Below the pieces are notes generated by a model. That model was not told the origin of the DNA, made no database searches, and saw only the letters and a program-made list of their open reading frames with translations. A DNA stretch of 64,000 bases from positions 744,001 through 808,000 of the forward strand of contig NZ_LN999833.1 of assembly GCF_900039485.1 (NCBI RefSeq). Direction: 5' to 3'. The DNA comes from Candidatus Doolittlea endobia. Lineage in GTDB: Bacteria > Pseudomonadota > Gammaproteobacteria > Enterobacterales > Enterobacteriaceae. Shown here piece after piece: positions 1 through 64,000 of this stretch (position 1 is the stretch's first letter; every line of letters starts with the position of its first letter). Made by a program: the position numbers and the translations under genes.

Positions 1-86
1 TACATGATCTTGCCATCGCTAAGAAAAATATTGTATCCCGTTATCGGGCTAACAACCTTTTCTATTAATTAAATAAGAGAGTGTTT

Positions 87-1487
87 ATGGGCATAGTCCC
101 TGTAATCGATATACTGCAAGGGCGCATGCCGGCTAACAGTGAGGTCACTGTACAAGGTTGGGTGCGTACTCGCCGGGATTCCAAAGTTGGAATATCCTTT
201 CTTGCTGTCTATGATGGTTCTTGTTTCGATTCATTACAGGCTGTTATTAATAATACCTTACCGAATTATCAGAACGAAATTTTACACCTGACAGCGGGTT
301 GTTCCGTGTCGGTCACTGGTCGGGTTATTGAATCCCCTGGGGGTGGTCAACGTTACGAAATTCAGGCGCAAGTAATTGAAGTGATTGGTTGGGTAGATGA
401 TCCTGGTACCTATCCCATAGCAGCTAAGCATCACAACATGGAATATTTACGCGAAGTCGCTCATCTTCGGCCACGCACCAACCTTATCGGCGCAGTGATT
501 AGGGTACGTCACACGCTGGCACAAGCCATTCATCGTTTCATGGACGAGCAAGGGTTTTTCTGGGTATCAACGCCGTTGATTACTGCTTCCGATACGGAAG
601 GCGCCACTGAAATGTTCCGTGTGTCCACACTTGATTTAGAGAATCTGCCGCGCACCCCCAACGGTAAAATTAATCATGAGGAAGATTTTTTCGGAAAAGA
701 GACTTTCCTGACGGTGTCAGGACAGTTAAACGCTGAAAGTTACGCCTGCGCTTTGTCGAAAATCTATACCTTCGGCCCGACGTTTCGGGCGGAACATTCC
801 AATACCAGCCGCCATCTCGCCGAATTCTGGATGATTGAGCCAGAAATTGCATTTGCTACCTTGGATGACGCTGTCGGTTTAGCGGAAGCTATGTTGAAAT
901 ATTTATTTCAGGCGGTATTGACTGAACGAGCCGACGATATGCAATTTTTCTCTGAGCGGATCGACAAAGAGGCAATAAATCGTCTCAAACAATTTATCAG
1001 TGCAGATTTTGCACAAGTCGACTACACCGAAGCAATAAAGATCCTGGAAAACTGTGGTCAGATTTTTGAAAATCAAGTTAAATGGGGCATTGACTTATCT
1101 TCGGAACACGAACGCTATATAGCAGAAAAATACTACAAAGCCCCGGTGGTGGTAAAAAACTATCCTAAGGATATTAAAGCGTTTTACATGCGGATGAATG
1201 ACGATGAAAAAACCGTTTCAGCCATGGATATCCTAGCACCAGGCATCGGTGAAATCATCGGCGGGTCACAGCGTGAAGAGCGTCTAGACCGGTTGGACCA
1301 ACGTCTTGCGGAAATGGGTCTCAATAAAGACGATTACTGGTGGTATCGGGATTTGCGTCGCTATGGCACCGTTCCGCATTCAGGATTCGGATTAGGTTTT
1401 GAGAGACTAATAGTATATATTACGGGAATACAAAATATTCGTGATGTAATTCCCTTTCCGAGAAGTCCACGAAATGCTAATTTCTAA
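87..1487 (+). CDS. asnS: Asparaginyl-tRNA synthetase
   Basis: Class II aminoacyl-tRNA synthetase that charges tRNA-Asn in the cytoplasm. The 466-residue product is co-linear with the E. coli enzyme: an N-terminal OB-fold anticodon-binding domain (about residues 1-110, with [10 protein letters not shown]), then the class II catalytic core with motif 2 ([15 protein letters not shown]) and motif 3 near the C terminus (GFGLGFERL). An in-frame GTG at 81 precedes it, but the ATG at 87 gives the family length and starts MGIVPV like E. coli MSVVPV, with an AAGAGAG ribosome site just upstream. The usual enteric neighbours pncB and ompF are not visible. The next 1.8 kb has no intact gene. Identification is secure. 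Confidence 0.97.
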
Positions 1488-3284
1488 CTATTGTTCTTGT
1501 AAAAAGTCGTATGAGTTCACTGAAGCTATGGCACAATGTGCAATGCTACGTACAAGAAGGACAACTTTCAGTCTAATCACCTATCGTTATGTTCTGCTAT
1601 CGACAACTTGTTGAATTTTTTAAATACATTAGAACGGCATTAAAGCTTATTCGCAATTAAATGGTAAAGGGTATAGTCGTATGCACAAATTATAGCTGAC
1701 GGTAAAACCAGAGCGACTGCTGCAGTCTGATTGCTCCTATCGCGCATAGTGCCATAGGAATGCGGCATAGTGTCTAAATATTAGAATAAGACAAAGAAGC
1801 TTACAAGAATCACAAACTACCGAAACGTGTAACAAATTTTTTCTATTTGGCGATGCCTAATAGCGACACGTGTCAAAAGTAAAACTTTCTTCCTTATTAC
1901 GTCCGAGTCTGCAAGCACATTTTGCGTTCGTCTTCACTCAACGAGACCAGAAACGCATCGCAATCAAATACGCGCGTTATATATCCTTGCAAAACTCCTT
2001 GCCCCTACACTGGCCAGTTGCAATGCCTAACTGAGGTAAACGCCATAGTAGTGACGCTAAGTAGCAATCTACTAGGCGAAATCTTCGCTAATGAAGAAAG
2101 GAGTTTCATTAAATACCGGCGCTACGGACAACAGTTCCTTTGCTTCGCTTCTACTGCTTTGTTCAATTTTAAGCATTAGCTCATACCAATCGTTTTCAAT
2201 GCGATATATAATCAGGCGGTTAGTACTTCCGGATATATCGACATCAATGGGGGTGCGGCAATCGTTCATCGAGGTATTCGATAATAATGCGAGATTGTAA
2301 AACATCAATTCACGATCGACTAGTGCCGATGCGGCACGATAAGGATTAAGGTCAATCCCTTTTCCGCCAACACGATGCGCCCTTGATGGCTGAAAATGTC
2401 ACGCGTGTCGGAAAATAGCATCATCACCGAACATTTTTGGCAACAAAAGTCACGAAAACTCCAAGTCTTTTAAAAAAGACGGCGAATTAACCCTAAAGAC
2501 TGTCATCACAAGATGAATATCGAGAATAGCCTATTTAATACCAAGTGATAGTCTAAACTCATTTAGCATTATATCAATATCATGATGGGTAATGTAATTA
2601 AACCTAATGTGCACGGTTACGTTCCATATGTGTTTTATCTAATAAATAATCAATGCCTGCTTGTCTTTTACTCTTGACAAAAGCCATGAATACTGCAGTC
2701 AGTATCTGATACTTGACTGGCACAATCATTAGATGGCATATGGCCGCCGAGAACCATCATCAAACTTATGTCGTGAAAATAAATCTGGAACGTTTTCAGA
2801 CATAGCTTATAGTTTGACTATAACATCGAAGGCCATTAGCTTCGATTTATAACAAGGGAAAAAAATCCCAATCTCTATTATAAAAATAAGAAGATAGAAT
2901 ACCAATCAATCTAAATTAGAGCCCGTCAAAAAGTTAATTATAAATAATATAAATGAGCTATTTTACAAGATAAACCACTGCTCCGAATATCAAAAGTAGG
3001 TAGTGACAACAAGTTATGAGTTTTCGTTATTAATTTGAAGCTATAGGCAATTACCCTTACAAAGGTTATCCATTAAACAATGCTGATTGTGCGTAATATG
3101 TTATACCGACGCTTCCTCTTACGATATGGACATTGATTTAATCGATTGCCAAATTACTCAGAGTTGAGATAATTTTACCTGATTCTCGCACTAACGCTCA
3201 TGCGGTTTCAGTTTATGTCCTGCCGCTAATTTGATTGGTGGGGCGGGTTGTTATTAACGTATAATTTTAATAAGATCGAAAAAC
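1488..3284. other. Gene-poor spacer with an unidentified eroded reading frame
   Basis: No intact gene is seen. On the minus strand, 2072-2308 is open and the same frame can be followed upstream to about 2440 past one stop (LNPYRAAS...LMFYNLALLSN...CRTPIDVDIS). Its composition looks protein-like rather than random, suggesting a decayed gene, but I could not name it. A partial copy of the dispersed repeat described at 36477-36650 lies at 2770-2808. The remainder is AT-rich with stops in all frames. Confidence 0.5.
2770..2808 (+). repeat. Partial copy of dispersed repeat unit
   Basis: About 39 bases resemble the left arm of the inverted element at 36477-36650: both read roughly GAAAATAAAxCTGGAxCGTTTTC followed by a similar AGACATAGCTTA / AAACACGGCTTA. 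The similarity stops abruptly on both sides. It is seen by eye only and has diverged. Confidence 0.4.
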
Positions 3285-3806
3285 ATGGCAGAGAAACGCA
3301 AGATCTTTCTGGTAGGGCCTATGGGTGCTGGGAAAAGCACTATTGGTCGCCAGTTGGCTCAACAACTTAATATGGAGTTTTTCGATTCTGATCAAGAGAT
3401 TGAGCGACGTACCGGGGCTGATGTAAATTGGGTATTTGACGTGGAAGGTGAAGACGGCTTCCGCAATCGAGAAGAAAAAGTCATCAACGAACTGACCGAA
3501 AAGCAGGGGATTGTGCTGGCCACCGGTGGTGGCTCCGTGAAGTCACGCGAAACACGTAACCGCCTTTCCTCCCGCGGTGTGGTTATCTATCTTACAACCA
3601 CCATTGAAAAACAGTTGGCTCGTACGCAAAGGGATAAAAAACGTCAACTGTTGCAAGTCGACGCTCCGCTGCATGTAGTGCTTGAAGCGCTGGCGCGCGA
3701 GCGTAACCCACTGTATGAAGAAATAGCGGACATGACTATACATACTAATGAACAAAGTGCCAAAGTTGTTGCTAATCAAATTATCAATTTACTAGAAAGA
3801 AGCTAA
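3285..3806 (+). CDS. aroK: Shikimate kinase I
   Basis: Phosphorylates shikimate with ATP, the fifth step of the chorismate pathway. The 173 residues match E. coli AroK in length and nearly throughout. The Walker A loop GPMGAGKST is at about residues 11-19, the shikimate-binding DSD at about 34-36, and the GGG motif (ATGGGSV) at about 79-85. The start MAEKRKIF is the family start. Gene order is enteric, with aroB expected directly downstream, but aroB is now a wreck beginning about 10 bases later. The pathway is therefore broken here at step two unless aroB exists elsewhere. Nothing in the protein suggests loss of function. Confidence 0.97.
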
Positions 3807-3815
3807 TCTAAATTC

Positions 3816-4245
3816 ATAAGATACCGAAAAGGTTATTTAACGTATCTCTCCGATTCCCATTGCTGTCAGATCATTCTATGATCTTGTCTTGCGCTCGTCA
3901 TTGGTGATCTGGAAGAGTTTTCTGTCGCCGGTTATCAACGCGGAGCGCGTTGTATCCAGGCACTAGTCCTACATATTAACCCCTCGGTTGGAGGCAAAAT
4001 CGTTACAAACCATCCTCTAGGAAAATATGATCGGCATCTGTTATTAACTCATATTTATAGTCATTGATTTGCGTCACTGCAGCATGTACTGGAGCTGCAA
4101 GCGCTAGCTTTATTGCATCCGTTGTTGCTGTGAACTGAGAGCCGATGTAGTAAGCTACTGATGAGTAGACTATCTGAAAGAGCACAGGAAGATTATCTAA
4201 ACACTCATCGTTAAACCGGTTGAGTCTGTTCCGACCTTTAAATAT
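3816..4245 (+). pseudogene. aroB: 3-dehydroquinate synthase remnant
   Basis: Directly follows aroK as in enterics. Reading across frames recovers AroB blocks in order: an N-terminal trace (PIPIAV, about 3850), then from 3888 [11 protein letters not shown] and [10 protein letters not shown], then NPSVGGKI and NHPLGKY (matching SSVGGKT and NHPLGKN), then VIDL, then YCIRCCCELRADVV near 4110-4150 (matching YCIRRCCELKAEVV), and a last trace with LSER near 4160. There are stops, frameshifts and an internal deletion of roughly 80 codons after the N terminus. The 3' end is unclear; weak traces may reach about 4400. The identity of the middle blocks is firm and function is clearly lost. Confidence 0.88.
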
Positions 4246-4482
4246 TGGTCCAGCGCTGAAATTTGAATTTTAAACTGATTCAAGTTGCCAAAGTGTGAGG
4301 TAAGTATAATACAGTTTTATTTGGCTTAACTTCCGGCGCCGAAAGTTAACGGAATAACAGGTCCTTCCCGAAAGAACTGAGTGTGCCAAAATGGCTTCTA
4401 CGCTGACGTAAACCATAGTAACACACACTATCATCTGAAGCTGAAATAAAAGCACAGCAAAGAGTAAATAAGTAATAAAGGC

Positions 4483-5229
4483 ATGAAAAAAACTATTTCT
4501 AACATGGGTCGTCGGTAAATATCGTTGATTGAGGATATTCGCTGTCATCTATTGGGTGGTGACTGTTTAATAGAAACTATTGTTGGCACTGGTTCAGTTT
4601 TTTCAACACTGATTACGATCGATACATCTTCGCTGATATCAACAATGATTTTATTAATTTATTCAATATCATTGAAGAGCGCTCAAACGATTTTATCCGA
4701 GATGCCAGGCATTATTCTCCGATGACGCTAATATCCTACTCAGTGAATTACATCTCTGTATAGACATTCATCAACGCTCGGTGCTACTTTTATGTCTTAA
4801 CCGGCGTTGCTATGACGGGCTATGCCGATATAACCTAAATGGAGGGTTCAGCGTTCCTTTCAGACCTTATAAAAAGCCGCATTTTCCGGAGCTGGAACTG
4901 TACCAGTTTGCCGAGAAACCCAGTCGAGCGATATTTATTTGCGAACACTACCAATAAGCGCTATCCCGCGCCGTATCTGGTACGGTGGTATGTTGTAATC
5001 CACCTTATGTGCTGCTTTCAATCACCGCAAACTTTAGAGACGAATCTACAGAACTTCATCAGTAAGCTGTTTCGTGATAGTCGGATATCAGTGTTGGTTG
5101 CACGATACCACGCTGACTTGGCAATGGTATGGTGATGTGGTGCTGCATCGTGTTACGGCACATCGAACCATTAGCCGCAATGTTTTCAGACGCAGCAGTA
5201 TAAATGAACTGTTAGCGTTATACTTCTGA
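4483..5229 (+). pseudogene. dam: DNA adenine methyltransferase (Dam) remnant
   Basis: Remnant of the GATC N6-adenine methylase. Recovered blocks in order: a start ATGAAAAAA; EDIRCHLLGG then GSVF (E. coli DIKRHLPKGE, GSVF); YDGLCRYNLNGGFSVPF; PYKKPHFPELELYQFAEK; VVCCNPPYVLLSITANF, where the catalytic DPPY has become NPPY; and a C terminus ending LLALYF. At least three frameshifts and several stops interrupt it. It sits between aroB and rpe as expected, with damX gone or unrecognisable (4246-4482). Loss removes methyl-directed strand discrimination in mismatch repair and GATC-based control of replication, if there is no second copy. Confidence 0.93.
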
Positions 5230-5275
5230 GCGGGACTGCCAGCCATAGACTAACTGTAATTGACGGGAGATATAG

Positions 5276-5956
5276 ATGAAAAACTATTTAATCGCTCCTT
5301 CCATCCTTTCTGCGGATTTTGCTTGCCTGGGTGAAGATACTGCTAGGGTGTTAAGTGCGGGTGCGGACATGGTGCATTTCGATGCGATGGATAATCATTT
5401 TGTTCCAAATCTTACCATGGGGCCAATTGTACTTCGATCGCTGCGTAACTATGGTATTACTGCCCCAATTGACGTGCACTTGATGGTACAGTCAGTTGAT
5501 CGCCTCATCCCGGATTTTGCCGACGCCGGCGCCAGTTACATTGCTTTTCACGTCGAAGCGTCACAACATATTGATCGTTCTCTGCAAATCATTAAAGAGC
5601 ACGGCTGCAAAGCCGGGCTGGTTTTCAATCCAGCTACGCCGCTGAGCTGTCTGGAGTACGTTATCGATAAACTCGATATCATTTTGCTGATATCGGTCAA
5701 CCCCGGTTTTAGTGGCCAGTCTTTCTTGCCTTCAACCCTAGATAAATTGCGCCAAGCGCGTCAAATTATCGATCGCAGCGGTAAAGATATCCGTCTCGAA
5801 GTAGACGGCGGCGTCAAAGTGGACAATATTGCCGATATCGCTGCCGCGGGAGCCGATATATTCGTTTCCGGCTCTGCTATATTCAGCCAGTCGGATTACC
5901 GACCTGTTATCGACGCCATGCGTCAGGCATTAGCAGGAGCAACTGAGCATGTGTGA
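5276..5956 (+). CDS. rpe: Ribulose-phosphate 3-epimerase
   Basis: Interconverts ribulose-5-phosphate and xylulose-5-phosphate in the pentose phosphate pathway, downstream of Gnd, which is also encoded in this window. The 226-residue TIM barrel matches E. coli Rpe (225). The metal/catalytic motif [12 protein letters not shown], the HLMV strand, the NPGFSGQ loop and the second catalytic Asp in EVDGGV are all present. The usual HPEA is HVEA here, keeping the His. A GGGAGA ribosome site precedes ATG 5276. The stop codon overlaps the start of the following gph remnant, an old operon junction. Identification is secure. Confidence 0.97.
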
Positions 5957-6100
5957 TGCACGATTTATTCGCGGTATCACGTATAATGTTAATGGCCATT
6001 TCATGGCTACTGCCAACGTTACTGTCTCATTCAGCAAAGATAAACCGTTTTGCTGATCTTTCCAGTACTTAGGGCTACCACCTTTTGTTAATCAGGACTG
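5949..6100 (+). pseudogene. gph: Phosphoglycolate phosphatase remnant with large internal deletion
   Basis: The ATG at 5949 overlaps the rpe stop, as expected for gph. The first codons read FIRGITYNVNGHFMATA, aligning with E. coli DIRGVAFDLDGTLVDSA. The catalytic DxDGT of the HAD family has become NVNGH. After about 25 codons the similarity jumps to the C-terminal LGLP-like end, just before trpS. Most of the gene, roughly 200 codons, is deleted. The two ends sit where rpe-gph-trpS synteny predicts, so the assignment is good despite the small size. Confidence 0.72.
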
Positions 6101-6106
6101 TTTAAA

Positions 6107-7111
6107 ATGAGCAAGTCCATCGTATTCAGCGGCACGCAACCTTCAGGAGAACTGACCATTGGCAACTATGTGGGTGCACTGCGTCAGTGGGTAGGCATGC
6201 AAGATGAATATGACTGTATTTATTGCATCGTTGACCTACATGCTATTACCGTTCGCCAAAATGCTTCTCAACTGCGTAAGGCTACGCTGGATGTTTTGGC
6301 GATGTATCTAGCTTGCGGTATTGATCCAGCTAAAAGTACAGTTTTCATTCAGTCGCATGTGCCAGAGCATGGCCAATTGAGCTGGCTGTTAAACTGTTAT
6401 ACCTATTTTTCTGAACTCAAGAGAATGACTCAATTCAAGGACAAATCGGCCCGTTACGCCGAGAATATTAATGCCGGGCTGTTTCATTATCCGGTACTGA
6501 TGGCGGCAGATATTCTTCTCTATCAAACTAATCATGTACCAATTGGGGAAGATCAGAAACAGCATTTGGAACTAAGTCGTAATATCGCCAAACGATTTAA
6601 CTCTCTGTATGGCGACATCTTCACCATTCCTGAACCGTTTATTCCTAAATCCGGCGCACGCGTGATGTCGTTAATGGATCCATTAAAAAAGATGTCAAAA
6701 TCTGATAATAACCATAATAATGTCATCACTCTGCTAGAAGATCCAAAATCCATAGTCAAGAAACTTAAACGGGCAGTTACTGATTCTGACAGACCTCCGG
6801 TGGTTCGTTATGATCCTTTAGAGAAACCCGGCGTCTCTAATTTGCTAAATATTTTATCCGGCGTGACTGGTCAGCCGGTGGAAGAACTAGAACAGGCGTT
6901 TACTGGAAAAATATACGACCATCTGAAATCTGCCGTGGCCAACGCAGTATCGGAAATGCTGACTGCGTTACAGGCTCGTTATTGTGCCTTGCGTGTCGAC
7001 GAAATGTATTTGAATAAAGTATTACGGGACGGAGCGGAAAAAGCCCGTGCTCAAGCTAGTGTAACTTTGGGAAAGGTCTATGAAGCAGTTGGCTTGATCG
7101 CTAAATTCTAA
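6107..7111 (+). CDS. trpS: Tryptophanyl-tRNA synthetase
   Basis: Class I aminoacyl-tRNA synthetase that charges tRNA-Trp. The 334 residues match the length and sequence of the E. coli enzyme. The HIGH-equivalent TIGN lies near residues 17-20 in the segment SGELTIGNY, and the KMSKS loop is intact (KKMSKSDNN, about residue 195). The DIL/GEDQ tryptophan-pocket segment ([20 protein letters not shown]) is present. The start MSKSIVFSG matches the family, and the gene closes the rpe-gph-trpS block. There are no anomalies. Its retention says the symbiont translates its own proteins; it says nothing about tryptophan synthesis. Confidence 0.97.
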
Positions 7112-7492
7112 ATCGTTTATATTCTATTCATATTCGGCATGATCTCAATATGACTGAGCACACGGCGCATTACCACATTTTTTAATGATTTCAGCAAAGG
7201 CAATAGATAATACGATTACACATCTATCAAGCAGACTTTTGATAAAATTGAGGTAATCTCTTGCTTGATCTACTGTTGAAAACAGTGAAGCCGGATTAGC
7301 TATCCTACTGTTTGTTTTACAACGAGAACACATCACATTAACTTTGCTATGCATTTAAAAATAAGAGGAACGAACTCTGGGTGGTTTTTCGCTCAAGGCA
7401 AAGGGACCAGATGGTGGCGAAGGTAAATTGAGTCTAGATTACAACGCTAGTTTATACTGTAATATAGTGCCTACCAATGTTAGAGGAAGAAG
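7112..7492. other. Intergenic spacer, nothing recognised
   Basis: About 380 bases between trpS and the pdxJ remnant. No RNA gene, repeat or convincing gene remnant was found. The 69-codon minus-strand open frame at 7145-7354 has no features of a real gene. Confidence 0.5.
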
Positions 7493-8245
7493 ATGTCTGA
7501 ATTGTTGCTTAACGTGAATATCGATCATACATATTACAACGTTGCGTAATGCACGCGGTACAGCGTGGCCGAATCCGGTTCAAGCGGATTTTATCGTAGA
7601 GCAGGCAAGCTCTGATGGCATCACCGTACATTTGCGTGAGGACCGCCGACATATTACTGATCGTGATATCAAGCTATTAAGAGAAACGATTCAAACCAGA
7701 ATGAATCTGGAAATGGCAGCGACAGAAGAGATGATCGCTATTGTTTGCAATTTAGTGTGGCATTTTGCTGTTTGGTATCGGAAAAGAGTCAAGAAATAAC
7801 CACTAAAGGTGGGCTACTAGATGTTGCCAGTTAGAGGGATCAGCTTTATCAAGCTGTGACTCGTTTAAGTGCTGCCGGCATACAAGTGTCGCTATTCATT
7901 GACGATGATGAACGGCAAATTGCAGCGGCAACGGACGTGGCGCGCCCTATATTGAAATGCATACCAGGTGCTTATGTCAATGCAGCCAACGAGGTTTCAC
8001 ATGCGGAAGAATTCGCTCGTATCCGTCAGAACACAGACTTTGTCGTCAAGCTGGTCTTGAAAGACAATGCCTACCATGGACTTAATTACCACAATGTTAA
8101 ACCGGTGACCGTTTTGATGCATATGCAAGAACTGAACATTAACCACGGGATTATCAGCCGTGCCGTCATCGTCGATCTGGTAAGCGCGGTAAGGGACACG
8201 AAAAAAAGGGACATAAAAAATCTGATACGTGACGCGCACCGCTGA
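7493..8245 (+). pseudogene. pdxJ: Pyridoxine 5'-phosphate synthase, frameshifted
   Basis: Remnant of the enzyme that makes pyridoxine 5'-phosphate (vitamin B6) from deoxyxylulose phosphate and aminoacetone phosphate. The start [12 protein letters not shown] follows a GAGG ribosome site at 7493. A small insertion near 7527-7541 shifts the frame before [15 protein letters not shown] one-base loss in a T run near 7762 shifts it again at HF(CC)LVSEK. A TAG at 7832 replaces the Gln of the VAGQRD segment. The rest reads through to the end (AGIQVSLFIDDDE, HGLNYHNV, LNINHGIISRAV). Nearly full-length sequence survives, so inactivation is comparatively recent. The stop overlaps acpS by one base. Confidence 0.95.
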
Positions 8246-8625
8246 TGGCGATTATCGGCATCGGCACCGATATCGTCGAGATAGGACGTATTGAAGCATT
8301 CGTCTCCCGTAGCGGCGATCGGTTGGCACGGCGAATCCTGAATCCAGATGAATGGCGGCAGTATCAGCAGCATAATCAGCCAATACGGTTTCTCGCTAAA
8401 CGTTTTGCGATGAAAGAGGCAGCATCCAAGGCGTTAGGGACAGGTATCCGTGATGGGTTATCTTTTTCTCAGTTCGAGGTCTGCAATGATGCGTTGGGCA
8501 AGCCTTTTCTGCGTTTATTTGATCAGGCGGCAATATTAGCAACCCGCTTAGGCGTTACAGGTATGCATGTAACCTTAGCCGATGAGCGACATTATGCCTG
8601 CGCGACGGTCATTTTTGAACGATGA
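8245..8625 (+). CDS. acpS: Holo-[acyl-carrier-protein] synthase
   Basis: Transfers 4'-phosphopantetheine from CoA to acyl carrier protein, activating fatty-acid synthesis. The 126 residues equal E. coli AcpS in length. Signature motifs are present: GIGTDIVEI near the N terminus (metal-binding Asp) and the [15 protein letters not shown] block near residues 53-67 (catalytic Glu and CoA-binding Lys). The ATG at 8245 overlaps the TGA of the dead pdxJ (TGATG), so it was translationally coupled. It now depends on an upstream pdxJ message that terminates early in several frames, which may reduce its expression. Confidence 0.97.
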
Positions 8626-9514
8626 TGCTGCAGTTTTATAGAACTACAAACGATCAACGTGTGGTGAAGAGACATGCATCGTTGTTGTTTTCGCCACGCT
8701 GCGAATCTGCAATAATGATATTTAAGATAGACCTACGGGACTTGTGTAATGCCTGATACAGGACGTATAGCGTCATCGTATACTCAGTACCATGCTTGGA
8801 TGTGTCTTGTGGCCACTTTATGGCGAACAGTGTTTGATGCAGTTTTAGTGATGAGTAACAATATTTTATCAAATGACCATTTGCATTATATGCGTTAGTC
8901 ATTGATGTTCTTTTGCATCCTTGATGGACCGGAATCGGTTAACGTGCAACTACGTGCTACTACTCACAATCACTTTTCCACCACCGTCTAAGACTAGACA
9001 CCCCCATAGGCATCGACGCTTGGATGCTTGAAAAGCTTATCTCTTTAACATATATCAAAAATCGATGCAACTCATAATGAGGACAGAGCTGTAAATTAGA
9101 ACGATAACATAGGCCTTGCACGAGGGGTTCAGCAGCAAACTGCACCTGATTATCGATGTACAAGTATACCATTTCTGGTATACCACTTGTATAAGTTGTT
9201 CAGGCTTACAAATATAGCGTTGATCTCCCAATGTGAATGTCAATAACCATGACACGCACTCTATCGGCTTTACTTGAACCAGATTAGATCACATCGATTA
9301 TTTTTAAAATAACTGTTTCAAAAAATCGATAAATTTGAATCACGACCATTTATAAATCTCCACAATCAAGCACGCTTTTCCTTAAAAACATATTTTATTA
9401 TTCGGCTATTGCATAGCCGAGTTATGTAGTATGCCCATTTGGTTAAAATCTAGGTATACCGAGCTAGCCGAACGGTGACACGTAGATCAAAATACTGAAA
9501 GTGCATCCTATCAC
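8626..9514. other. Intergenic spacer, no gene recognised
   Basis: About 890 bases without an intact gene. Overlapping minus-strand open frames at 8960-9255 (MSWLLTFTLGDQRYI in one frame, VYLYIDNQVQFAAEP in the next) may be one eroded gene split by a frameshift. I cannot identify it. No RNA gene was seen. Confidence 0.45.
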
Positions 9515-10273
9515 TTATTGCGTATCTATTAAATTAAAAGCGTCTTGGACCGTTTCGGTGTTCAGGTTTTCCTGCGGCGTCAACATGCCATCATTGGCTA
9601 AGAAATCATGCTGCTGAAAATAGGCTACACGAATCATGGAATAAGGATCTTGCGAGGTCTGCAATAAGCCATCAGAGCCCAGCAATTGTGTACGGGTTTC
9701 TAGTCCTTCTAATACCCATTTACCTGCGGACATCCACCAAGTGAGACAGCTCAAGAGTGGATAAAGCGCATCTACGAATCCGCCGATATCCTCACGAAGC
9801 GTAAAACTTCCGTAGCCAGGAAGATGTATGTAGGGACCATAACCTACGCCATAGTAACCTAAAGTGCTGCCGAAACGTCTCGGCTCTTCTTTATCCAGTT
9901 TTGGGTTTGCCATCGAGGCCACGTCGATTAAACCTCCCATTCCTAGCAAGGTATTTAAGAAAAAGCGGTTAAAATGTACCGCCGCCTTGCGGGGCTTCCT
10001 TGCTATAAAATAATTGACCATGGTAGCAGGCTCTTTTAGGTTCATTAAGAAATTATTTAAACCATTACGTGCCGGTTGCGGCACATAATGTTGCCAGGCC
10101 ACCGCTGCCGGGCGCACTACATATGGATCCAGCACGTTGTAGTTGAAATTGAACATGCTACGGTTAAAGCTTTCCAAAGGATCCGACCAATCCTGGTTGC
10201 CCTGAATTTGATGAGTAGTACACCCTAGAAGCAGGATGCCAACGAATACTACACCTGGCAGGTGGAAATTCAT
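9515..10273 (-). CDS. mlaA: Intermembrane phospholipid transport lipoprotein MlaA (VacJ)
   Basis: Outer-membrane lipoprotein that removes misplaced phospholipids from the outer leaflet and passes them to the MlaC/MlaFEDB system, maintaining outer-membrane asymmetry. The 252 residues match E. coli MlaA (251). A signal peptide ends in the lipobox LLLGC with the lipidated Cys at 18. Core blocks include SDPLESFNR, NVLDPYVVRP, FFLNTLLGMGG and FGSTLGYYGVGYGPY. ATG 10273 was chosen over an upstream in-frame ATG because it begins the signal peptide and has a TGGAG ribosome site. No other mla genes lie in the window, so pathway completeness is unknown. Confidence 0.95.
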   Translation of the reverse strand: MNFHLPGVVFVGILLLGCTTHQIQGNQDWSDPLESFNRSMFNFNYNVLDPYVVRPAAVAWQHYVPQPARNGLNNFLMNLKEPATMVNYFIARKPRKAAVHFNRFFLNTLLGMGGLIDVASMANPKLDKEEPRRFGSTLGYYGVGYGPYIHLPGYGSFTLREDIGGFVDALYPLLSCLTWWMSAGKWVLEGLETRTQLLGSDGLLQTSQDPYSMIRVAYFQQHDFLANDGMLTPQENLNTETVQDAFNLIDTQ

Positions 10274-11251
10274 TATAAAACTCCATTGTATATTTTTGTA
10301 ACAATCGCACAGGATATCGCCATAAGACGAAAATATCGAAATAGTATGCTTAAGGTCATATTCTGGCCATAGCATTTAAAAAATTAATAGAATTTATCGT
10401 CGTTATAGTGAGCCGATGAAGTTCGATGTCCCGATCATTCGGCAGACACTAAAAACTTATCAGCTTCATTTTCTCTATTGAAGTGCTTCACCATGATATG
10501 GCAATGAATGACTCTAGAATCTGTCGTTACAACACGAAATTATCAAGAGTAATATGTAAATTATGATAAAAACTCACCTAGAGTTATACAAACATATACA
10601 TGGCCTATTTAGAATATCTTGCTTAATTTAAGCAAATATACTTATCGAATAAAGCAGTATTACTTGACAAGCTTATTGCTCATAATTCATTGTTTTGAAA
10701 CACAAAAGGATACGTGACAATATTATCGGGATAACATCTGCTTCAACAGATAACGATTTCAGCATTGTGACACACATTTCTTTGGTATAATTTTTAAAAT
10801 GTATCAGAATAGCGTTTGAAGCACATTTCATTTCCCATTCAAAAGTATTCATTGCTATGCTATATCGATAATAGTCTAGTGTTGTATGTTTTGCCTGAGT
10901 ATCTTAATAACAAGAATAAAGTTGGAATATCTTCAAAAACAGCTTGCTAATATAGGGTTTTTCAACGTCGCATGAGCATTGCATTGCACTCTATTTTTAT
11001 TAGTTACACTACAAAAAGACGAATAATATCAATCTTTACTATATATATATCTTAAAAAATCAGTACATAAGACATCTTAGCCACGACCTATTAATAGATT
11101 AGGTAAAATCGTTCGAAAATAATAGCGTTTACCACGATAAATGTATAGATATCAACGGTACAAACATCACGACTTCACTCTAAGTGACTTCTTTCTTCGC
11201 CACCGATAAGGTAAAAATACTGGTCGGTGATGCCATTTTCTTTTAGGTGAT
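10274..11251. other. AT-rich spacer, no gene recognised
   Basis: Nearly 1 kb with no intact gene or RNA. It carries a partial copy of the dispersed repeat at 10406-10444. Otherwise it is AT-rich sequence with frequent stops in all frames. Confidence 0.5.
10406..10444 (+). repeat. Partial copy of dispersed repeat unit
   Basis: The segment TAGTGAG...AAGTTCGATGTCCCGATCATTCGGCA closely resembles 58210-58249 (TAGTGAG...AAGTTCGACATCAGGATCATTCGGCA). The CATTCGGCA core also occurs, inverted, inside the element at 36477-36650. The match ends sharply at the 3' side. Confidence 0.55.
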
Positions 11252-12724
11252 TCAGAAAATACGGTTTCTACCGTTTTCTGCGCTGTGCTCATCGCGCCTG
11301 TGTGGTATTGAAAACGCTTGTTCTAACCATTCTGTATGGAACACGCCTTCCTTGTCGGTACGCTTATAGGTATGGGCACCAAAATAGTCGCGTTGGGCCT
11401 GAATTAGGTTAGCTGGCAAGACCGCGGAGCGGTAGCCATCATAGTAAGCAATAGCGGCAAAAAAAGTCGGAGTTGAAATACCGTTTTGAACCGCATAAGC
11501 GACAATATCGCGCAATGCTTGCTGGTAGTCATCGGCAATTTTCTTGAAATACGGCGCCAACAGCAGGTTGGCAATCGTTGCATCTTCAGCATAAGCGTCG
11601 ATAATTTTTTGTAGAAACTTGGCGCGAATAATGCAACCGGCTCGAAAAATTTTCGCAATCTCGCCATACTTCAGATCCCACTGATTCTCTTCTGAGGCGG
11701 CCTTCAACTGAGAAAAACCCTGCGCATAGGAAATTATTTTACCCAGATAAAGCGCGCGGCGCACTTTCTCAATAAAATCAGCTTTGTCACCGCTAAACGC
11801 TTCTCTTTTCGGGCCGGAAAGCACTTTAGAGGCCGCCACGCGTTGCTGTTTGAGTGAAGATAAATATCGAGCAAACACTGATTCGGTAATTAAACTTAGC
11901 GGTTCACCCAAATCAAGCGAGCTTTGTGCAGTCCATTTACCAGTGCCTTTGTTGGCTGCCTCATCTAAAATGACATCGATCAAATAGTTGCCTCGCTCGT
12001 TCCTCATGGTAAAAATATCTTTAGTAATATCAATGAGGTAGCTGCTTAATTCCCCTTTGTTCCATGCACTAAAAGTGCTAGCTAGCTGCTCATTGCTTAG
12101 GCCAAGCGAATTTTTCAAAAGCGCATAGGCTTCAGCAATCAGCTGCATATCACCGTATTCGATACCGTTATGCACCATCTTGACATAATGACCAGCGCCA
12201 TCAGGACCAATATAGGTCACACAAGCTTCACCGTCTGCGCGTGCGGCAATTTTTTCTAGGATTGGCGCAACTAGTTCATAGGCGTGTTTTTGGCCACCTG
12301 GCATAATTGACGGCCCTTTCATGGCCCCTTCTTCACCGCCGGACACGCCGATACCGATAAAGTTGAAACCTTCTTCCGACAGCTCGTTGTTACGGCGGAT
12401 GGTGTCCTTATAAAAGGCATTGCCGCCGTCAATAAGGACGTCACCCTTTTCCAAAAAGGGTTTCAACGAGTCAATGGTTCGATCCGTACCTTCACCGGCC
12501 TTAACCATTAATAGAATGCGCCGCGGTTTTTCCAGCGAATTAATAAACTCTTCCACCCTGTAATAGGGTATTAACTTTTTCTCAGAGTTTTTCGCAATTA
12601 CTTCATCGGTTTTTTGGGGCGACCGGTTAAAAATAGATACGCTGTAACCACGGCTTTCAATATTAAGCGCTAGCTTGCGCCCCATTACCGCCATACCGAC
12701 GACGCCTATTTGTTGCATGGACAT
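11252..12724 (-). CDS. gnd: 6-phosphogluconate dehydrogenase, decarboxylating
   Basis: NADP-dependent oxidation of 6-phosphogluconate to ribulose-5-phosphate and CO2. The N-terminal Rossmann motif [15 protein letters not shown], the NRS cofactor motif, the catalytic GVSGGEEGA and Lys of [17 protein letters not shown], and the C-terminal GAHTYKR are present. ATG 12724 follows AGGAG and starts MSMQQIG like E. coli. The product is 490 residues against 468 in E. coli. The extra length is a 3' extension of about 22 residues after the usual end (HTEWL), apparently read-through after loss of the ancestral stop. Its NADP requirement is notable because nadK in this window is broken. Confidence 0.96.
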
Positions 12725-13403
12725 AACTCCTGTAATGAGTGACGACCTGCTACCGTTTGGTAAACAGGTATAATGTATATTATAGGCTAATCTAAGCACA
12801 TGTTTGTAGTAATGCTTAGCGCGAGAAGAATATACGCTTGAATTGTGTCTTGATTGTGTATTGTCAGTTCGCGATAAATATCAGTAATATGACCATGTTC
12901 GATAAATGCAAGCCATAAAACGTTTGTCATCATAACGCGCTTGCCGACCACATTAGGAGTGCTGATAAAAGCTGGCGCATGGCCTCAACGACAACGCTAT
13001 CCAACCGGTTTTTTAGTGAATATTAACATAGGGCGTGCCGGTCCAAATTTCTCAGCTAGTTAACAGCTTCCTACACTACACTCCAGCATTTCATGAAAGA
13101 ATAGGAGAATAGAAATAAATCACAACTTGCATCGCTAACTAAAGAAAGTACGCAGTGGTGCTAAAACAACGTTGAGACGGTTGATACGAATGCAAATTTC
13201 GGCCAGCTTGTTCCTTGTCAGTGCGAATTTGAAGTTACTTATGTAAGAGTACATGTATAAGAAGGAAAAGATCGAGATTATAGCCTTTTAGGTCCGACCT
13301 CAAATACTGCATATTCTCGGCACGGTAATCTACATTCCATCGGAATTTTCTTATTCTTATATATTTACTCGTTAGTGAAAGTACGAAAGATTAATGGCAT
13401 TAT
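12725..13403. other. Intergenic spacer; expected tufA absent
   Basis: About 680 bases between fusA and gnd. In enterics tufA follows fusA, but no EF-Tu sequence was recognised on the minus strand here. No other gene or RNA was identified. Confidence 0.5.
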
Positions 13404-15509
13404 TTACTTGATTCTACGGGTTTCGATAATGTTTTTAGCAACGTTGTTCGGTGTTTCATTGTACTTTAAAAACTCCATGGAGTAAGAAGCTCGACCCTGA
13501 GTCTGCGAACGCAAATCGGTAGCATAATTGAACATTTCAGATAACGGGACTTGCGCACGGACATTTTTACCGGTTGTAGTGTCCACCATACCATCAATTA
13601 TACCGCGACGACGGTTCAAGTCACCAATTACGTCACCCATGTAGTCTTCAGGGGTTTCAACTTCAACCATCATGATGGGTTCCAGCAAAATCGGTTTTGC
13701 TTTCATGAAGCCCTCTTTGAAGGCTATGGAACCGGCAATCTTAAACGCCATTTCAGAGGAATCGACTTCGTGGTAAGAGCCATCGAAAACAGTAACGCGG
13801 ACGCCTATAATCGGGTAGCCGGCCAGAACACCGTTTTTCATTTGTTCTTGAACGCCTTTATCTATCGCCGGAACGTATTCTTTTGGTACTACGCCACCGA
13901 CTATTTCGTTCAGAAATTCGTAGCTTTTATCATTCTGTTCCATTGGTTCGATACGTAGCCAAACGTGACCAAATTGACCGCGACCACCAGACTGACGAAC
14001 AAACCTCCCTTCTTGCTCGATGGTAGAGCGGATCGTTTCTCGGTAGGCCACCTGCGGCTTACCAACGTTGGCTTCCACGTTAAATTCGCGACGCATACGA
14101 TCGGCAAGGATTTCAAGGTGAAGCTCACCCATGCCGGCAATAATAGTTTGACCGGACTCTTCATCAGTCCACACGCGGAAAGACGGATCTTCCTGCACTA
14201 GACGGCCCAATGCCAAACCCATTTTTTCCTGATCGGTCTTAGTTTTTGGTTCTACAGCAACGGAGATAACTGGCTCCGGAAATTCCATACGCTCAAGAAT
14301 AATCGGCGCGGAGATGTCACATAGAGTATCGCCGGTAGTGACATCTTTCAAGCCAATGGCCGCAGCAATATCGCCGGCGCGCACTTCCTTAATTTCTTCA
14401 CGTTTGTTAGCATGCATTTGTACGATACGACCAAAACGCTCGCGCTTCTCCTTGACTGAGTTTAACACCATGTCTCCGGAATGAACAACACCGGAGTAGA
14501 CACGGAAGAAGGTCAGGTTTCCGACAAACGGGTCAGTGGCGATTTTAAACGCCAGCGCCGAAAACGGCCCTTCATCGCTAGAATGACGCTTAGCGTGGGT
14601 TTCTCCGTCTTTCAGTACGCCGTTAATGGCAGCAACGTCAGTCGGTGCTGGCAGATATTCAATAACCGCATCCAGCATAGCCTGCACACCTTTGTTCTTA
14701 AATGCAGAACCACAGGTAACTAGAATAATTTCATTGTTTAGAACGCGTTGACGCAGACCGTGCTTAATTTCCTCTTCAGTCAGTTCTTCGCCGCTTAAAT
14801 ATTTATCCATCAGCTCTTCTGATGCTTCAGCAGCGGATTCTAATAAATGCTGGCGCCATTTATCGGCTAGCTCACTCAAATCGGCAGAGATGTCTTCATA
14901 AGTAAAGGTCACGCCCTGATCTACTTCGCTCCAATTGATTGCTTTCATCTTTACTAAGTCAATAACGCCGGTAAATTTTTCTTCCGCGCCAATAGCAAGT
15001 TGGATCGGAACCGGGTTAGTGGACAGACGTGTTTTCATTTGTTCAATTACGCGCAAGTAGTTGGCGCCTATACGATCCATTTTATTAACGAACGCGATAC
15101 GTGGCACTTTGTATTTGTTTGCTTGACGCCAAACAGTTTCAGATTGCGGCTGCACGCCGCCGACCGCACAATAAATCATCACGACACCATCGAGTACGCG
15201 CATAGAACGTTCTACTTCGATGGTAAAATCAACGTGTCCAGGAGTATCAATGATGTTAATTCGGTGCAAATTAAACTGTTTAGCCATGCCGGCCCAGAAG
15301 CAGGTAGTCGCGGCAGATGTGATGGTGATACCACGTTCTTGCTCCTGCGCCATCCAGTCCATGGTGGCAGCGCCATTATGGACTTCACCGATCTTGTGGT
15401 TTACGCCAGTATAAAATAGGATACGTTCAGTCGTGGTGGTTTTACCCGCGTCAATGTGTGCACTGATACCAATGTTACGATAGTGTACGATGGGTGTTAT
15501 ACGAGCCAT
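13404..15509 (-). CDS. fusA: Elongation factor G
   Basis: GTPase that drives ribosomal translocation and, with RRF, ribosome recycling. The product has 701 residues (E. coli 704). G-domain motifs: G1 [12 protein letters not shown] near residue 17, G3 DTPGHVDF near 88, G4 NKMDRIGA near 142. The C-terminal domains IV and V are complete ([38 protein letters not shown]). It is the third gene of the str operon after rpsL and rpsG, with an 87-base gap that contains a stem-loop. Only small substitutions are visible, so it is expected to be functional. Confidence 0.98.
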
Positions 15510-15542
15510 TTGAATCCTCGATTACTGAGCGTGCATTATAAA

Positions 15543-15577
15543 CTAACCCGGTTTATCAGCTGTCCAAGCCGGGTTAG
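15543..15577 (-). promoter_or_regulatory. Stem-loop in rpsG-fusA gap
   Basis: Perfect 9-base arms CTAACCCGG (15543-15551) and CCGGGTTAG (15569-15577) with a 17-base loop, inside the str operon transcript. It lacks a U tract, so it is more likely an RNA processing or coupling structure than a terminator. Confidence 0.5.
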
Positions 15578-15596
15578 CGTAGTTATTGCGATGCGA

Positions 15597-16489
<893 letters not shown>

Positions 16490-16575
16490 TTAATAAAGCT
16501 CCTGAGTGTTTGCTGCGTAAACACGCAATAAATCGCCACCGTGGTTCCCTTGGTGGAAAATAAAGAAGGCGTGAA

Positions 16576-16604
16576 ATTCTATTGTTGGATAGGTAAGGTG
16601 TCAA
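16576..16604 (-). promoter_or_regulatory. Sigma-70 promoter of the str operon
   Basis: On the minus strand, TTGACA (-35, 16604-16599) and TAGAAT (-10, 16581-16576) are separated by exactly 17 bases, reading toward rpsL. The -35 and the bases after it (TTGACACCTT) match what I recall of the E. coli str promoter. This is the best sigma-70 promoter seen in the window. Confidence 0.8.
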
Positions 16605-16626
16605 GAAACATACCATTTACTCTTAC

Positions 16627-16914
16627 TTACCATGCCAACTGTTGCGGCTGTTTTTCTGTCAGTCTAACGAAATCAGTATAACTGATTATCGTGATATTTG
16701 GCGAAAAATAAGGAAACAGCCCGCGAGCGACAACATCGTTTTCCAATGCATGCAGCGTCAGGAGAGAAGCATTGAGCGCGCGCGCTGCCGCTGAGCCGGC
16801 CAGCCCAGCGATAACACCGTCAGATAGCAGCAGCAAGTCGTCACCTGACTGCTCGATACGCAGTAACGCTGCTACATCGCAGGCATATGGAGAACGGCTA
16901 AGAGTATATAACAT
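16627..16914 (-). CDS. tusB: Sulfurtransferase complex subunit TusB
   Basis: Subunit of TusBCD, which relays sulfur from TusA to TusE and MnmA for 2-thiolation of U34 in tRNA-Lys, -Glu and -Gln. The 95 residues equal E. coli TusB in length. MLYTLSRSP (E. coli MLHTLHRSP), DLLLLSDGV and the C terminus YTDFVRLTEKQPQQLAW are diagnostic. It lies 14 bases after tusC and upstream of rpsL, as in enterics. The partner that carries the catalytic Cys, TusD, is missing from its expected place upstream of tusC, so the complex may be incomplete. Confidence 0.93.
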   Translation of the reverse strand: MLYTLSRSPYACDVAALLRIEQSGDDLLLLSDGVIAGLAGSAAARALNASLLTLHALENDVVARGLFPYFSPNITIISYTDFVRLTEKQPQQLAW

Positions 16915-16928
16915 AGGCGCCTCCGGCG

Positions 16929-17288
16929 TTAAAAGGTTATCACGGTATCATAGGCTCCAAGAAACTGGCGCCAATCCGTTACCGACAACCATTTGGCGTT
17001 CAATACCCAACCTGTATCGGCATACAGACCACGTTCCTCCGCTGATTCGGCGCAGAAATACAATCTGTCAATATTATACACTGAAAGTACACCGAAAGTG
17101 GCAATAAAGTTTCGCGCCAAAATTTGTGCCGGCTGCTGCTGCTTCAGCAGCAGCAATACGCCATCGGCGATAAAAAAGATACCGATATTTTCCGTTAATG
17201 CCGAAGTCGCCAATAACGCGTCAAGCCCTTCCCGTCCGGCGGCGGCGCCGTGTGGACCGTGGGTAAAAACAAATGCTATACGATTCAT
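16929..17288 (-). CDS. tusC: Sulfurtransferase complex subunit TusC
   Basis: Second subunit of the TusBCD sulfur relay for tRNA 2-thiouridine. The 119 residues equal E. coli TusC. The N terminus [14 protein letters not shown] and the block [19 protein letters not shown] are nearly unchanged, and FFIADGV and RNFIATF follow. It lies directly upstream of tusB. On the far side, where tusD should be, there are only about 100 bases before the folK remnant, with no recognisable TusD sequence. Two of three subunits being open argues for some continuing role or very recent loss of tusD. Confidence 0.93.
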
Positions 17289-17396
17289 GGAAACCCTAGA
17301 GATTGTTATCGTAGAATGGAAATATTGTGTGATATCACTTCAAAATATAGGCAAAGCTCATATCGTGCTATATTTGTAGTTTGTGAGCGTTATCGT

Positions 17397-17903
17397 TCAA
17401 CCATGGTAATATAATGGGCGCTCATCCCAATACGTGAGGCCGTTACGCGGCACTTGACGAAGATGCTCAGCTAGCGAAACGCTATTTGGAGAAATAATTG
17501 ATCCTCGCCAGCCCCGCAAGCGGATAAAGCACAAACTTACGATTATACATATCGTAATGCGGTACTCTCAGACAAAGAGTGATGATTATGCGTTCGCCGA
17601 ACAGTAAAATATCTAGATTAAAGTACATAGCTCAAAGCGATGTGCTTTACGCGTACGCCCCTGACATAGCTCGATTGTCTGAGTGTAATCGAGGAGCGAT
17701 TCTGGGGACAAGGCCGTTTCTAACGCAACGACAGCGTTTAAAAAATCGGGTTGATCCTGCAGGCTTAGCGGACGATTGCGATAATAGGATGAACAGGCGA
17801 CTAATCGAGTTTTCGGAAAGCCTGAAAGAGCGAGAAGAGTGACCTTTCCTACTTGTAAAAGCTTTGCCAAATTGCTGCCAAGAGCGAGCCAAACACGCAC
17901 CAT
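17397..17903 (-). pseudogene. folK: 6-hydroxymethyl-7,8-dihydropterin pyrophosphokinase, frameshifted
   Basis: FolK activates the pterin for folate synthesis. The ATG at 17903 overlaps the pcnB stop by one base (TAATG), the enteric arrangement. The N-terminal part is intact (LALGSNLA, SSYYRNRPL, QDQPDFLNAVVALET, GRTRKAHRFE). At about 17611 one base is missing where T-L-D-L-D-I is expected, giving an immediate stop. The other frame continues LDILLFGERI and RVPHYDMYNRKFVLYPL. A second shift near 17490 leads to the C-terminal segment LAEHLRQV. With only two indels this is a young pseudogene; a sequencing error at either site should be excluded. Confidence 0.88.
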
Positions 17904-19303
17904 TAAGTGCTGTCGCAATTAGGTACTCGACGATATAGATGGCACGGTCGGGAACTGGTTGGCACTTCATCGCTAAGAGCGGCAAGCATCTTCTTTTTTT
18001 GAAGAGGTGCGGCGACTTGAAATTCACGCCACCAACGACTAAGTTTCTGTAGTTCAGCGCTCTTTTCGACTTCGGCTCGTAGCACCAGTAAATCATAGGC
18101 TGCGCGGAATTTGGGGCGTTCCACTAGTTTATGGGCGCGCTTACCATGGCAACGAGATAGCCGCAGCTGCAGTTGCCATATATCTCGCATCAGGGCGATT
18201 AAACGTTTCGGAATGGCCAACGTGCGACATTGTTCGTCGAGAATTTCGTCCATCGCTAGAGAAAACGCGTCGAAATAGGACAGACTGCTTTCCTGGGTTA
18301 GTTTTTGAACATGTTCCAGTAGCGGATACCACAACATAGCGGCAAATAAGAAGGCAGGATTAACCCGCATATCATTGCGTAAACGTTGATCGGTGTTAGC
18401 TAGAACGCGGATGACCATTTGCTCTATATAACTATCGCCGTGCTCCGTAAAGTGACGACTAATCAGCGGAAACAGCAGTTGAAATAGCTGGTATTCACAC
18501 AGCAGGTGGTAAGTGACTTCACCATAGCCCGCTTGCAAGAGCTTGAGCGCCTCTTCAAATAGCCGCGTGGGAGGAATGTCGTGTAACAATACACCCAAGC
18601 GGGGAATTGGTTCGGCAGTTTCGCGACTGATGGTCATGTCTAGCTTGGCGGCAAAGCGCACTGCGCGCAGTGCACGTACAGGATCTTCCCGATAGCGGGT
18701 TTCCGGATCGCCAATCAGACGAATTGTGCCTTCCTGTAAATCTTTAAGCCCGCCGGTATAGTCCCGCAGAGTGAAATCGGACACGCTATAATAAAGACTG
18801 TTTACAGAAAAGTCGCGGCGCTGGGCATCTTCTTCGATGGATCCGAAAATATTATCGCGAAGCAGAATGCCGTTGTCTCCGGTTAGGGCTAATTTTCCAA
18901 CATTTTTTTCAGACATTACTACTTGATGATGACCACGGAAGGTAGCGACTTCAATAATTTCTGACCCGAATATGACGTGGGCCAGCCGGAAACGGCGGCC
19001 GACTAGACGACAATTTCGAAACAATTTACGCATCTGCTCCGGGGTTGCACTGGTAGTGATATCGAAGTCTTTAGGCTTTTTACCCAGCAGTAGGTCACGC
19101 ACGCCGCCGCCAACTAAGTAGGCTTCGTACCCTGCTTTTTTCAAGCGGTAAAGAACCTTTAATGCGTTTTCACTGATCTCCTTGCGGGAGATGGTATGCT
19201 TGTCGCGCGGAATAATCGTCAAAAGGCGTCTATCCTCGGGTGCCGTTTCTACGCTTGCACGATTAAATATCTTACGGCAGAAGTTAGCTACTCGGATAAA
19301 AAT
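17903..19303 (-). CDS. pcnB: Poly(A) polymerase I, with AUU start codon
   Basis: Adds 3' poly(A) tails that promote RNA decay, together with PNPase and the DEAD-box helicase encoded in this window. The product has 466 residues. The nucleotidyltransferase core has [22 protein letters not shown] (catalytic Asp pair), [11 protein letters not shown] and the [19 protein letters not shown] block. No ATG precedes the conserved N terminus; the sequence reads GAGG-TGTACT-ATT-TTT-ATC-CGA, encoding (M)[10 protein letters not shown] as in E. coli, whose pcnB is known to initiate at AUU. I therefore place the start at the ATT at 19303. The basic C-terminal tail is short. Confidence 0.93.
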
Positions 19304-19314
19304 AGTACACCTCA
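19301..19314 (-). promoter_or_regulatory. pcnB ribosome site and AUU initiation codon
   Basis: On the minus strand the Shine-Dalgarno core GAGG (19313-19310) is followed six bases later by ATT (19303-19301), with no ATG, GTG or TTG codon at a usable distance. This fits the rare IF3-sensitive AUU start described for E. coli pcnB. Confidence 0.75.
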
Positions 19315-20052
19315 ACAGTAACAAATGAACAAAACAGTTTCAAACTGCAGCTAATAATAGCTTACTTCTTTCAATTTTTAAAATGTGGCGCTGTCCCTGA
19401 CAGGAGGGCCAGTACGGCATCAAGCTGTCAGCAGCATACACTCAAGGTAACAAATGTAGCGCCTGCGCCATCATCGATCAGAAGCCGTTTATCGGCAGCG
19501 CCGGCACGTAATTTTATTTAATTATTGCAATTCTAACGACGACATAACCAGGAATACAGTCGGATTCTTTATAACCACGTACTGCGCACAACCTCCCGCG
19601 TCCGCCTGTGCGGAAAAATAAATACTGTTGCGATTTTCTTCAGACAGGCAGTCCACATTAGGTGCTAATAGTTCTTGTCATGGGTGAAAACTGTGACATT
19701 AATTGTTCTATCGTTAAACAAAACAATAGACACCTTAGATTCAGTTAAATCGCTTATTATGCTGTTCTAATGCTAAATGAATTTAACTATTATTTATAAC
19801 TCCAATATTTTATCTTATAATGACAGTTTTTAATCTTTCTATTTTAGAACAAAATTATAAGCCTTACGTCTTGTAACAATAAAACAAGCCACGTCTACAG
19901 TCTCTTTACGACGATAATCGTGGTATAGCGTAATTATCATGGCAAGGTATTTGCGGCGCTAGGAACATACCTATTGCCGCGATAAATGCAGGCCTGCAAA
20001 TAGTTATTGAAGGCGGTATAACTTCAAGGAACATAGGCGGCAGTAAATTAGT
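19304..20052. other. Spacer between pcnB and dksA with possible gluQRS remnant
   Basis: About 750 bases where enterics carry gluQRS. Apart from a short trace at 19945-20040 (separate entry) nothing is recognisable. The central part, 19680-19880, is very AT-rich. Confidence 0.5.
19945..20040 (-). pseudogene. gluQRS: Possible 5' remnant of glutamyl-Q tRNA(Asp) synthetase
   Basis: On the minus strand, just after the dksA stop, a frame reads PSITICRPAFIAAIGMFL. Its spacing matches the N terminus of GluQRS (PSGELHFGSLIAALGSYL) and its position matches dksA-gluQRS-pcnB synteny. The similarity is short and no further blocks are certain, so this is a tentative call. Confidence 0.35.
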
Positions 20053-20514
20053 TTACCCTTGCCATATCATTTGCTTTTCTCGAATTTCAGCCAGAGTTTT
20101 GCAGTCAATGCATAAATCGGCGGTCGGCCGCGCTTCTAAGCGGCGCACGCCTATTTCTACGCCACAGGATTCACAGAAGCCGAAATCGTTATTTTCGACT
20201 TTCCTGAGTGTGTGCTCAATTTTTTTGATAAGTTTACGCTCCCGGTCACGATTTCGTAGCTCAAGGCTGAATTCTTCTTCCTGTGCGGCACGATCTACTG
20301 GGTCTGGGAAGTTAGCAGCTTCATCTTGCATATACGAGACAGTACGCCAGACATCATCTCTGAGCTGATTAAGCCACGCTTGCAAAATATGCTTGAAATG
20401 TAGCAGCTGGTCTACATTCATGTATTTTTCACCAGGCTTTTTCTGGTACGCTTCCACCCCGGCGATGGCGAGAATGCTTAAGGAGGATGTCTTACGATTT
20501 TGGTTTTCTTGCAT
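20053..20514 (-). CDS. dksA: RNA polymerase-binding transcription factor DksA
   Basis: Binds the RNA polymerase secondary channel and, with ppGpp, tunes rRNA and amino-acid promoters. The 153 residues are close to E. coli (151). The coiled-coil tip [21 protein letters not shown] keeps the acidic residues needed for activity. The zinc finger cysteines are all present (CESCGVEIG then CIDCK). ATG 20514 follows AAGGAG and starts [11 protein letters not shown] like E. coli; an upstream in-frame start has no such support. The C terminus is slightly altered (QMIWQG). Retaining a global regulator is notable in a reduced genome. Confidence 0.96.
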
Positions 20515-21439
20515 GGTACTTCTCCTTCTAACACGCACTAGCGATCCTCAACGTGAGAAAAAACAAGCTGTTACAAATAACAGATGACATTAAGATTGGC
20601 AATTATTCATAACGCTTATTCGACAATGATGTCAAGAAAAGAACATGTAATGCAACGGTAACATTATTGCTGTATCTATATAGTAGGGATTGGTCTAGCG
20701 GACCAACGACATCCAATTAAACTCGCATGCAGTACGTTAAAACAGCATGGCACAATCCTTATTGTGCATTGCCTGTAATACTCGTAAATATTTTTATCCG
20801 AGAAGCGTAACTGGATCTGAGAAACAAACCGTTTGGCATTATAATAATGTTACTAATTTTACCGCTATAATATAGCTGATCAAGTCGATTTTTTACCAAA
20901 CATAATTAATTTATCTGCTGTTCTCTATGTCATGTCGCGCTCTATCGTTCAGTTGCACAGCTACCCTATTAATACTTGTTCTGATATCTTCATTTCCACG
21001 GAAATGTTGTCGCTTTACAAAGCGTTCCGCAGCTTGCTGTATGTAAGCGGCATCAGCAATAGTATAGAAAAAGTAATGATACTAGAACTTCGGCGGTTAA
21101 CGTTGTCGGTCGATATACTGATCCTATTAAGGCTGATTCTTGCTAGAATCTGGCGCCTGTTGTCCAGGCTATGACCGGGATACGCTTACAATCCGTACCT
21201 GAGTACGATGCTGTCTTATCTAGCTTTCAGCTTGCTACAAGTTAGTTAAAGTCCGGACGCTCGCATTCGTTAATTGTTAAGCTGGCCGTACCGTCGACAT
21301 GTAATGGAATTAGGATAAAGCAGTTTTAGGTCGTATAGCGCAAGTGCTTGAGACGCCTGTTGCACACCGCTAAATCTGTCTAGATACTAAACTCTTTCTA
21401 CAGGAAGATGTTTCCCTCTTCGTTATCAGCAGAGTAAGC
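20515..21439. other. Spacer, eroded hrpB region likely
   Basis: About 925 bases without an intact gene. Since the hrpB 3' end survives at 21440-21640, this stretch may contain the rest of hrpB beyond recognition. The 80-codon open frame at 20932-21174 has no clear similarity. Confidence 0.45.
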
Positions 21440-21640
21440 AATAGGCATCTCGCGTAGAAGAAAAGAACGTAACGATTGTCCTAAAGCTGCTATCACTTAC
21501 CCTTCAGCCGTTCCAAATCAATCATAATTTAGCAATTTTGGTATGGCGTTTATCGCGAGGGGCATAAAGATATGGAAGGGCGTCATTCAAAACACCCCGC
21601 GCTGGACGATCCGACGGAAATATCGCCATTCGGCACATAC
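21440..21640 (+). pseudogene. hrpB: 3' remnant of ATP-dependent helicase HrpB
   Basis: Plus-strand reading upstream of mrcB recovers VLKLLSLTLQPFQINHNLA, then after a one-base shift FWYGVYREGHKDMEG and RHSKHPALDDPTE. These match the E. coli HrpB C terminus (VLELLSPAQRPLQITRDLS, FWKGAYREVQKEMKG, RYPKHVWPDDPAN). Synteny hrpB-mrcB agrees. The helicase core upstream is gone or unreadable. Confidence 0.85.
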
Positions 21641-21879
21641 GTAAGCCACAATAATGAAAATTTAGAGATTTCGCTTGCGGTTAGGACGAAATGGGGGAAC
21701 AAAGCAGACGGTTTAGTCGTCGGTAGTTGGGAAAATAATAAACGATATTTGGGATGATGGTGCTCATCATGGATGATCGTTAGCCTGTAAGGCTCCGCGT
21801 AAGGCTGTATTACGCCGCCGGCGGGATGATCGTGATAATTGAACCGTGCCAAGATAATGACCAAGAAAAGGAGCACCTG

Positions 21880-24258
21880 ATGCCGCTACGTAAGGAAAAA
21901 GAAGGCGTACCGCAGAAAAAATGCTGCTTGTTAGGTAGACTTGTGTGTCTCTTACCACTGCTAGTGGTCGTTGTTGCAATTTATGGTGTGTATTTGGATA
22001 CGCAAGTTCGTCACCGTATTGATGGAAAAGTCTGGCAACTCCCGGCAGTAGTCTATAGCCGCATGATAAACCTGGAGCCAGGCGTGTCTTACAGCCGCAG
22101 CAATATGGCGACGCTGCTTGTAGGAATGCAGTACCGCGAGGTATCGCGGATTAGCCGGCCAGGGGAATTCACTATACGCGGCAACAGCATCGAACTGCTA
22201 CGCAGGCCGTTCGATTTTCCAGACAACAAAGAGGGCCAAATCCATGTCCGCATGACCTTTACTAAAAACCAACTGCTGGAAATCAAGAACCAAGAAACCG
22301 GTCGCAATTTTGGTGTCTTCCGTCTCGACCCGAGGTTGATCGCCATGTTGCAATCCCCGAAGGGTGAACAGCGGCTGTTTGTACCGCGCAACGGTTTTCC
22401 AGACCTGCTAGTAGATACCTTAATTGCTACCGAAGACCGGCATTTCTATCAGCATGATGGCATCAGTCTCTCATCCATCTGTCGTGCCTTCCTGGCTAAT
22501 ATTATCGCTGGACGCACGGTGCAAGGCGGCAGTACGCTGACACAACAATTGGTAAAAAACTTGTTTTTGATTAATGAACGTTCATTATGGCGTAAGGCTA
22601 ATGAAGCCTATATAGCGCTGATTGTTGATCATCGCTATAGCAAAGATCGCGTCCTAGAGTTATATATGAACGAGGTGTATCTCGGCCAAAACGGTAGTGA
22701 TCAAATCCGCGGCTTCCCGTTGGCTAGTTTGTATTATTTCGGCCGCCCGGTGGATGAACTTAGTCTCGATCAGCAAGCGATGCTAGTGGGGATGGTAAAA
22801 GGAGCATCGTTATATAATCCCTGGCGAAATCCCAAACTAGCGTTGGAACGGCGCAATTTGGTGCTAAAATTGCTAGAGAAACAAAAAATTATTGACAACA
22901 AGTTATACAATATACTCAGTGCTCGCCAGCTAAAAGTACAACCGCGCGGAGGGATATTGACGCCCCAGCCGGCTTTTATGCAGATGGTGCGTGAAGAGCT
23001 ACAAAGTAAGCTTGGCGATAAGATTAACGATTTGTCTGGCGTCAAAATTTTTACCACGCTGGATCCACTGTCACAAGATGCGGCAGAAAAAGCGCTTGAA
23101 ATCGGAATCCCCGCCCTGCGCGCCAGCCGCGGCATAAAGGACTTGGAAGCCGCTATGGTGGTGGTCGATCGATTCAGCGGCGAAGTCCGCGCGATGGTAG
23201 GCGGATCAGAGCCGCAGTTTGCGGGATTTAATCGCGCGATGCAAGCGCGACGTTCAGTGGGCTCACTGGCGAAACCAGCCACCTATTTGACCGCCTTGAG
23301 TGATCCGGACAAATATCGTCTCAACACTTGGATACCTGATGAACCGATTACCCTGAAGCAACCCAATGGCAGACTGTGGTCGCCAAAAAATTACGATCGT
23401 CGATTTCGCGGTAAAGTCATGTTAGTAGATGCTTTGACTAAATCGCTTAACGTACCGACAGTCAATCTCGGTCTGTCGGTCGGGCTTGATCGTCTTACTG
23501 CTACCCTAATGAAGTTAGGGGTTCCCTCTTCAGGACTAAACCCGGTGCCGTCGATGTTGCTTGGCGCTATCAGCCTCACACCAATAGAAGTAGCGCAGGA
23601 ATTCCAGACTATTGCCAGCGGAGGTAATCATGCTACGCTATCAGCAGTACGATCGGTAATAGGGGAAGACGGGGCCGTGCTATTTCAAAGTTTGCCTCAA
23701 TCAGAGAGGGTTCTTCCCGCTCAGGCAGCCTATCTAACGCTTTATGCGATGCAGCAGGTTGTGGTACGAGGAACATCGCGTTCGCTATCAGTGCAATTTC
23801 CGTCTTCACATTTAGCGGCGAAAACAGGGACAACCAACGATTTACGTGATAGCTGGTTCGTTGGTATTGACGGAAAAGAGGTCTCCATTTCCTGGGTTGG
23901 TCGAGATAATAATGGTCCAGCTAAGTTGAGCGGGGCTAACGGCGCATTGACTCTGTATCGCCGTTATCTCGAAAAACAAGCGCCGTTGACGCTACATTTG
24001 ACACCACCAGAGGGTATCAGCCAGATACCTATTGACTATGCTGGAAATTTCGTTTGCAACGGCGGCAGCGAGATGCGCACATTGCCGGTGTGGACCGATA
24101 ACCCGCAGTCTCTGTGTCAGTTGACCCAGATGCAAGTTCAACAGCAGATTGACACCGACGCGCCGGTAGAAAAGTCGCAGCAACACTTAATCTTGCAAGA
24201 TAAGAAAAAAGACGGTAACGGTGTTACAAATTGGATTTGGAGAATATTTAGTAAATAG
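21880..24258 (+). CDS. mrcB: Bifunctional penicillin-binding protein 1b, short form
   Basis: Inner-membrane glycosyltransferase/transpeptidase that polymerises and cross-links peptidoglycan. The product has 792 residues. Order: short basic cytoplasmic tail, one membrane helix ([19 protein letters not shown], about residues 21-39), UB2H domain (regulator LpoB site), GT51 domain with catalytic Glu in [12 protein letters not shown] and [10 protein letters not shown], then transpeptidase with SLAK (SxxK), SLN (SxN) and KTGTT. The start at ATG 21880 (AAGGAG upstream, MPLRKEKEG) corresponds to the internal gamma start of E. coli PBP1b (MPRKGKG). The longer alpha start appears destroyed: traces such as [13 protein letters not shown] occur upstream out of frame. 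Confidence 0.96.
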
Positions 24259-25599
24259 CTCTTGAACGTGGCCGCCACTTACTTTACTCTGACCGCTTGG
24301 TGTGGTTGTTAATTTGAGTGCAAAAATTTCCATGATTAGCCCCACTTCGTCATAATTGTCTCCTGCTGCCATGGCATATTCCATGGCCTGACCGATTAGG
24401 CTCTGCGTGCGGTTTATATGAATTAATCGGCGTTACTCGCAAAGTGCAATTATAACTCGATGCAAGGTAATATATTGACCAATGATCTTATCATGCTTCA
24501 ATTTTAATTTTGAAAAGTAAATGGTTTTACAAGTTACATTAGCAGTAAAGTCCAGTCAGACCGTATAAATCGATAATTGCTGTAACGTCTGTGCATTTCT
24601 CGCTTACAAAACATGAAGAGTAACTCATTAACACAGAACAGACAGCGCTATGCTACGTACATATCGTCTGCTTCAATTCAGATAGTTCAGATCCGACTAT
24701 CAGTCAGTCTGATTTGACGTTAAATGCATCAAAACGGTATTGAGGTTCATTCTCACCGTATCCCTGCATCTAGAACTATTTATAGTTACGCGGCTCGATC
24801 GCAAAAATGAAGCTGCAAATGAATTATTACATCATACTCTATTGATTGCACTTAACATAATTTTAAATTTTTAGGCAGAAGGGTTTCATGAAGCGGCAAT
24901 AGTCAACTGAATTTGTCCACGTTCAGCATTCAATCCTTACAGCAACGCGGTATACATTGGTCTTTTTCTTGATGGTAATCACTGGCGACTTGCTTGCATG
25001 CAGCAGACGAAATGACATAGTAGCATCATCGCGCTGAGTCAGATGCGTCAGACTATACGCTAGCATGCGGCTAATGATCACAAACGGCATTTGTAGATGC
25101 ACTTTTATATCAATTTCTTCAATATCTAGTACCAAGAATCGATACGCATATATTTTTTTATTGTTCTAACGAACAAAACGATTATAAGTATTGTTTAACA
25201 CTCATAATATCAGGCGGAAAATCTCTTCAGGGAAACTGCAATAAATAAATATCTGTTATCCTGCTCGATGTTGCGTCATTTATCCCTAAGAAATAAGAAT
25301 TTAACTCTTTCTCAGAGGAGATCTCATGTCGATGTGTGCAAGTAATGTCATAGCTGTCTATTACATTAGACTAGCGAACGGATAGTTGACCGATCTTACC
25401 CGGCGCTCTTTCGGCTTAATGACAGCAGCTTTTAAAATTAAAATAGTCCTGCTTGCCTGCATAAGGGAGACAGGAAACCTGCTCGTCATCACCGGAAGCT
25501 GAGTGTAATCTGTTTAATTACTCTTTACCGTCCGCAATACTAGCAAAGTAATCCTCTTATGACTCATAAGAGGAAATGAAAGCGCGTATACTGCTGGCT
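24259..25599. other. Spacer with unidentified open frames
   Basis: About 1.3 kb with no intact recognised gene. Immediately after mrcB, on the minus strand, about 24259-24420 is open with protein-like composition (SLIGQAMEYAMAAGDNYDE). A second minus-strand open frame spans 24923-25135. Neither was identified. Both could be eroded genes. Confidence 0.4.
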
Positions 25600-26285
25600 A
25601 ATCGCAGATAGGCAATTAGCTTTTGAAGCACATGTTAGTAACGTACGGTGTACCGATCCTATGTATTACCATACTGAGTTCAAGCGGTATGGACAGATGT
25701 GCGCAGCCGAAAATTATGCGGTATTTGACGCCACTTGTCAGCAGGTTGCAAAGTGCCACATAGAAATGGCACGCGCTAGCCGTAAAGGCAACGAAGCTAT
25801 TTTGGTCATTTTGAAGTTGAGGCATCTAATATAATAACCCTACCGACGCCTGCGTCTAGTGAAATCATATGAGAGTGTTTGACATTTGAGATCAAAAACG
25901 TGACAAATTGTGTTTTATGATACTGACTAAACTATCTGTAGATGATATTTTAGTCAGTATCAACGCGCTACGCGTCTTTTCTACGGCATTATTGGACCGC
26001 GTAAAAAAGATATTTGCTTTGCTACGACATCGATGAAAACACTCTTTCAACTCTAATGGGTTAGCTCAACTGGTTCAGCGGATAAGAAAGCAGGCCTATT
26101 TGCTTGATAGTGTCAACAATATTCAAGGAAAATAGTTCTAGCGTTACCGCTAGTACGTTAGGACTGGATATTCTGGTACAGTGGATAATTGAGCACTTGC
26201 GCATGTTATGTGCTGAAGATGTGAAAGAGCTTATAGACCAAAAGAGAACGTTGTTTTAGGAGTACCGAAGATTCTTATCTAGAAG
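25600..26285 (+). pseudogene. ispH: 4-hydroxy-3-methylbut-2-enyl diphosphate reductase remnant
   Basis: IspH is the last enzyme of the MEP pathway, an iron-sulfur enzyme making IPP and DMAPP. Blocks recovered across frames in order: LLKHMLVTYGVPI, then YAVFDATCQQVAKCHIEMARASRKGNEAI split here as YAVFDATCQQVAK and HIEMARASRKGNEAI (E. coli TVFDATCPLVTK, HMEVARASRRGEESI), IIGPRKKDICFATTS, SNSNGLAQLVQRIRKQAYLL, and SSVTASTLGLDILVQ. About 30 codons are missing between the first two blocks, and most of the central domain is lost. It lies upstream of dapB as in enterics (ispH-dapB order). Function is clearly lost. No other MEP gene lies in the window. Confidence 0.92.
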
Positions 26286-26864
26286 TGAAAATGCTGGTAC
26301 AGCGCGTACCTTGTCGCTTTACTATCTGATTGCTTGCAAGTATTGCACTGGAATTCATTCCTTATCAAACTGATAAAGCAGATAGTAACCAGAAGCAAAG
26401 GTAGCAATCTGGAGCAATACGCTGAGGGACAATCAGTTCTTTATTCGCCGCGATTATATGCTGTCAGTATCACCAAATGCGCAGTAGCTAAACTCAGTAT
26501 GCTGATAGTGACATATGTGCGTTTAGCGCCAATATTCTCTGGCGGATGCGGTAACAATGGCTTAATTAACCGTGGATAAATGAGCATAAATTCTACCGAA
26601 TGATTGAACGTAGAACTGTCAGATATTATGGGAGTTTACGCGTCTCCTGCGATAAACAACGATTTACTCTATGAAAAGCTTATCAACGCAGCTGTACTGA
26701 ACAATTATTCGAACTGTGCAAAAAAAAATCAATTATCAACATTATTGCTTATCAGCTGCGTAATTTATTGCGAATTCATTATTAGAACGGATTTTTGCTG
26801 GCGATAATGTACGAACGGAGTTAACCTAAGCCTAAACAATAATGTCATAAGAATGAGAGGATTT
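26286..26864. other. Spacer upstream of dapB, nothing recognised
   Basis: About 580 bases. The open frame at 26334-26579 has no similarity I can recognise. An AT-rich run with A and T tracts (26710-26790) precedes dapB and may contain its promoter, but no consensus pair was clear. Confidence 0.4.
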
Positions 26865-27680
26865 ATGAGCAATATACCAATCCGTATCGCGGTTGCCGGA
26901 GCAGGCGGCCGAATGTACCACCACCTTATTAAGGCGGTGGTACAGTCGAAAGAAGCGACATTGGGTGCTGCGTTAGCTCGTACCGGTTCAACATTGTGCG
27001 GTGTAGACTCTGGTGAGGTAGCCGGTATCGGTGCCTTGGGTGTAACGATAAACGGTGAACTGACAGAGATAAAAAAAGACGATTTTGACATTCTTATCGA
27101 TTTCACTCGTCCTGACGCTACCATGACGTATCTGGAATTCTGCCGTCAGTACCACAAAGGTATCGTGATCGGCACAACCGGCTTCAACAATGCCCAAAAA
27201 GAAGTTATTAGCACTGCAGCACAAGAGACGAAGATTGTTTTTTCTGCTAATTTCAGCGTTGGTGTCAACCTGACGATTAAGCTTCTGGAGAAGGCAGCGC
27301 AGATCATGGGAGAAAAAGCCGATATTGAAATTATCGAGATCCATCACCGACACAAAGTGGATGCTCCTTCAGGCACCGCGCTGGCTATGGGCGAAGCGAT
27401 AGCAGGCGTGCTAGGACGTGATCTGGCTCATTGCGCTGTGTACAGCCGTGAAGGGCATACCGGCGAACGTAAAACAAAAAGTATCGGCTTCGCCACAGTT
27501 CGTGCCGGCGACATTGTCGGTGAGCATACTGCAATGTTTGTTGATATCGGAGAACGCCTGGAGATAACCCATAAGGCGTCTAGCAGGATGACGTTTGCTA
27601 TCGGGGCGGTTCGTGCCGCTGTTTGGCTTTCTGCCCAGAAAAGAGGCCTTTTTGACATGGTCGATGTACTTAACCTCTAG
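26865..27680 (+). CDS. dapB: 4-hydroxy-tetrahydrodipicolinate reductase
   Basis: NAD(P)H-dependent step of the lysine/meso-diaminopimelate pathway, supplying peptidoglycan and lysine. The 271 residues match E. coli DapB (273). The dinucleotide motif VAGAGGRM is at about residues 9-16, followed by FIDFTRP-type [17 protein letters not shown], the catalytic [15 protein letters not shown] and the C-terminal [14 protein letters not shown] 26865 ([12 protein letters not shown]) follows GAGAGG; an ATG four codons upstream lacks a ribosome site. Its place after the ispH remnant is enteric. Retention fits with the peptidoglycan enzymes MrcB and LdtB. Confidence 0.96.
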
Positions 27681-28580
27681 TTCGTTTATCGGCATGAAGG
27701 TTAAGGCAAAAGATATATTGTGATAATCTTATATTGTTGATTTGATATTATTTTATTGGCGCTTAAATAAGCTATTATGTAATATTTTTATTCAAATTAT
27801 TTTGTAAATGGATAGATGTATCATATATTATATCAATTATACAAAAGGCTATTTTGAATTTATTGAATAGTATTGAGATCATAGTCACAAGTTAGAATAG
27901 ACAATTAATTTGTCTTTTGAGATAAAACAAGAAAGTGTAAATCTATAATTTAAAAAGATGAATTTTACTACCACATTATTAACACGACATTTTAATTGCT
28001 ACTGAAAATCGCGTCCTTTTTTATCTAGGAGAATCAGGCCAATGTTGAAGACAACGAATTATTTAATTCAGTGTGTTAAATCCTAAGAACAGTCCCGAAG
28101 TGAAAATACCCAAAACAATTTTATCGTTGATTCTTGCAAATCTTACCTGTGAAGCAGGTAAGGAATGATTGATAGTTGATGTAACGCATATAACAATTCA
28201 CTCTCGTTATACCAGAGTTGCAGAAGGATGAAATGAGACGTATAAAGAAGATTCAACAGTAAACTGTACTCGGTCTCGACATACACAACAACCCATGCAG
28301 ACTAACTATACAATTGCTCAAGAATTGCTCAAGGCGTTAGCAGATCAACAGCGCAGAAAAACAACCTGTAATGCACGAAACTATGAAACGTATTATCTCG
28401 ATAGAGATCTTTACAGACATAGCCAGGTTTGATTAATAGTCTATATCTATAGCCATGTAAAGCTTAATTAAGCTTTACCAAACAAGCCCTGCTCGTCTAT
28501 GTAGTAAGCAAAATATACCCTAATTGATTAAATTTTATTACTGTAAAAGTTTACAAGAGAGGCATCAAGAGGAAGCATGA
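27681..28580. other. Very AT-rich spacer with one hairpin
   Basis: About 900 bases with no gene recognised. The first half (27700-28000) is one of the most AT-rich parts of the window. A perfect 8-base stem CTTACCTG/CAGGTAAG with a 5-base loop lies at 28142-28162. It has no U tract, and its role is unknown. Confidence 0.5.
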
Positions 28581-28653
28581 TGCCCGGACTTGGAATTGAA
28601 CCAAGGACACGGGGATCTTCAGTCCCCTGCTCTACCGACTGAGCTATCCGGGC
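28581..28653 (-). tRNA. tRNA-Phe (GAA)
   Basis: Minus-strand cloverleaf: acceptor GCCCGGA/TCCGGGC, D arm GCTCAGTCGGTAGAGC, anticodon stem GGGGA-CTGAAGA-TCCCC with anticodon GAA, and perfect T arm CTTGG-TTCAATT-CCAAG. It differs from the E. coli tRNA-Phe at only a few bases. The 3' end reads GGGCA-TCA instead of an encoded CCA, so the tail must be added by tRNA nucleotidyltransferase. A promoter lies just upstream (28662-28690). Confidence 0.97.
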
Positions 28654-28661
28654 AACGTGGC

Positions 28662-28690
28662 ATTAAATCGTATTGATCGCATGGCGTCAA
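28662..28690 (-). promoter_or_regulatory. Probable promoter of tRNA-Phe
   Basis: Minus-strand TTGACG (28690-28685) and TTTAAT (28667-28662) with a 17-base spacer, ending 8 bases before the tRNA 5' end. This is close to the sigma-70 consensus and well placed for a tRNA transcript. Confidence 0.65.
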
Positions 28691-29264
28691 TGCCTAATTT
28701 ATCTTCGCGGTGCGTTTACTATGTTTTTAGATAGCCAACAAAGCCGATAAAGTGTCTTTCTTTTACATAAAGAAAGCTGCATCATGTATTCTTGTTCAGT
28801 AATTAAGGATACTTTGCTTTCATTATCTTTAATGATGCGGTAATCATATCATTTCTACTTTAAAAGTAAACATAAATTATTGACGTCTGTTGCACAACAA
28901 ATAATAACTTTATCCGTAAAATATATCGCAAGCAATGAGACGTTCCGCTAAAAATCGATGCTGCGCTAAGCTATACAATGTACTTGTTACAACCTGTAGT
29001 CGTGTGATGTAGAACTGAATCTATCTACTATTTTCGGTACTGCTATTTAAATGTTCTCTAAGCCGCTAGGATGAAAGGATTTTTATTCAGGACAGATAGA
29101 TATTCGTTGTTAGAGCGAATTTACTGTCATACAGTTTATGGTAATGATCGCCAATAATTTTTTATAGACAGCGCAGCTGTTACTGGTAGGGATCCTATTG
29201 CATAATAGTGCGAGTTTATTCATAACGACCTACTAAATAATCAATTCACCATATGGTAACAGAT
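28691..29264. other. Spacer, nothing recognised
   Basis: About 570 bases between the tRNA-Phe promoter and the argR remnant. It is AT-rich, with stops in all frames and no RNA gene seen. Confidence 0.45.
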
Positions 29265-29635
29265 CGAGATTGCACTTACCCTGCAGGAGGCTTGGTCTCA
29301 AGCATATAAATCAACCCAAGATCTCGCGTATGCTGACTTAGTTTAGTGAAGTACAGACCCGCAACGCCAAGATGAAAATGGTTTACTGTCTTCAGGTAGA
29401 GCTAGCGTTTCGACTACTAGTAGTTGGCTGTGGTACTAAATGTAAATCATAATGGCGCATTGATCATCATCTATACTAGTCCTGATGCAGCGCAGCTCAT
29501 CGCTCGGATGCTAGATTCGTTAGGAAAAACGGATGGAATCCTTGGCACTGTTGTCTGAATGATACTATTTCACCATATCCGCTCATGGTTTCTCAGTTAA
29601 GCAGCTGTATCACTGCATTCTTGTTTACTTAACCA
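29265..29635 (+). pseudogene. argR: Arginine repressor remnant
   Basis: Remnant of the arginine-responsive repressor. Recovered blocks in order: EIALTLQEA (E. coli EIVAALQEQ), TRNAKMKMVYCLQVEL (TRNAKMEMVYCLPAEL), a strongly conserved stretch [18 protein letters not shown] then [13 protein letters not shown] (VVVIHTSPGAAQLIARL, LDSLGKAEGILGT), and after a shift HGFSVKQLYHCIL (NGFTVKDLYEAIL). The N-terminal DNA-binding half is largely missing, and several frameshifts and stops interrupt the rest. Identity is firm. Loss of arginine-pathway regulation is expected in a symbiont with a constant environment. Confidence 0.92.
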
Positions 29636-30790
29636 GAAATTATGACTTCGTCTTCTGCCGCCTGTACTATCGGAGTCTGCTACGCTTAGGGCAGAGATGT
29701 CAGTCATTTTGTCAAAAAACATCACTGACGCGCTAGGTCATGACGATGTCGTCACCGAAAGAAATATCATGTTTGGTTGGTATATATAGTGCATGCGACA
29801 CAGCTCTATGCCAGTTTTTTTGATGTTATTTACATATATTTTCCCACAAATTAGGAAATTGGTTTATTTTATTTATGATTGTCTGATATAAAACCTAAAT
29901 GGCGGTTCTGATATAACGCTGGCGCATCCTTTTATTTTAATAGAAATACAAAATACAGCAGGAACACTATGATGCTCATTAACTTCAAAGAAAAACTTGA
30001 AAACTGAGATACTACGCATAAAGAAAAATTTGAAACGATATGACCTTAGATGAATAAGCAATTAATGAATTAGGCACTGGTTGGATAGGATCAGAAAGAC
30101 GACTGGAAAGCATACTAGTGCACTGGTCATTTGCTACTAGCATAAAAAGCGGCCTCTTATTGCGCTGCCATCCTAAAGCGTTGTACTGTGTTATGGTTAA
30201 CACAAAATTAAGTAGTTCAGGGATAGCGTCCCTCCAGTTAGGTGAACTGAAGTGATACTGTATGTTGTCTGAGAAGTTATCGGTAGGAATGATACGCTCA
30301 CACGTTTCTGTACGAAAAAAGAAATTAAAAATAACATCACGTTAACGACGTCAGCAAAAGAAGGTATCTAAGCATGCGCAGTGAAATGCTTTTGCTATAA
30401 AAGATGAATCTTTGGAGTGTTTAATGATTTGTCTAGGGATTGCAGAAAAGAAGCAACACGTCTGTTTTATTTAATTTATCAGAGATTAATGTGATCTGGT
30501 TTTATTTATTATTTAGCATCTGAACTTCAGCGTCTGCAAGCTGTATTTAAAAAAACCTTCCATTTGCTACATACACTAAACAATCATCGGTAAAGTATTA
30601 GAAATTACACAATACTGCTCTAGCTGTTGATCGTCTAAGCAAAACTTTCTGTGTTTAACGTCTCTTTCATAAGAACATTGACTTTCAAAATAAGCAATAA
30701 TTATGCACGACAAGACGATTAGATAGTGGATGGTGCGTACACCATAATCCCATCTAATAATTTCTTCATTGCTCTTTGATGGTTGAGATA
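29636..30790. other. Spacer with a partial repeat copy
   Basis: About 1.15 kb without a recognised gene. A diverged copy of the dispersed repeat lies at about 30514-30561. The minus-strand open frame at 30576-30794, directly after mutY where enterics have yggX, contains KHRKF and LEQ. These may be yggX traces but are too weak to call. Confidence 0.4.
30514..30561 (+). repeat. Diverged copy of dispersed repeat unit
   Basis: Reads TAGCATCTGAACTTCAGCG, then TCTGCAAGCTGTATTTAAAA. It aligns with the unit seen at 58245-58290 (GGCATTAGGAGCTCAATGC, then ATTTGCAAGCGATATTTGAAAA). It is weak on its own but shares order and spacing with the other copies. Confidence 0.4.
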
Positions 30791-31870
30791 TCATTCTTTT
30801 TGTTGGCAGCTGGCAATACAGGCTACAGGCTGACGTAGTTGTCTGAGTAAACGCTCAACAGGCGCCGCCAGTCCAACAGCCGGAGGCTGAGCTAAGTTAT
30901 ACCAGAGTCCGCAGCTTTCATCCATCCAGCGCTGTATTGTACTAACTTTTTGCCGCATTGGCATGATATTCAGATGGAAATGACTATAGGTATGTCGAAA
31001 CGACGGCATTGGTTCATAATGTCTGTCTGGCAAACCGCGCTGGGCTAGCCAAAAAGATAGCGCCTGCGGGTTGAAAAATTGTGGAAAACAAAATAGTCCG
31101 CCCCATAGGCCTACTGTCGGACGTTGTTCAAGCCACACGCGATCTCCATCCTGAAGCAGCAGGAACCAGGCAGTTTTTTCTGGCAAAATTCGCTTCAGTT
31201 TTTTTCCAGGATAGTTAGCCCAGCTATGGGTGGCGTAGGCTTGACAGTCCTGTTTCAACGGGCAAAACTCGCATTTTGGCCGCGAACGAGTGCAAACTAT
31301 CGCGCCTAAATCCATCATGGCCTGATTAAATTGCGCCACTCCCTGTGCTGGCGTAACGCGTGCACTATGCCTCCATAAACGCTGTTCCACCTCTTTTTTC
31401 CCTGGCCAACCGATAATGCTATAATAACGAGCGAGAACTCGTTTAACATTACCGTCGAGAATAGGATAGTGTTTATTCAACGCCAACGACAATATAGCAC
31501 CTGCAGTAGAGCGGCCAATGCCGGGCAGGGCGAAGATAGCATCAAAATCTTCTGGAAATTCGCCAGCATGTCGCTCACTAATAAGTTGAGCTGCTTTATG
31601 CAGATTACGTGCTCTGGCGTAATATCCCAATCCGGTCCATAAATGCAAGACCTCATTGAGCGGCGCCTCCGCGAGTTGGCCGACAGTGGAAAATTTGGCT
31701 ATGAAGCGTTGAAAATAAGGAATAACAGTCAACACTTGTGTTTGTTGCAGCATAATTTCTGATAACCAAACCTTATACGGTGTTTTTTCCAACTGCCATG
31801 GCAACGTTTTACGGCCGAACTGCTGGTACCAATCCAACATGAGTTGTGCGTATAATGGCGCTTGCTTCAT
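30791..31870 (-). CDS. mutY: Adenine DNA glycosylase
   Basis: Removes adenine mispaired with 8-oxoguanine, preventing G:C to T:A mutations. The product has 359 residues (E. coli 350). Catalytic Glu is in [11 protein letters not shown], the helix-hairpin-helix is [13 protein letters not shown], and the catalytic Asp is in [12 protein letters not shown]. The four iron-sulfur cysteines are present (C-x6-C-x2-C-x5-C in [18 protein letters not shown]). A C-terminal MutT-like domain includes the [10 protein letters not shown] segment. It is divergent from trmB with a 156-base gap, as in enterics. Retention of MutY and Nth contrasts with loss of dam and recN. Confidence 0.96.
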
Positions 31871-32026
31871 TGTTAAATGATTACCTTTTTTGCGATAACC
31901 CGCATTTTAGTGTCAGTTGTGCTATAGTGCGAATAATCTGTAAATAAGAATTATCCTCTGTTGCGTATTTGTTAAACACTACTATTTTTATATTATGTAC
32001 CTTTGTAAATCACTTTGCTAAATTTT

Positions 32027-32752
32027 ATGAATAACTATGTCATTTCTCCTGCATTTGATGAACATAGACGCGCGCGGCGACAAATTCGTAGTTTTGTTCG
32101 TCGACAGGGGCGATTGACCAAGGGGCAGCAGCATGCCTTAAACGCGCTTTGGCCAGCAATGGGAGTGGACTATCAAGCACAGCTACTCAATTTTACCACG
32201 TTGTTTGGCCGCTCAGCTCCAGTGACGCTGGAGGTTGGTTTTGGTATGGGAGCGTCACTGATTACTATGGCAGCAACACACCCCGAGCAGAATTTTATCG
32301 GCATTGAAGTGCACCTGCCTGGCGTTGGTTCCTGTCTTGCTGGTGCGCAGAAAGCCGGCGTTAGCAACTTGCGGGTGATGTGTCACGATGCGGTAGAAGC
32401 CATGGAACAGATGATTCCAAATGCATCTTTAGCGCTGGTGCAGCTGTTTTTTGCTGATCCCTGGCATAAAGCTCGGCACAATAAACGTCGTATCATACAG
32501 ACGTCTTTTGTCGAGTTAGTCGGGCATAAACTCACCGTCGGTGGAATTTTCCATATGGTAACCGATTGGCAATCGTATGCCAAACATATGTTATCCGTGA
32601 TGTCAGATGCCGTGTTTTTCCGCAATCTCTCCTCTACAGGCGACTATGTACCGAGGCCAGCAAGCCGTCCGTTAACTAAATTTGAACAGCGTGCTCAGCG
32701 ATTAGGCTATAGTGTTTGGGATTTGATGTTTGTCAAACAGTCTGAACCATAG
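32027..32752 (+). CDS. trmB: tRNA (guanine-N7-)-methyltransferase
   Basis: Makes m7G46 in the variable loop of tRNAs. The 241 residues match E. coli TrmB (239). The SAM motif [11 protein letters not shown], the [10 protein letters not shown] segment, the CHDAVEAM motif, the catalytic [13 protein letters not shown] region and the C-terminal [11 protein letters not shown] are present. The invariant-looking FFPDPWHK reads FFADPWHK here, one substitution of unknown effect. ATG 32027 was preferred over an in-frame TTG at 32015 because MNNYVISP aligns with E. coli MKNDVISP. It is divergently transcribed from mutY. Confidence 0.95.
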
Positions 32753-33571
32753 ACATGACTTAAATTTATTGATTTACTTGTTATTGTTATGTTTAAAAGT
32801 ATGCATAGTAAAATTTCGTGATATTTCACTGATGGAGTGAAACATAATACTCATTTGGCATCTGGAGCTCAACGCTACATCTAGAAGATGTCTTGACGTT
32901 TCAATTCCATTACAGTGCTCAATCGATATACATTAGATAATCAACATAGGTTTCTGATAGCGACGCGTTTAAGGATTACCGTTACAAGAATAGAGCTAGA
33001 TCGCAATAATAATTTGGATTGTTGATATTGATATTATAAGCCGTACACCATCCGATGACCTTACTATGCCTAAATTATGTACGTTCAAGTGACTTTGCTC
33101 TATTCGTTAAGTGTATTTCGCTTACTTACATGACTGGTTGGATCTAACAATACCAGTTTCTATACCCTGCTGGAATACAATTTTGGACGGCGTTATTTGA
33201 ATGTATCTTTTGAATCTCAGAAACGCTTATTTAATTATTAATATAATTATTAACTAATAAGACATAAAATATATATTTTCTATTATATTTTTATAATATA
33301 TTACGCCTTTTTCTTATAGTCATATTTCAAATTTTTAAAAATTTCGATAAACTGCTCGTTAGTAAGCAATGAAGCACTTTGCTATTTTGTTAAATATAGA
33401 TTACCTGTCAGCGTAAGCTAAATTATTTGTTTGCAATATTTCACATAGTTATCGATTTTATGTAAATATAATGTTGACCTGATGCCATTAAAATCATCAG
33501 TAATACTAAATGAAAATCTAACGTGCTTTTGAAAAACTGATAGAATACAAATAACATACAGAGATTAAAAC
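32753..33571. other. AT-rich spacer with a repeat fragment
   Basis: About 820 bases without a recognised gene. A diverged copy of the dispersed repeat lies at 32855-32900. The stretch 33220-33350 is extremely AT-rich (long TATA and ATTATT runs). Sequences upstream of the regulator gene at 33572 may hold its promoter, but no clear pair was found. Confidence 0.45.
32855..32900 (+). repeat. Diverged copy of dispersed repeat unit
   Basis: TTGGCATCTGGAGCTCAACGC, then TACATCTAGAAGATGTCTTG. The first half is nearly the same as 58246-58265 (GGCATTAGGAGCTCAATGC), with the same downstream ACATCT/GCATTT element. Confidence 0.45.
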
Positions 33572-34000
33572 ATGGATAAATCGACCGATATTTCAGTTAT
33601 GGTAGAGTCTTTATCACGTATCTATCATCGTCTGCGAAAGGAAGTGAACAGCCAGTTAGTAAACGAAGGTCTCTCGATGTCGAAAATGAAAATTTTGCAT
33701 CTGATTACCACTGGTAAAACCAGCGCCACTGATATCAAAAATTATATGGGATTTTCATCCCGCACCGTGGTCACAGTGCTTGATGCGCTGGAAAAAGAGG
33801 AGATGCTGCAACGTCACCAAAGCCCTACGGACCGCCGGGTGAAGTATGTTTATATTACGGATAAAGGACGCGAGAAATTGCGCATCGCTGAAAAAATTCA
33901 CAAAGTTATTCTAGATCGCATGTTCTCTTCATTATCCAAGATACAGTTAGAAAAATTTAGTGACATCTGTAATGCACTTGAAGCTCAACAAAAAGAATAA
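33572..34000 (+). CDS. MarR-family transcriptional regulator
   Basis: Predicted winged-helix DNA-binding regulator of 142 residues, the usual MarR/SlyA size. The wing segment carries the family hallmark DRRVKYVYITDKGRE (about residues 87-101), preceded by a recognition helix region SATDIKNYMGFSSRTVVTVLDALEKE split as SATDIKNYMGF and SRTVVTVLDALEKE. N- and C-terminal helices would form the dimer interface. It is not close enough to E. coli SlyA, MarR or MprA to assign a name. Ligand and targets are unknown, and no operon partner is adjacent. The frame is intact and codon use appears ordinary, so it is probably expressed. The start ATG follows CAGAGATTAAAAC, a weak ribosome site. Confidence 0.88.
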   Translation: MDKSTDISVMVESLSRIYHRLRKEVNSQLVNEGLSMSKMKILHLITTGKTSATDIKNYMGFSSRTVVTVLDALEKEEMLQRHQSPTDRRVKYVYITDKGREKLRIAEKIHKVILDRMFSSLSKIQLEKFSDICNALEAQQKE

Positions 34001-35275
34001 GCTTATGGTGTTATACAAGCGTTACCGGATGGTTGTATTGTGATTCACATTTACTGATATGGTGTACGATAAGATCTATTCGATAATCTTGTCATATATC
34101 ATTGCTGATTTTGAAAATACTAATGTGTACTCGTACATACAGCTTGTTGAATTCAACACGATAGAAAAACAGAGTAGCCAAGCAAATGCTTGGCTACTCT
34201 GTTGCTTAATTGTCTTGTTAAATAAACTATATTGTTATAGGAACAAAGAACTTTCCAGTAAGCGTGACTCTTAAGTCTCTTTCCTAATATACATGTGTTA
34301 TAAAGCTTAATTCAAAAGAATACGCAAGAACATATGTTGTGAATCCGCATCCGGTACGATCAAAGCGTGAGGGTTGTCAGTGAACAAAAACCATAACACT
34401 GCAGTGCTGAGATCAGTATTATTACTTAATGAAGCTTATAAGTTTCGTTCGGCTCTGTTTCGCTTTACGGATTACTTACGTCCATACATGCTTAACCTAA
34501 ACTAACCAGGCGCGATGGGTAATAGCAAACCAGTGTTCCTGGCTTAGAAAGGGTGAGCACAGTCTACCGTGTCAGGCGTCTCTTCTCCTTTTAGATGAGG
34601 GCGAAAGAGTTTGTGTAAATACCGGCAGAGACACTAATTTGCCTTTGTAATTTAGCTTCCGCGATATCTTACCAGTTTGGCTATCCTTAATAGTGAAATT
34701 TTGAGTTGTAACTACGTTGTACTGTTACGTGCGTTACCAGCAACCGCAATAATACCAAGCTGCTGGTTTGATCGCCGACGACAAACCAATTGACAGTGAA
34801 TTGATTCGGTGTTCATAAGGGAAAGTCTCATTATAATGAGTATTAGTAATGTCTTCCGGATTGCATCATAAACTGACAAATCCCTACGCCAGAACCAAAA
34901 ATAAGAACATAGATTCTAGTGAAATAAAATTCCCATCATATAGCCTAGTCACCATAAGTTATCTTATAATTTTTATCCAAGTAAATTTAAATCCACTTTG
35001 CCAAAATAAATCTGCATAAGCGAATCACCAGTCCAGGCCACAATGATCTATGTCATGGATTAACTCGCGACTGGTGGTATTAGTAACGACGACGCCATCA
35101 GTCTTATGATGCACGACAAACTATCGGCGATCTGAATTAATTCCACTTCATTCATGTCGGGAGCTATTTTACCGCTACCTGTACATATTCTTATGGTAAC
35201 ACAGCTCTACAAATCTTCTACATTTGTCGGCGCTCATTAACCGGCTATACTTGTTGCAGTTTGACTAATGTTTCA
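34001..35275. other. Spacer with a perfect hairpin
   Basis: Nearly 1.3 kb without a recognised gene. It contains a perfect 17-base inverted repeat at 34168-34203. The short segment 34590-34640 reads DEGERVCVNTGRD in one frame, reminiscent of an elongation factor P C terminus but too short to call. The rest is unassigned. Confidence 0.45.
34168..34203. terminator. Perfect hairpin, possible bidirectional terminator
   Basis: Arms AACAGAGTAGCCAAGCA (34168-34184) and TGCTTGGCTACTCTGTT (34187-34203) are perfectly complementary with a 2-base spacer. An A run (34164-34167) gives a T tract on the minus strand. It lies 170 bases after the MarR-type gene; no minus-strand gene ends here, so it may be a terminator left over from a lost convergent gene. 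Confidence 0.55.
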
Positions 35276-36199
35276 TTATACAGTGATATTCTCCGGCATG
35301 CCGGAACGGCGCTGCATGGCTTGTTTGACGATATGTTGGTTTATATTAGGGTCCACTAGTATATGACTAATGTTAGGTGGAAGATTAATCGGTACCGGCT
35401 CGTTAGAATTGAACTGCTCTTTGGTGGAAGAGAGCGGGTTGTGTACTTCTAAATAACATGAGCCATCCAATTCGATCGTAGCTTTTACTGGTTCATTGAT
35501 GAATTGAACTCGGGTACCAACCGGTACGTGATTAAAGAGATATTCAATATCGTCGGCGCGCAAACGTACACAGCCGTGACTTACTCTCAGGCCTATACCG
35601 AAGTTGGCGTTAGTGCCATGCACTGCATACAGACGGCCTATATAGAGAGCATATAGCCCCATCGGGTTATTTGCGCCGGCTGGAAACACTTCTGGCAAAG
35701 TTTCACCACGCTCAGCATATTCTGTATGCATGGCTTTGGTCGGCGTCCAGGTAGGATAAGCTTTTTTACGTTGCACAGAAGTTACCCAATTGGTGGGTGT
35801 GTCTTTACCCAGCTCACCAATGCCAATAGGCAATACAATGACCGTTTTGGTGCCTTTTGGATAATAATATAACCGCATTTCGGCACTGTTAATTACAATA
35901 CCTTCATGCAGGGTGTCGGGTAAAATCAACTGTTGCGGAATGATTATCTGAGTACCGGCGGTCGGTAGATAAACATCGACTCCCGGATTGGCTTCGAGCA
36001 TATTGCTTAGTCCCATTTGGAACTGAGCGGCAAAATGTTCAAGGGGAAGCGTGTTCCCTTCAAGGACAGTGATTTGCAAATTTTCTCCTACCAGGCGGTT
36101 TTTCCCTTCTGGCAATGAATAAATAACGGCGAAGGCAGACTGACCATAAATAATTACAGCTATTGCCAATACCATACTATAGAACGCGTGGATTTTCAT
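35276..36199 (-). CDS. ldtB: L,D-transpeptidase of the LdtB (YbiS/ErfK) type
   Basis: Periplasmic enzyme that attaches Braun lipoprotein to peptidoglycan, inferred from close similarity to E. coli LdtB. The product has about 307 residues (E. coli 306). A signal peptide ends near ...SAFA, then a LysM-like segment ([19 protein letters not shown]) and the YkuD domain with the active-site motif [20 protein letters not shown], containing the catalytic His and Cys. The start MKIHAF at 36199 gives a normal signal peptide; an ATG four codons upstream (36211) is equally open. Whether its substrate Lpp is encoded cannot be seen here. Retention points to a real cell wall. Confidence 0.93.
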
Positions 36200-36476
36200 T
36201 TTATGAAGCACAAGATGTGATCATCTTACAAAATGTCAATGAATGTTGCCTCTGCATATAATAGTGCATTATAAGTGCTCAATTCTCGTCGTGAAAAACT
36301 AAACATCACTGGAATAGTGTAATGGTTTGTTCTGTGTAAACATCCTAATGTTATCCACATGTTGATGTAGCATAGAAAATTGATCGCTTGACCGTTGTTG
36401 TTTATCTTAGTATCAATTGTGTCTTAAATTTTTTATACCATAAAATGATTTCGTTGATAGAATGTTGTATATCAGT

Positions 36477-36650
36477 CTTAACAGCGAGAATAAAGCTGGA
36501 GCGTTTTCAAACACGGCTTAAAGATATAGCATTCCTGATGCCGAATGACCATTCAATTAAATTCCATCGGCTGCTTACAGTGAGTTCGAACACAATACTA
36601 CATCTGCAGGCTATATTTGAAAACGCTCCAGCTTTATTCTCGCTGTTAAG
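36477..36650. repeat. 174-bp inverted-repeat element (two head-to-head repeat units)
   Basis: Perfect 35-base arms at 36477-36511 and 36616-36650 (outer ends CTTAACAGCGAGAATAAAGC and its complement) flank 104 bases. The inner part of each half also resembles the same unit: the reverse complement of the left half has TCATTCGGCATCAGG, found again at 58238-58253. So the element looks like two inverted copies of one short unit. No target duplication was evident. It encodes no convincing protein, although one frame is open through it. Confidence 0.85.
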
Positions 36651-36854
36651 CTTCTAAAGTAGAAGTACACCAAACTACCGTTGATAAGGAATATCAAGAA
36701 TCACCTGTAATACTGTTCTACATATCCACAATAATGTAGCTACGTCACTAGCTATCCGCTGAGAATATTTTGCTTACTAGATATCAACTTTGCTACAAAA
36801 GGGATATATCACATTAATTTTTTAAATGCATATTGATGTGATCCGCTCACACTG
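36651..36854. other. Short spacer between repeat element and ligA
   Basis: About 200 AT-rich bases downstream of ligA. No hairpin with a U tract was found for ligA termination. Together with 36200-36476 and the element it forms a 655-base gene-free stretch. Confidence 0.4.
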
Positions 36855-38915
<2,061 letters not shown>

Positions 38916-39104
38916 TCAGCAGCAAAAATCTTTACAAGCGCGGAATAGTATTTAGCGACAAAATTCCGGTAAGTGATAACAGATAAGAGACTAGCTCCAG
39001 CTAGATGGAAAAGTTACAACTGCAAGAGTTCGGGCGAACAGTAACCAATACATCTTATAGATACAGGCATATATCAAATCCCGGCGTCTCTAGTACCTAA
39101 TGAA

Positions 39105-39440
39105 TGCGCATTTTATAGCTGTTCAGTGGCTACGTAATCATCTGGAGTTCATCGTTAAGCACCACACTTCAGAAATCATCGGCGATTCGCCGAGCGAATA
39201 GCAGCAAGTCCTGATAGGTCCACCATAGGAGGGAAATAGAGTTACTTAGCGTGGTGAAAGTAACCAACCATATTATCCGGATTGAACAAATCCGGCTTGA
39301 TCATTTTAGTTAGTAAATAGCACTGGCCAGCTAGGTAAGATTAAGATGATGATGAAATACATCTATGTTTCAAAATTGAAAAACCGCCTGTAGCATACAG
39401 TTATCCTTCTCTTCCTAACGTTGTACCGTTATAGTTGGGG
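39105..39440 (-). pseudogene. zipA: Cell division protein ZipA remnant
   Basis: On the minus strand upstream of ligA, as in enterics. Blocks from the C-terminal FtsZ-binding domain: LQAVFQF then NIDVFHHHLNLT (E. coli IQQAGFIF, NIYHRHLSPDG), TKMIKPDLFNPD (ANMVKPGTFDPE), and QDLLLFARRIADDF followed by SVVLNDELQMIT (NFKLMLQSAQHIADEV, GVVLDDQRRMMT). Several stops and shifts are present, and the N-terminal membrane anchor and linker were not found upstream. ZipA tethers FtsZ to the membrane, so FtsA or another anchor must suffice. Confidence 0.85.
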
Positions 39441-40082
39441 ATAATACAGTGCCAGCATTACTTATTTCGGTATTTAAGCTGACCTTACCTTAACCGAATG
39501 CACTTCATCCGGCAGATACATGGGCTGCCTTTATCTGCTAGAAAAGGAGCAATAGTGTCATCTTGTTTCTTCCAGATGGCCGGATGGTCTGGTGAGAAAT
39601 ACGTCCAACGTCATGGTGGCGTCTCTGTAACAAGACGATCGAGAAAACTGCCGAGCACTTTTGCGAATGGTCAAAAACCATGCAAAATAACGCTACAATC
39701 ACGTTTGTGACCGTAAGAATATCGGACGCAAATTCTATATTATAGCCATCTTAGCTGCTCTAGTGCTACATTTACCATATTGGACTGCCTCAGTTGACAG
39801 GATACTTTTAAATACAAGAGTTCATCAAGTTTTTTTTAAATCTCATGAATCCAATGTCCGTTATTTCCAGCGAACGTTACTTTCACACTACCTTGTTTTA
39901 CCGAATTGTCAATTTTGTCTTAATCACAATAATGCTATAGCACACAGGTACTGTTTACGGGATGAATTATACGTTTAACCTACTTATTTACGTGTCGCAG
40001 TACTTATTACAGGTGCTGTCGTTACAAGATTTCAACCAGATCCCAATAAATTGAATTTGAATTCTTACCAAGATGGCAGAGA
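39441..40082. other. Spacer, probably eroded zipA 5' region
   Basis: About 640 bases downstream of bamE with nothing recognisable. The first part should correspond to the lost ZipA linker and membrane anchor. AT-rich, no RNA gene seen. Confidence 0.4.
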
Positions 40083-40436
40083 TTAACTAATAAAAGGACC
40101 CTCTATCGTCGATTTGTAGTCAATGTGCGTCAGAATGTCGCTACTGTCAAAAGTCAGCGTCAGCGTTTTCTGCGAAACTGTTTTATCGCCTAGCTCACGG
40201 CGGAAAATATAATACCAAGTATTTGATCCGAACGGATCCTTCATCATTGGTGTACCAAGGATATAGATTGCTTGCTGTTTCGTCATATCAATATGAATCC
40301 TGGCGATGTCATCTGTAGTCAGATAATTGCCCTGATTGATATCGGGATGATAAACTACTCTCTCGAACACGGAACAACCTACGGTCAACATCATCACAAT
40401 AACAGTAGTAATCAACGCCTTATAACTCATAATCAT
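40083..40436 (-). CDS. bamE: Outer membrane protein assembly factor BamE
   Basis: Lipoprotein subunit of the BAM complex that inserts beta-barrel proteins into the outer membrane. The 117 residues match E. coli BamE (113). A signal peptide ends at the lipobox LTVGC with the lipidated Cys near 21. The core has FERVVYHPDINQGNYLT, MTKQQ and LGTPMMKDPFGSNTWYYIF. ATG 40436 follows AAAGGA at good spacing. Longer in-frame starts upstream would bury the signal peptide. It is next to the recN and nadK remnants, the enteric nadK-recN-bamE order. Confidence 0.95.
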   Translation of the reverse strand: MIMSYKALITTVIVMMLTVGCSVFERVVYHPDINQGNYLTTDDIARIHIDMTKQQAIYILGTPMMKDPFGSNTWYYIFRRELGDKTVSQKTLTLTFDSSDILTHIDYKSTIEGPFIS

Positions 40437-40599
40437 GATATTCCTTTTGAGAACAGGACGCTGATGAATAATAGACTCTGCCGGCGCTAGAACCTCTGCA
40501 AGGCCACCCATGTAACCTATGGTGAGAAAAATTATGCTTTTCTAAACGCAAAACAACGTTGTTGTGATGTCGTTTCCGATCAATAGGTGAATGTCGGCT

Positions 40600-40935
40600 C
40601 CTGAAAACAATCTTTTTATTTAATTTTGTCTAGTGCTAGCATTGCGTTTCGGTGGCATTACTGTTTTCGTTAGCATTTTCACTAATCAAAATAATGCTGC
40701 CTAACAGTATCTTGTATAAGATGAGCTTAGATACTAATAGACATGTTTCCACAAGATAGCTGCCATCAGCTCGCTGATATCTACGTCTAACCAAGGCTAA
40801 TAGCCACCATGAGCTCTATGTGATCAGCATTTTCGATGTTAAGTTTCTCAGGCTGGAGATGCGGGAACTTTAAGCGTGATTGAGACAACTTCATTACTAG
40901 AATAGACGCTTACCGTTCACTTACTCAACGTCATT
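40600..40935 (-). pseudogene. recN: DNA repair protein RecN remnant (C-terminal part)
   Basis: On the minus strand upstream of bamE. Readable pieces are a segment with LKFPHLQPEKLNIENADHIE (E. coli [22 protein letters not shown]) followed by LMVAISLG (FRVTTNPG), and near 40690 HLIQDTVRQHYFD (HLPQVAGCGHQHYFV). The large N-terminal ATPase and coiled-coil region is absent or unreadable, and the Walker motifs are gone. The call rests on these two blocks plus synteny. RecN is an SMC-like double-strand-break repair protein. Confidence 0.65.
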
Positions 40936-41327
40936 CTCACAAATATTTTGTCAAGAAGACGTTTTTGATAACCGGGATCAGCATAATCATGGCAGATATG
41001 TTAACTGTTATGAAGCTGTATTAGAAATTGGCTAATGCTCACGTAATTATGACAGCGAAATTAGGCGTTGTAGCCCTGCCTGGCTTATTACTCGGCGCGT
41101 CATGTATGCACCACGCTATATTCAAACATCTGGGCGACCTTTGTCGTACTATTACTAGTCTGGCAATAGCTGTCGAGTGCAGTCTGATCGCAATAAATTA
41201 CTCTCTAATTATTAATGTGCACACAATTACGAAATTAGCCTAGTCAATTGAGCTAGCACAGTTGACTTCCTGCAATAAAGATACTGCTAAGATAGCAGTA
41301 TCAGCTAAATTTAGAATAATTTTTCGA
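40936..41327. other. Spacer with hairpin, likely eroded recN
   Basis: About 390 bases between recN and nadK remnants. A perfect 10-base stem GATACTGCTA/TAGCAGTATC with a 3-base loop lies at 41280-41302, just past the ancestral nadK end, and could terminate nadK. The rest is unassigned. Confidence 0.45.
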
Positions 41328-42187
41328 CTAGCCTAATTTAATACTTAATGTATTAAAATAATTGTAATCATTTGGATGAATTAAATCGAGAGAATAATTG
41401 CTTCGACGAATAAAAATCTTCCACCATTTTGGATTGGCAGCGCTATCTGGCTATCACAACTGATTTCTAAGCCCGGCATCAATTTGGAAAATTTTAATCG
41501 AATTGTGCTGCTACCATGAATTACTAGCGGACGCGAAGACAGGATATGTGGAAACATCGGCACTAATGTAATTGCGTCCACCAACGGAGTTAATATTGGA
41601 CCGCCAGCGGAAAGAGCATATGCTGTAGAGCCGGTTGGTGTAGCAATAATTAGGCCATCAGAACGTTGAGAAAAAGCAAAAGTATCATCAATATATACCT
41701 CGAACTCAATCATGCGCGCCATCTTGCCGGGATGTGCTACTACCTCGTTAATAGCGCTGCTTAAGCAGCTACAAGCATCGCCAAAGCAAACCTGGACTTC
41801 CAGCAAATGCGTTTTTCACTACGAAAGTGACCTAGCAGTACGTTTGATAATTGCACTAGCGCTGAATCTGGATCGAGGTCGGTCAAAAAGCCGAGATTAC
41901 CGTGATTAATGCCAATAACTTTAATGTCGTAGCGTGCTAAAATTCTCGCCGCGCTTAGCATATTGCCATCACCGCCGACCACAATCGCCAGATCGGCCTG
42001 TTGACCGATATCAGCTAAATTACCAGTAATAGCTTCGCACAATTCTAAATCGCTGGCGATCTGATATTCAATGATAACGTAATATCCTTTTTTCTTTTAA
42101 CCAATAGTACAGGGTCTCATGCGTAGACAACGCATTAGAGTGACGCGGATGGCCGACGATGCCGATTGTTTGAAAAGTGCTAGTCAT
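41328..42187 (-). pseudogene. nadK: NAD kinase, multiply frameshifted
   Basis: NadK phosphorylates NAD to NADP and is essential in most bacteria. The whole gene is recognisable, but in four frames. MTSTFQTIGIVGHPRH to YYWLKEK stops after an extra A in a GAAAAAAGG run near 42087. The next frame carries [35 protein letters not shown] and ends near 41810 where one T is missing before LEVQVC. The third frame has [33 protein letters not shown] and [14 protein letters not shown] one-base loss near 41422 precedes [20 protein letters not shown] conserved Trp codon (KLGW) is TAG at 41330. The catalytic GGDGN and TPTGSTAY motifs survive. Inactivation is recent. Confidence 0.9.
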
Positions 42188-42237
42188 TTGATTACTGATC
42201 CACTGCGTGTTTTTACAAGCTTCATTATGCGCTATCC

Positions 42238-42265
42238 CTTGAATCCTCGCTATTTGTCCCCATAA
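42238..42265 (+). promoter_or_regulatory. Sigma-32 heat-shock promoter of grpE
   Basis: CTTGAAT (42238-42244), 13 bases, then CCCCATAA (42258-42265), matching the sigma-32 consensus (CTTGAAA, 13-17, CCCCATnT) and lying 44 bases before the grpE start. It closely resembles the E. coli grpE promoter as I recall it. It implies that RpoH regulation is still used, or that the site has not yet decayed. Confidence 0.8.
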
Positions 42266-42308
42266 TGACCTGACGAGCGAGAATAATGCTGAACCGCGGA
42301 GAAAATTC

Positions 42309-42914
42309 ATGATGACTAATAAAGAACAGAACACCCCTGATCGGCCAGTCTTACAAGAGGGTGAAATAGAGAAAGTGCAGAAAGCCGAAACTTCTCCTGA
42401 GACGGTTGTCGTTGTGGATCCGCGCGATATGAATCTGCGCGATGAGCGTATTGCTGAATTGGAAGTAGCATTGAGCCAAGCACAACAACGTGAGCGCGAT
42501 AGTGTGCTGCGCGCCAAAGCAGAAATAGAAAATGTACGGCGCCGCAGTAAACAGGATATTGAAAAGGCACATAAATTTGCGTTGGAACGTTTCGTCGGTG
42601 AATTGTTACCGGTTATCGATAATTTAGAGCGCACGTTAGATATGTCGGATAAAGCTAAGGCAGAGCTGGCCTCCATGCTCGAGGGGATTGAGCTAACGCT
42701 TAAAGCGTTGCTGGATGCTGTGCGCAAATTTGGCCTAGATGTGGTAGGAGACGTGCACGTGCCATTTAATCCTGAAGTGCATCAGGCGATGACTATGCTG
42801 GAGTCCGACGAGCATAAACCTAACCAGGTGATAATGGTGATGCAAAAAGGCTATACCCTTAATGGACGCCTTATCCGCCCGGCTATGGTTGCAGTATCGA
42901 AAGCTAAAAACTAA
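42309..42914 (+). CDS. grpE: Nucleotide exchange factor GrpE
   Basis: Releases ADP from DnaK in the Hsp70 cycle. The 201 residues match E. coli GrpE (197). There is an acidic, disordered N terminus, a long dimerising helix ([22 protein letters not shown]), the helix block [17 protein letters not shown], then [15 protein letters not shown] and the C-terminal beta domain ([26 protein letters not shown]). Two adjacent ATGs (42309, 42312) are possible; the first is 7 bases from GGAG. It is divergent from the nadK remnant as in enterics, with a conserved heat-shock promoter and a hairpin terminator just after the stop. Confidence 0.97.
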
Positions 42915-42920
42915 TATGTT

Positions 42921-42937
42921 CCCCGCTTTCCGCGGGG
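42921..42937 (+). terminator. Hairpin after grpE
   Basis: CCCCGC (42921-42926), loop TTTCC, GCGGGG (42932-42937), seven bases after the grpE stop. It is a strong GC stem in an AT-rich context. The following bases (CAATTCTG) lack a good T run, so termination may be weakened. Confidence 0.6.
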
Positions 42938-43538
42938 CAATTCTGATCGTTGTCATTGATGGAAGCGTAGACCAGAAGCTGGAGGTCAGCGTTAAAGCTT
43001 GTCATCAAAAAACACAACATCGCAAGCAATATCTTTAAAACTTAAATTTAAGATGCGCCTAGAACCATACCATCTTACGTAAGTGTAGTACATAGCCTTT
43101 TTATAAGATCTTGTTTGAATCTACAAGTAATGTAATATGTTTAGCACCATCGATGTATGGTGGGATTTTATCGTATTCGCTATAGTCACCAAAAGTGCTT
43201 AGTGCAATTGTCTCACAACCTTGAGACCTGCTAGGATATTCTCCATCAAAAGTCAGCAAAACGTCTCCTGACAGCACAAAATAATCTGACAAGGGAGTAT
43301 CGATATATATTGTAGCGATAAAGTTACTACAGATAGGGCTGAATAGTAGAACCGATACGGTTCGTGCTAGTGATCGCTGTAGGTATCATTATGGCGCTAT
43401 CCTAGCGTGAGAACATCTGGGCTAATCGAAAAAAGAGTCTCGTCTGCCGGTTAGCGCTTTAGAACTAATACGGTAAAATGCAACCCGATAGCCTTAGATA
43501 GTCGCCGTCGATAATTTGACTACCGGATGGAACGTACA
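42938..43538. other. Spacer, nothing recognised
   Basis: About 600 bases between grpE and the trhO remnant. The minus-strand open frame at 43101-43292 (MSDYFVLSGDVLLTFDGEY) is short and unidentified. No RNA gene seen. Confidence 0.45.
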
Positions 43539-44285
43539 TCATTGCCTGTATTACATAATCGGGTCCCTAGTCAGGAATTATGAGTGCGTATGTTATTCGC
43601 TGAAAGCGGGATACGTACTGCCGTCTCTTTTTACCACTATTTGTAGCCTGAAGATCCACAACCTTTCCGAGATGATCGCTATTGAAAATTCACTGCGTTG
43701 CAGGTTTTTAGCCGCATTTATATCACCTAGCTGAATGGATTAATGCACAAATCAGCGTACCGAAAAGTTATTTTAACGCTATACGTGAGGCGCAGCATGC
43801 TGCATACCCGAAACTGAATGGGCATTCGGTTGATGCTGCCTTGGACGACGACGGGAAATCTTTCTTGGCGCTGCGCGTATAAAGGTGCGACTGTGGATTG
43901 TCGCTGACGGTTTAACGACGTTCAATCTCCGGCGCACGTCGGCCACTACTTGAAAGTGGAAGAGATCAATGCCTTGGCGGACGATCCGCAAGCGCTTTTG
44001 TTGACATGCGCAATCGCTACAAATATGAGATAGGTCATTTTGACCAGGCTATTGAAATTTCTAAACAAAAAATCATAATGTATTATACCAGTTGTGAAAA
44101 GCCAGCGCCTGGATTATCGAATTCGTGTGTCACGGACGGAAACGAGGTTTGCCTCTGAGCAACGTTTTGCTGTAGTATGTCAGGAAGATCTGTTTTTGTC
44201 GCTGCCTTAGCAGCGTGCACGTTGCGCCGTTGGGAAAACGGGATAAAGATCTTTGATAAATCTCGTGAGCACATATCCGTAAAGG
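43539..44285 (+). pseudogene. trhO: tRNA uridine(34) hydroxylase (TrhO/YceA) remnant
   Basis: Rhodanese-family enzyme for 5-hydroxyuridine at tRNA position 34. Blocks recovered across frames: LPVLHNRVPSQEL near the start (E. coli MPVLHNRISND), SFYHYL, DDDGKSFLALR, HVGHYLKVEEINALADDPQ then ALL (NVGEYLQAAEVNAMLDDPD), KYEIGHFDQAIEI, and at the end QRARCAVGKTG then KIFDKSREHIS ([20 protein letters not shown]). The rhodanese active-site loop with its Cys was not found; much of the centre is deleted. Many shifts and stops are present, so it is clearly nonfunctional. Confidence 0.88.
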
Positions 44286-44625
44286 CTACCCATCAATGAT
44301 GCCATGATGCCAACGCAGATACTTTCAAGGGAAAGTAAAGCGAGTTTTTTATTGCAGCGACAATCTTGCTTCTTTCCAAGAAGCTTTGGCCTGAAGTCGT
44401 TTCTGCTGCGTATCTTCGCTTGTGTGACTTGTGACCACTGACCACTTTCTTGTCTCGCGGATGCGCCGCCATTTAGCCTCACTTAGTTAGGCATTGAAAG
44501 CTCAGGCGATACGGGCATATATTGCCCGCCACCTCTGCCAGAAAATTGCCTTTATCGGCTTTACTACATCTGTAATACTACAGATGTAGTAAAGCGTAAT
44601 ATTTTCATCACTAACGAAAACGAAA
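44286..44625. other. Spacer downstream of deaD with a perfect hairpin
   Basis: About 340 bases between the trhO remnant and deaD. The only structure is the inverted repeat at 44558-44595, listed separately. No gene recognised. Confidence 0.5.
44558..44595 (-). terminator. Perfect 17-bp hairpin after deaD
   Basis: Arms GCTTTACTACATCTGTA (44558-44574) and TACAGATGTAGTAAAGC (44579-44595), perfectly complementary with a 4-base loop, 30 bases past the deaD stop. It has no U tract on the minus strand, so it may act as a 3' stabilising or weak terminator structure. Confidence 0.5.
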
Positions 44626-46395
44626 CTATCGCAACAACGATATCCGGTTAGGTAGGAGACGCCCGCCATCCCGGCGTTCACCGCTATAATTTCCACGACC
44701 GACACTCGGACTACTGCGACGTTCGCTGCCGCGCGATTGCGTTTCGCCGACGAACTGCATATTTATCGGTTTGTTGAAAATACGCGTACGAGTGAAGTGA
44801 GACAACATTTCACTCGACATGCTCTTCGGCAGTTCTATGGTCGCGTGCGAGGCGAATAATTTAATATTTCCAATATAGCGACTGCTGATATCTCCTTCGT
44901 TGGCAATCGCGCCGACGATATGACGGACTTCAACTCCATCGTTACGGCCTACTTCGATACGGTAGAGATCCATTGCGCCTAGATCGCGACGTTCACGGCG
45001 CGCTGGACGTTTGCTGCTTTCCCGGTACGTGTCGCGCTCACGGAACTCGCGGCGCGGGCGACGCGCAATTACCGGATCTGACGGCAGGATCAGTGGGCGT
45101 TCGCCTTGAGCCATTTTTAAAAGCGCCGCCGCCAACATTTCCATATCAGGTTCTTCCGTCGGCTGTAATTTTACCAGCAGTGCGCGGTATATATCAAGAT
45201 CATTACTTTCCAGCTGATTTTGCACCTTAGCGGCAAACTTAGCTAAGCGACGGGTACTCAGCACTTCAGCGGTCGGTAGATCTACTTCCGGGATGGTTAA
45301 TTGCATAATGCGCTCAATATTGCGCAGTAAACGGCGCTCACGGTTTTCCACGAATAACAGCGCTCGTCCAGCACGGCCAGCACGGCCGGTACGCCCGATA
45401 CGGTGTACGTAGGATTCGGAATCTATCGGAATATCATAGTTTATCACCAGGCTGATACGATCAACGTCCAAGCCGCGAGCCGCGACGTCAGTAGCAATTA
45501 GAATATCCAAGCGGCCGTCCTTCAAGCGATTCAGCGTTTGCTCGCGTAGCGCTTGATTCATGTCACCATTCAAAGCGGCGCTATTATAACCGCTACGTTC
45601 AAGCGTTTCTGCCACTTCTAAGGTCGCATTTTTAGTTCGCACAAAAATAATGGCAGCGTCAAAATCCTCCGCTTCCAGAAAACGCCCTAACGCTTCATTT
45701 TTTCGTATACCCTGAACTGTCCAGTAACTCTGGCTGATATCAGGACGGGTATTCACGCTGGATTGAATGAGTACTTCCTGCGGCTCATTCATAAATCGGC
45801 GAGTGATGCGGCGAATTGCTTCCGCCATAGTAGCGGAAAACAGCGCGGTTTGATGCTCTGCTGGCACCTGTGCCAAAATGTTTTCAACGTCTTCAATAAA
45901 ACCCATACGCAGCATTTCATCGGCTTCGTCTAGCACCAGTCCGCTCAAATTAGACAAATCCAGTGTACCGCGTTTTAGATGATCAAGCAGACGACCCGGC
46001 GTGCCAACCACGATCTGCGGACCTTGACGCAACGTGCGTAATTGCACGTCATAACGCTGCCCACCGTACAGAGCAATTACGTTGATCCCTTGCATATATT
46101 TGGCGAAATCAGTGAAAGCTTTTCCTACCTGTACCGCTAATTCACGAGTCGGTGCTAGAACTAGCACCTGCGGCGCGGCCAGTTCAGGTTTGATATTCTG
46201 TAACAACGGCAGGGAAAAAGCTGCGGTTTTACCACTGCCGGTTTGCGCCATCCCCAGTACATCGCGGCCTGCCAGCAGATGTGGGATGCAGGCAGATTGA
46301 ATGGGCGACGGATTCTCATAACCGAGCTCAGTCAGCGCATTAAGGATAGGAGCTTTCAGCCCTAGAGCGGCAAAAGAGGTTACTACTTTAGACAT
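44626..46395 (-). CDS. deaD: ATP-dependent RNA helicase DeaD (CsdA)
   Basis: DEAD-box helicase used in cold-adapted ribosome assembly and mRNA decay. The product has 589 residues against 629 in E. coli. Motifs: Q motif [14 protein letters not shown], Ia [31 protein letters not shown], then a C-terminal RNA-binding domain ([30 protein letters not shown]). The arginine/glycine-rich tail is cut to a short SGERRDGGR ending [10 protein letters not shown], about 40 residues shorter than E. coli. The start [14 protein letters not shown] at 46395 aligns with MAEFETTFADLGLK. It follows pnp in enteric order with nlpI missing between. Confidence 0.96.
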
Positions 46396-47000
46396 GCACA
46401 CGCGCCTCATTATTTCTTAATGGCGGCCAGTCTACATACCTCGTCGTGAAAATTTTCATCTATTTTCATCAAAAGTGTGAACAGGCTCAAATTATATTTA
46501 TAATAAAACACTACACCTTCACAAAATAAAAAGGATGCAGTTTGTTGAAGTTTTATTCGTTAGCTATTGCTGGTTCGATGCTGAAAAGTTATATACCTCT
46601 TATTACTAACAACCGTCAATTCTAACAACGTTGGTTGGCGCGGCATGCTATTTGTTGCTTCTGCCTTGAGTCAACGCTTCTTTAATATTTTCAAACGGCT
46701 TTACGCACGTTATAAAAAACACAGTGCGCAGAAGCGCTCTTTGCGACCCTTTAAATCGTCCTACGATGAACGGTAGCTGATGCTATAACACAGAATAATA
46801 CCACGTTAAATACTTGTTGAATCAATCCCTGGTATAGAATTATACGTTTCAACAGGTAAGAGCATTGCATGTTATCGCTCTTAGCTTAAGTCTATCGTGC
46901 CAAACAGACTATCGCAACGAACTACTAGAAAAAGCAAGATATCATTCCATGCTCGAATAAAGACATTGGATGAACGTTCTGTCCTTTATCTAAATTAAGT
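46396..47000. other. Spacer where nlpI is expected; nothing recognised
   Basis: About 600 bases between pnp and deaD, where enterics carry nlpI. I could not recognise NlpI blocks in either strand, so it is deleted or eroded. No RNA gene seen. Confidence 0.45.
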
Positions 47001-49118
47001 TTATTTTACTTTAGGTATCACAGACTCCTGGCCGGAAGAACTAGCGTCCTTAATACTTAGGCGAATGCGACCCTGTCGGTCCATTTCCAGGACTTTAACT
47101 GGGACTGCTTGGCCTAGCGCTAGACAATCAGCCACTTTCTCTGTGCGTTTATTGGCGATCTGAGAGATATGCACAAGCCCTTCTTTGCCACCACTAATAG
47201 CAACAAAAGCGCCGAAATCTACGATGCGGGTCACTTTGCCATTATAAGTGCGGCCTACTTCGATTTCGGCGGTAATTTCTTCGATGCGACGGATAGCGTG
47301 ACGGGCTTTATCGCCGTCGGTAGCCGCCACCTTTACGGTTCCGTCATCTTCGATTTCTATTGTCGTGCCGGTTTCTTCCGTCAGCGCTCGGATAACCGAG
47401 CCGCCTTTACCAATTACATCCTTGATCTTATGGGAACTAATTTTAATAGTATGTATGCGAGGCGCGAATTCGGAAATATCGCCGCGTGGAGAACTGATCG
47501 CTCGCTCCATCACGCTTAAAATATGCATACGTGCACTCTTGGCCTGATTTAGTACTACTTGCATGATTTCGCGAGTGATACCTTCAATTTTAATGTCCAT
47601 TTGCAGCGCAGCTATACCTTCACAACTTCCAGCAACTTTAAAATCCATATCACCAAAATGATCTTCATCACCTAAAATATCAGATAATACAACAAAGTTA
47701 TTACCTTCTTTCACCAGACCCATGGCAACACCGGCAACGGCCGCTTTAATGGGCACCCCCGCGTCCATTAGCGCCAGCGACGCTCCGCACACAGAAGCCA
47801 TGGAAGAAGAACCGTTTGACTCGGTGATTTCCGATACCACGCGCACAGTATACGGGAATTCGCTAGCGTTTGGCATTACAGCTAAAACACCGCGCTTAGC
47901 TAGACGACCGTGGCCGATTTCTCGCCGTTTCGGCGATCCTACCACACCAGTTTCACCTACGCAGTACGGAGGGAAACTATAATGCAGCAAGAAGCGGTCT
48001 GTCCGTTCACCTGTCAATTCATCAATATTCTGCGCATCGCGCTCGGTACCTAGAGTAGCAGTGACCAACGCCTGAGTTTCACCTCGAGTGAATAATGCTG
48101 ACCCATGGGTGCGTGGCAATACGCCGGTTCGTATGTCCAAGCTACGAATCATATCTTTTTCACGTCCGTCAATACGCGGTTCGCCACGCAGTACACGACT
48201 ACGCACGATATTTTTCTCTAGTATCTCTAAGAGGTCCTTGATCTTATATGAATCTAATGTTTCATTTTCTACCGTTAAGGCTTCAACGACATCGGCCTTA
48301 ACAGCATCAACCGCGGCATAGCGCTCTTGTTTTTCAGTGATGCGATAAGCGTCGCCTAAACGGGACTCTGCTAGTTCGGCGATACGCACCTGCAGGTCGA
48401 CATTAACTTCTTGCGCCTGCCACTGCCATTTCGGCTTGCCGGTTTTAGCCACTAATTGATTAATGTTATCGATCACGATCTTCTGCTGATCGTGCCCGTA
48501 GACTACGGCGCTTAGCATCTGATCTTCGTTCAGCAGCTTCGCTTCAGACTCTACCATTAGAACAGCGTTCTGCGTACCGGAAACTATCAGATCCAAACGG
48601 CTTCTGATTAATTCGTCTTGAGTCGGGTTCAGAGTATACTGGTCATCAATGTAACCAATACGTGCGGCGCCAATAGGGCCGTTGAACGGGATACCGGACA
48701 AGCTCAGCGCAGCGGAAGCGCCAATTATTGCTACGATATCGGGGCTGACTTGCGGGTTAACCGAAACTACGGTAGCGATAACCTGCACTTCGTTCAAAAA
48801 ACTCTTCGGGAATAGCGGGCGGATAGAACGATCAATCAGACGAGAAATTAGTATTTCTCCTTCACTCGGACGGCCTTCTCTCCGGAAAAACCCCCCTGGG
48901 AAACGGCCCGCGGCGTAGGTTCGCTCCTGATAGTTGACAGTAAGCGGAAAGAAACTCTGTTTCTGCTTTGCTTGTTTAGCACTCACGACAGTTACAAACA
49001 CCGCTGTGTCATCCATGCTTACCATGACTGCGGCAGTTGCCTGGCGGGCCATCATACCTGTTTCTAGGGTGACGGTATACTGACCGTATTGAAACTTGCG
49101 AACAATCGGATTTAGCAA
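47001..49118 (-). CDS. pnp: Polyribonucleotide nucleotidyltransferase (PNPase)
   Basis: 3'-5' phosphorolytic exoribonuclease, trimeric, core of RNA turnover. The product has 705 residues (E. coli 711). It has two RNase PH domains ([31 protein letters not shown]; then [19 protein letters not shown] and the catalytic Asp region [19 protein letters not shown]), a KH domain ([16 protein letters not shown]) and an S1 domain ([21 protein letters not shown]). The disordered tail is slightly shortened. The gene follows rpsO, sharing the enteric rpsO-pnp arrangement with a terminator between. PcnB and DeaD, its partners in RNA decay, are in the same window. Confidence 0.98.
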
Positions 49119-49329
49119 AATGATGTCCTTTTTTTAAAGTGCGTAGCGCTTTCATCAAAGCGCCTACCGTTGTTAACTAACACCTTCTCATCGGATCCTC
49201 GCGACTAATGCGAACCTTATCTTAACGAATAAAGTTTCTTATTGCCTTGCGAACTTCAGCAATGGAAGAGTTTATTTGTCGTTCATCTCCGTTCGGAAAT
49301 GACCGACTACAGGATGAGCGTTGCCTAGA

Positions 49330-49356
49330 AGAAGGGGGCCCATACGGCCCCCTTCT
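49330..49356 (-). terminator. rpsO terminator
   Basis: Minus-strand hairpin AGAAGGGGGCC / GGCCCCCTTCT (49356-49346 and 49340-49330) with a 5-base loop, starting 19 bases after the rpsO stop and followed by a T/C-rich run. It is in the position of the rpsO t1 terminator/attenuator that separates rpsO from pnp in E. coli. Confidence 0.8.
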
Positions 49357-49374
49357 CTCCTAAAACTGTTTATC

Positions 49375-49644
49375 TTAGCGACGTAGACCCAATCCTTCGA
49401 TAAGGCTGGTGTAACGTGCCACATCTTTATTTTTCAGGTAGTCGAGCAGCTTACGACGTTGCGCGACCACATGCAACAGACCACGGCGGCTATGGTGATC
49501 TTTTTTGTGCTCTGCAAAATGGCCCTGCAAATGGCTAAGCTGAGCAGTTAAAAGAGCAATCTGAACTTCAGTAGAACCGCTGTCTTTAGCATCACGACCA
49601 AAATCAGAAACAATTTTCGATTTTGCTTTAACACTTAGAGACAT
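49375..49644 (-). CDS. rpsO: 30S ribosomal protein S15
   Basis: Early-assembly 16S rRNA-binding protein. The 89 residues equal E. coli S15 in length, with the rRNA-contact blocks [18 protein letters not shown] and [12 protein letters not shown], and the C terminus IEGLGLRR. It lies between truB and pnp as in enterics, with a terminator directly after it. In E. coli S15 represses its own translation through a leader pseudoknot; I did not establish whether that structure is kept upstream. Confidence 0.98.
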
Positions 49645-49725
49645 TGTTACACCTTAAAATAACTGTAAATAGATAAGCCGATCTTTAATTCAGCTGTTTG
49701 CTTTATAGACAGTGGTATTCTACTC

Positions 49726-50682
49726 TTAGCTCGTGCTGATCGCAAGGCGATTGCGTGACCAGGCGCGCGGTTCCGCTATAAGGCGGCACGGCGTCAGCCG
49801 GCCCGCTGCAGTGATTTTTCCGATTCCGAAAAAACGCCCTACGTCTCCCTCTGTCAGGCGTACCAGACCGGCCTGTGCCGGCGCGCTAACCACTAGCGTT
49901 TGTCCAAGGCGCACTCTCGCTGAAAGATCAGACGGCAAATTAACCGCCGGCATATCCGCCACTGCGCTGTCTACTGGCAATAGCAGCGACAGAATTTCCG
50001 GTGCCTCCATCGCGTCGTTGACAATGGTTTGCAGAGCCGCGAACGTTATCATACGCCCTGCGGGATAGTGGGCAACCGTCAGTCGCCGTAGCGCCGTAAT
50101 ATGCGCGCCGCAGCTGAGACGTTCACCTAAATCATCAACGATAGTGCGGATGTAAGTACCTTTAGAACAATGAATTTCCAGTTCCACCTCCGTTAAATTC
50201 CATCGATGTAACTTCAAATCGTAGATGCAGATAGAGCGCGCATCACGCTTTACCGTGATTCCTTTGCGAGCGTACTCGTACAGCGGACGCCCCTGATACT
50301 TTAATGCGGAAAACATTGACGGCACCTGACTGATTCTACCGCGAAAGTGGCTCAGAGCCGCCTCTAATCGTGCTTTTCCCAGTGATACTGGACGGACGCT
50401 GACAATTTTACCCTCTGTGTCAGAAGTGTCGGTGCGTTCGCCGAGCCGGGCGGTGACCCGATAGCGTTTATCAGATTCTAGAAGATGCTGAGAAAACTTA
50501 GTCGCCTCGCCAAGGCAGATGGGTAGCATACCGGTTGCCAGCGGATCTAGCGCACCGGTATGCCCGGCTTTATTAGCGCGAAACAATCGCTTGACCTTTT
50601 GAACCAAGTCATTAGACGAAAGTCCAAGCGGCTTATCCAAAAGAATGATACCGTCAACGTCATAGCAACTTAGACCACTCAT
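49726..50682 (-). CDS. truB: tRNA pseudouridine(55) synthase
   Basis: Makes pseudouridine-55 in the T loop of all tRNAs and acts as a tRNA chaperone. The 318 residues are close to E. coli (314). The catalytic Asp lies in the hallmark [20 protein letters not shown], with [33 protein letters not shown] and [15 protein letters not shown] following, then a C-terminal PUA-like domain. The N-terminal basic segment differs from E. coli ([18 protein letters not shown]). Its ATG overlaps the rbfA stop by one base, so it is translationally coupled in the nusA-infB operon. Confidence 0.96.
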
Positions 50683-51098
50683 TAATTTTCTTGATCTTCG
50701 TTATCTGTCTTATACACCTGACTTATGCTCCTGCGTAAGCGATCATTTTGCACGACCTGGTTGACTAAATTAGTCACGCGTATACCTTTCATGAGCGAAT
50801 TATCGTAGACAAAGGTTAATTCGGGAACGACACGTAAGCGCATGACTTGACCAAGCAAGCTGCGGATGCGACCTGCTGCATCTTGCAACATCCGGACGCC
50901 GGTTTTGTCCTGTTCTGGAATTTGATCATTCAAAAAGGTAACGAAAATTTTAGCATAAGCTAGATCGCGTGACACTTTTACGTTTGAAACCGTCGTCATT
51001 CCGACGTTGAGATCTGTGATCTCGCGCTGCAAAATAATGGCTATTTCCTTTTGCATGTTCTGGGCAATGCGCTGTGTGCGATTATATTCTTTATGCAT
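50682..51098 (-). CDS. rbfA: 30S ribosome-binding factor A
   Basis: Late-stage 16S rRNA maturation and 30S assembly factor. The product has 138 residues (E. coli 133). The KH-like fold has [31 protein letters not shown] and [19 protein letters not shown] 51098 ([16 protein letters not shown], aligning with MAKEFGRPQRVAQEMQ) follows GGAG; an in-frame ATG six codons upstream was rejected. It lies between infB and truB and overlaps the truB start by one base. Confidence 0.95.
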
Positions 51099-51166
51099 GG
51101 TAAATTCTCCAGACAAGCAGAGGACTTGTTTTTCCTTCTGTAGTGTACGTTGCTAACAATGCATTA

Positions 51167-53872
51167 TTAGGTAATGGTACGTTGGATCTCAATAATTTTA
51201 AATGCTTCGATTACGTCGCCTGAATGAACGTCATTGTAGTTTTTAACGCCAACGCCGCATTCCATTCCGTTACGCACTTCTTTGACATCATCTTTGGCGC
51301 GCCGCAGAGACTCCAGTTCACCTTCATAGATCACTACGTTTTTACGCAGGACGCGGATTTTATTGTGACATTTTAGCATGCCTTCCATCACTATACAGCC
51401 GGCGATAGTACCAAATTTCGGTGAATAGAATACATCGCGTACTTCTGCCAGACCGATAATTTCCTGTTTATATTCCGGTGCTAACATACCGCTCATTTTC
51501 TTTTTGATTTCATCAATTACATCATAAATGACCGAGTAATAGCGTAAATCCAAGTTTTCCGCTTCGATAATACGACGGGCGGATGCATCTGCTCGCACGT
51601 TAAATCCCAGTAGGATGGCGCTGGAAGCCGCTGCGAGCGTTGCATCGGTTTCAGTAATGCCGCCTACGCCAGAACCGACAATTTTCACTTTCACTTCGTT
51701 GGTAGACAACTTCTTCAGCGCATCAATAATAGCTTCAGCGGAACCTTGCACGTCAGATTTCAGCACGATATTCAACTCGGACACGTCTCCGTCGGTCATG
51801 TTAGTGAACATGTTTTCATGCTTAGATTGCTGCTGACGTGCCAGTGTAACTTCGCGGAACTTGCCTTGACGGTACAGCGCTACTTCACGTGCCTTTTTCT
51901 CGTCGCGTACTACCGCCGCTTTATCACCAACAGCCGGCACCCCGGACAGACCGAGAATCTCGACCGGAATCGACGGGCCTGCGGAAGCTACATCACGACC
52001 GATTTCATCGCGCATGGCGCGCACGCGGCCGTATTCGAACCCGCATAGCACAATGTCGCCACGATTCAGGGTGCCTTCGTTGACTAGCACAGTAGCAACC
52101 GGACCACGGCCTTTATCCAGGAAGGATTCAATAACTAGACCACTAGCCATACCGTTGCGAATTGCTCTTAGCTCCAGGATTTCCGCCTGCAGTAAGATAG
52201 CGCCCAACAATTCGTTAATACCCGCGCCAGATTTAGCGGAAACATGTACAAACTGACTTTCGCCTCCCCACTCTTCCGGAATAACGCCGTATTGAGTTAG
52301 CTCGTTCTTGACTCGATCCGGATCTGCTTCTGGTTTGTCAATTTTGTTGATCGCAACCAGCACCGGGACTTTGGCTGCTTTGGCGTGCTGAATAGCTTCG
52401 ATAGTTTGTGGCATGACGCCGTCGTCGGCGGCTACTACTAGTACTACGATATCCGTCGCCTGCGCACCTCGAGCACGCATTGCAGTAAAGGCCGCATGTC
52501 CCGGAGTATCCAGAAAAGTTACCATGCCGTTGTCAGTTTCTACATGATAGGCACCGATATGTTGTGTGATACCGCCTGCCTCGCCTGCCGCTACCTTAGT
52601 TGAACGTATATAATCTAGCAGCGAGGTTTTTCCATGATCGACATGACCCATGACGGTCACCACCGGTGCACGGAATTCAGCGGTGGCAGAGATGCCAATA
52701 TCGCGATCGGACATCACCGACTTTTCTAGTTCGTTTTCACGGCGTAAAATCACCTTGTGACCCATTTCTTCCGCCACTATTTGCGCAGTTTCCTGATCGA
52801 TCACCTGGTTGATGGTCGCCATAGCGCCTAGCTTCATCATGGCTTTAATAACCTGAGAGCCTTTCACTGCCATCTTGTTAGCTAGTTCCGCCACAGTCAT
52901 AGTTTCGCCGATGACGACATTGCGGTTTACCGCCTGCGCCGGCTTGTTAAAGCCTTGCGTTAGCGTGCTCAGTTTACGTTTGCATTTTCCGCTACGTCCT
53001 ACGGCACGTGCTTCTTCTCGATCGGCTTTAAATTCGGATAAACGACTAGTCTTTTTTTGCTTAGTCGCTTTACCGATGCGGGTACGACTTCGGCGATCGC
53101 TTTCCACGTTTCGGTCATTTTCTTCTTCAGCTTCCCTGGCATGATAGGAGGTAGAAACGTGATAATCTATGATATTTTCTTCGATCGGTTCAGGCGCGTT
53201 ATTCCAGTTGTTGCCGTGTTCTTCGGCCATACGACGCGCTTCTTCCGCAATCTGGGAAGCTTTTTCTTCAATTTTTCGACACGTTTCCTCTTCCGCTTTG
53301 CGTCTTAGCTCCGCGGTTTTGATTTCACGGCGTATTTTTTCAGCTACTCGTGATGACTTAGGCGTAGTATTGGTCTGTCGGTTAATCGATTTTTCACTTT
53401 CCATTACTACACTTTGCGTCCGTTCAACTGCCCTACATTTGATTTTATCGATCGCGCGTTTCGCTTGTTCTTCGGCGTTGCGTTTCGTTTTTTCGTAGGT
53501 TTCGCGCTTTGCCTGCTGCTGAGCTCGCTCTTTTGCTTCCTCTCTGTCATGCGCTTCTGATTTAGCCTGTTTTTGCGCTTGCGGATCGTGTTGTATATAA
53601 GTGCGCTTTTTACGCACTTCGATTTTTACCGACTTACTTTTACCGCCGGCGCTAGGAATATTCAAAGTGCTGCGCGTTTTGCGCAGCAAAGTTAACTTAT
53701 TAGGCGCTATTGTGCGATCGCAGTGCAGGTGCGCCAGTAAGATTTCTTTTTCCTGCCGGGTCACAGAGTCTACTACGGTTTTTTCAATACCCATATCAGC
53801 AAATTGCTGTATCAGGCGATCGACCGGAGTTTGCAATTCATCGGCCAGCGATTTTACGGTTATATCTGTCAT
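51167..53872 (-). CDS. infB: Translation initiation factor IF-2
   Basis: GTPase that brings fMet-tRNA to the 30S subunit and promotes subunit joining. The product has 901 residues (E. coli 890). An N-terminal IF2N domain ([20 protein letters not shown]) is followed by a long, highly charged helical linker with [17 protein letters not shown]-type repeats, a second IF2N-like domain near 325-380, then the G domain from about 400 ([47 protein letters not shown]) and the C-terminal fMet-tRNA-binding domains ([18 protein letters not shown]). The core is strongly conserved while the linker has diverged, as is usual. It is in the enteric nusA-infB-rbfA order. Confidence 0.98.
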
Positions 53873-53897
53873 GCTGTGCTTTTCCTGCTACAGTTTA

Positions 53898-55385
53898 TTA
53901 CGCGTTATCGCTAAACCAGCAAATATTGCGTGCGGCCATGATAAGCTCCCCAGCTTTTTCACTACTCAGCCCTTCAATATCTGATAGATCATCGACACCT
54001 TGTTCGGCAAGATTTTCCAGCGTACAAACACTACGCGCCGCCAGTTTTAATGCTATCTCGCACTCAAGTTCAGGCAGGTCCAGGAGATCTGTGTTCGGCA
54101 CGCTTGTGCTACGATTTTCTTTTTGTGCCAACGCAAGCGAGGTCAGCGCATTCTTTGCTTGTTCACGCAACGTTTCTACCATTGCCTTATCGAGCCCTTT
54201 AATTTCCATCAGTTCATTTATCGGTACATAGGCCAGCTCTTCAAGGGATGAAAACCCTTCTTCTACCAGCACTTTCGCAAGCTCTTCATCAATATTCAGA
54301 TTACGGGTAAAGACATCGATTGCTTCGTGGGCTTCAGCTTGATGTTTTTCTTGCAAAGCTTCTACTGTCATTACATTTAGCTCCCAGCCGCTGAGCTTGG
54401 AGGCCAACCGAACATTTTGGCCGTTTCGGCCGATAGCCTGGGCAAGATTATTGGCTTCTACCGCGATATCCATAGTATGTTTGTCCTCGTCTACCACAAT
54501 AGCCGTGACATCGGCTGGCGCCATGGCGTTGATGACAAACTGGGCCGGATTATCATCCCATAACACAATATCAATGCGCTCACCGCCTAATTCGCTTGAA
54601 ACCGCCTGAACGCGCGCACCACGCATACCTACGCAGGCGCCGATCGGATCGATGCGCTTGTCATTAGTCTTCACGGCAATTTTCGCCCGTGAGCCAGGAT
54701 CGCGTGCAGCGGCTTTGATTTCAATAACTTCCTCACCGATTTCCGGTACTTCAATACGAAATAACTCAACCAGCATTTTAGTCCGTGACCGGCTGACAAA
54801 CAGTTGCGCGCCGCGCGCTTCCGGACGGACCGAATACAACACGCTGCGGATACGATCGCCTGGACGGAAATTTTCTCGAGGTAACATGTCTTCACGGTCA
54901 ATAATCGCTTCAGCGTTACTTCCTAGATCAAGACTGATACTGTCTCGGTTCACTTTTTTCACCACGCCGGTGACAATTTCGCCTTCGTGGTTACGGAATT
55001 GATTTACTATCATTGCCCGTTCAGCTTCACGCACTTTCTGCACGATGACCTGCTTAGCGGTCTGTGTAGTAATACGGTCGAACACCACCGACTCAATTTT
55101 ATCTTCAATATAGCCGCCCAGCTGCGCTGTAGGGTCGTCAAATTGCGCCGCGTCTAGCGTAATTTCTCTGGTCGGTTGAGTCACTTTGTCCACAATCAGC
55201 CAGCGTCGAAAAGTGTTGAAGTCCCCCGACTTGCGGTCAATGCTAACGCGAACTTCGATTACTTGTTCATATTTTTTTTTTGTTGCTGTAGCCAGTGCCG
55301 TCTCTAACGCTTCAAAAATCTTTTCCCGCGGGACGGTTTTTTCATTAGACACTGCCTCAACAACAGCCAGAATTTCTTTATTCAT
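53898..55385 (-). CDS. nusA: Transcription termination/antitermination factor NusA
   Basis: RNA polymerase-associated factor that controls pausing, termination and rRNA antitermination. The 495 residues equal E. coli NusA in length: an N-terminal polymerase-binding domain ([16 protein letters not shown]), an S1 domain ([20 protein letters not shown]), two KH domains ([38 protein letters not shown]) and two acidic repeats at the C terminus. It heads the surviving part of the operon; the upstream rimP and initiator tRNA gene are eroded, so its promoter must now lie in decayed sequence. Confidence 0.98.
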
Positions 55386-55421
55386 TCTAGTTGCCTCAAT
55401 ACTAATTGCCTCAGTAAAACG

Positions 55422-55830
55422 TTAAAGGTAGGGAAGCAGGTTATCTTTTGGATATTTTGCAAAGACAATATCTTTACATCCATTGTCACCATGATCATTC
55501 GCCATCGACTGCTTTGAGGATCCCCCCTGCAATTTATAATAGTTTTGCACTGCTATACGCGTAGTAACCAAGTTGACGTCATTTCAGGTAAATTGAGACA
55601 TAATATGAAGCGTTAAACAGCGAGCGATCCAAACCCGATAACGAGACCTCCAGGCTATAGATCACAGAGATCAGATCTTTGATGTCCAGTATCATGCTAA
55701 ATTTTGTGGTTTGCATCAGCACAATCATCAACAGTTCAACACTATTGATACAAATGCGCAGAATTAATTAATGGCCACGAATAATTCCATCCCAACAACT
55801 CAAACTTTATGTCTTCCATGAGCACGATGA
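55422..55830 (-). pseudogene. rimP: Ribosome maturation factor RimP remnant
   Basis: Directly upstream of nusA on the same strand. Blocks in order: GMELFVAIN (E. coli VGIEFIRGR), TVDDCADANHKI (NVDDCADVSHQV), then LISVIYSLEVSLSGLDRSLF (ITVAYNLEVSSPGLDRPLF), RIAVQNYYKLQGG (RMAVQNRRKWQGV), ILKAVDGE (VIKAVDGE), MIMVTMDV and at the end DNLLPYL (ANLVPHF). Several frameshifts and stops are present. The position and number of blocks make the call firm. RimP assists 30S maturation; RbfA is retained, so assembly probably continues at reduced efficiency. Confidence 0.93.
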
Positions 55831-55980
55831 GTATCTTTATTAATTTTATTTTAGACAAGCCTATCCCCAAGGCATAAAAAAGGCTAATTATCCCAGTTTC
55901 TCTGTAGCGAAATAACACAAAGTCGAAAAGCGGGGCATCAAGTGAGTGGACTCTATTTTAAAAGCCCTGTAAGGAATATA

Positions 55981-56053
55981 GTTGCAGATGCTGGATTTGA
56001 ACCGACTATCTTCGAGTTATGAGCTCAAAGCCACTAAACTGCTCCATCTCACG
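55981..56053 (-). pseudogene. metY: Decayed initiator tRNA-fMet (metY position)
   Basis: Minus strand, upstream of rimP-nusA where enterics have metY. The segment TGGAGCAG...GAGCTCATAACTCGAAG...GTCGGTTCAAATCC keeps a CAU anticodon and the T loop. However the D arm is two bases short, the initiator-specific GGG/CCC anticodon stem pairs have become GAG/CTC, the acceptor stem has several mismatches, the T stem has one, and the encoded end is ACTA rather than ACCA. Probably nonfunctional. Confidence 0.8.
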
Positions 56054-56057
56054 TCAG

Positions 56058-56767
56058 AAAACAATGAATTGTCATTATGCTGATAACCCCAAAAAAAGCA
56101 AGTTATCTCTGATCAGTCCAGTTTCCGTAGGCATTACCTGTTCTTTTGTAGGCATGCTCACTTTTGAGAAAGCGTTCTCTTACTACTTAGCAAAAAAGGC
56201 AAATAGGAAGCGTCGCGAAGGATAATAGACTATTTATTTAATGCAAGATGAGATCCTCAAAACAGGAACTGGCTAGCTGATTATAGCTATTAGACAAATG
56301 CTGACCGTCGCTTTTGTTGTTACACAATAACAGTGTTACCTGTGTAATAAGATATGGAATAATTAATTGCAAATATACACCATCGTGATACTAAACTATA
56401 GATGGAACGATGACACAACAACATTCTTATCAGATAAAGCAGCATACCTTGAATTAGCGTACTCATTTACAATATCAGAAATAATGCATTACAAGATCAT
56501 TAAAACATTTTCTTTCTATTTTCGCCGATACAATGCTTTACGATATCTTGTTAAAATGATCCTATCAGATAAATTATAGGATTTTCGTTATGGCTCTTGT
56601 TAAGATGTACTTTTCTTTTTAAGACAAAAGTAAAAAGCACATCTTAGGTTTGATTAAATATTATGCTGAATTTTGACCATAATTCAGATCTTAAATATAC
56701 TATTCTCGCATCTTGTAATGATTACTTCTGATAAAAAATTTTTGTTAAATGAAAGAAAGGTATCTAC
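56058..56767. other. Spacer upstream of mdtK
   Basis: About 710 AT-rich bases. An imperfect long hairpin spans about 56604-56652 (TAAGATGTACTTTTC... paired with ...AAAAGCACATCTTA). Its stem has bulges and is rich in A:T. It might terminate transcription or regulate mdtK. No gene or RNA was recognised. Confidence 0.45.
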
Positions 56768-58141
56768 GTGCAAAATTATATTAAAGAAGCGCGTATCTTG
56801 CTGGCTCTTGCTATCCCTGTTATTCTGACCCAGGTGTCACAAACGGCGATGGGCGTGGTAGATACTATTATGTCCGGCTCGGTAAGCCCTGCTGATATGG
56901 CAGCAGTCGCGGTAGGTACGTCCATCTGGTTGCCGATCATTTTATTCGGTCATGGCCTGTTACTGGCGTTGACGCCAGTTATCGCTCAGCTGAAGGGTTC
57001 TGGGCGTCGTGAGTGTATTGCACATCAAGTTCACCAGAGCTTTTGGTTGGCACTTAGTACGTCGCTGGTTATCATGATATTGCTTTACAATAGTCATCGC
57101 ATCATCGGCTACATGCACAGCGTTGAGCCAATTTTGGCGGAGAAAGCAGTTGCTTTCTTGCGCTACTTAATGTGGGGAGCGCCTGGTTATCTGTTTTTCC
57201 AGGTACTACGTTGTCAATATGAAGGGCTTTCCCGCACCATACCAGGTATGGTCATTAGTTTTCTCGGCCTGGTGATTAATATTCCTATAAACTATATCTT
57301 TATCCACGGTAAGCTCGGCATACCAGCCTTAGGCGGTGTTGGCTGTGGTGTGGCAACTGCTTCGGTTTACTGGATCATGTTCTTATTGCTAGGCGCTTAT
57401 ACACATCGGGTGAATGCGCTTCGCGGTTTTTGTTTGTCGAGCGGATGGAAAAAACCAGATCCGGTAGCGCTAAAGCGGCTATTTATCTTAGGTTTACCTG
57501 TAGCGTTGGCGCTATTTTTTGAAGTGACATTGTTCGCGCTGGTGGCATTATTGATCGCGCCGTTAGGCATTGTTGCCGTTGCTGGCCATCAAATCGCTCT
57601 CAATTTCAGCTCACTTATGTTTGTACTGCCACTATCGATAAGCGTGGCTGCCACCATCCGTATCGGATATCGCTTGGGACAAGGTGATGTTGAACAGGCA
57701 CGGATCAGCGCCTGGTCTAGTCTAATGATAGGCGTTACGATGGCCTGCTTCACTGCTTTATTTACTAGCCTGTTGCGTGAACATATTGCCCTATTATACA
57801 ACGATAATCCTGGCGTGGTATCGATGGCCTCGCATCTGATACTATTAGCGGCTATTTATCAAATCTCTGACTCTATACAGGTTATAGGTAGCGGAGTGCT
57901 ACGCGGTTATAAAGATACCCGTTCGATCTTCTTTATCACTTTTATCGCGTATTGGTTACTCGGCCTGCCGTGCGGCTATGTACTAGCACTAACGAATTGG
58001 CTACGTCCCGCCATGGGGCCAAGCGGTTTTTGGTTCGGGTTTATTATCGGGCTTACTTTTTCCGCTATATTGATGACATGTCGCATGTTCTGGCTACAAC
58101 GACAAACGTCGGCACGAATTTTGCACCGAGCGGCATGCTAA
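56768..58141 (+). CDS. mdtK: MATE-family multidrug/Na+ antiporter MdtK (NorM)
   Basis: Inner-membrane cation-coupled efflux protein for drugs and toxic metabolites. The 457 residues equal E. coli MdtK in length and align throughout with 12 hydrophobic segments: [20 protein letters not shown] at the N terminus, the repeat in the second half ([20 protein letters not shown]), [18 protein letters not shown] and the [13 protein letters not shown] loop. It starts at a GTG (56768) with AAAGG upstream, where E. coli has MQKYISEAR and here (M)QNYIKEAR. Keeping a multidrug pump intact is unusual in a reduced genome and suggests export of a host or symbiont compound. Confidence 0.96.
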
Positions 58142-58832
58142 GAAAAAATATGCTTTCTGTATTTTCGTAGTAGTAGATTTATTGCTTTGCCATCTTCTGG
58201 TTTTTGTTGTAGTGAGGGTGATAAAGTTCGACATCAGGATCATTCGGCATTAGGAGCTCAATGCTGCATTTGCAAGCGATATTTGAAAAGCTATCATCTG
58301 TATTATCGCTATCAAGGATTCAAATAAACAAGACTATCGTAGATATAGCTATGTGTGGTTCTAGTGCAACACTGCATAGTATTTACATGACTAAATATGC
58401 CTTATTATAATATTAAATATTTTTTATATTGTCATCTTTATATCTTTTGATAAAATTTCATAAGGTGCATGATTATCTTCCCATTAGGATAGTATCTCAG
58501 ATTGGCTAATAATAATGTATGCTCATCTACTCTCTATTCGTGATACTAACCAATGGTATTAACATATTTTGGGGGAAGTATCATTAGCCAGCTAGTAGCC
58601 AGAATCACACGGCGTTTCGATAATTATTTAAAATAATCAGATACGGACGACGTTCCGTACGAAGTTCTGGGTAACGACCCCTTATTTAAGGACGCGGACT
58701 AACTCTTGTGAAATGACGCAAGAGTGCTATATATCAAAATATCTCGTCGGAGAAACACCTTATCGATCAACGCATGCAAATCAGGCATGCCTGACTAGCA
58801 TATGATGCTACAACAAAGACAGCCGTAAAACG
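58142..58832. other. Spacer with a repeat copy
   Basis: About 690 bases between mdtK and nth. It holds the best second copy of the dispersed repeat (58210-58318). No rsx gene remnant, expected upstream of nth in enterics, was recognised. Confidence 0.5.
58210..58318 (+). repeat. Dispersed repeat unit, near-complete copy
   Basis: The segment contains TAGTGAG...AAGTTCGACATCAGGATCATTCGGCA (shared with 10406-10444), GGCATTAGGAGCTCAATGC (shared with 32855-32880) and GCATTTGCAAGCGATATTTGAAAA followed by a diverged CTTTATT-TCGCT-like end (shared with the right half of 36477-36650). It appears to link the pieces seen separately elsewhere. Confidence 0.6.
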
Positions 58833-59471
58833 ATGAATAAAAACAAACGTTATGACATTCTGTGTCGCCTGCAGGAGAATAATCCCTGTCCCACCACCGA
58901 ACTGATGTACCAATCGCCTTTCGAGTTGTTGGTTGCAGTGCTGCTCGCAGCTAAGGCGACCGATGTTAGCGTAAATAAAGCTACTAAACTATTATTCCAA
59001 GCGGCTAACACGCCGCAGGCCATGCTAGAGTTGGGCATTGAGGGCGTCAAAGGCTATATCAAATCTATAGGTCTCTTTAATAATAAGGCGGAAAACATAA
59101 TTAAAACCTGTAAGCTATTATTGAAATACCATCAGAGTAAGGTACCACAAGACCGTGCAGCGCTAGAAGCACTTCCCGGCGTCGGACGTAAAACCGCTAA
59201 TGTAGTATTGAATACCGCTTTTGGTTGTCCGACGATTGCAGTTGACACGCATATTTTCCGCGTTATGAACCGGACCCATTTTGCTGTAGGTAAAGACGTG
59301 CAAGCGGTGGAACAAAAACTATTGGTCGTGGTACCGAATGAATTCAAGGTGTATTGTCATCATTGGTTCATTCTACACGGCCGTTATATCTGTATTGCTC
59401 GCAAACCACGCTGCGATTCCTGTTTGATTGAAGATTTGTGTGAGTACGATCAGAAATATTATCTGCGATAA
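58833..59471 (+). CDS. nth: Endonuclease III
   Basis: DNA glycosylase/AP lyase that removes oxidised pyrimidines. The 212 residues match E. coli Nth (211). The helix-hairpin-helix LPGVGRKTANVVLNTAFG contains the catalytic Lys at 120, the catalytic Asp 138 is in AVDTHIFRV, and the iron-sulfur cysteines are intact (CIARKPRCDSCLIEDLC). One change stands out: residue 41, a Gln that E. coli inserts into the DNA stack (LLSAQATD), is Lys here (LLAAKATD). The start MNKNKRYDIL aligns with MNKAKRLEIL. Otherwise unremarkable. Confidence 0.96.
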   Translation: MNKNKRYDILCRLQENNPCPTTELMYQSPFELLVAVLLAAKATDVSVNKATKLLFQAANTPQAMLELGIEGVKGYIKSIGLFNNKAENIIKTCKLLLKYHQSKVPQDRAALEALPGVGRKTANVVLNTAFGCPTIAVDTHIFRVMNRTHFAVGKDVQAVEQKLLVVVPNEFKVYCHHWFILHGRYICIARKPRCDSCLIEDLCEYDQKYYLR

Positions 59472-59943
59472 CCTGTCCGTACGTTCTGTATGGAAGTTAC
59501 GAGGCCTCATGGAACCTGTACCACCCCGCATTTTCATGCACTGACAATATGACTTACTTAATTTTTTAAATGCACCAGCACAATATTCAATAGTCTAATA
59601 ACTATTGACTAAGATTAATTTTTGTTTATACACTGATCGCTATAGTGCAAGCTGAATAGAATGCAATGTAATGGTTATTCGGGATTAAGAGGGCTTAAGG
59701 ATACATTAGCAAGCTATGTTTGAAAACGTTACGTCTGTGGACGCGTTCAATCAGACATAAGACTAATATTGTAACTCCACTTATTGTACCTAAAAAAGAA
59801 GAGCTAATGCTTGTCTTTAACTCATAACGACAGCCTTTAGTATGCTGATGATAACGCTGATGCAGGCAATACAGTGCCTAGGCTACGAGAAGAAAGCAAG
59901 GGAATGAGAGCAGTGAAAGTGCAGTGAAATATTACGATTAGTA
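59472..59943. other. Spacer with a repeat fragment
   Basis: About 470 bases between convergent nth and fabR. A 25-base fragment of the dispersed repeat lies at 59709-59733. No terminator hairpin was evident for either gene and no gene was recognised. Confidence 0.45.
59709..59733 (+). repeat. Fragment of dispersed repeat unit
   Basis: GCAAGCTATGTTTGAAAACG then TTACG matches GCAGGCTATATTTGAAAACG in the right half of the element at 36477-36650, with two differences in the first 20 bases. Confidence 0.5.
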
Positions 59944-60555
59944 TCAACGGGCATCACGATTATAGCAATAAAAACCTCCTTTAAATATCATGTGTAACTG
60001 TAGCACGAGTCGTTTTTCCAACTGATAACGTTGATCAAGATCAACGTCCAGCGCTTCTGCGCCGGCATTGAACACGATAATGACCATCGCTTCCGCCTGC
60101 ACTTCAGTAAAAATGCGCGGCATACAGTTCTCGATTTCTAAGTAATTGGCGAGCTCGGAAATGAAATGTTGGATTTCTCGAGTTACTGCGGCACGGAAAA
60201 TGCTGGAAGTGCCGGAACGTTCACGCAATAGCAAACGAAAAACATTAGAATTGTTACTGATAAATTCCATAAATGTAGCTACTGACGTGCAGATTACGTT
60301 GCCGCCCTTATCGATACGTTGACGCGCTTGGCGCATAAGCTGACGCAATATCAGTCCGCCTTCGTCTACCATAGCAAGACCCAACTCATCTATATCGCGA
60401 AAATGGCAGTAAAAAGAGGTGGCAGCAATACCAGCGTGGCGAGCAACTTCACGCAGGCTTAGGCTAAAGAAATTACGTTCAGCGCTCAACTGGCTAAATG
60501 CTGCCTCAATAATCGAACGTCTGGTCCGCTCTTTCTGTTGCGCTCTTACTCCCAT
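59944..60555 (-). CDS. fabR: Fatty-acid biosynthesis repressor FabR (TetR family)
   Basis: TetR-type repressor of fabA and fabB that balances unsaturated fatty-acid synthesis in enterics. The product has 203 residues. The N-terminal HTH is strongly conserved: [20 protein letters not shown], then [21 protein letters not shown]. The ligand domain keeps MDEGG-like [31 protein letters not shown] and [23 protein letters not shown] 60555 gives the family start; an ATG three codons earlier is also in frame. The C terminus is somewhat shorter than E. coli. It is divergent from the sthA remnant as in enterics. Confidence 0.94.
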
Positions 60556-60677
60556 ATAAACCATCCAGCTTCGCCAGGAATTTAGAAGAACAACTATATC
60601 AAAATTTGTTGCAATGCATTAACAATATGTCACGCCAGAGCCGCAGGTTTATAAAACAGCAAAACCACGTGTGATAG

Positions 60678-61664
60678 GATTTTTACGAGCGTAATTACTG
60701 CCAAATTGTTACTGACAAGGCCAGTTTCATCGATGAACACTAGGCTTAGATCTACTACGTCGATACTCTACCGAAATCTTCAGTGCTGTAAACATTGTCA
60801 TTGCTTTCGGCGCCCGGCCCTATCTACCGCGTATTCATGGCAGCTACTCTATCCTTGCCCTAAGCATAATCTGAACTATGTAATTATTTATGGTACCGGC
60901 GTTGTCGGTTACGAGTATACTTCGGTTTTCCGCGGTATGAATGTGAATGTAGATTTAATCAATACCGAGATAGGCTGCTGGTATTCCTCGATCAGGATAT
61001 ATCTGATCGTCCTATCCTACCGTTTCTGAGGAAACGGGATGGTTATCTGCATAACGAGGAATACACAGAAACTAAATGGCTAGATAACGGCGTCGAGGGG
61101 CTCTGGGAAACGGATGAAAGCTGATTATCTACTCTACGTCAATGGCCATACCGGTAATACCGATGCACTCAAATTACATCAGGTTGAGCTAGAAGCGAGC
61201 AACCGTCAGCTTGCACCAAGCCTCGGCTGCCATATTTACTCTATTGATAAATGTCATAGGGATCCTAGCCTAGCTTCCTAAACCTAAGATCAGGTCACTA
61301 TCTCCGTGCAGGCGATAATTAAATGACAGGCCAATGTGCAACTGATTAAAAATATTTCGACTGGCGTTTATACCATCACTGAAATTATCTCTGTCGGAAA
61401 AATTGAGCAAAAGCTCACGACAATGCAAATCCCGTACAAAGTCGGACGCGCACAGTTCAAACATTTGGCGCGGTCGATGTTGATAGTTTAGCTCACAGCG
61501 AAACAAAACCGATCTTCGGTATCTACTGTTTTAGCGAGCGTGCTGCTAATATTATTCATATTAGCCATAGCTATCATGGAGCAAAAGGGAAAGATAGTAA
61601 TACTATCGAATATTACGGAAGTCTACCGATAGTGGCGCTTAACGACTTAAACCGTCTATTTTAA
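60678..61664 (+). pseudogene. sthA: Soluble pyridine nucleotide transhydrogenase remnant
   Basis: Remnant of the FAD enzyme that interconverts NADPH and NADH. Blocks across frames: [11 protein letters not shown] and FIDEH at the start, [10 protein letters not shown] (E. coli CGSRPYHPTD), [20 protein letters not shown] with DLINTEIG ([20 protein letters not shown]), HNEEYTE, and the C-terminal FSERAANIIHI, SNTIEYYGSLP and LNDLNRLF (FGERAAEIIHI, LNGLNRLF). The first ~90 codons with the FAD-binding GxGxxG are missing, and many stops are present. Divergent from fabR as in enterics. Confidence 0.93.
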
Positions 61665-62187
61665 GCCGATGTCTATGTGACTCGCAATAACTGCGGAGCC
61701 AAGTCGTTAATTGTATGTACGCCCTAGATATGTTCCGCTAGGAAAGTAACACTCCATATTCCATATTGCTTGGACTTTCCAATCTGGTAGCACAGAAATG
61801 GGGGATTGTTGTCGGTACCTGCTTGAAAGCCAATAAAACCCTATAAGACCTATAAGCCCTGATCACACAAACAATAGCCATCCTCTAAAATAAGCAAGTT
61901 GCTCGCCGACTCTAAATCGCCAACTGCATCGTGTTCATTAAACGCAGGAGCGTCAACAAACGCTTTTACCAGCGCTAAAACGACGCTTCCTCTGTCAGGC
62001 TATTGCAGGTAATTGCGTTTTCACGCTCAGTATTAAGGAATTTTCTTACGAAAATTAAATCTAGATCATAATATGGATCTAACATCTTGCCTATGTATAG
62101 CAGTAATTATAACATATATACAAACTACAAAATATCGCTTCTCGTGACGAAACGGGAAATATATGCGCTAAGACTGAGTTAGAATGG
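61665..62187. other. Spacer upstream of minC, nothing recognised
   Basis: About 520 bases between the sthA remnant and minC. No gene, RNA or clear promoter pair was found, although minCDE needs a promoter here. The last 150 bases are AT-rich. Confidence 0.45.
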
Positions 62188-62859
62188 ATGTCAAAAACGT
62201 CAATTAAATTTAAAGGAAGTAATTTTACTTTATCAGTAATTCATGTGCATGATGCGCAACCAGAAGAAGTTCGTCTGGCGATAGAGGAAAAAATTGAACA
62301 AGCACCTGGATTTTTTAAAAATGCGCCGGTGGTTGTCAACGTTGCCGGGCTTAGTCGTGACATTTCCTGGCCTGCGCTGTCACAGGCTATGCTGGCTACC
62401 GGTCTTCACATCATCGGTGTCAGTGGTTGCAACGATAATAATCTTAAACAGGCAATTTTGCGTAGCGGGCTGCCTCTGCTGACCGAAGGTAAAACACAGC
62501 AACGTAGCATTGCCGCGGCGGCAGAGGCGGTCAAAGCACAGCTTATCAACACGCCAGTGCGTTCCGGGCAACAAATTCGTTCCTACAACAGCGATCTAAT
62601 CGTCACAGGCAGTGTCAGTGCCGGCGCAGAGCTTATTGCCGATGGCAATATACATATTTATGGCATAATGCGAGGCCGCGCGTTGGCAGGTGCGTCTGGC
62701 AACGGAGAATGCCAAATTTTCTGCACCCATCTCTCCCCTGAATTGGTATCTATTGCTGGGCAATATTGGTTGAGCGATCAAATTCCGACTGAATTTTTAG
62801 GCAAAGCGGCGCGCCTATGTCTGCAGAACGGCACGCTTACCATTGATGCTTTAATTTAG
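62188..62859 (+). CDS. minC: Septum site-determining protein MinC
   Basis: Inhibitor of FtsZ ring assembly, recruited to the membrane by MinD. The product has 223 residues (E. coli 231). The N-terminal FtsZ-inhibiting domain ([20 protein letters not shown]) is followed by a shortened linker, then the MinD-binding beta-helix with the diagnostic [23 protein letters not shown] and [19 protein letters not shown]. The start [10 protein letters not shown] aligns with MSNTPIELKG. It is first of the minCDE operon, 21 bases before minD. Confidence 0.96.
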
Positions 62860-62880
62860 CCCTTAGCAAGGAATCCATTT

Positions 62881-63693
62881 ATGGCACGCATAATAGTTGT
62901 TACTTCAGGTAAAGGAGGTGTTGGTAAGACGACATCGAGTGCGGCAATCGCTACCGGTTTAGCACGCAAGGGACAAAAAACCGTCGTGATTGATTTCGAT
63001 ATCGGGCTACGAAATCTTGATTTGATTATGGGCTGTGAACGCCGAGTAGTCTATGACTTCATCAATGTTATTCAGGGCGATGTTACCCTGAATCAGGCGA
63101 TGATAAAAGATAGACGAACCAAAAATTTATATATCTTGCCAGCGTCCCAGACGCGGGATAAAGACGCCTTGACCAGAAAGGGCGTGAAAAAAGTCTTGAA
63201 TGATTTAGATTCGATGGACTTTGATTTTATCGTTTGTGATTCGCCAGCCGGTATTGAAACCGGTGCCTTGATGGCACTGTATTTTGCCGATGAAGCCATT
63301 ATCACTACTAATCCGGAAGTCTCGTCGGTACGTGACTCAGATCGTATATTGGGCATACTTTCATCGAAATCGCGTCGTGCCGAAAGTAGCCTAGAGCCAA
63401 TTAAAGAGTACTTGCTATTGACTCGTTACAATCCTAGACGCGTTAGCCGCGGAGACATGCTTAATATAGAAGATGTTATTGACATCTTACGTATTCCCTT
63501 AATAGGAGTGATCCCTGAAGATCAATCGGTATTACGAGCTTCCAACCAAGGAGAGCCAGTGATTCTCGACAAAGAATCTAATGCTGGGCAGGCTTACTTA
63601 GATATGGTTGATCGACTTTTAGGAGAAGAACGTCCCTTCCGCTTCATCGAAGAAGAAAAAAGGGGATTCTTAAAACGCTTGTTTGGGGGATGA
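62881..63693 (+). CDS. minD: Septum site-determining ATPase MinD
   Basis: Membrane-cycling ATPase that carries MinC and, with MinE, oscillates to restrict division to midcell. The 270 residues equal E. coli MinD. The deviant Walker A is [16 protein letters not shown] (E. coli [16 protein letters not shown]), with [20 protein letters not shown], the switch [11 protein letters not shown], and the C-terminal amphipathic membrane helix [14 protein letters not shown]. Its stop overlaps an in-frame upstream ATG of minE. Full conservation implies a working Min system in a cell that still divides by FtsZ. Confidence 0.98.
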
Positions 63694-63695
63694 AT

Positions 63696-63965
63696 ATGGT
63701 ATTACTAGACTTTTTTCTCTCCCGTAAAAAATCGACAGCCAATATAGCCAAAGAACGACTGCAAGTCATTGTGGCTGAACGGCGCAGAGACGATAACGAG
63801 CCACATTATCTGCCGCAACTGAAACGCGACCTTCTTGAAGTCATCAGCAAATATGTACAAATTGATCCCGCAATGCTCTCAGTGCAACTTGAAAAAAAAG
63901 ATGGGGACATCTCGATCTTAGAGCTAAACATAACTCTTCCGGAAACGGAAGAAGCTACGAAATGA
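63696..63965 (+). CDS. minE: Cell division topological specificity factor MinE
   Basis: Stimulates MinD ATPase and drives pole-to-pole oscillation. The product has 89 residues (E. coli 88). The N-terminal membrane/MinD-binding segment [20 protein letters not shown] is nearly the E. coli sequence, followed by [13 protein letters not shown] and the dimerisation domain ([15 protein letters not shown]). Two ATGs are possible: 63690, overlapping the minD stop, and 63696. The second gives the family start and has GGGGGA at normal spacing, so I chose it. Confidence 0.96.
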
Positions 63966-64000
63966 GCGTTTGCACTTAAAACGCAAACTGATCAGGTCAG

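Follow-up and report, generated by a model that had tools for sequence, protein, structure and literature searches.

As described in excerpts of the ArtSymbioCyc paper (PMC12013274), the aphid symbiont Buchnera aphidicola of Sipha maydis has to take up both NAD and NADP, because it has lost the enzymes that interconvert them. Likewise, the excerpted text of PMC4122945 states that the Evansia symbiont needs NAD import. Open-licence literature on NAD kinase and NADP in symbionts, consulted in extracts, contained no account of nadK in Candidatus Doolittlea endobia; the gene may nevertheless carry a pseudogene annotation elsewhere already. Doolittlea is one more instance of a symbiont with imported NAD and NADP, unusual in the freshness of the damage. 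In the excerpts on Sipha maydis Buchnera the gene is counted as lost, whereas in Doolittlea nadK is still present with its five fresh lesions, and the two symbionts also differ in host and lineage. The ant symbiont Candidatus Westeberhardia cardiocondylae (G006 in our genome set, 100% identical to the Westeberhardia record over 3,728 bases, genome listed at 0.5 Mb) resembles Doolittlea in lacking a working nadK and nadE while keeping FolD, but differs in that no nadK remnant was found. A further small genome (G021) shares with Doolittlea a nadK pseudogene adjoining grpE. There, however, the gene is an old wreck with 31% identity and 23 stops, and a congener (G189) keeps an open nadK. In two relatives (G004 and G026, labelled Sodalis-like on the basis of 16S and plasmid kinship) and in E. 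coli, nadK is orthologous by sequence and lies beside grpE, but is intact where the Doolittlea gene is broken. As set out below, Doolittlea nadK is very probably a recently inactivated gene of a host-restricted, Sodalis-related endosymbiont, in which NAD would first have been obtained externally and a later supply of NADP would have relaxed selection on nadK.

The Doolittlea genome comprises 834,734 + 11,828 = 846,562 bases, with a chromosomal GC content of 44% and a listed completeness of 99.9%. We analysed a stretch of 64,000 nucleotides of the chromosome (C1:744001-808000, the window; coordinates without the prefix C1 refer to it). A profile search of chromosome and plasmid found the nadK pseudogene as the sole nadK. 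It lies at 41311-42187 on the minus strand, between an ATG at 42187 and the ancestral TAA at 41313-41311. Frameshift-aware protein alignment together with nucleotide alignment against three intact nadK genes placed five lesions in the assembled sequence: four frameshifts of one base each and one Trp-to-TAG stop. Read along the gene, an A-run at 42088-42093 holds one extra A compared with the relatives (+1 frameshift), single bases are missing at about 41808 (41807-41809) and about 41420 (41419-41422; both -1), and nucleotide alignment shows a conserved Trp codon changed from TGG to TAG at 41328-41330. Just past the TAG the terminal A-run (41320-41324) has five A against six in both Sodalis-like relatives, a further -1 frameshift. 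The initial annotation had reported three frameshifts and the TAG. All four are seen in the alignments; its count missed the fourth frameshift in the terminal run.

Read through these lesions, the gene is identical to the NadK of a Sodalis-like bacterium (L023) at 245 of 292 residues over its whole length. Given such a match and the position beside grpE, as in E. coli, chance similarity is not an issue. The gene order in E. coli is grpE-nadK-recN-bamE. Doolittlea has the same order without recN, which was expected between bamE and nadK and gave no tblastn match in the genome. The neighbouring grpE (42309-42914, plus strand) is intact, and bamE (40083-40511, minus strand) is an open frame whose match covers residues 12-112 of the 113 of the E. 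coli protein. Ancestry in the ATP-NAD kinase family is evident from matches to both of its domains on two leftover frames of the minus strand. A frame of 93 amino acids (41761-42042) holds part of the N-terminal domain (PF01513 positions 68-129, 67 bits), and one of 141 amino acids (41381-41806) holds the C-terminal domain (PF20143 positions 2-114, 131 bits). The conserved strings GGDG, GNLGFL, SDGL and PTGS are preserved, in line with the earlier statement that the catalytic motifs survive; the string NDA is absent, but it is absent too from an intact relative. The single open frame across the domain pair that a functional ATP-NAD kinase would have is interrupted by the four frameshifts and the TAG.

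The kinase is not the only missing part of the pathway. At an E-value of 1e-5, tblastn returned zero matches in Doolittlea for nadA, nadB, nadC, pncB, nadD, nadE, nadR and pnuC, and the NAD_synthase profile gave only hits of 34 and 21 bits, compared with at least 197 bits for nadE elsewhere. Since all of the NAD synthesis and salvage genes searched were unmatched, NAD itself must come from outside. Judged from sequence, nadK was thus the last remaining step of an otherwise lost NAD/NADP pathway among the routes searched, and the initial picture of a genome that had lost just one essential step is not supported. At the same time zwf, gnd, dapB, folA, folD, trxB, fabG, murB and fpr are full length. 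We take their use of NADP(H) from E. coli; on this basis NADP(H) is still needed, as had been proposed from gnd (11321-12724, minus strand; NADP-dependent in E. coli) and dapB (26865-27677, plus strand), both indeed full length. For asd, ilvC, argC, aroE and hemA zero matches were found in Doolittlea. A bypass by transhydrogenase or salvage was rejected: pntAB and pnuC are unmatched, and the soluble transhydrogenase gene sthA, correctly called dead before, is a remnant in pieces in different frames (60651-61661, plus strand). Zwf and Gnd can regenerate NADPH, but NADP itself has to be supplied externally. Doolittlea hence combines the absence of genes for NAD synthesis, salvage and NAD kinase with retained NADP-using enzymes, as a symbiont dependent on imported NAD and NADP does. 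Altogether 95 hand-picked E. coli proteins were tried, giving 42 full-length matches (39 orthologs, while fabF, rep and gor matched paralogs), 15 partial matches, some of which are just short or diverged at one end (bamE, secF, lptE), and 38 without a match.

Other pathways are also eroded. Genes named by eye as guaB-, guaA- and purL-like lie in many pieces (C1:85035-87582, C1:266948-267928), so that purine synthesis seems damaged, though no nucleotide carrier was found. Both ispH and dxr are in pieces (25679-26208 and C1:819380-819918) and ispE is unmatched, such that isoprenoid precursors may be imported; ispU, encoding undecaprenyl diphosphate synthase, is full length. Both coaA and coaE are fragmentary (C1:456797-457441, C1:811815-812355), so that the symbiont may import coenzyme A as well. 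The plasmid (L053, 11,828 bases) carries an mscS-like stretch (10361-11141) 80% identical to a Hoaglandella endobia plasmid and a repA-like stretch (11378-11827) 82% identical to Sodalis plasmids.

A second nadK, the possibility of which had been raised initially, was not found in chromosome or plasmid. The only other PF01513 match reaches 19 bits, below the cut-off, and falls inside the full-length pfkA (C1:338213-339172); in general, weak hits to this profile (about 18-27 bits) fall in long frames, of which pfkA is one, at profile positions of about 60-103. One might consider that a side activity of another symbiont kinase makes NADP, for which the full-length PfkA with its weak NAD kinase profile match would be the candidate, or that a co-symbiont rather than the insect supplies it. 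PfkA is, however, 82% identical to the glycolytic enzyme of E. coli. To our knowledge Tremblaya princeps is without nadK, which speaks against a supply by the co-symbiont, and the ant symbiont Westeberhardia does without the gene too. We therefore consider this explanation improbable and return to an inactivated nadK with NADP probably supplied by the host.

The age of the damage can be estimated from how little else in the gene has changed. Identity of the read-through product to Sodalis-like NadK is 80-86%, with 247 of 288 residues for a second relative (L024) besides the value for L023 given above; the lower end is a raw value of 80.3%, in which 16 residues before the ATG were added and overlapping pieces counted twice. 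In a 400-kb stretch of the Sodalis-like relative G004, 20 full-length comparisons gave a median identity of 82%, which is about the level of the read-through nadK; since one of them (o605) runs antisense to grpE, 19 are genes. Several comparisons in this stretch that looked broken involved a paralog, a wrong start or an antisense frame, and we did not treat these as pseudogenes. Identity drops much further in other wrecks, to 56%, 50% and 47% for o91, o92 and o213 (guaB-, guaA- and purL-like by eye). The dN/dS ratio of nadK, a value that counts some overlap, is 0.051 and lies within the range of 0.014-0.254 of the 20 full-length comparisons; these ratios are rough, because synonymous divergence from the relative has reached saturation (dS of 1.3 in the median and 2.2 for nadK). 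At 103 sites that are invariant across 27 other NadK proteins only 5 changes were found, while a random spread of the 41 differences would put about 15 there. For intact NadK proteins from five other genomes that are small or reduced, 4/87, 5/95, 14/105, 22/142 and 23/151 of the differences fall at invariant sites, such that some of these intact proteins have a share as low as that of the pseudogene (5/41) or lower. These counts suggest that the copy was constrained until recently. Disabling lesions thus coincide with little other decay, and from these sequence comparisons the inactivation looks recent. Identity, dN/dS and invariant sites agree in this respect with what the initial annotation had supposed.

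Errors of assembly or sequencing in an intact nadK would be compatible with normal coding constraint around the frameshifts and with the location of two of the four in A-runs (of six and five A). These runs are short, though, and errors would have to account for five separate lesions within 877 bases, one of them a plain substitution to TAG, as well as for two changes, G78S and R95H, at invariant residues adjoining motifs. In addition, a single full-length frame is seen in each of 39 genes with E. coli orthologs, about 36 kb in total, and in each of 19 with Sodalis-like orthologs; this comparison is biased by the picking of full-length genes, yet the long carB, leuS and tufB are free of lesions. 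Sequence errors are thus a highly improbable cause. Least of all would we expect that some NadK is still made by transcriptional slippage, by frameshifting or by assembly of the 93- and 141-residue fragments: insect symbionts are known to show slippage on long A-runs and the two Pfam domains do sit on separate leftover frames, but the runs here have only five or six A and two of the lesions are outside any such run. Readthrough of the TAG would be needed as well, and the fragments begin at about residues 49 and 127, the second stopping at about 255, so that the protein would lack both its N- and C-terminal ends. The earlier expectation that slippage cannot rescue all of the shifts is borne out to the extent that rescue is unlikely. 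The evidence continues to favour a nadK that is genuinely and recently inactivated.

We then asked how Doolittlea compares with other small symbiont genomes. The set comprised 80 genomes of 0.3-0.9 Mb, 79 from the family of Doolittlea (itself included) and one (G058) from the same order; four of 84 had been dropped. The gene nadK was scored as present at a PF01513 match of at least 50 bits, and nadE at a NAD_synthase match of at least 197 bits, since the latter profile also matches other genes at 18-43 bits. In a first sample of 60 genomes including Doolittlea, 55 had PF01513 over the cut-off, three had no match (G006, G030, G033) and two a weak one (G010, G021); among 74 further genomes of the family with at most 0.9 Mb, 44 reached 50 bits. 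Over the set of 80, a working nadK is absent in 33, Doolittlea included, and the essentiality of NadK in E. coli, on which the initial annotation had relied, does not carry over to such genomes. Presence in the remaining 47 denotes a profile match alone, the frame of one (G210) having just 178 amino acids. With nadE found in 29 genomes, 27 have both genes, 2 only nadE, 20 only nadK and 31, among them Doolittlea, neither. Loss of nadK is thus seen in 31 of 51 genomes lacking nadE compared with 2 of 29 that have it (Fisher p = 1.2e-6, uncorrected for kinship). That 20 of the 51 keep nadK means that NAD import alone does not make the gene dispensable. In 14 of 40 genera all sampled members are without nadK and in 4 genera members differ, a pattern that suggests several separate losses, counted by genus and not on a tree. 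Among the 33 genomes, G021 and Doolittlea have nadK remnants; a NadK protein search of 17 others (G006, G010, G030, G033 and 13 further) found none. A FolD match of at least 180 bits is kept in 29 of the 33, G308 among them. Of the other four genomes, G107 has a fragmentary FolD, while G033, G182 and G195 are without it.

The comparative data suggest an order in which NAD synthesis is lost first and NAD kinase later. Two genomes, G097 and G302 (0.6 and 0.5 Mb), are at odds with this order in its simple form: they have a strong nadE match and no nadK, not even a remnant in the protein search, while their congeners G217 and G228 have nadK. Here NAD is perhaps home-made and NADP not. In three genomes of one genus (G126, G235 and G308; 0.3 Mb) the weak NAD_synthase matches all contain internal TGA and no other stop, which may reflect either decay or TGA decoded as an amino acid; FolD of G308 carries two internal TGA.

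How NADP would reach the symbiont was addressed by searching for carriers. The profile of NTT-type nucleotide transporters (PF03219) matched in none of the 80 small genomes, a set without a positive control; across 229 genomes of the class there were 38 with a match, 36 of them above the cut-off and the best at 612 bits, and Doolittlea was not among them. A membrane inventory, taken as open reading frames of at least 150 amino acids with at least five predicted membrane helices, yielded 34 proteins; 33 were scanned, while one crossed a stretch boundary. Beta-barrel porins, ABC importers split into subunits with fewer helices and proteins below 150 residues fall outside these limits. No known carrier of NAD(P) or nucleotides was among the 33, which include secretion, envelope and respiratory proteins, two ABC half-transporters, a sugar MFS protein, a phosphate transporter, an Nramp protein, a Na/H exchanger, a TerC protein, an ABC-3 permease, an AI-2E family protein, a MATE protein and a few uncharacterised families. 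The MATE-family transporter is intact (56768-58138) in a genome with few permeases. The initial claim that NADP has to be imported thus stands as far as no other NAD kinase was found; the nucleotide transporter that it had envisaged did not appear, as neither NTT nor PnuC is recognisable in Doolittlea.

We propose the following course of events. Doolittlea would first have come to depend on outside NAD. The same supply may then also have brought NADP(H), whereupon selection on NadK, the last step, would have ceased and frameshifts would have accumulated. With NAD already imported, import of NADP is a small further step, and the loss of nadK becomes less surprising than it had seemed. Imported NADP would be recycled to NADPH by Zwf and Gnd. 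Its ultimate source is likely the insect cell, and insect cytosol has its own NAD kinase. Doolittlea is, as we assume, the mealybug partner of Tremblaya, and in this nested symbiosis the cofactor would presumably also cross the Tremblaya cell. Tentatively, and at somewhat less than even chances, we suggest that intact NADP enters Doolittlea by a carrier of unrecognised kind, either host-encoded or a repurposed remaining permease, and that nadK was lost only recently.

Doolittlea nadK provides a clear and well-timed snapshot of an already known trajectory. The loss of an enzyme that is essential in free-living bacteria is seen early, with the enzymes that need its product still intact. It points to a missing part of the picture, namely how NADP enters endosymbionts without a recognised dinucleotide carrier. 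If NADP does enter by such a carrier and nadK was lost only recently, a comparison of mealybug populations may allow a date to be put on when NADP import arose in this lineage.
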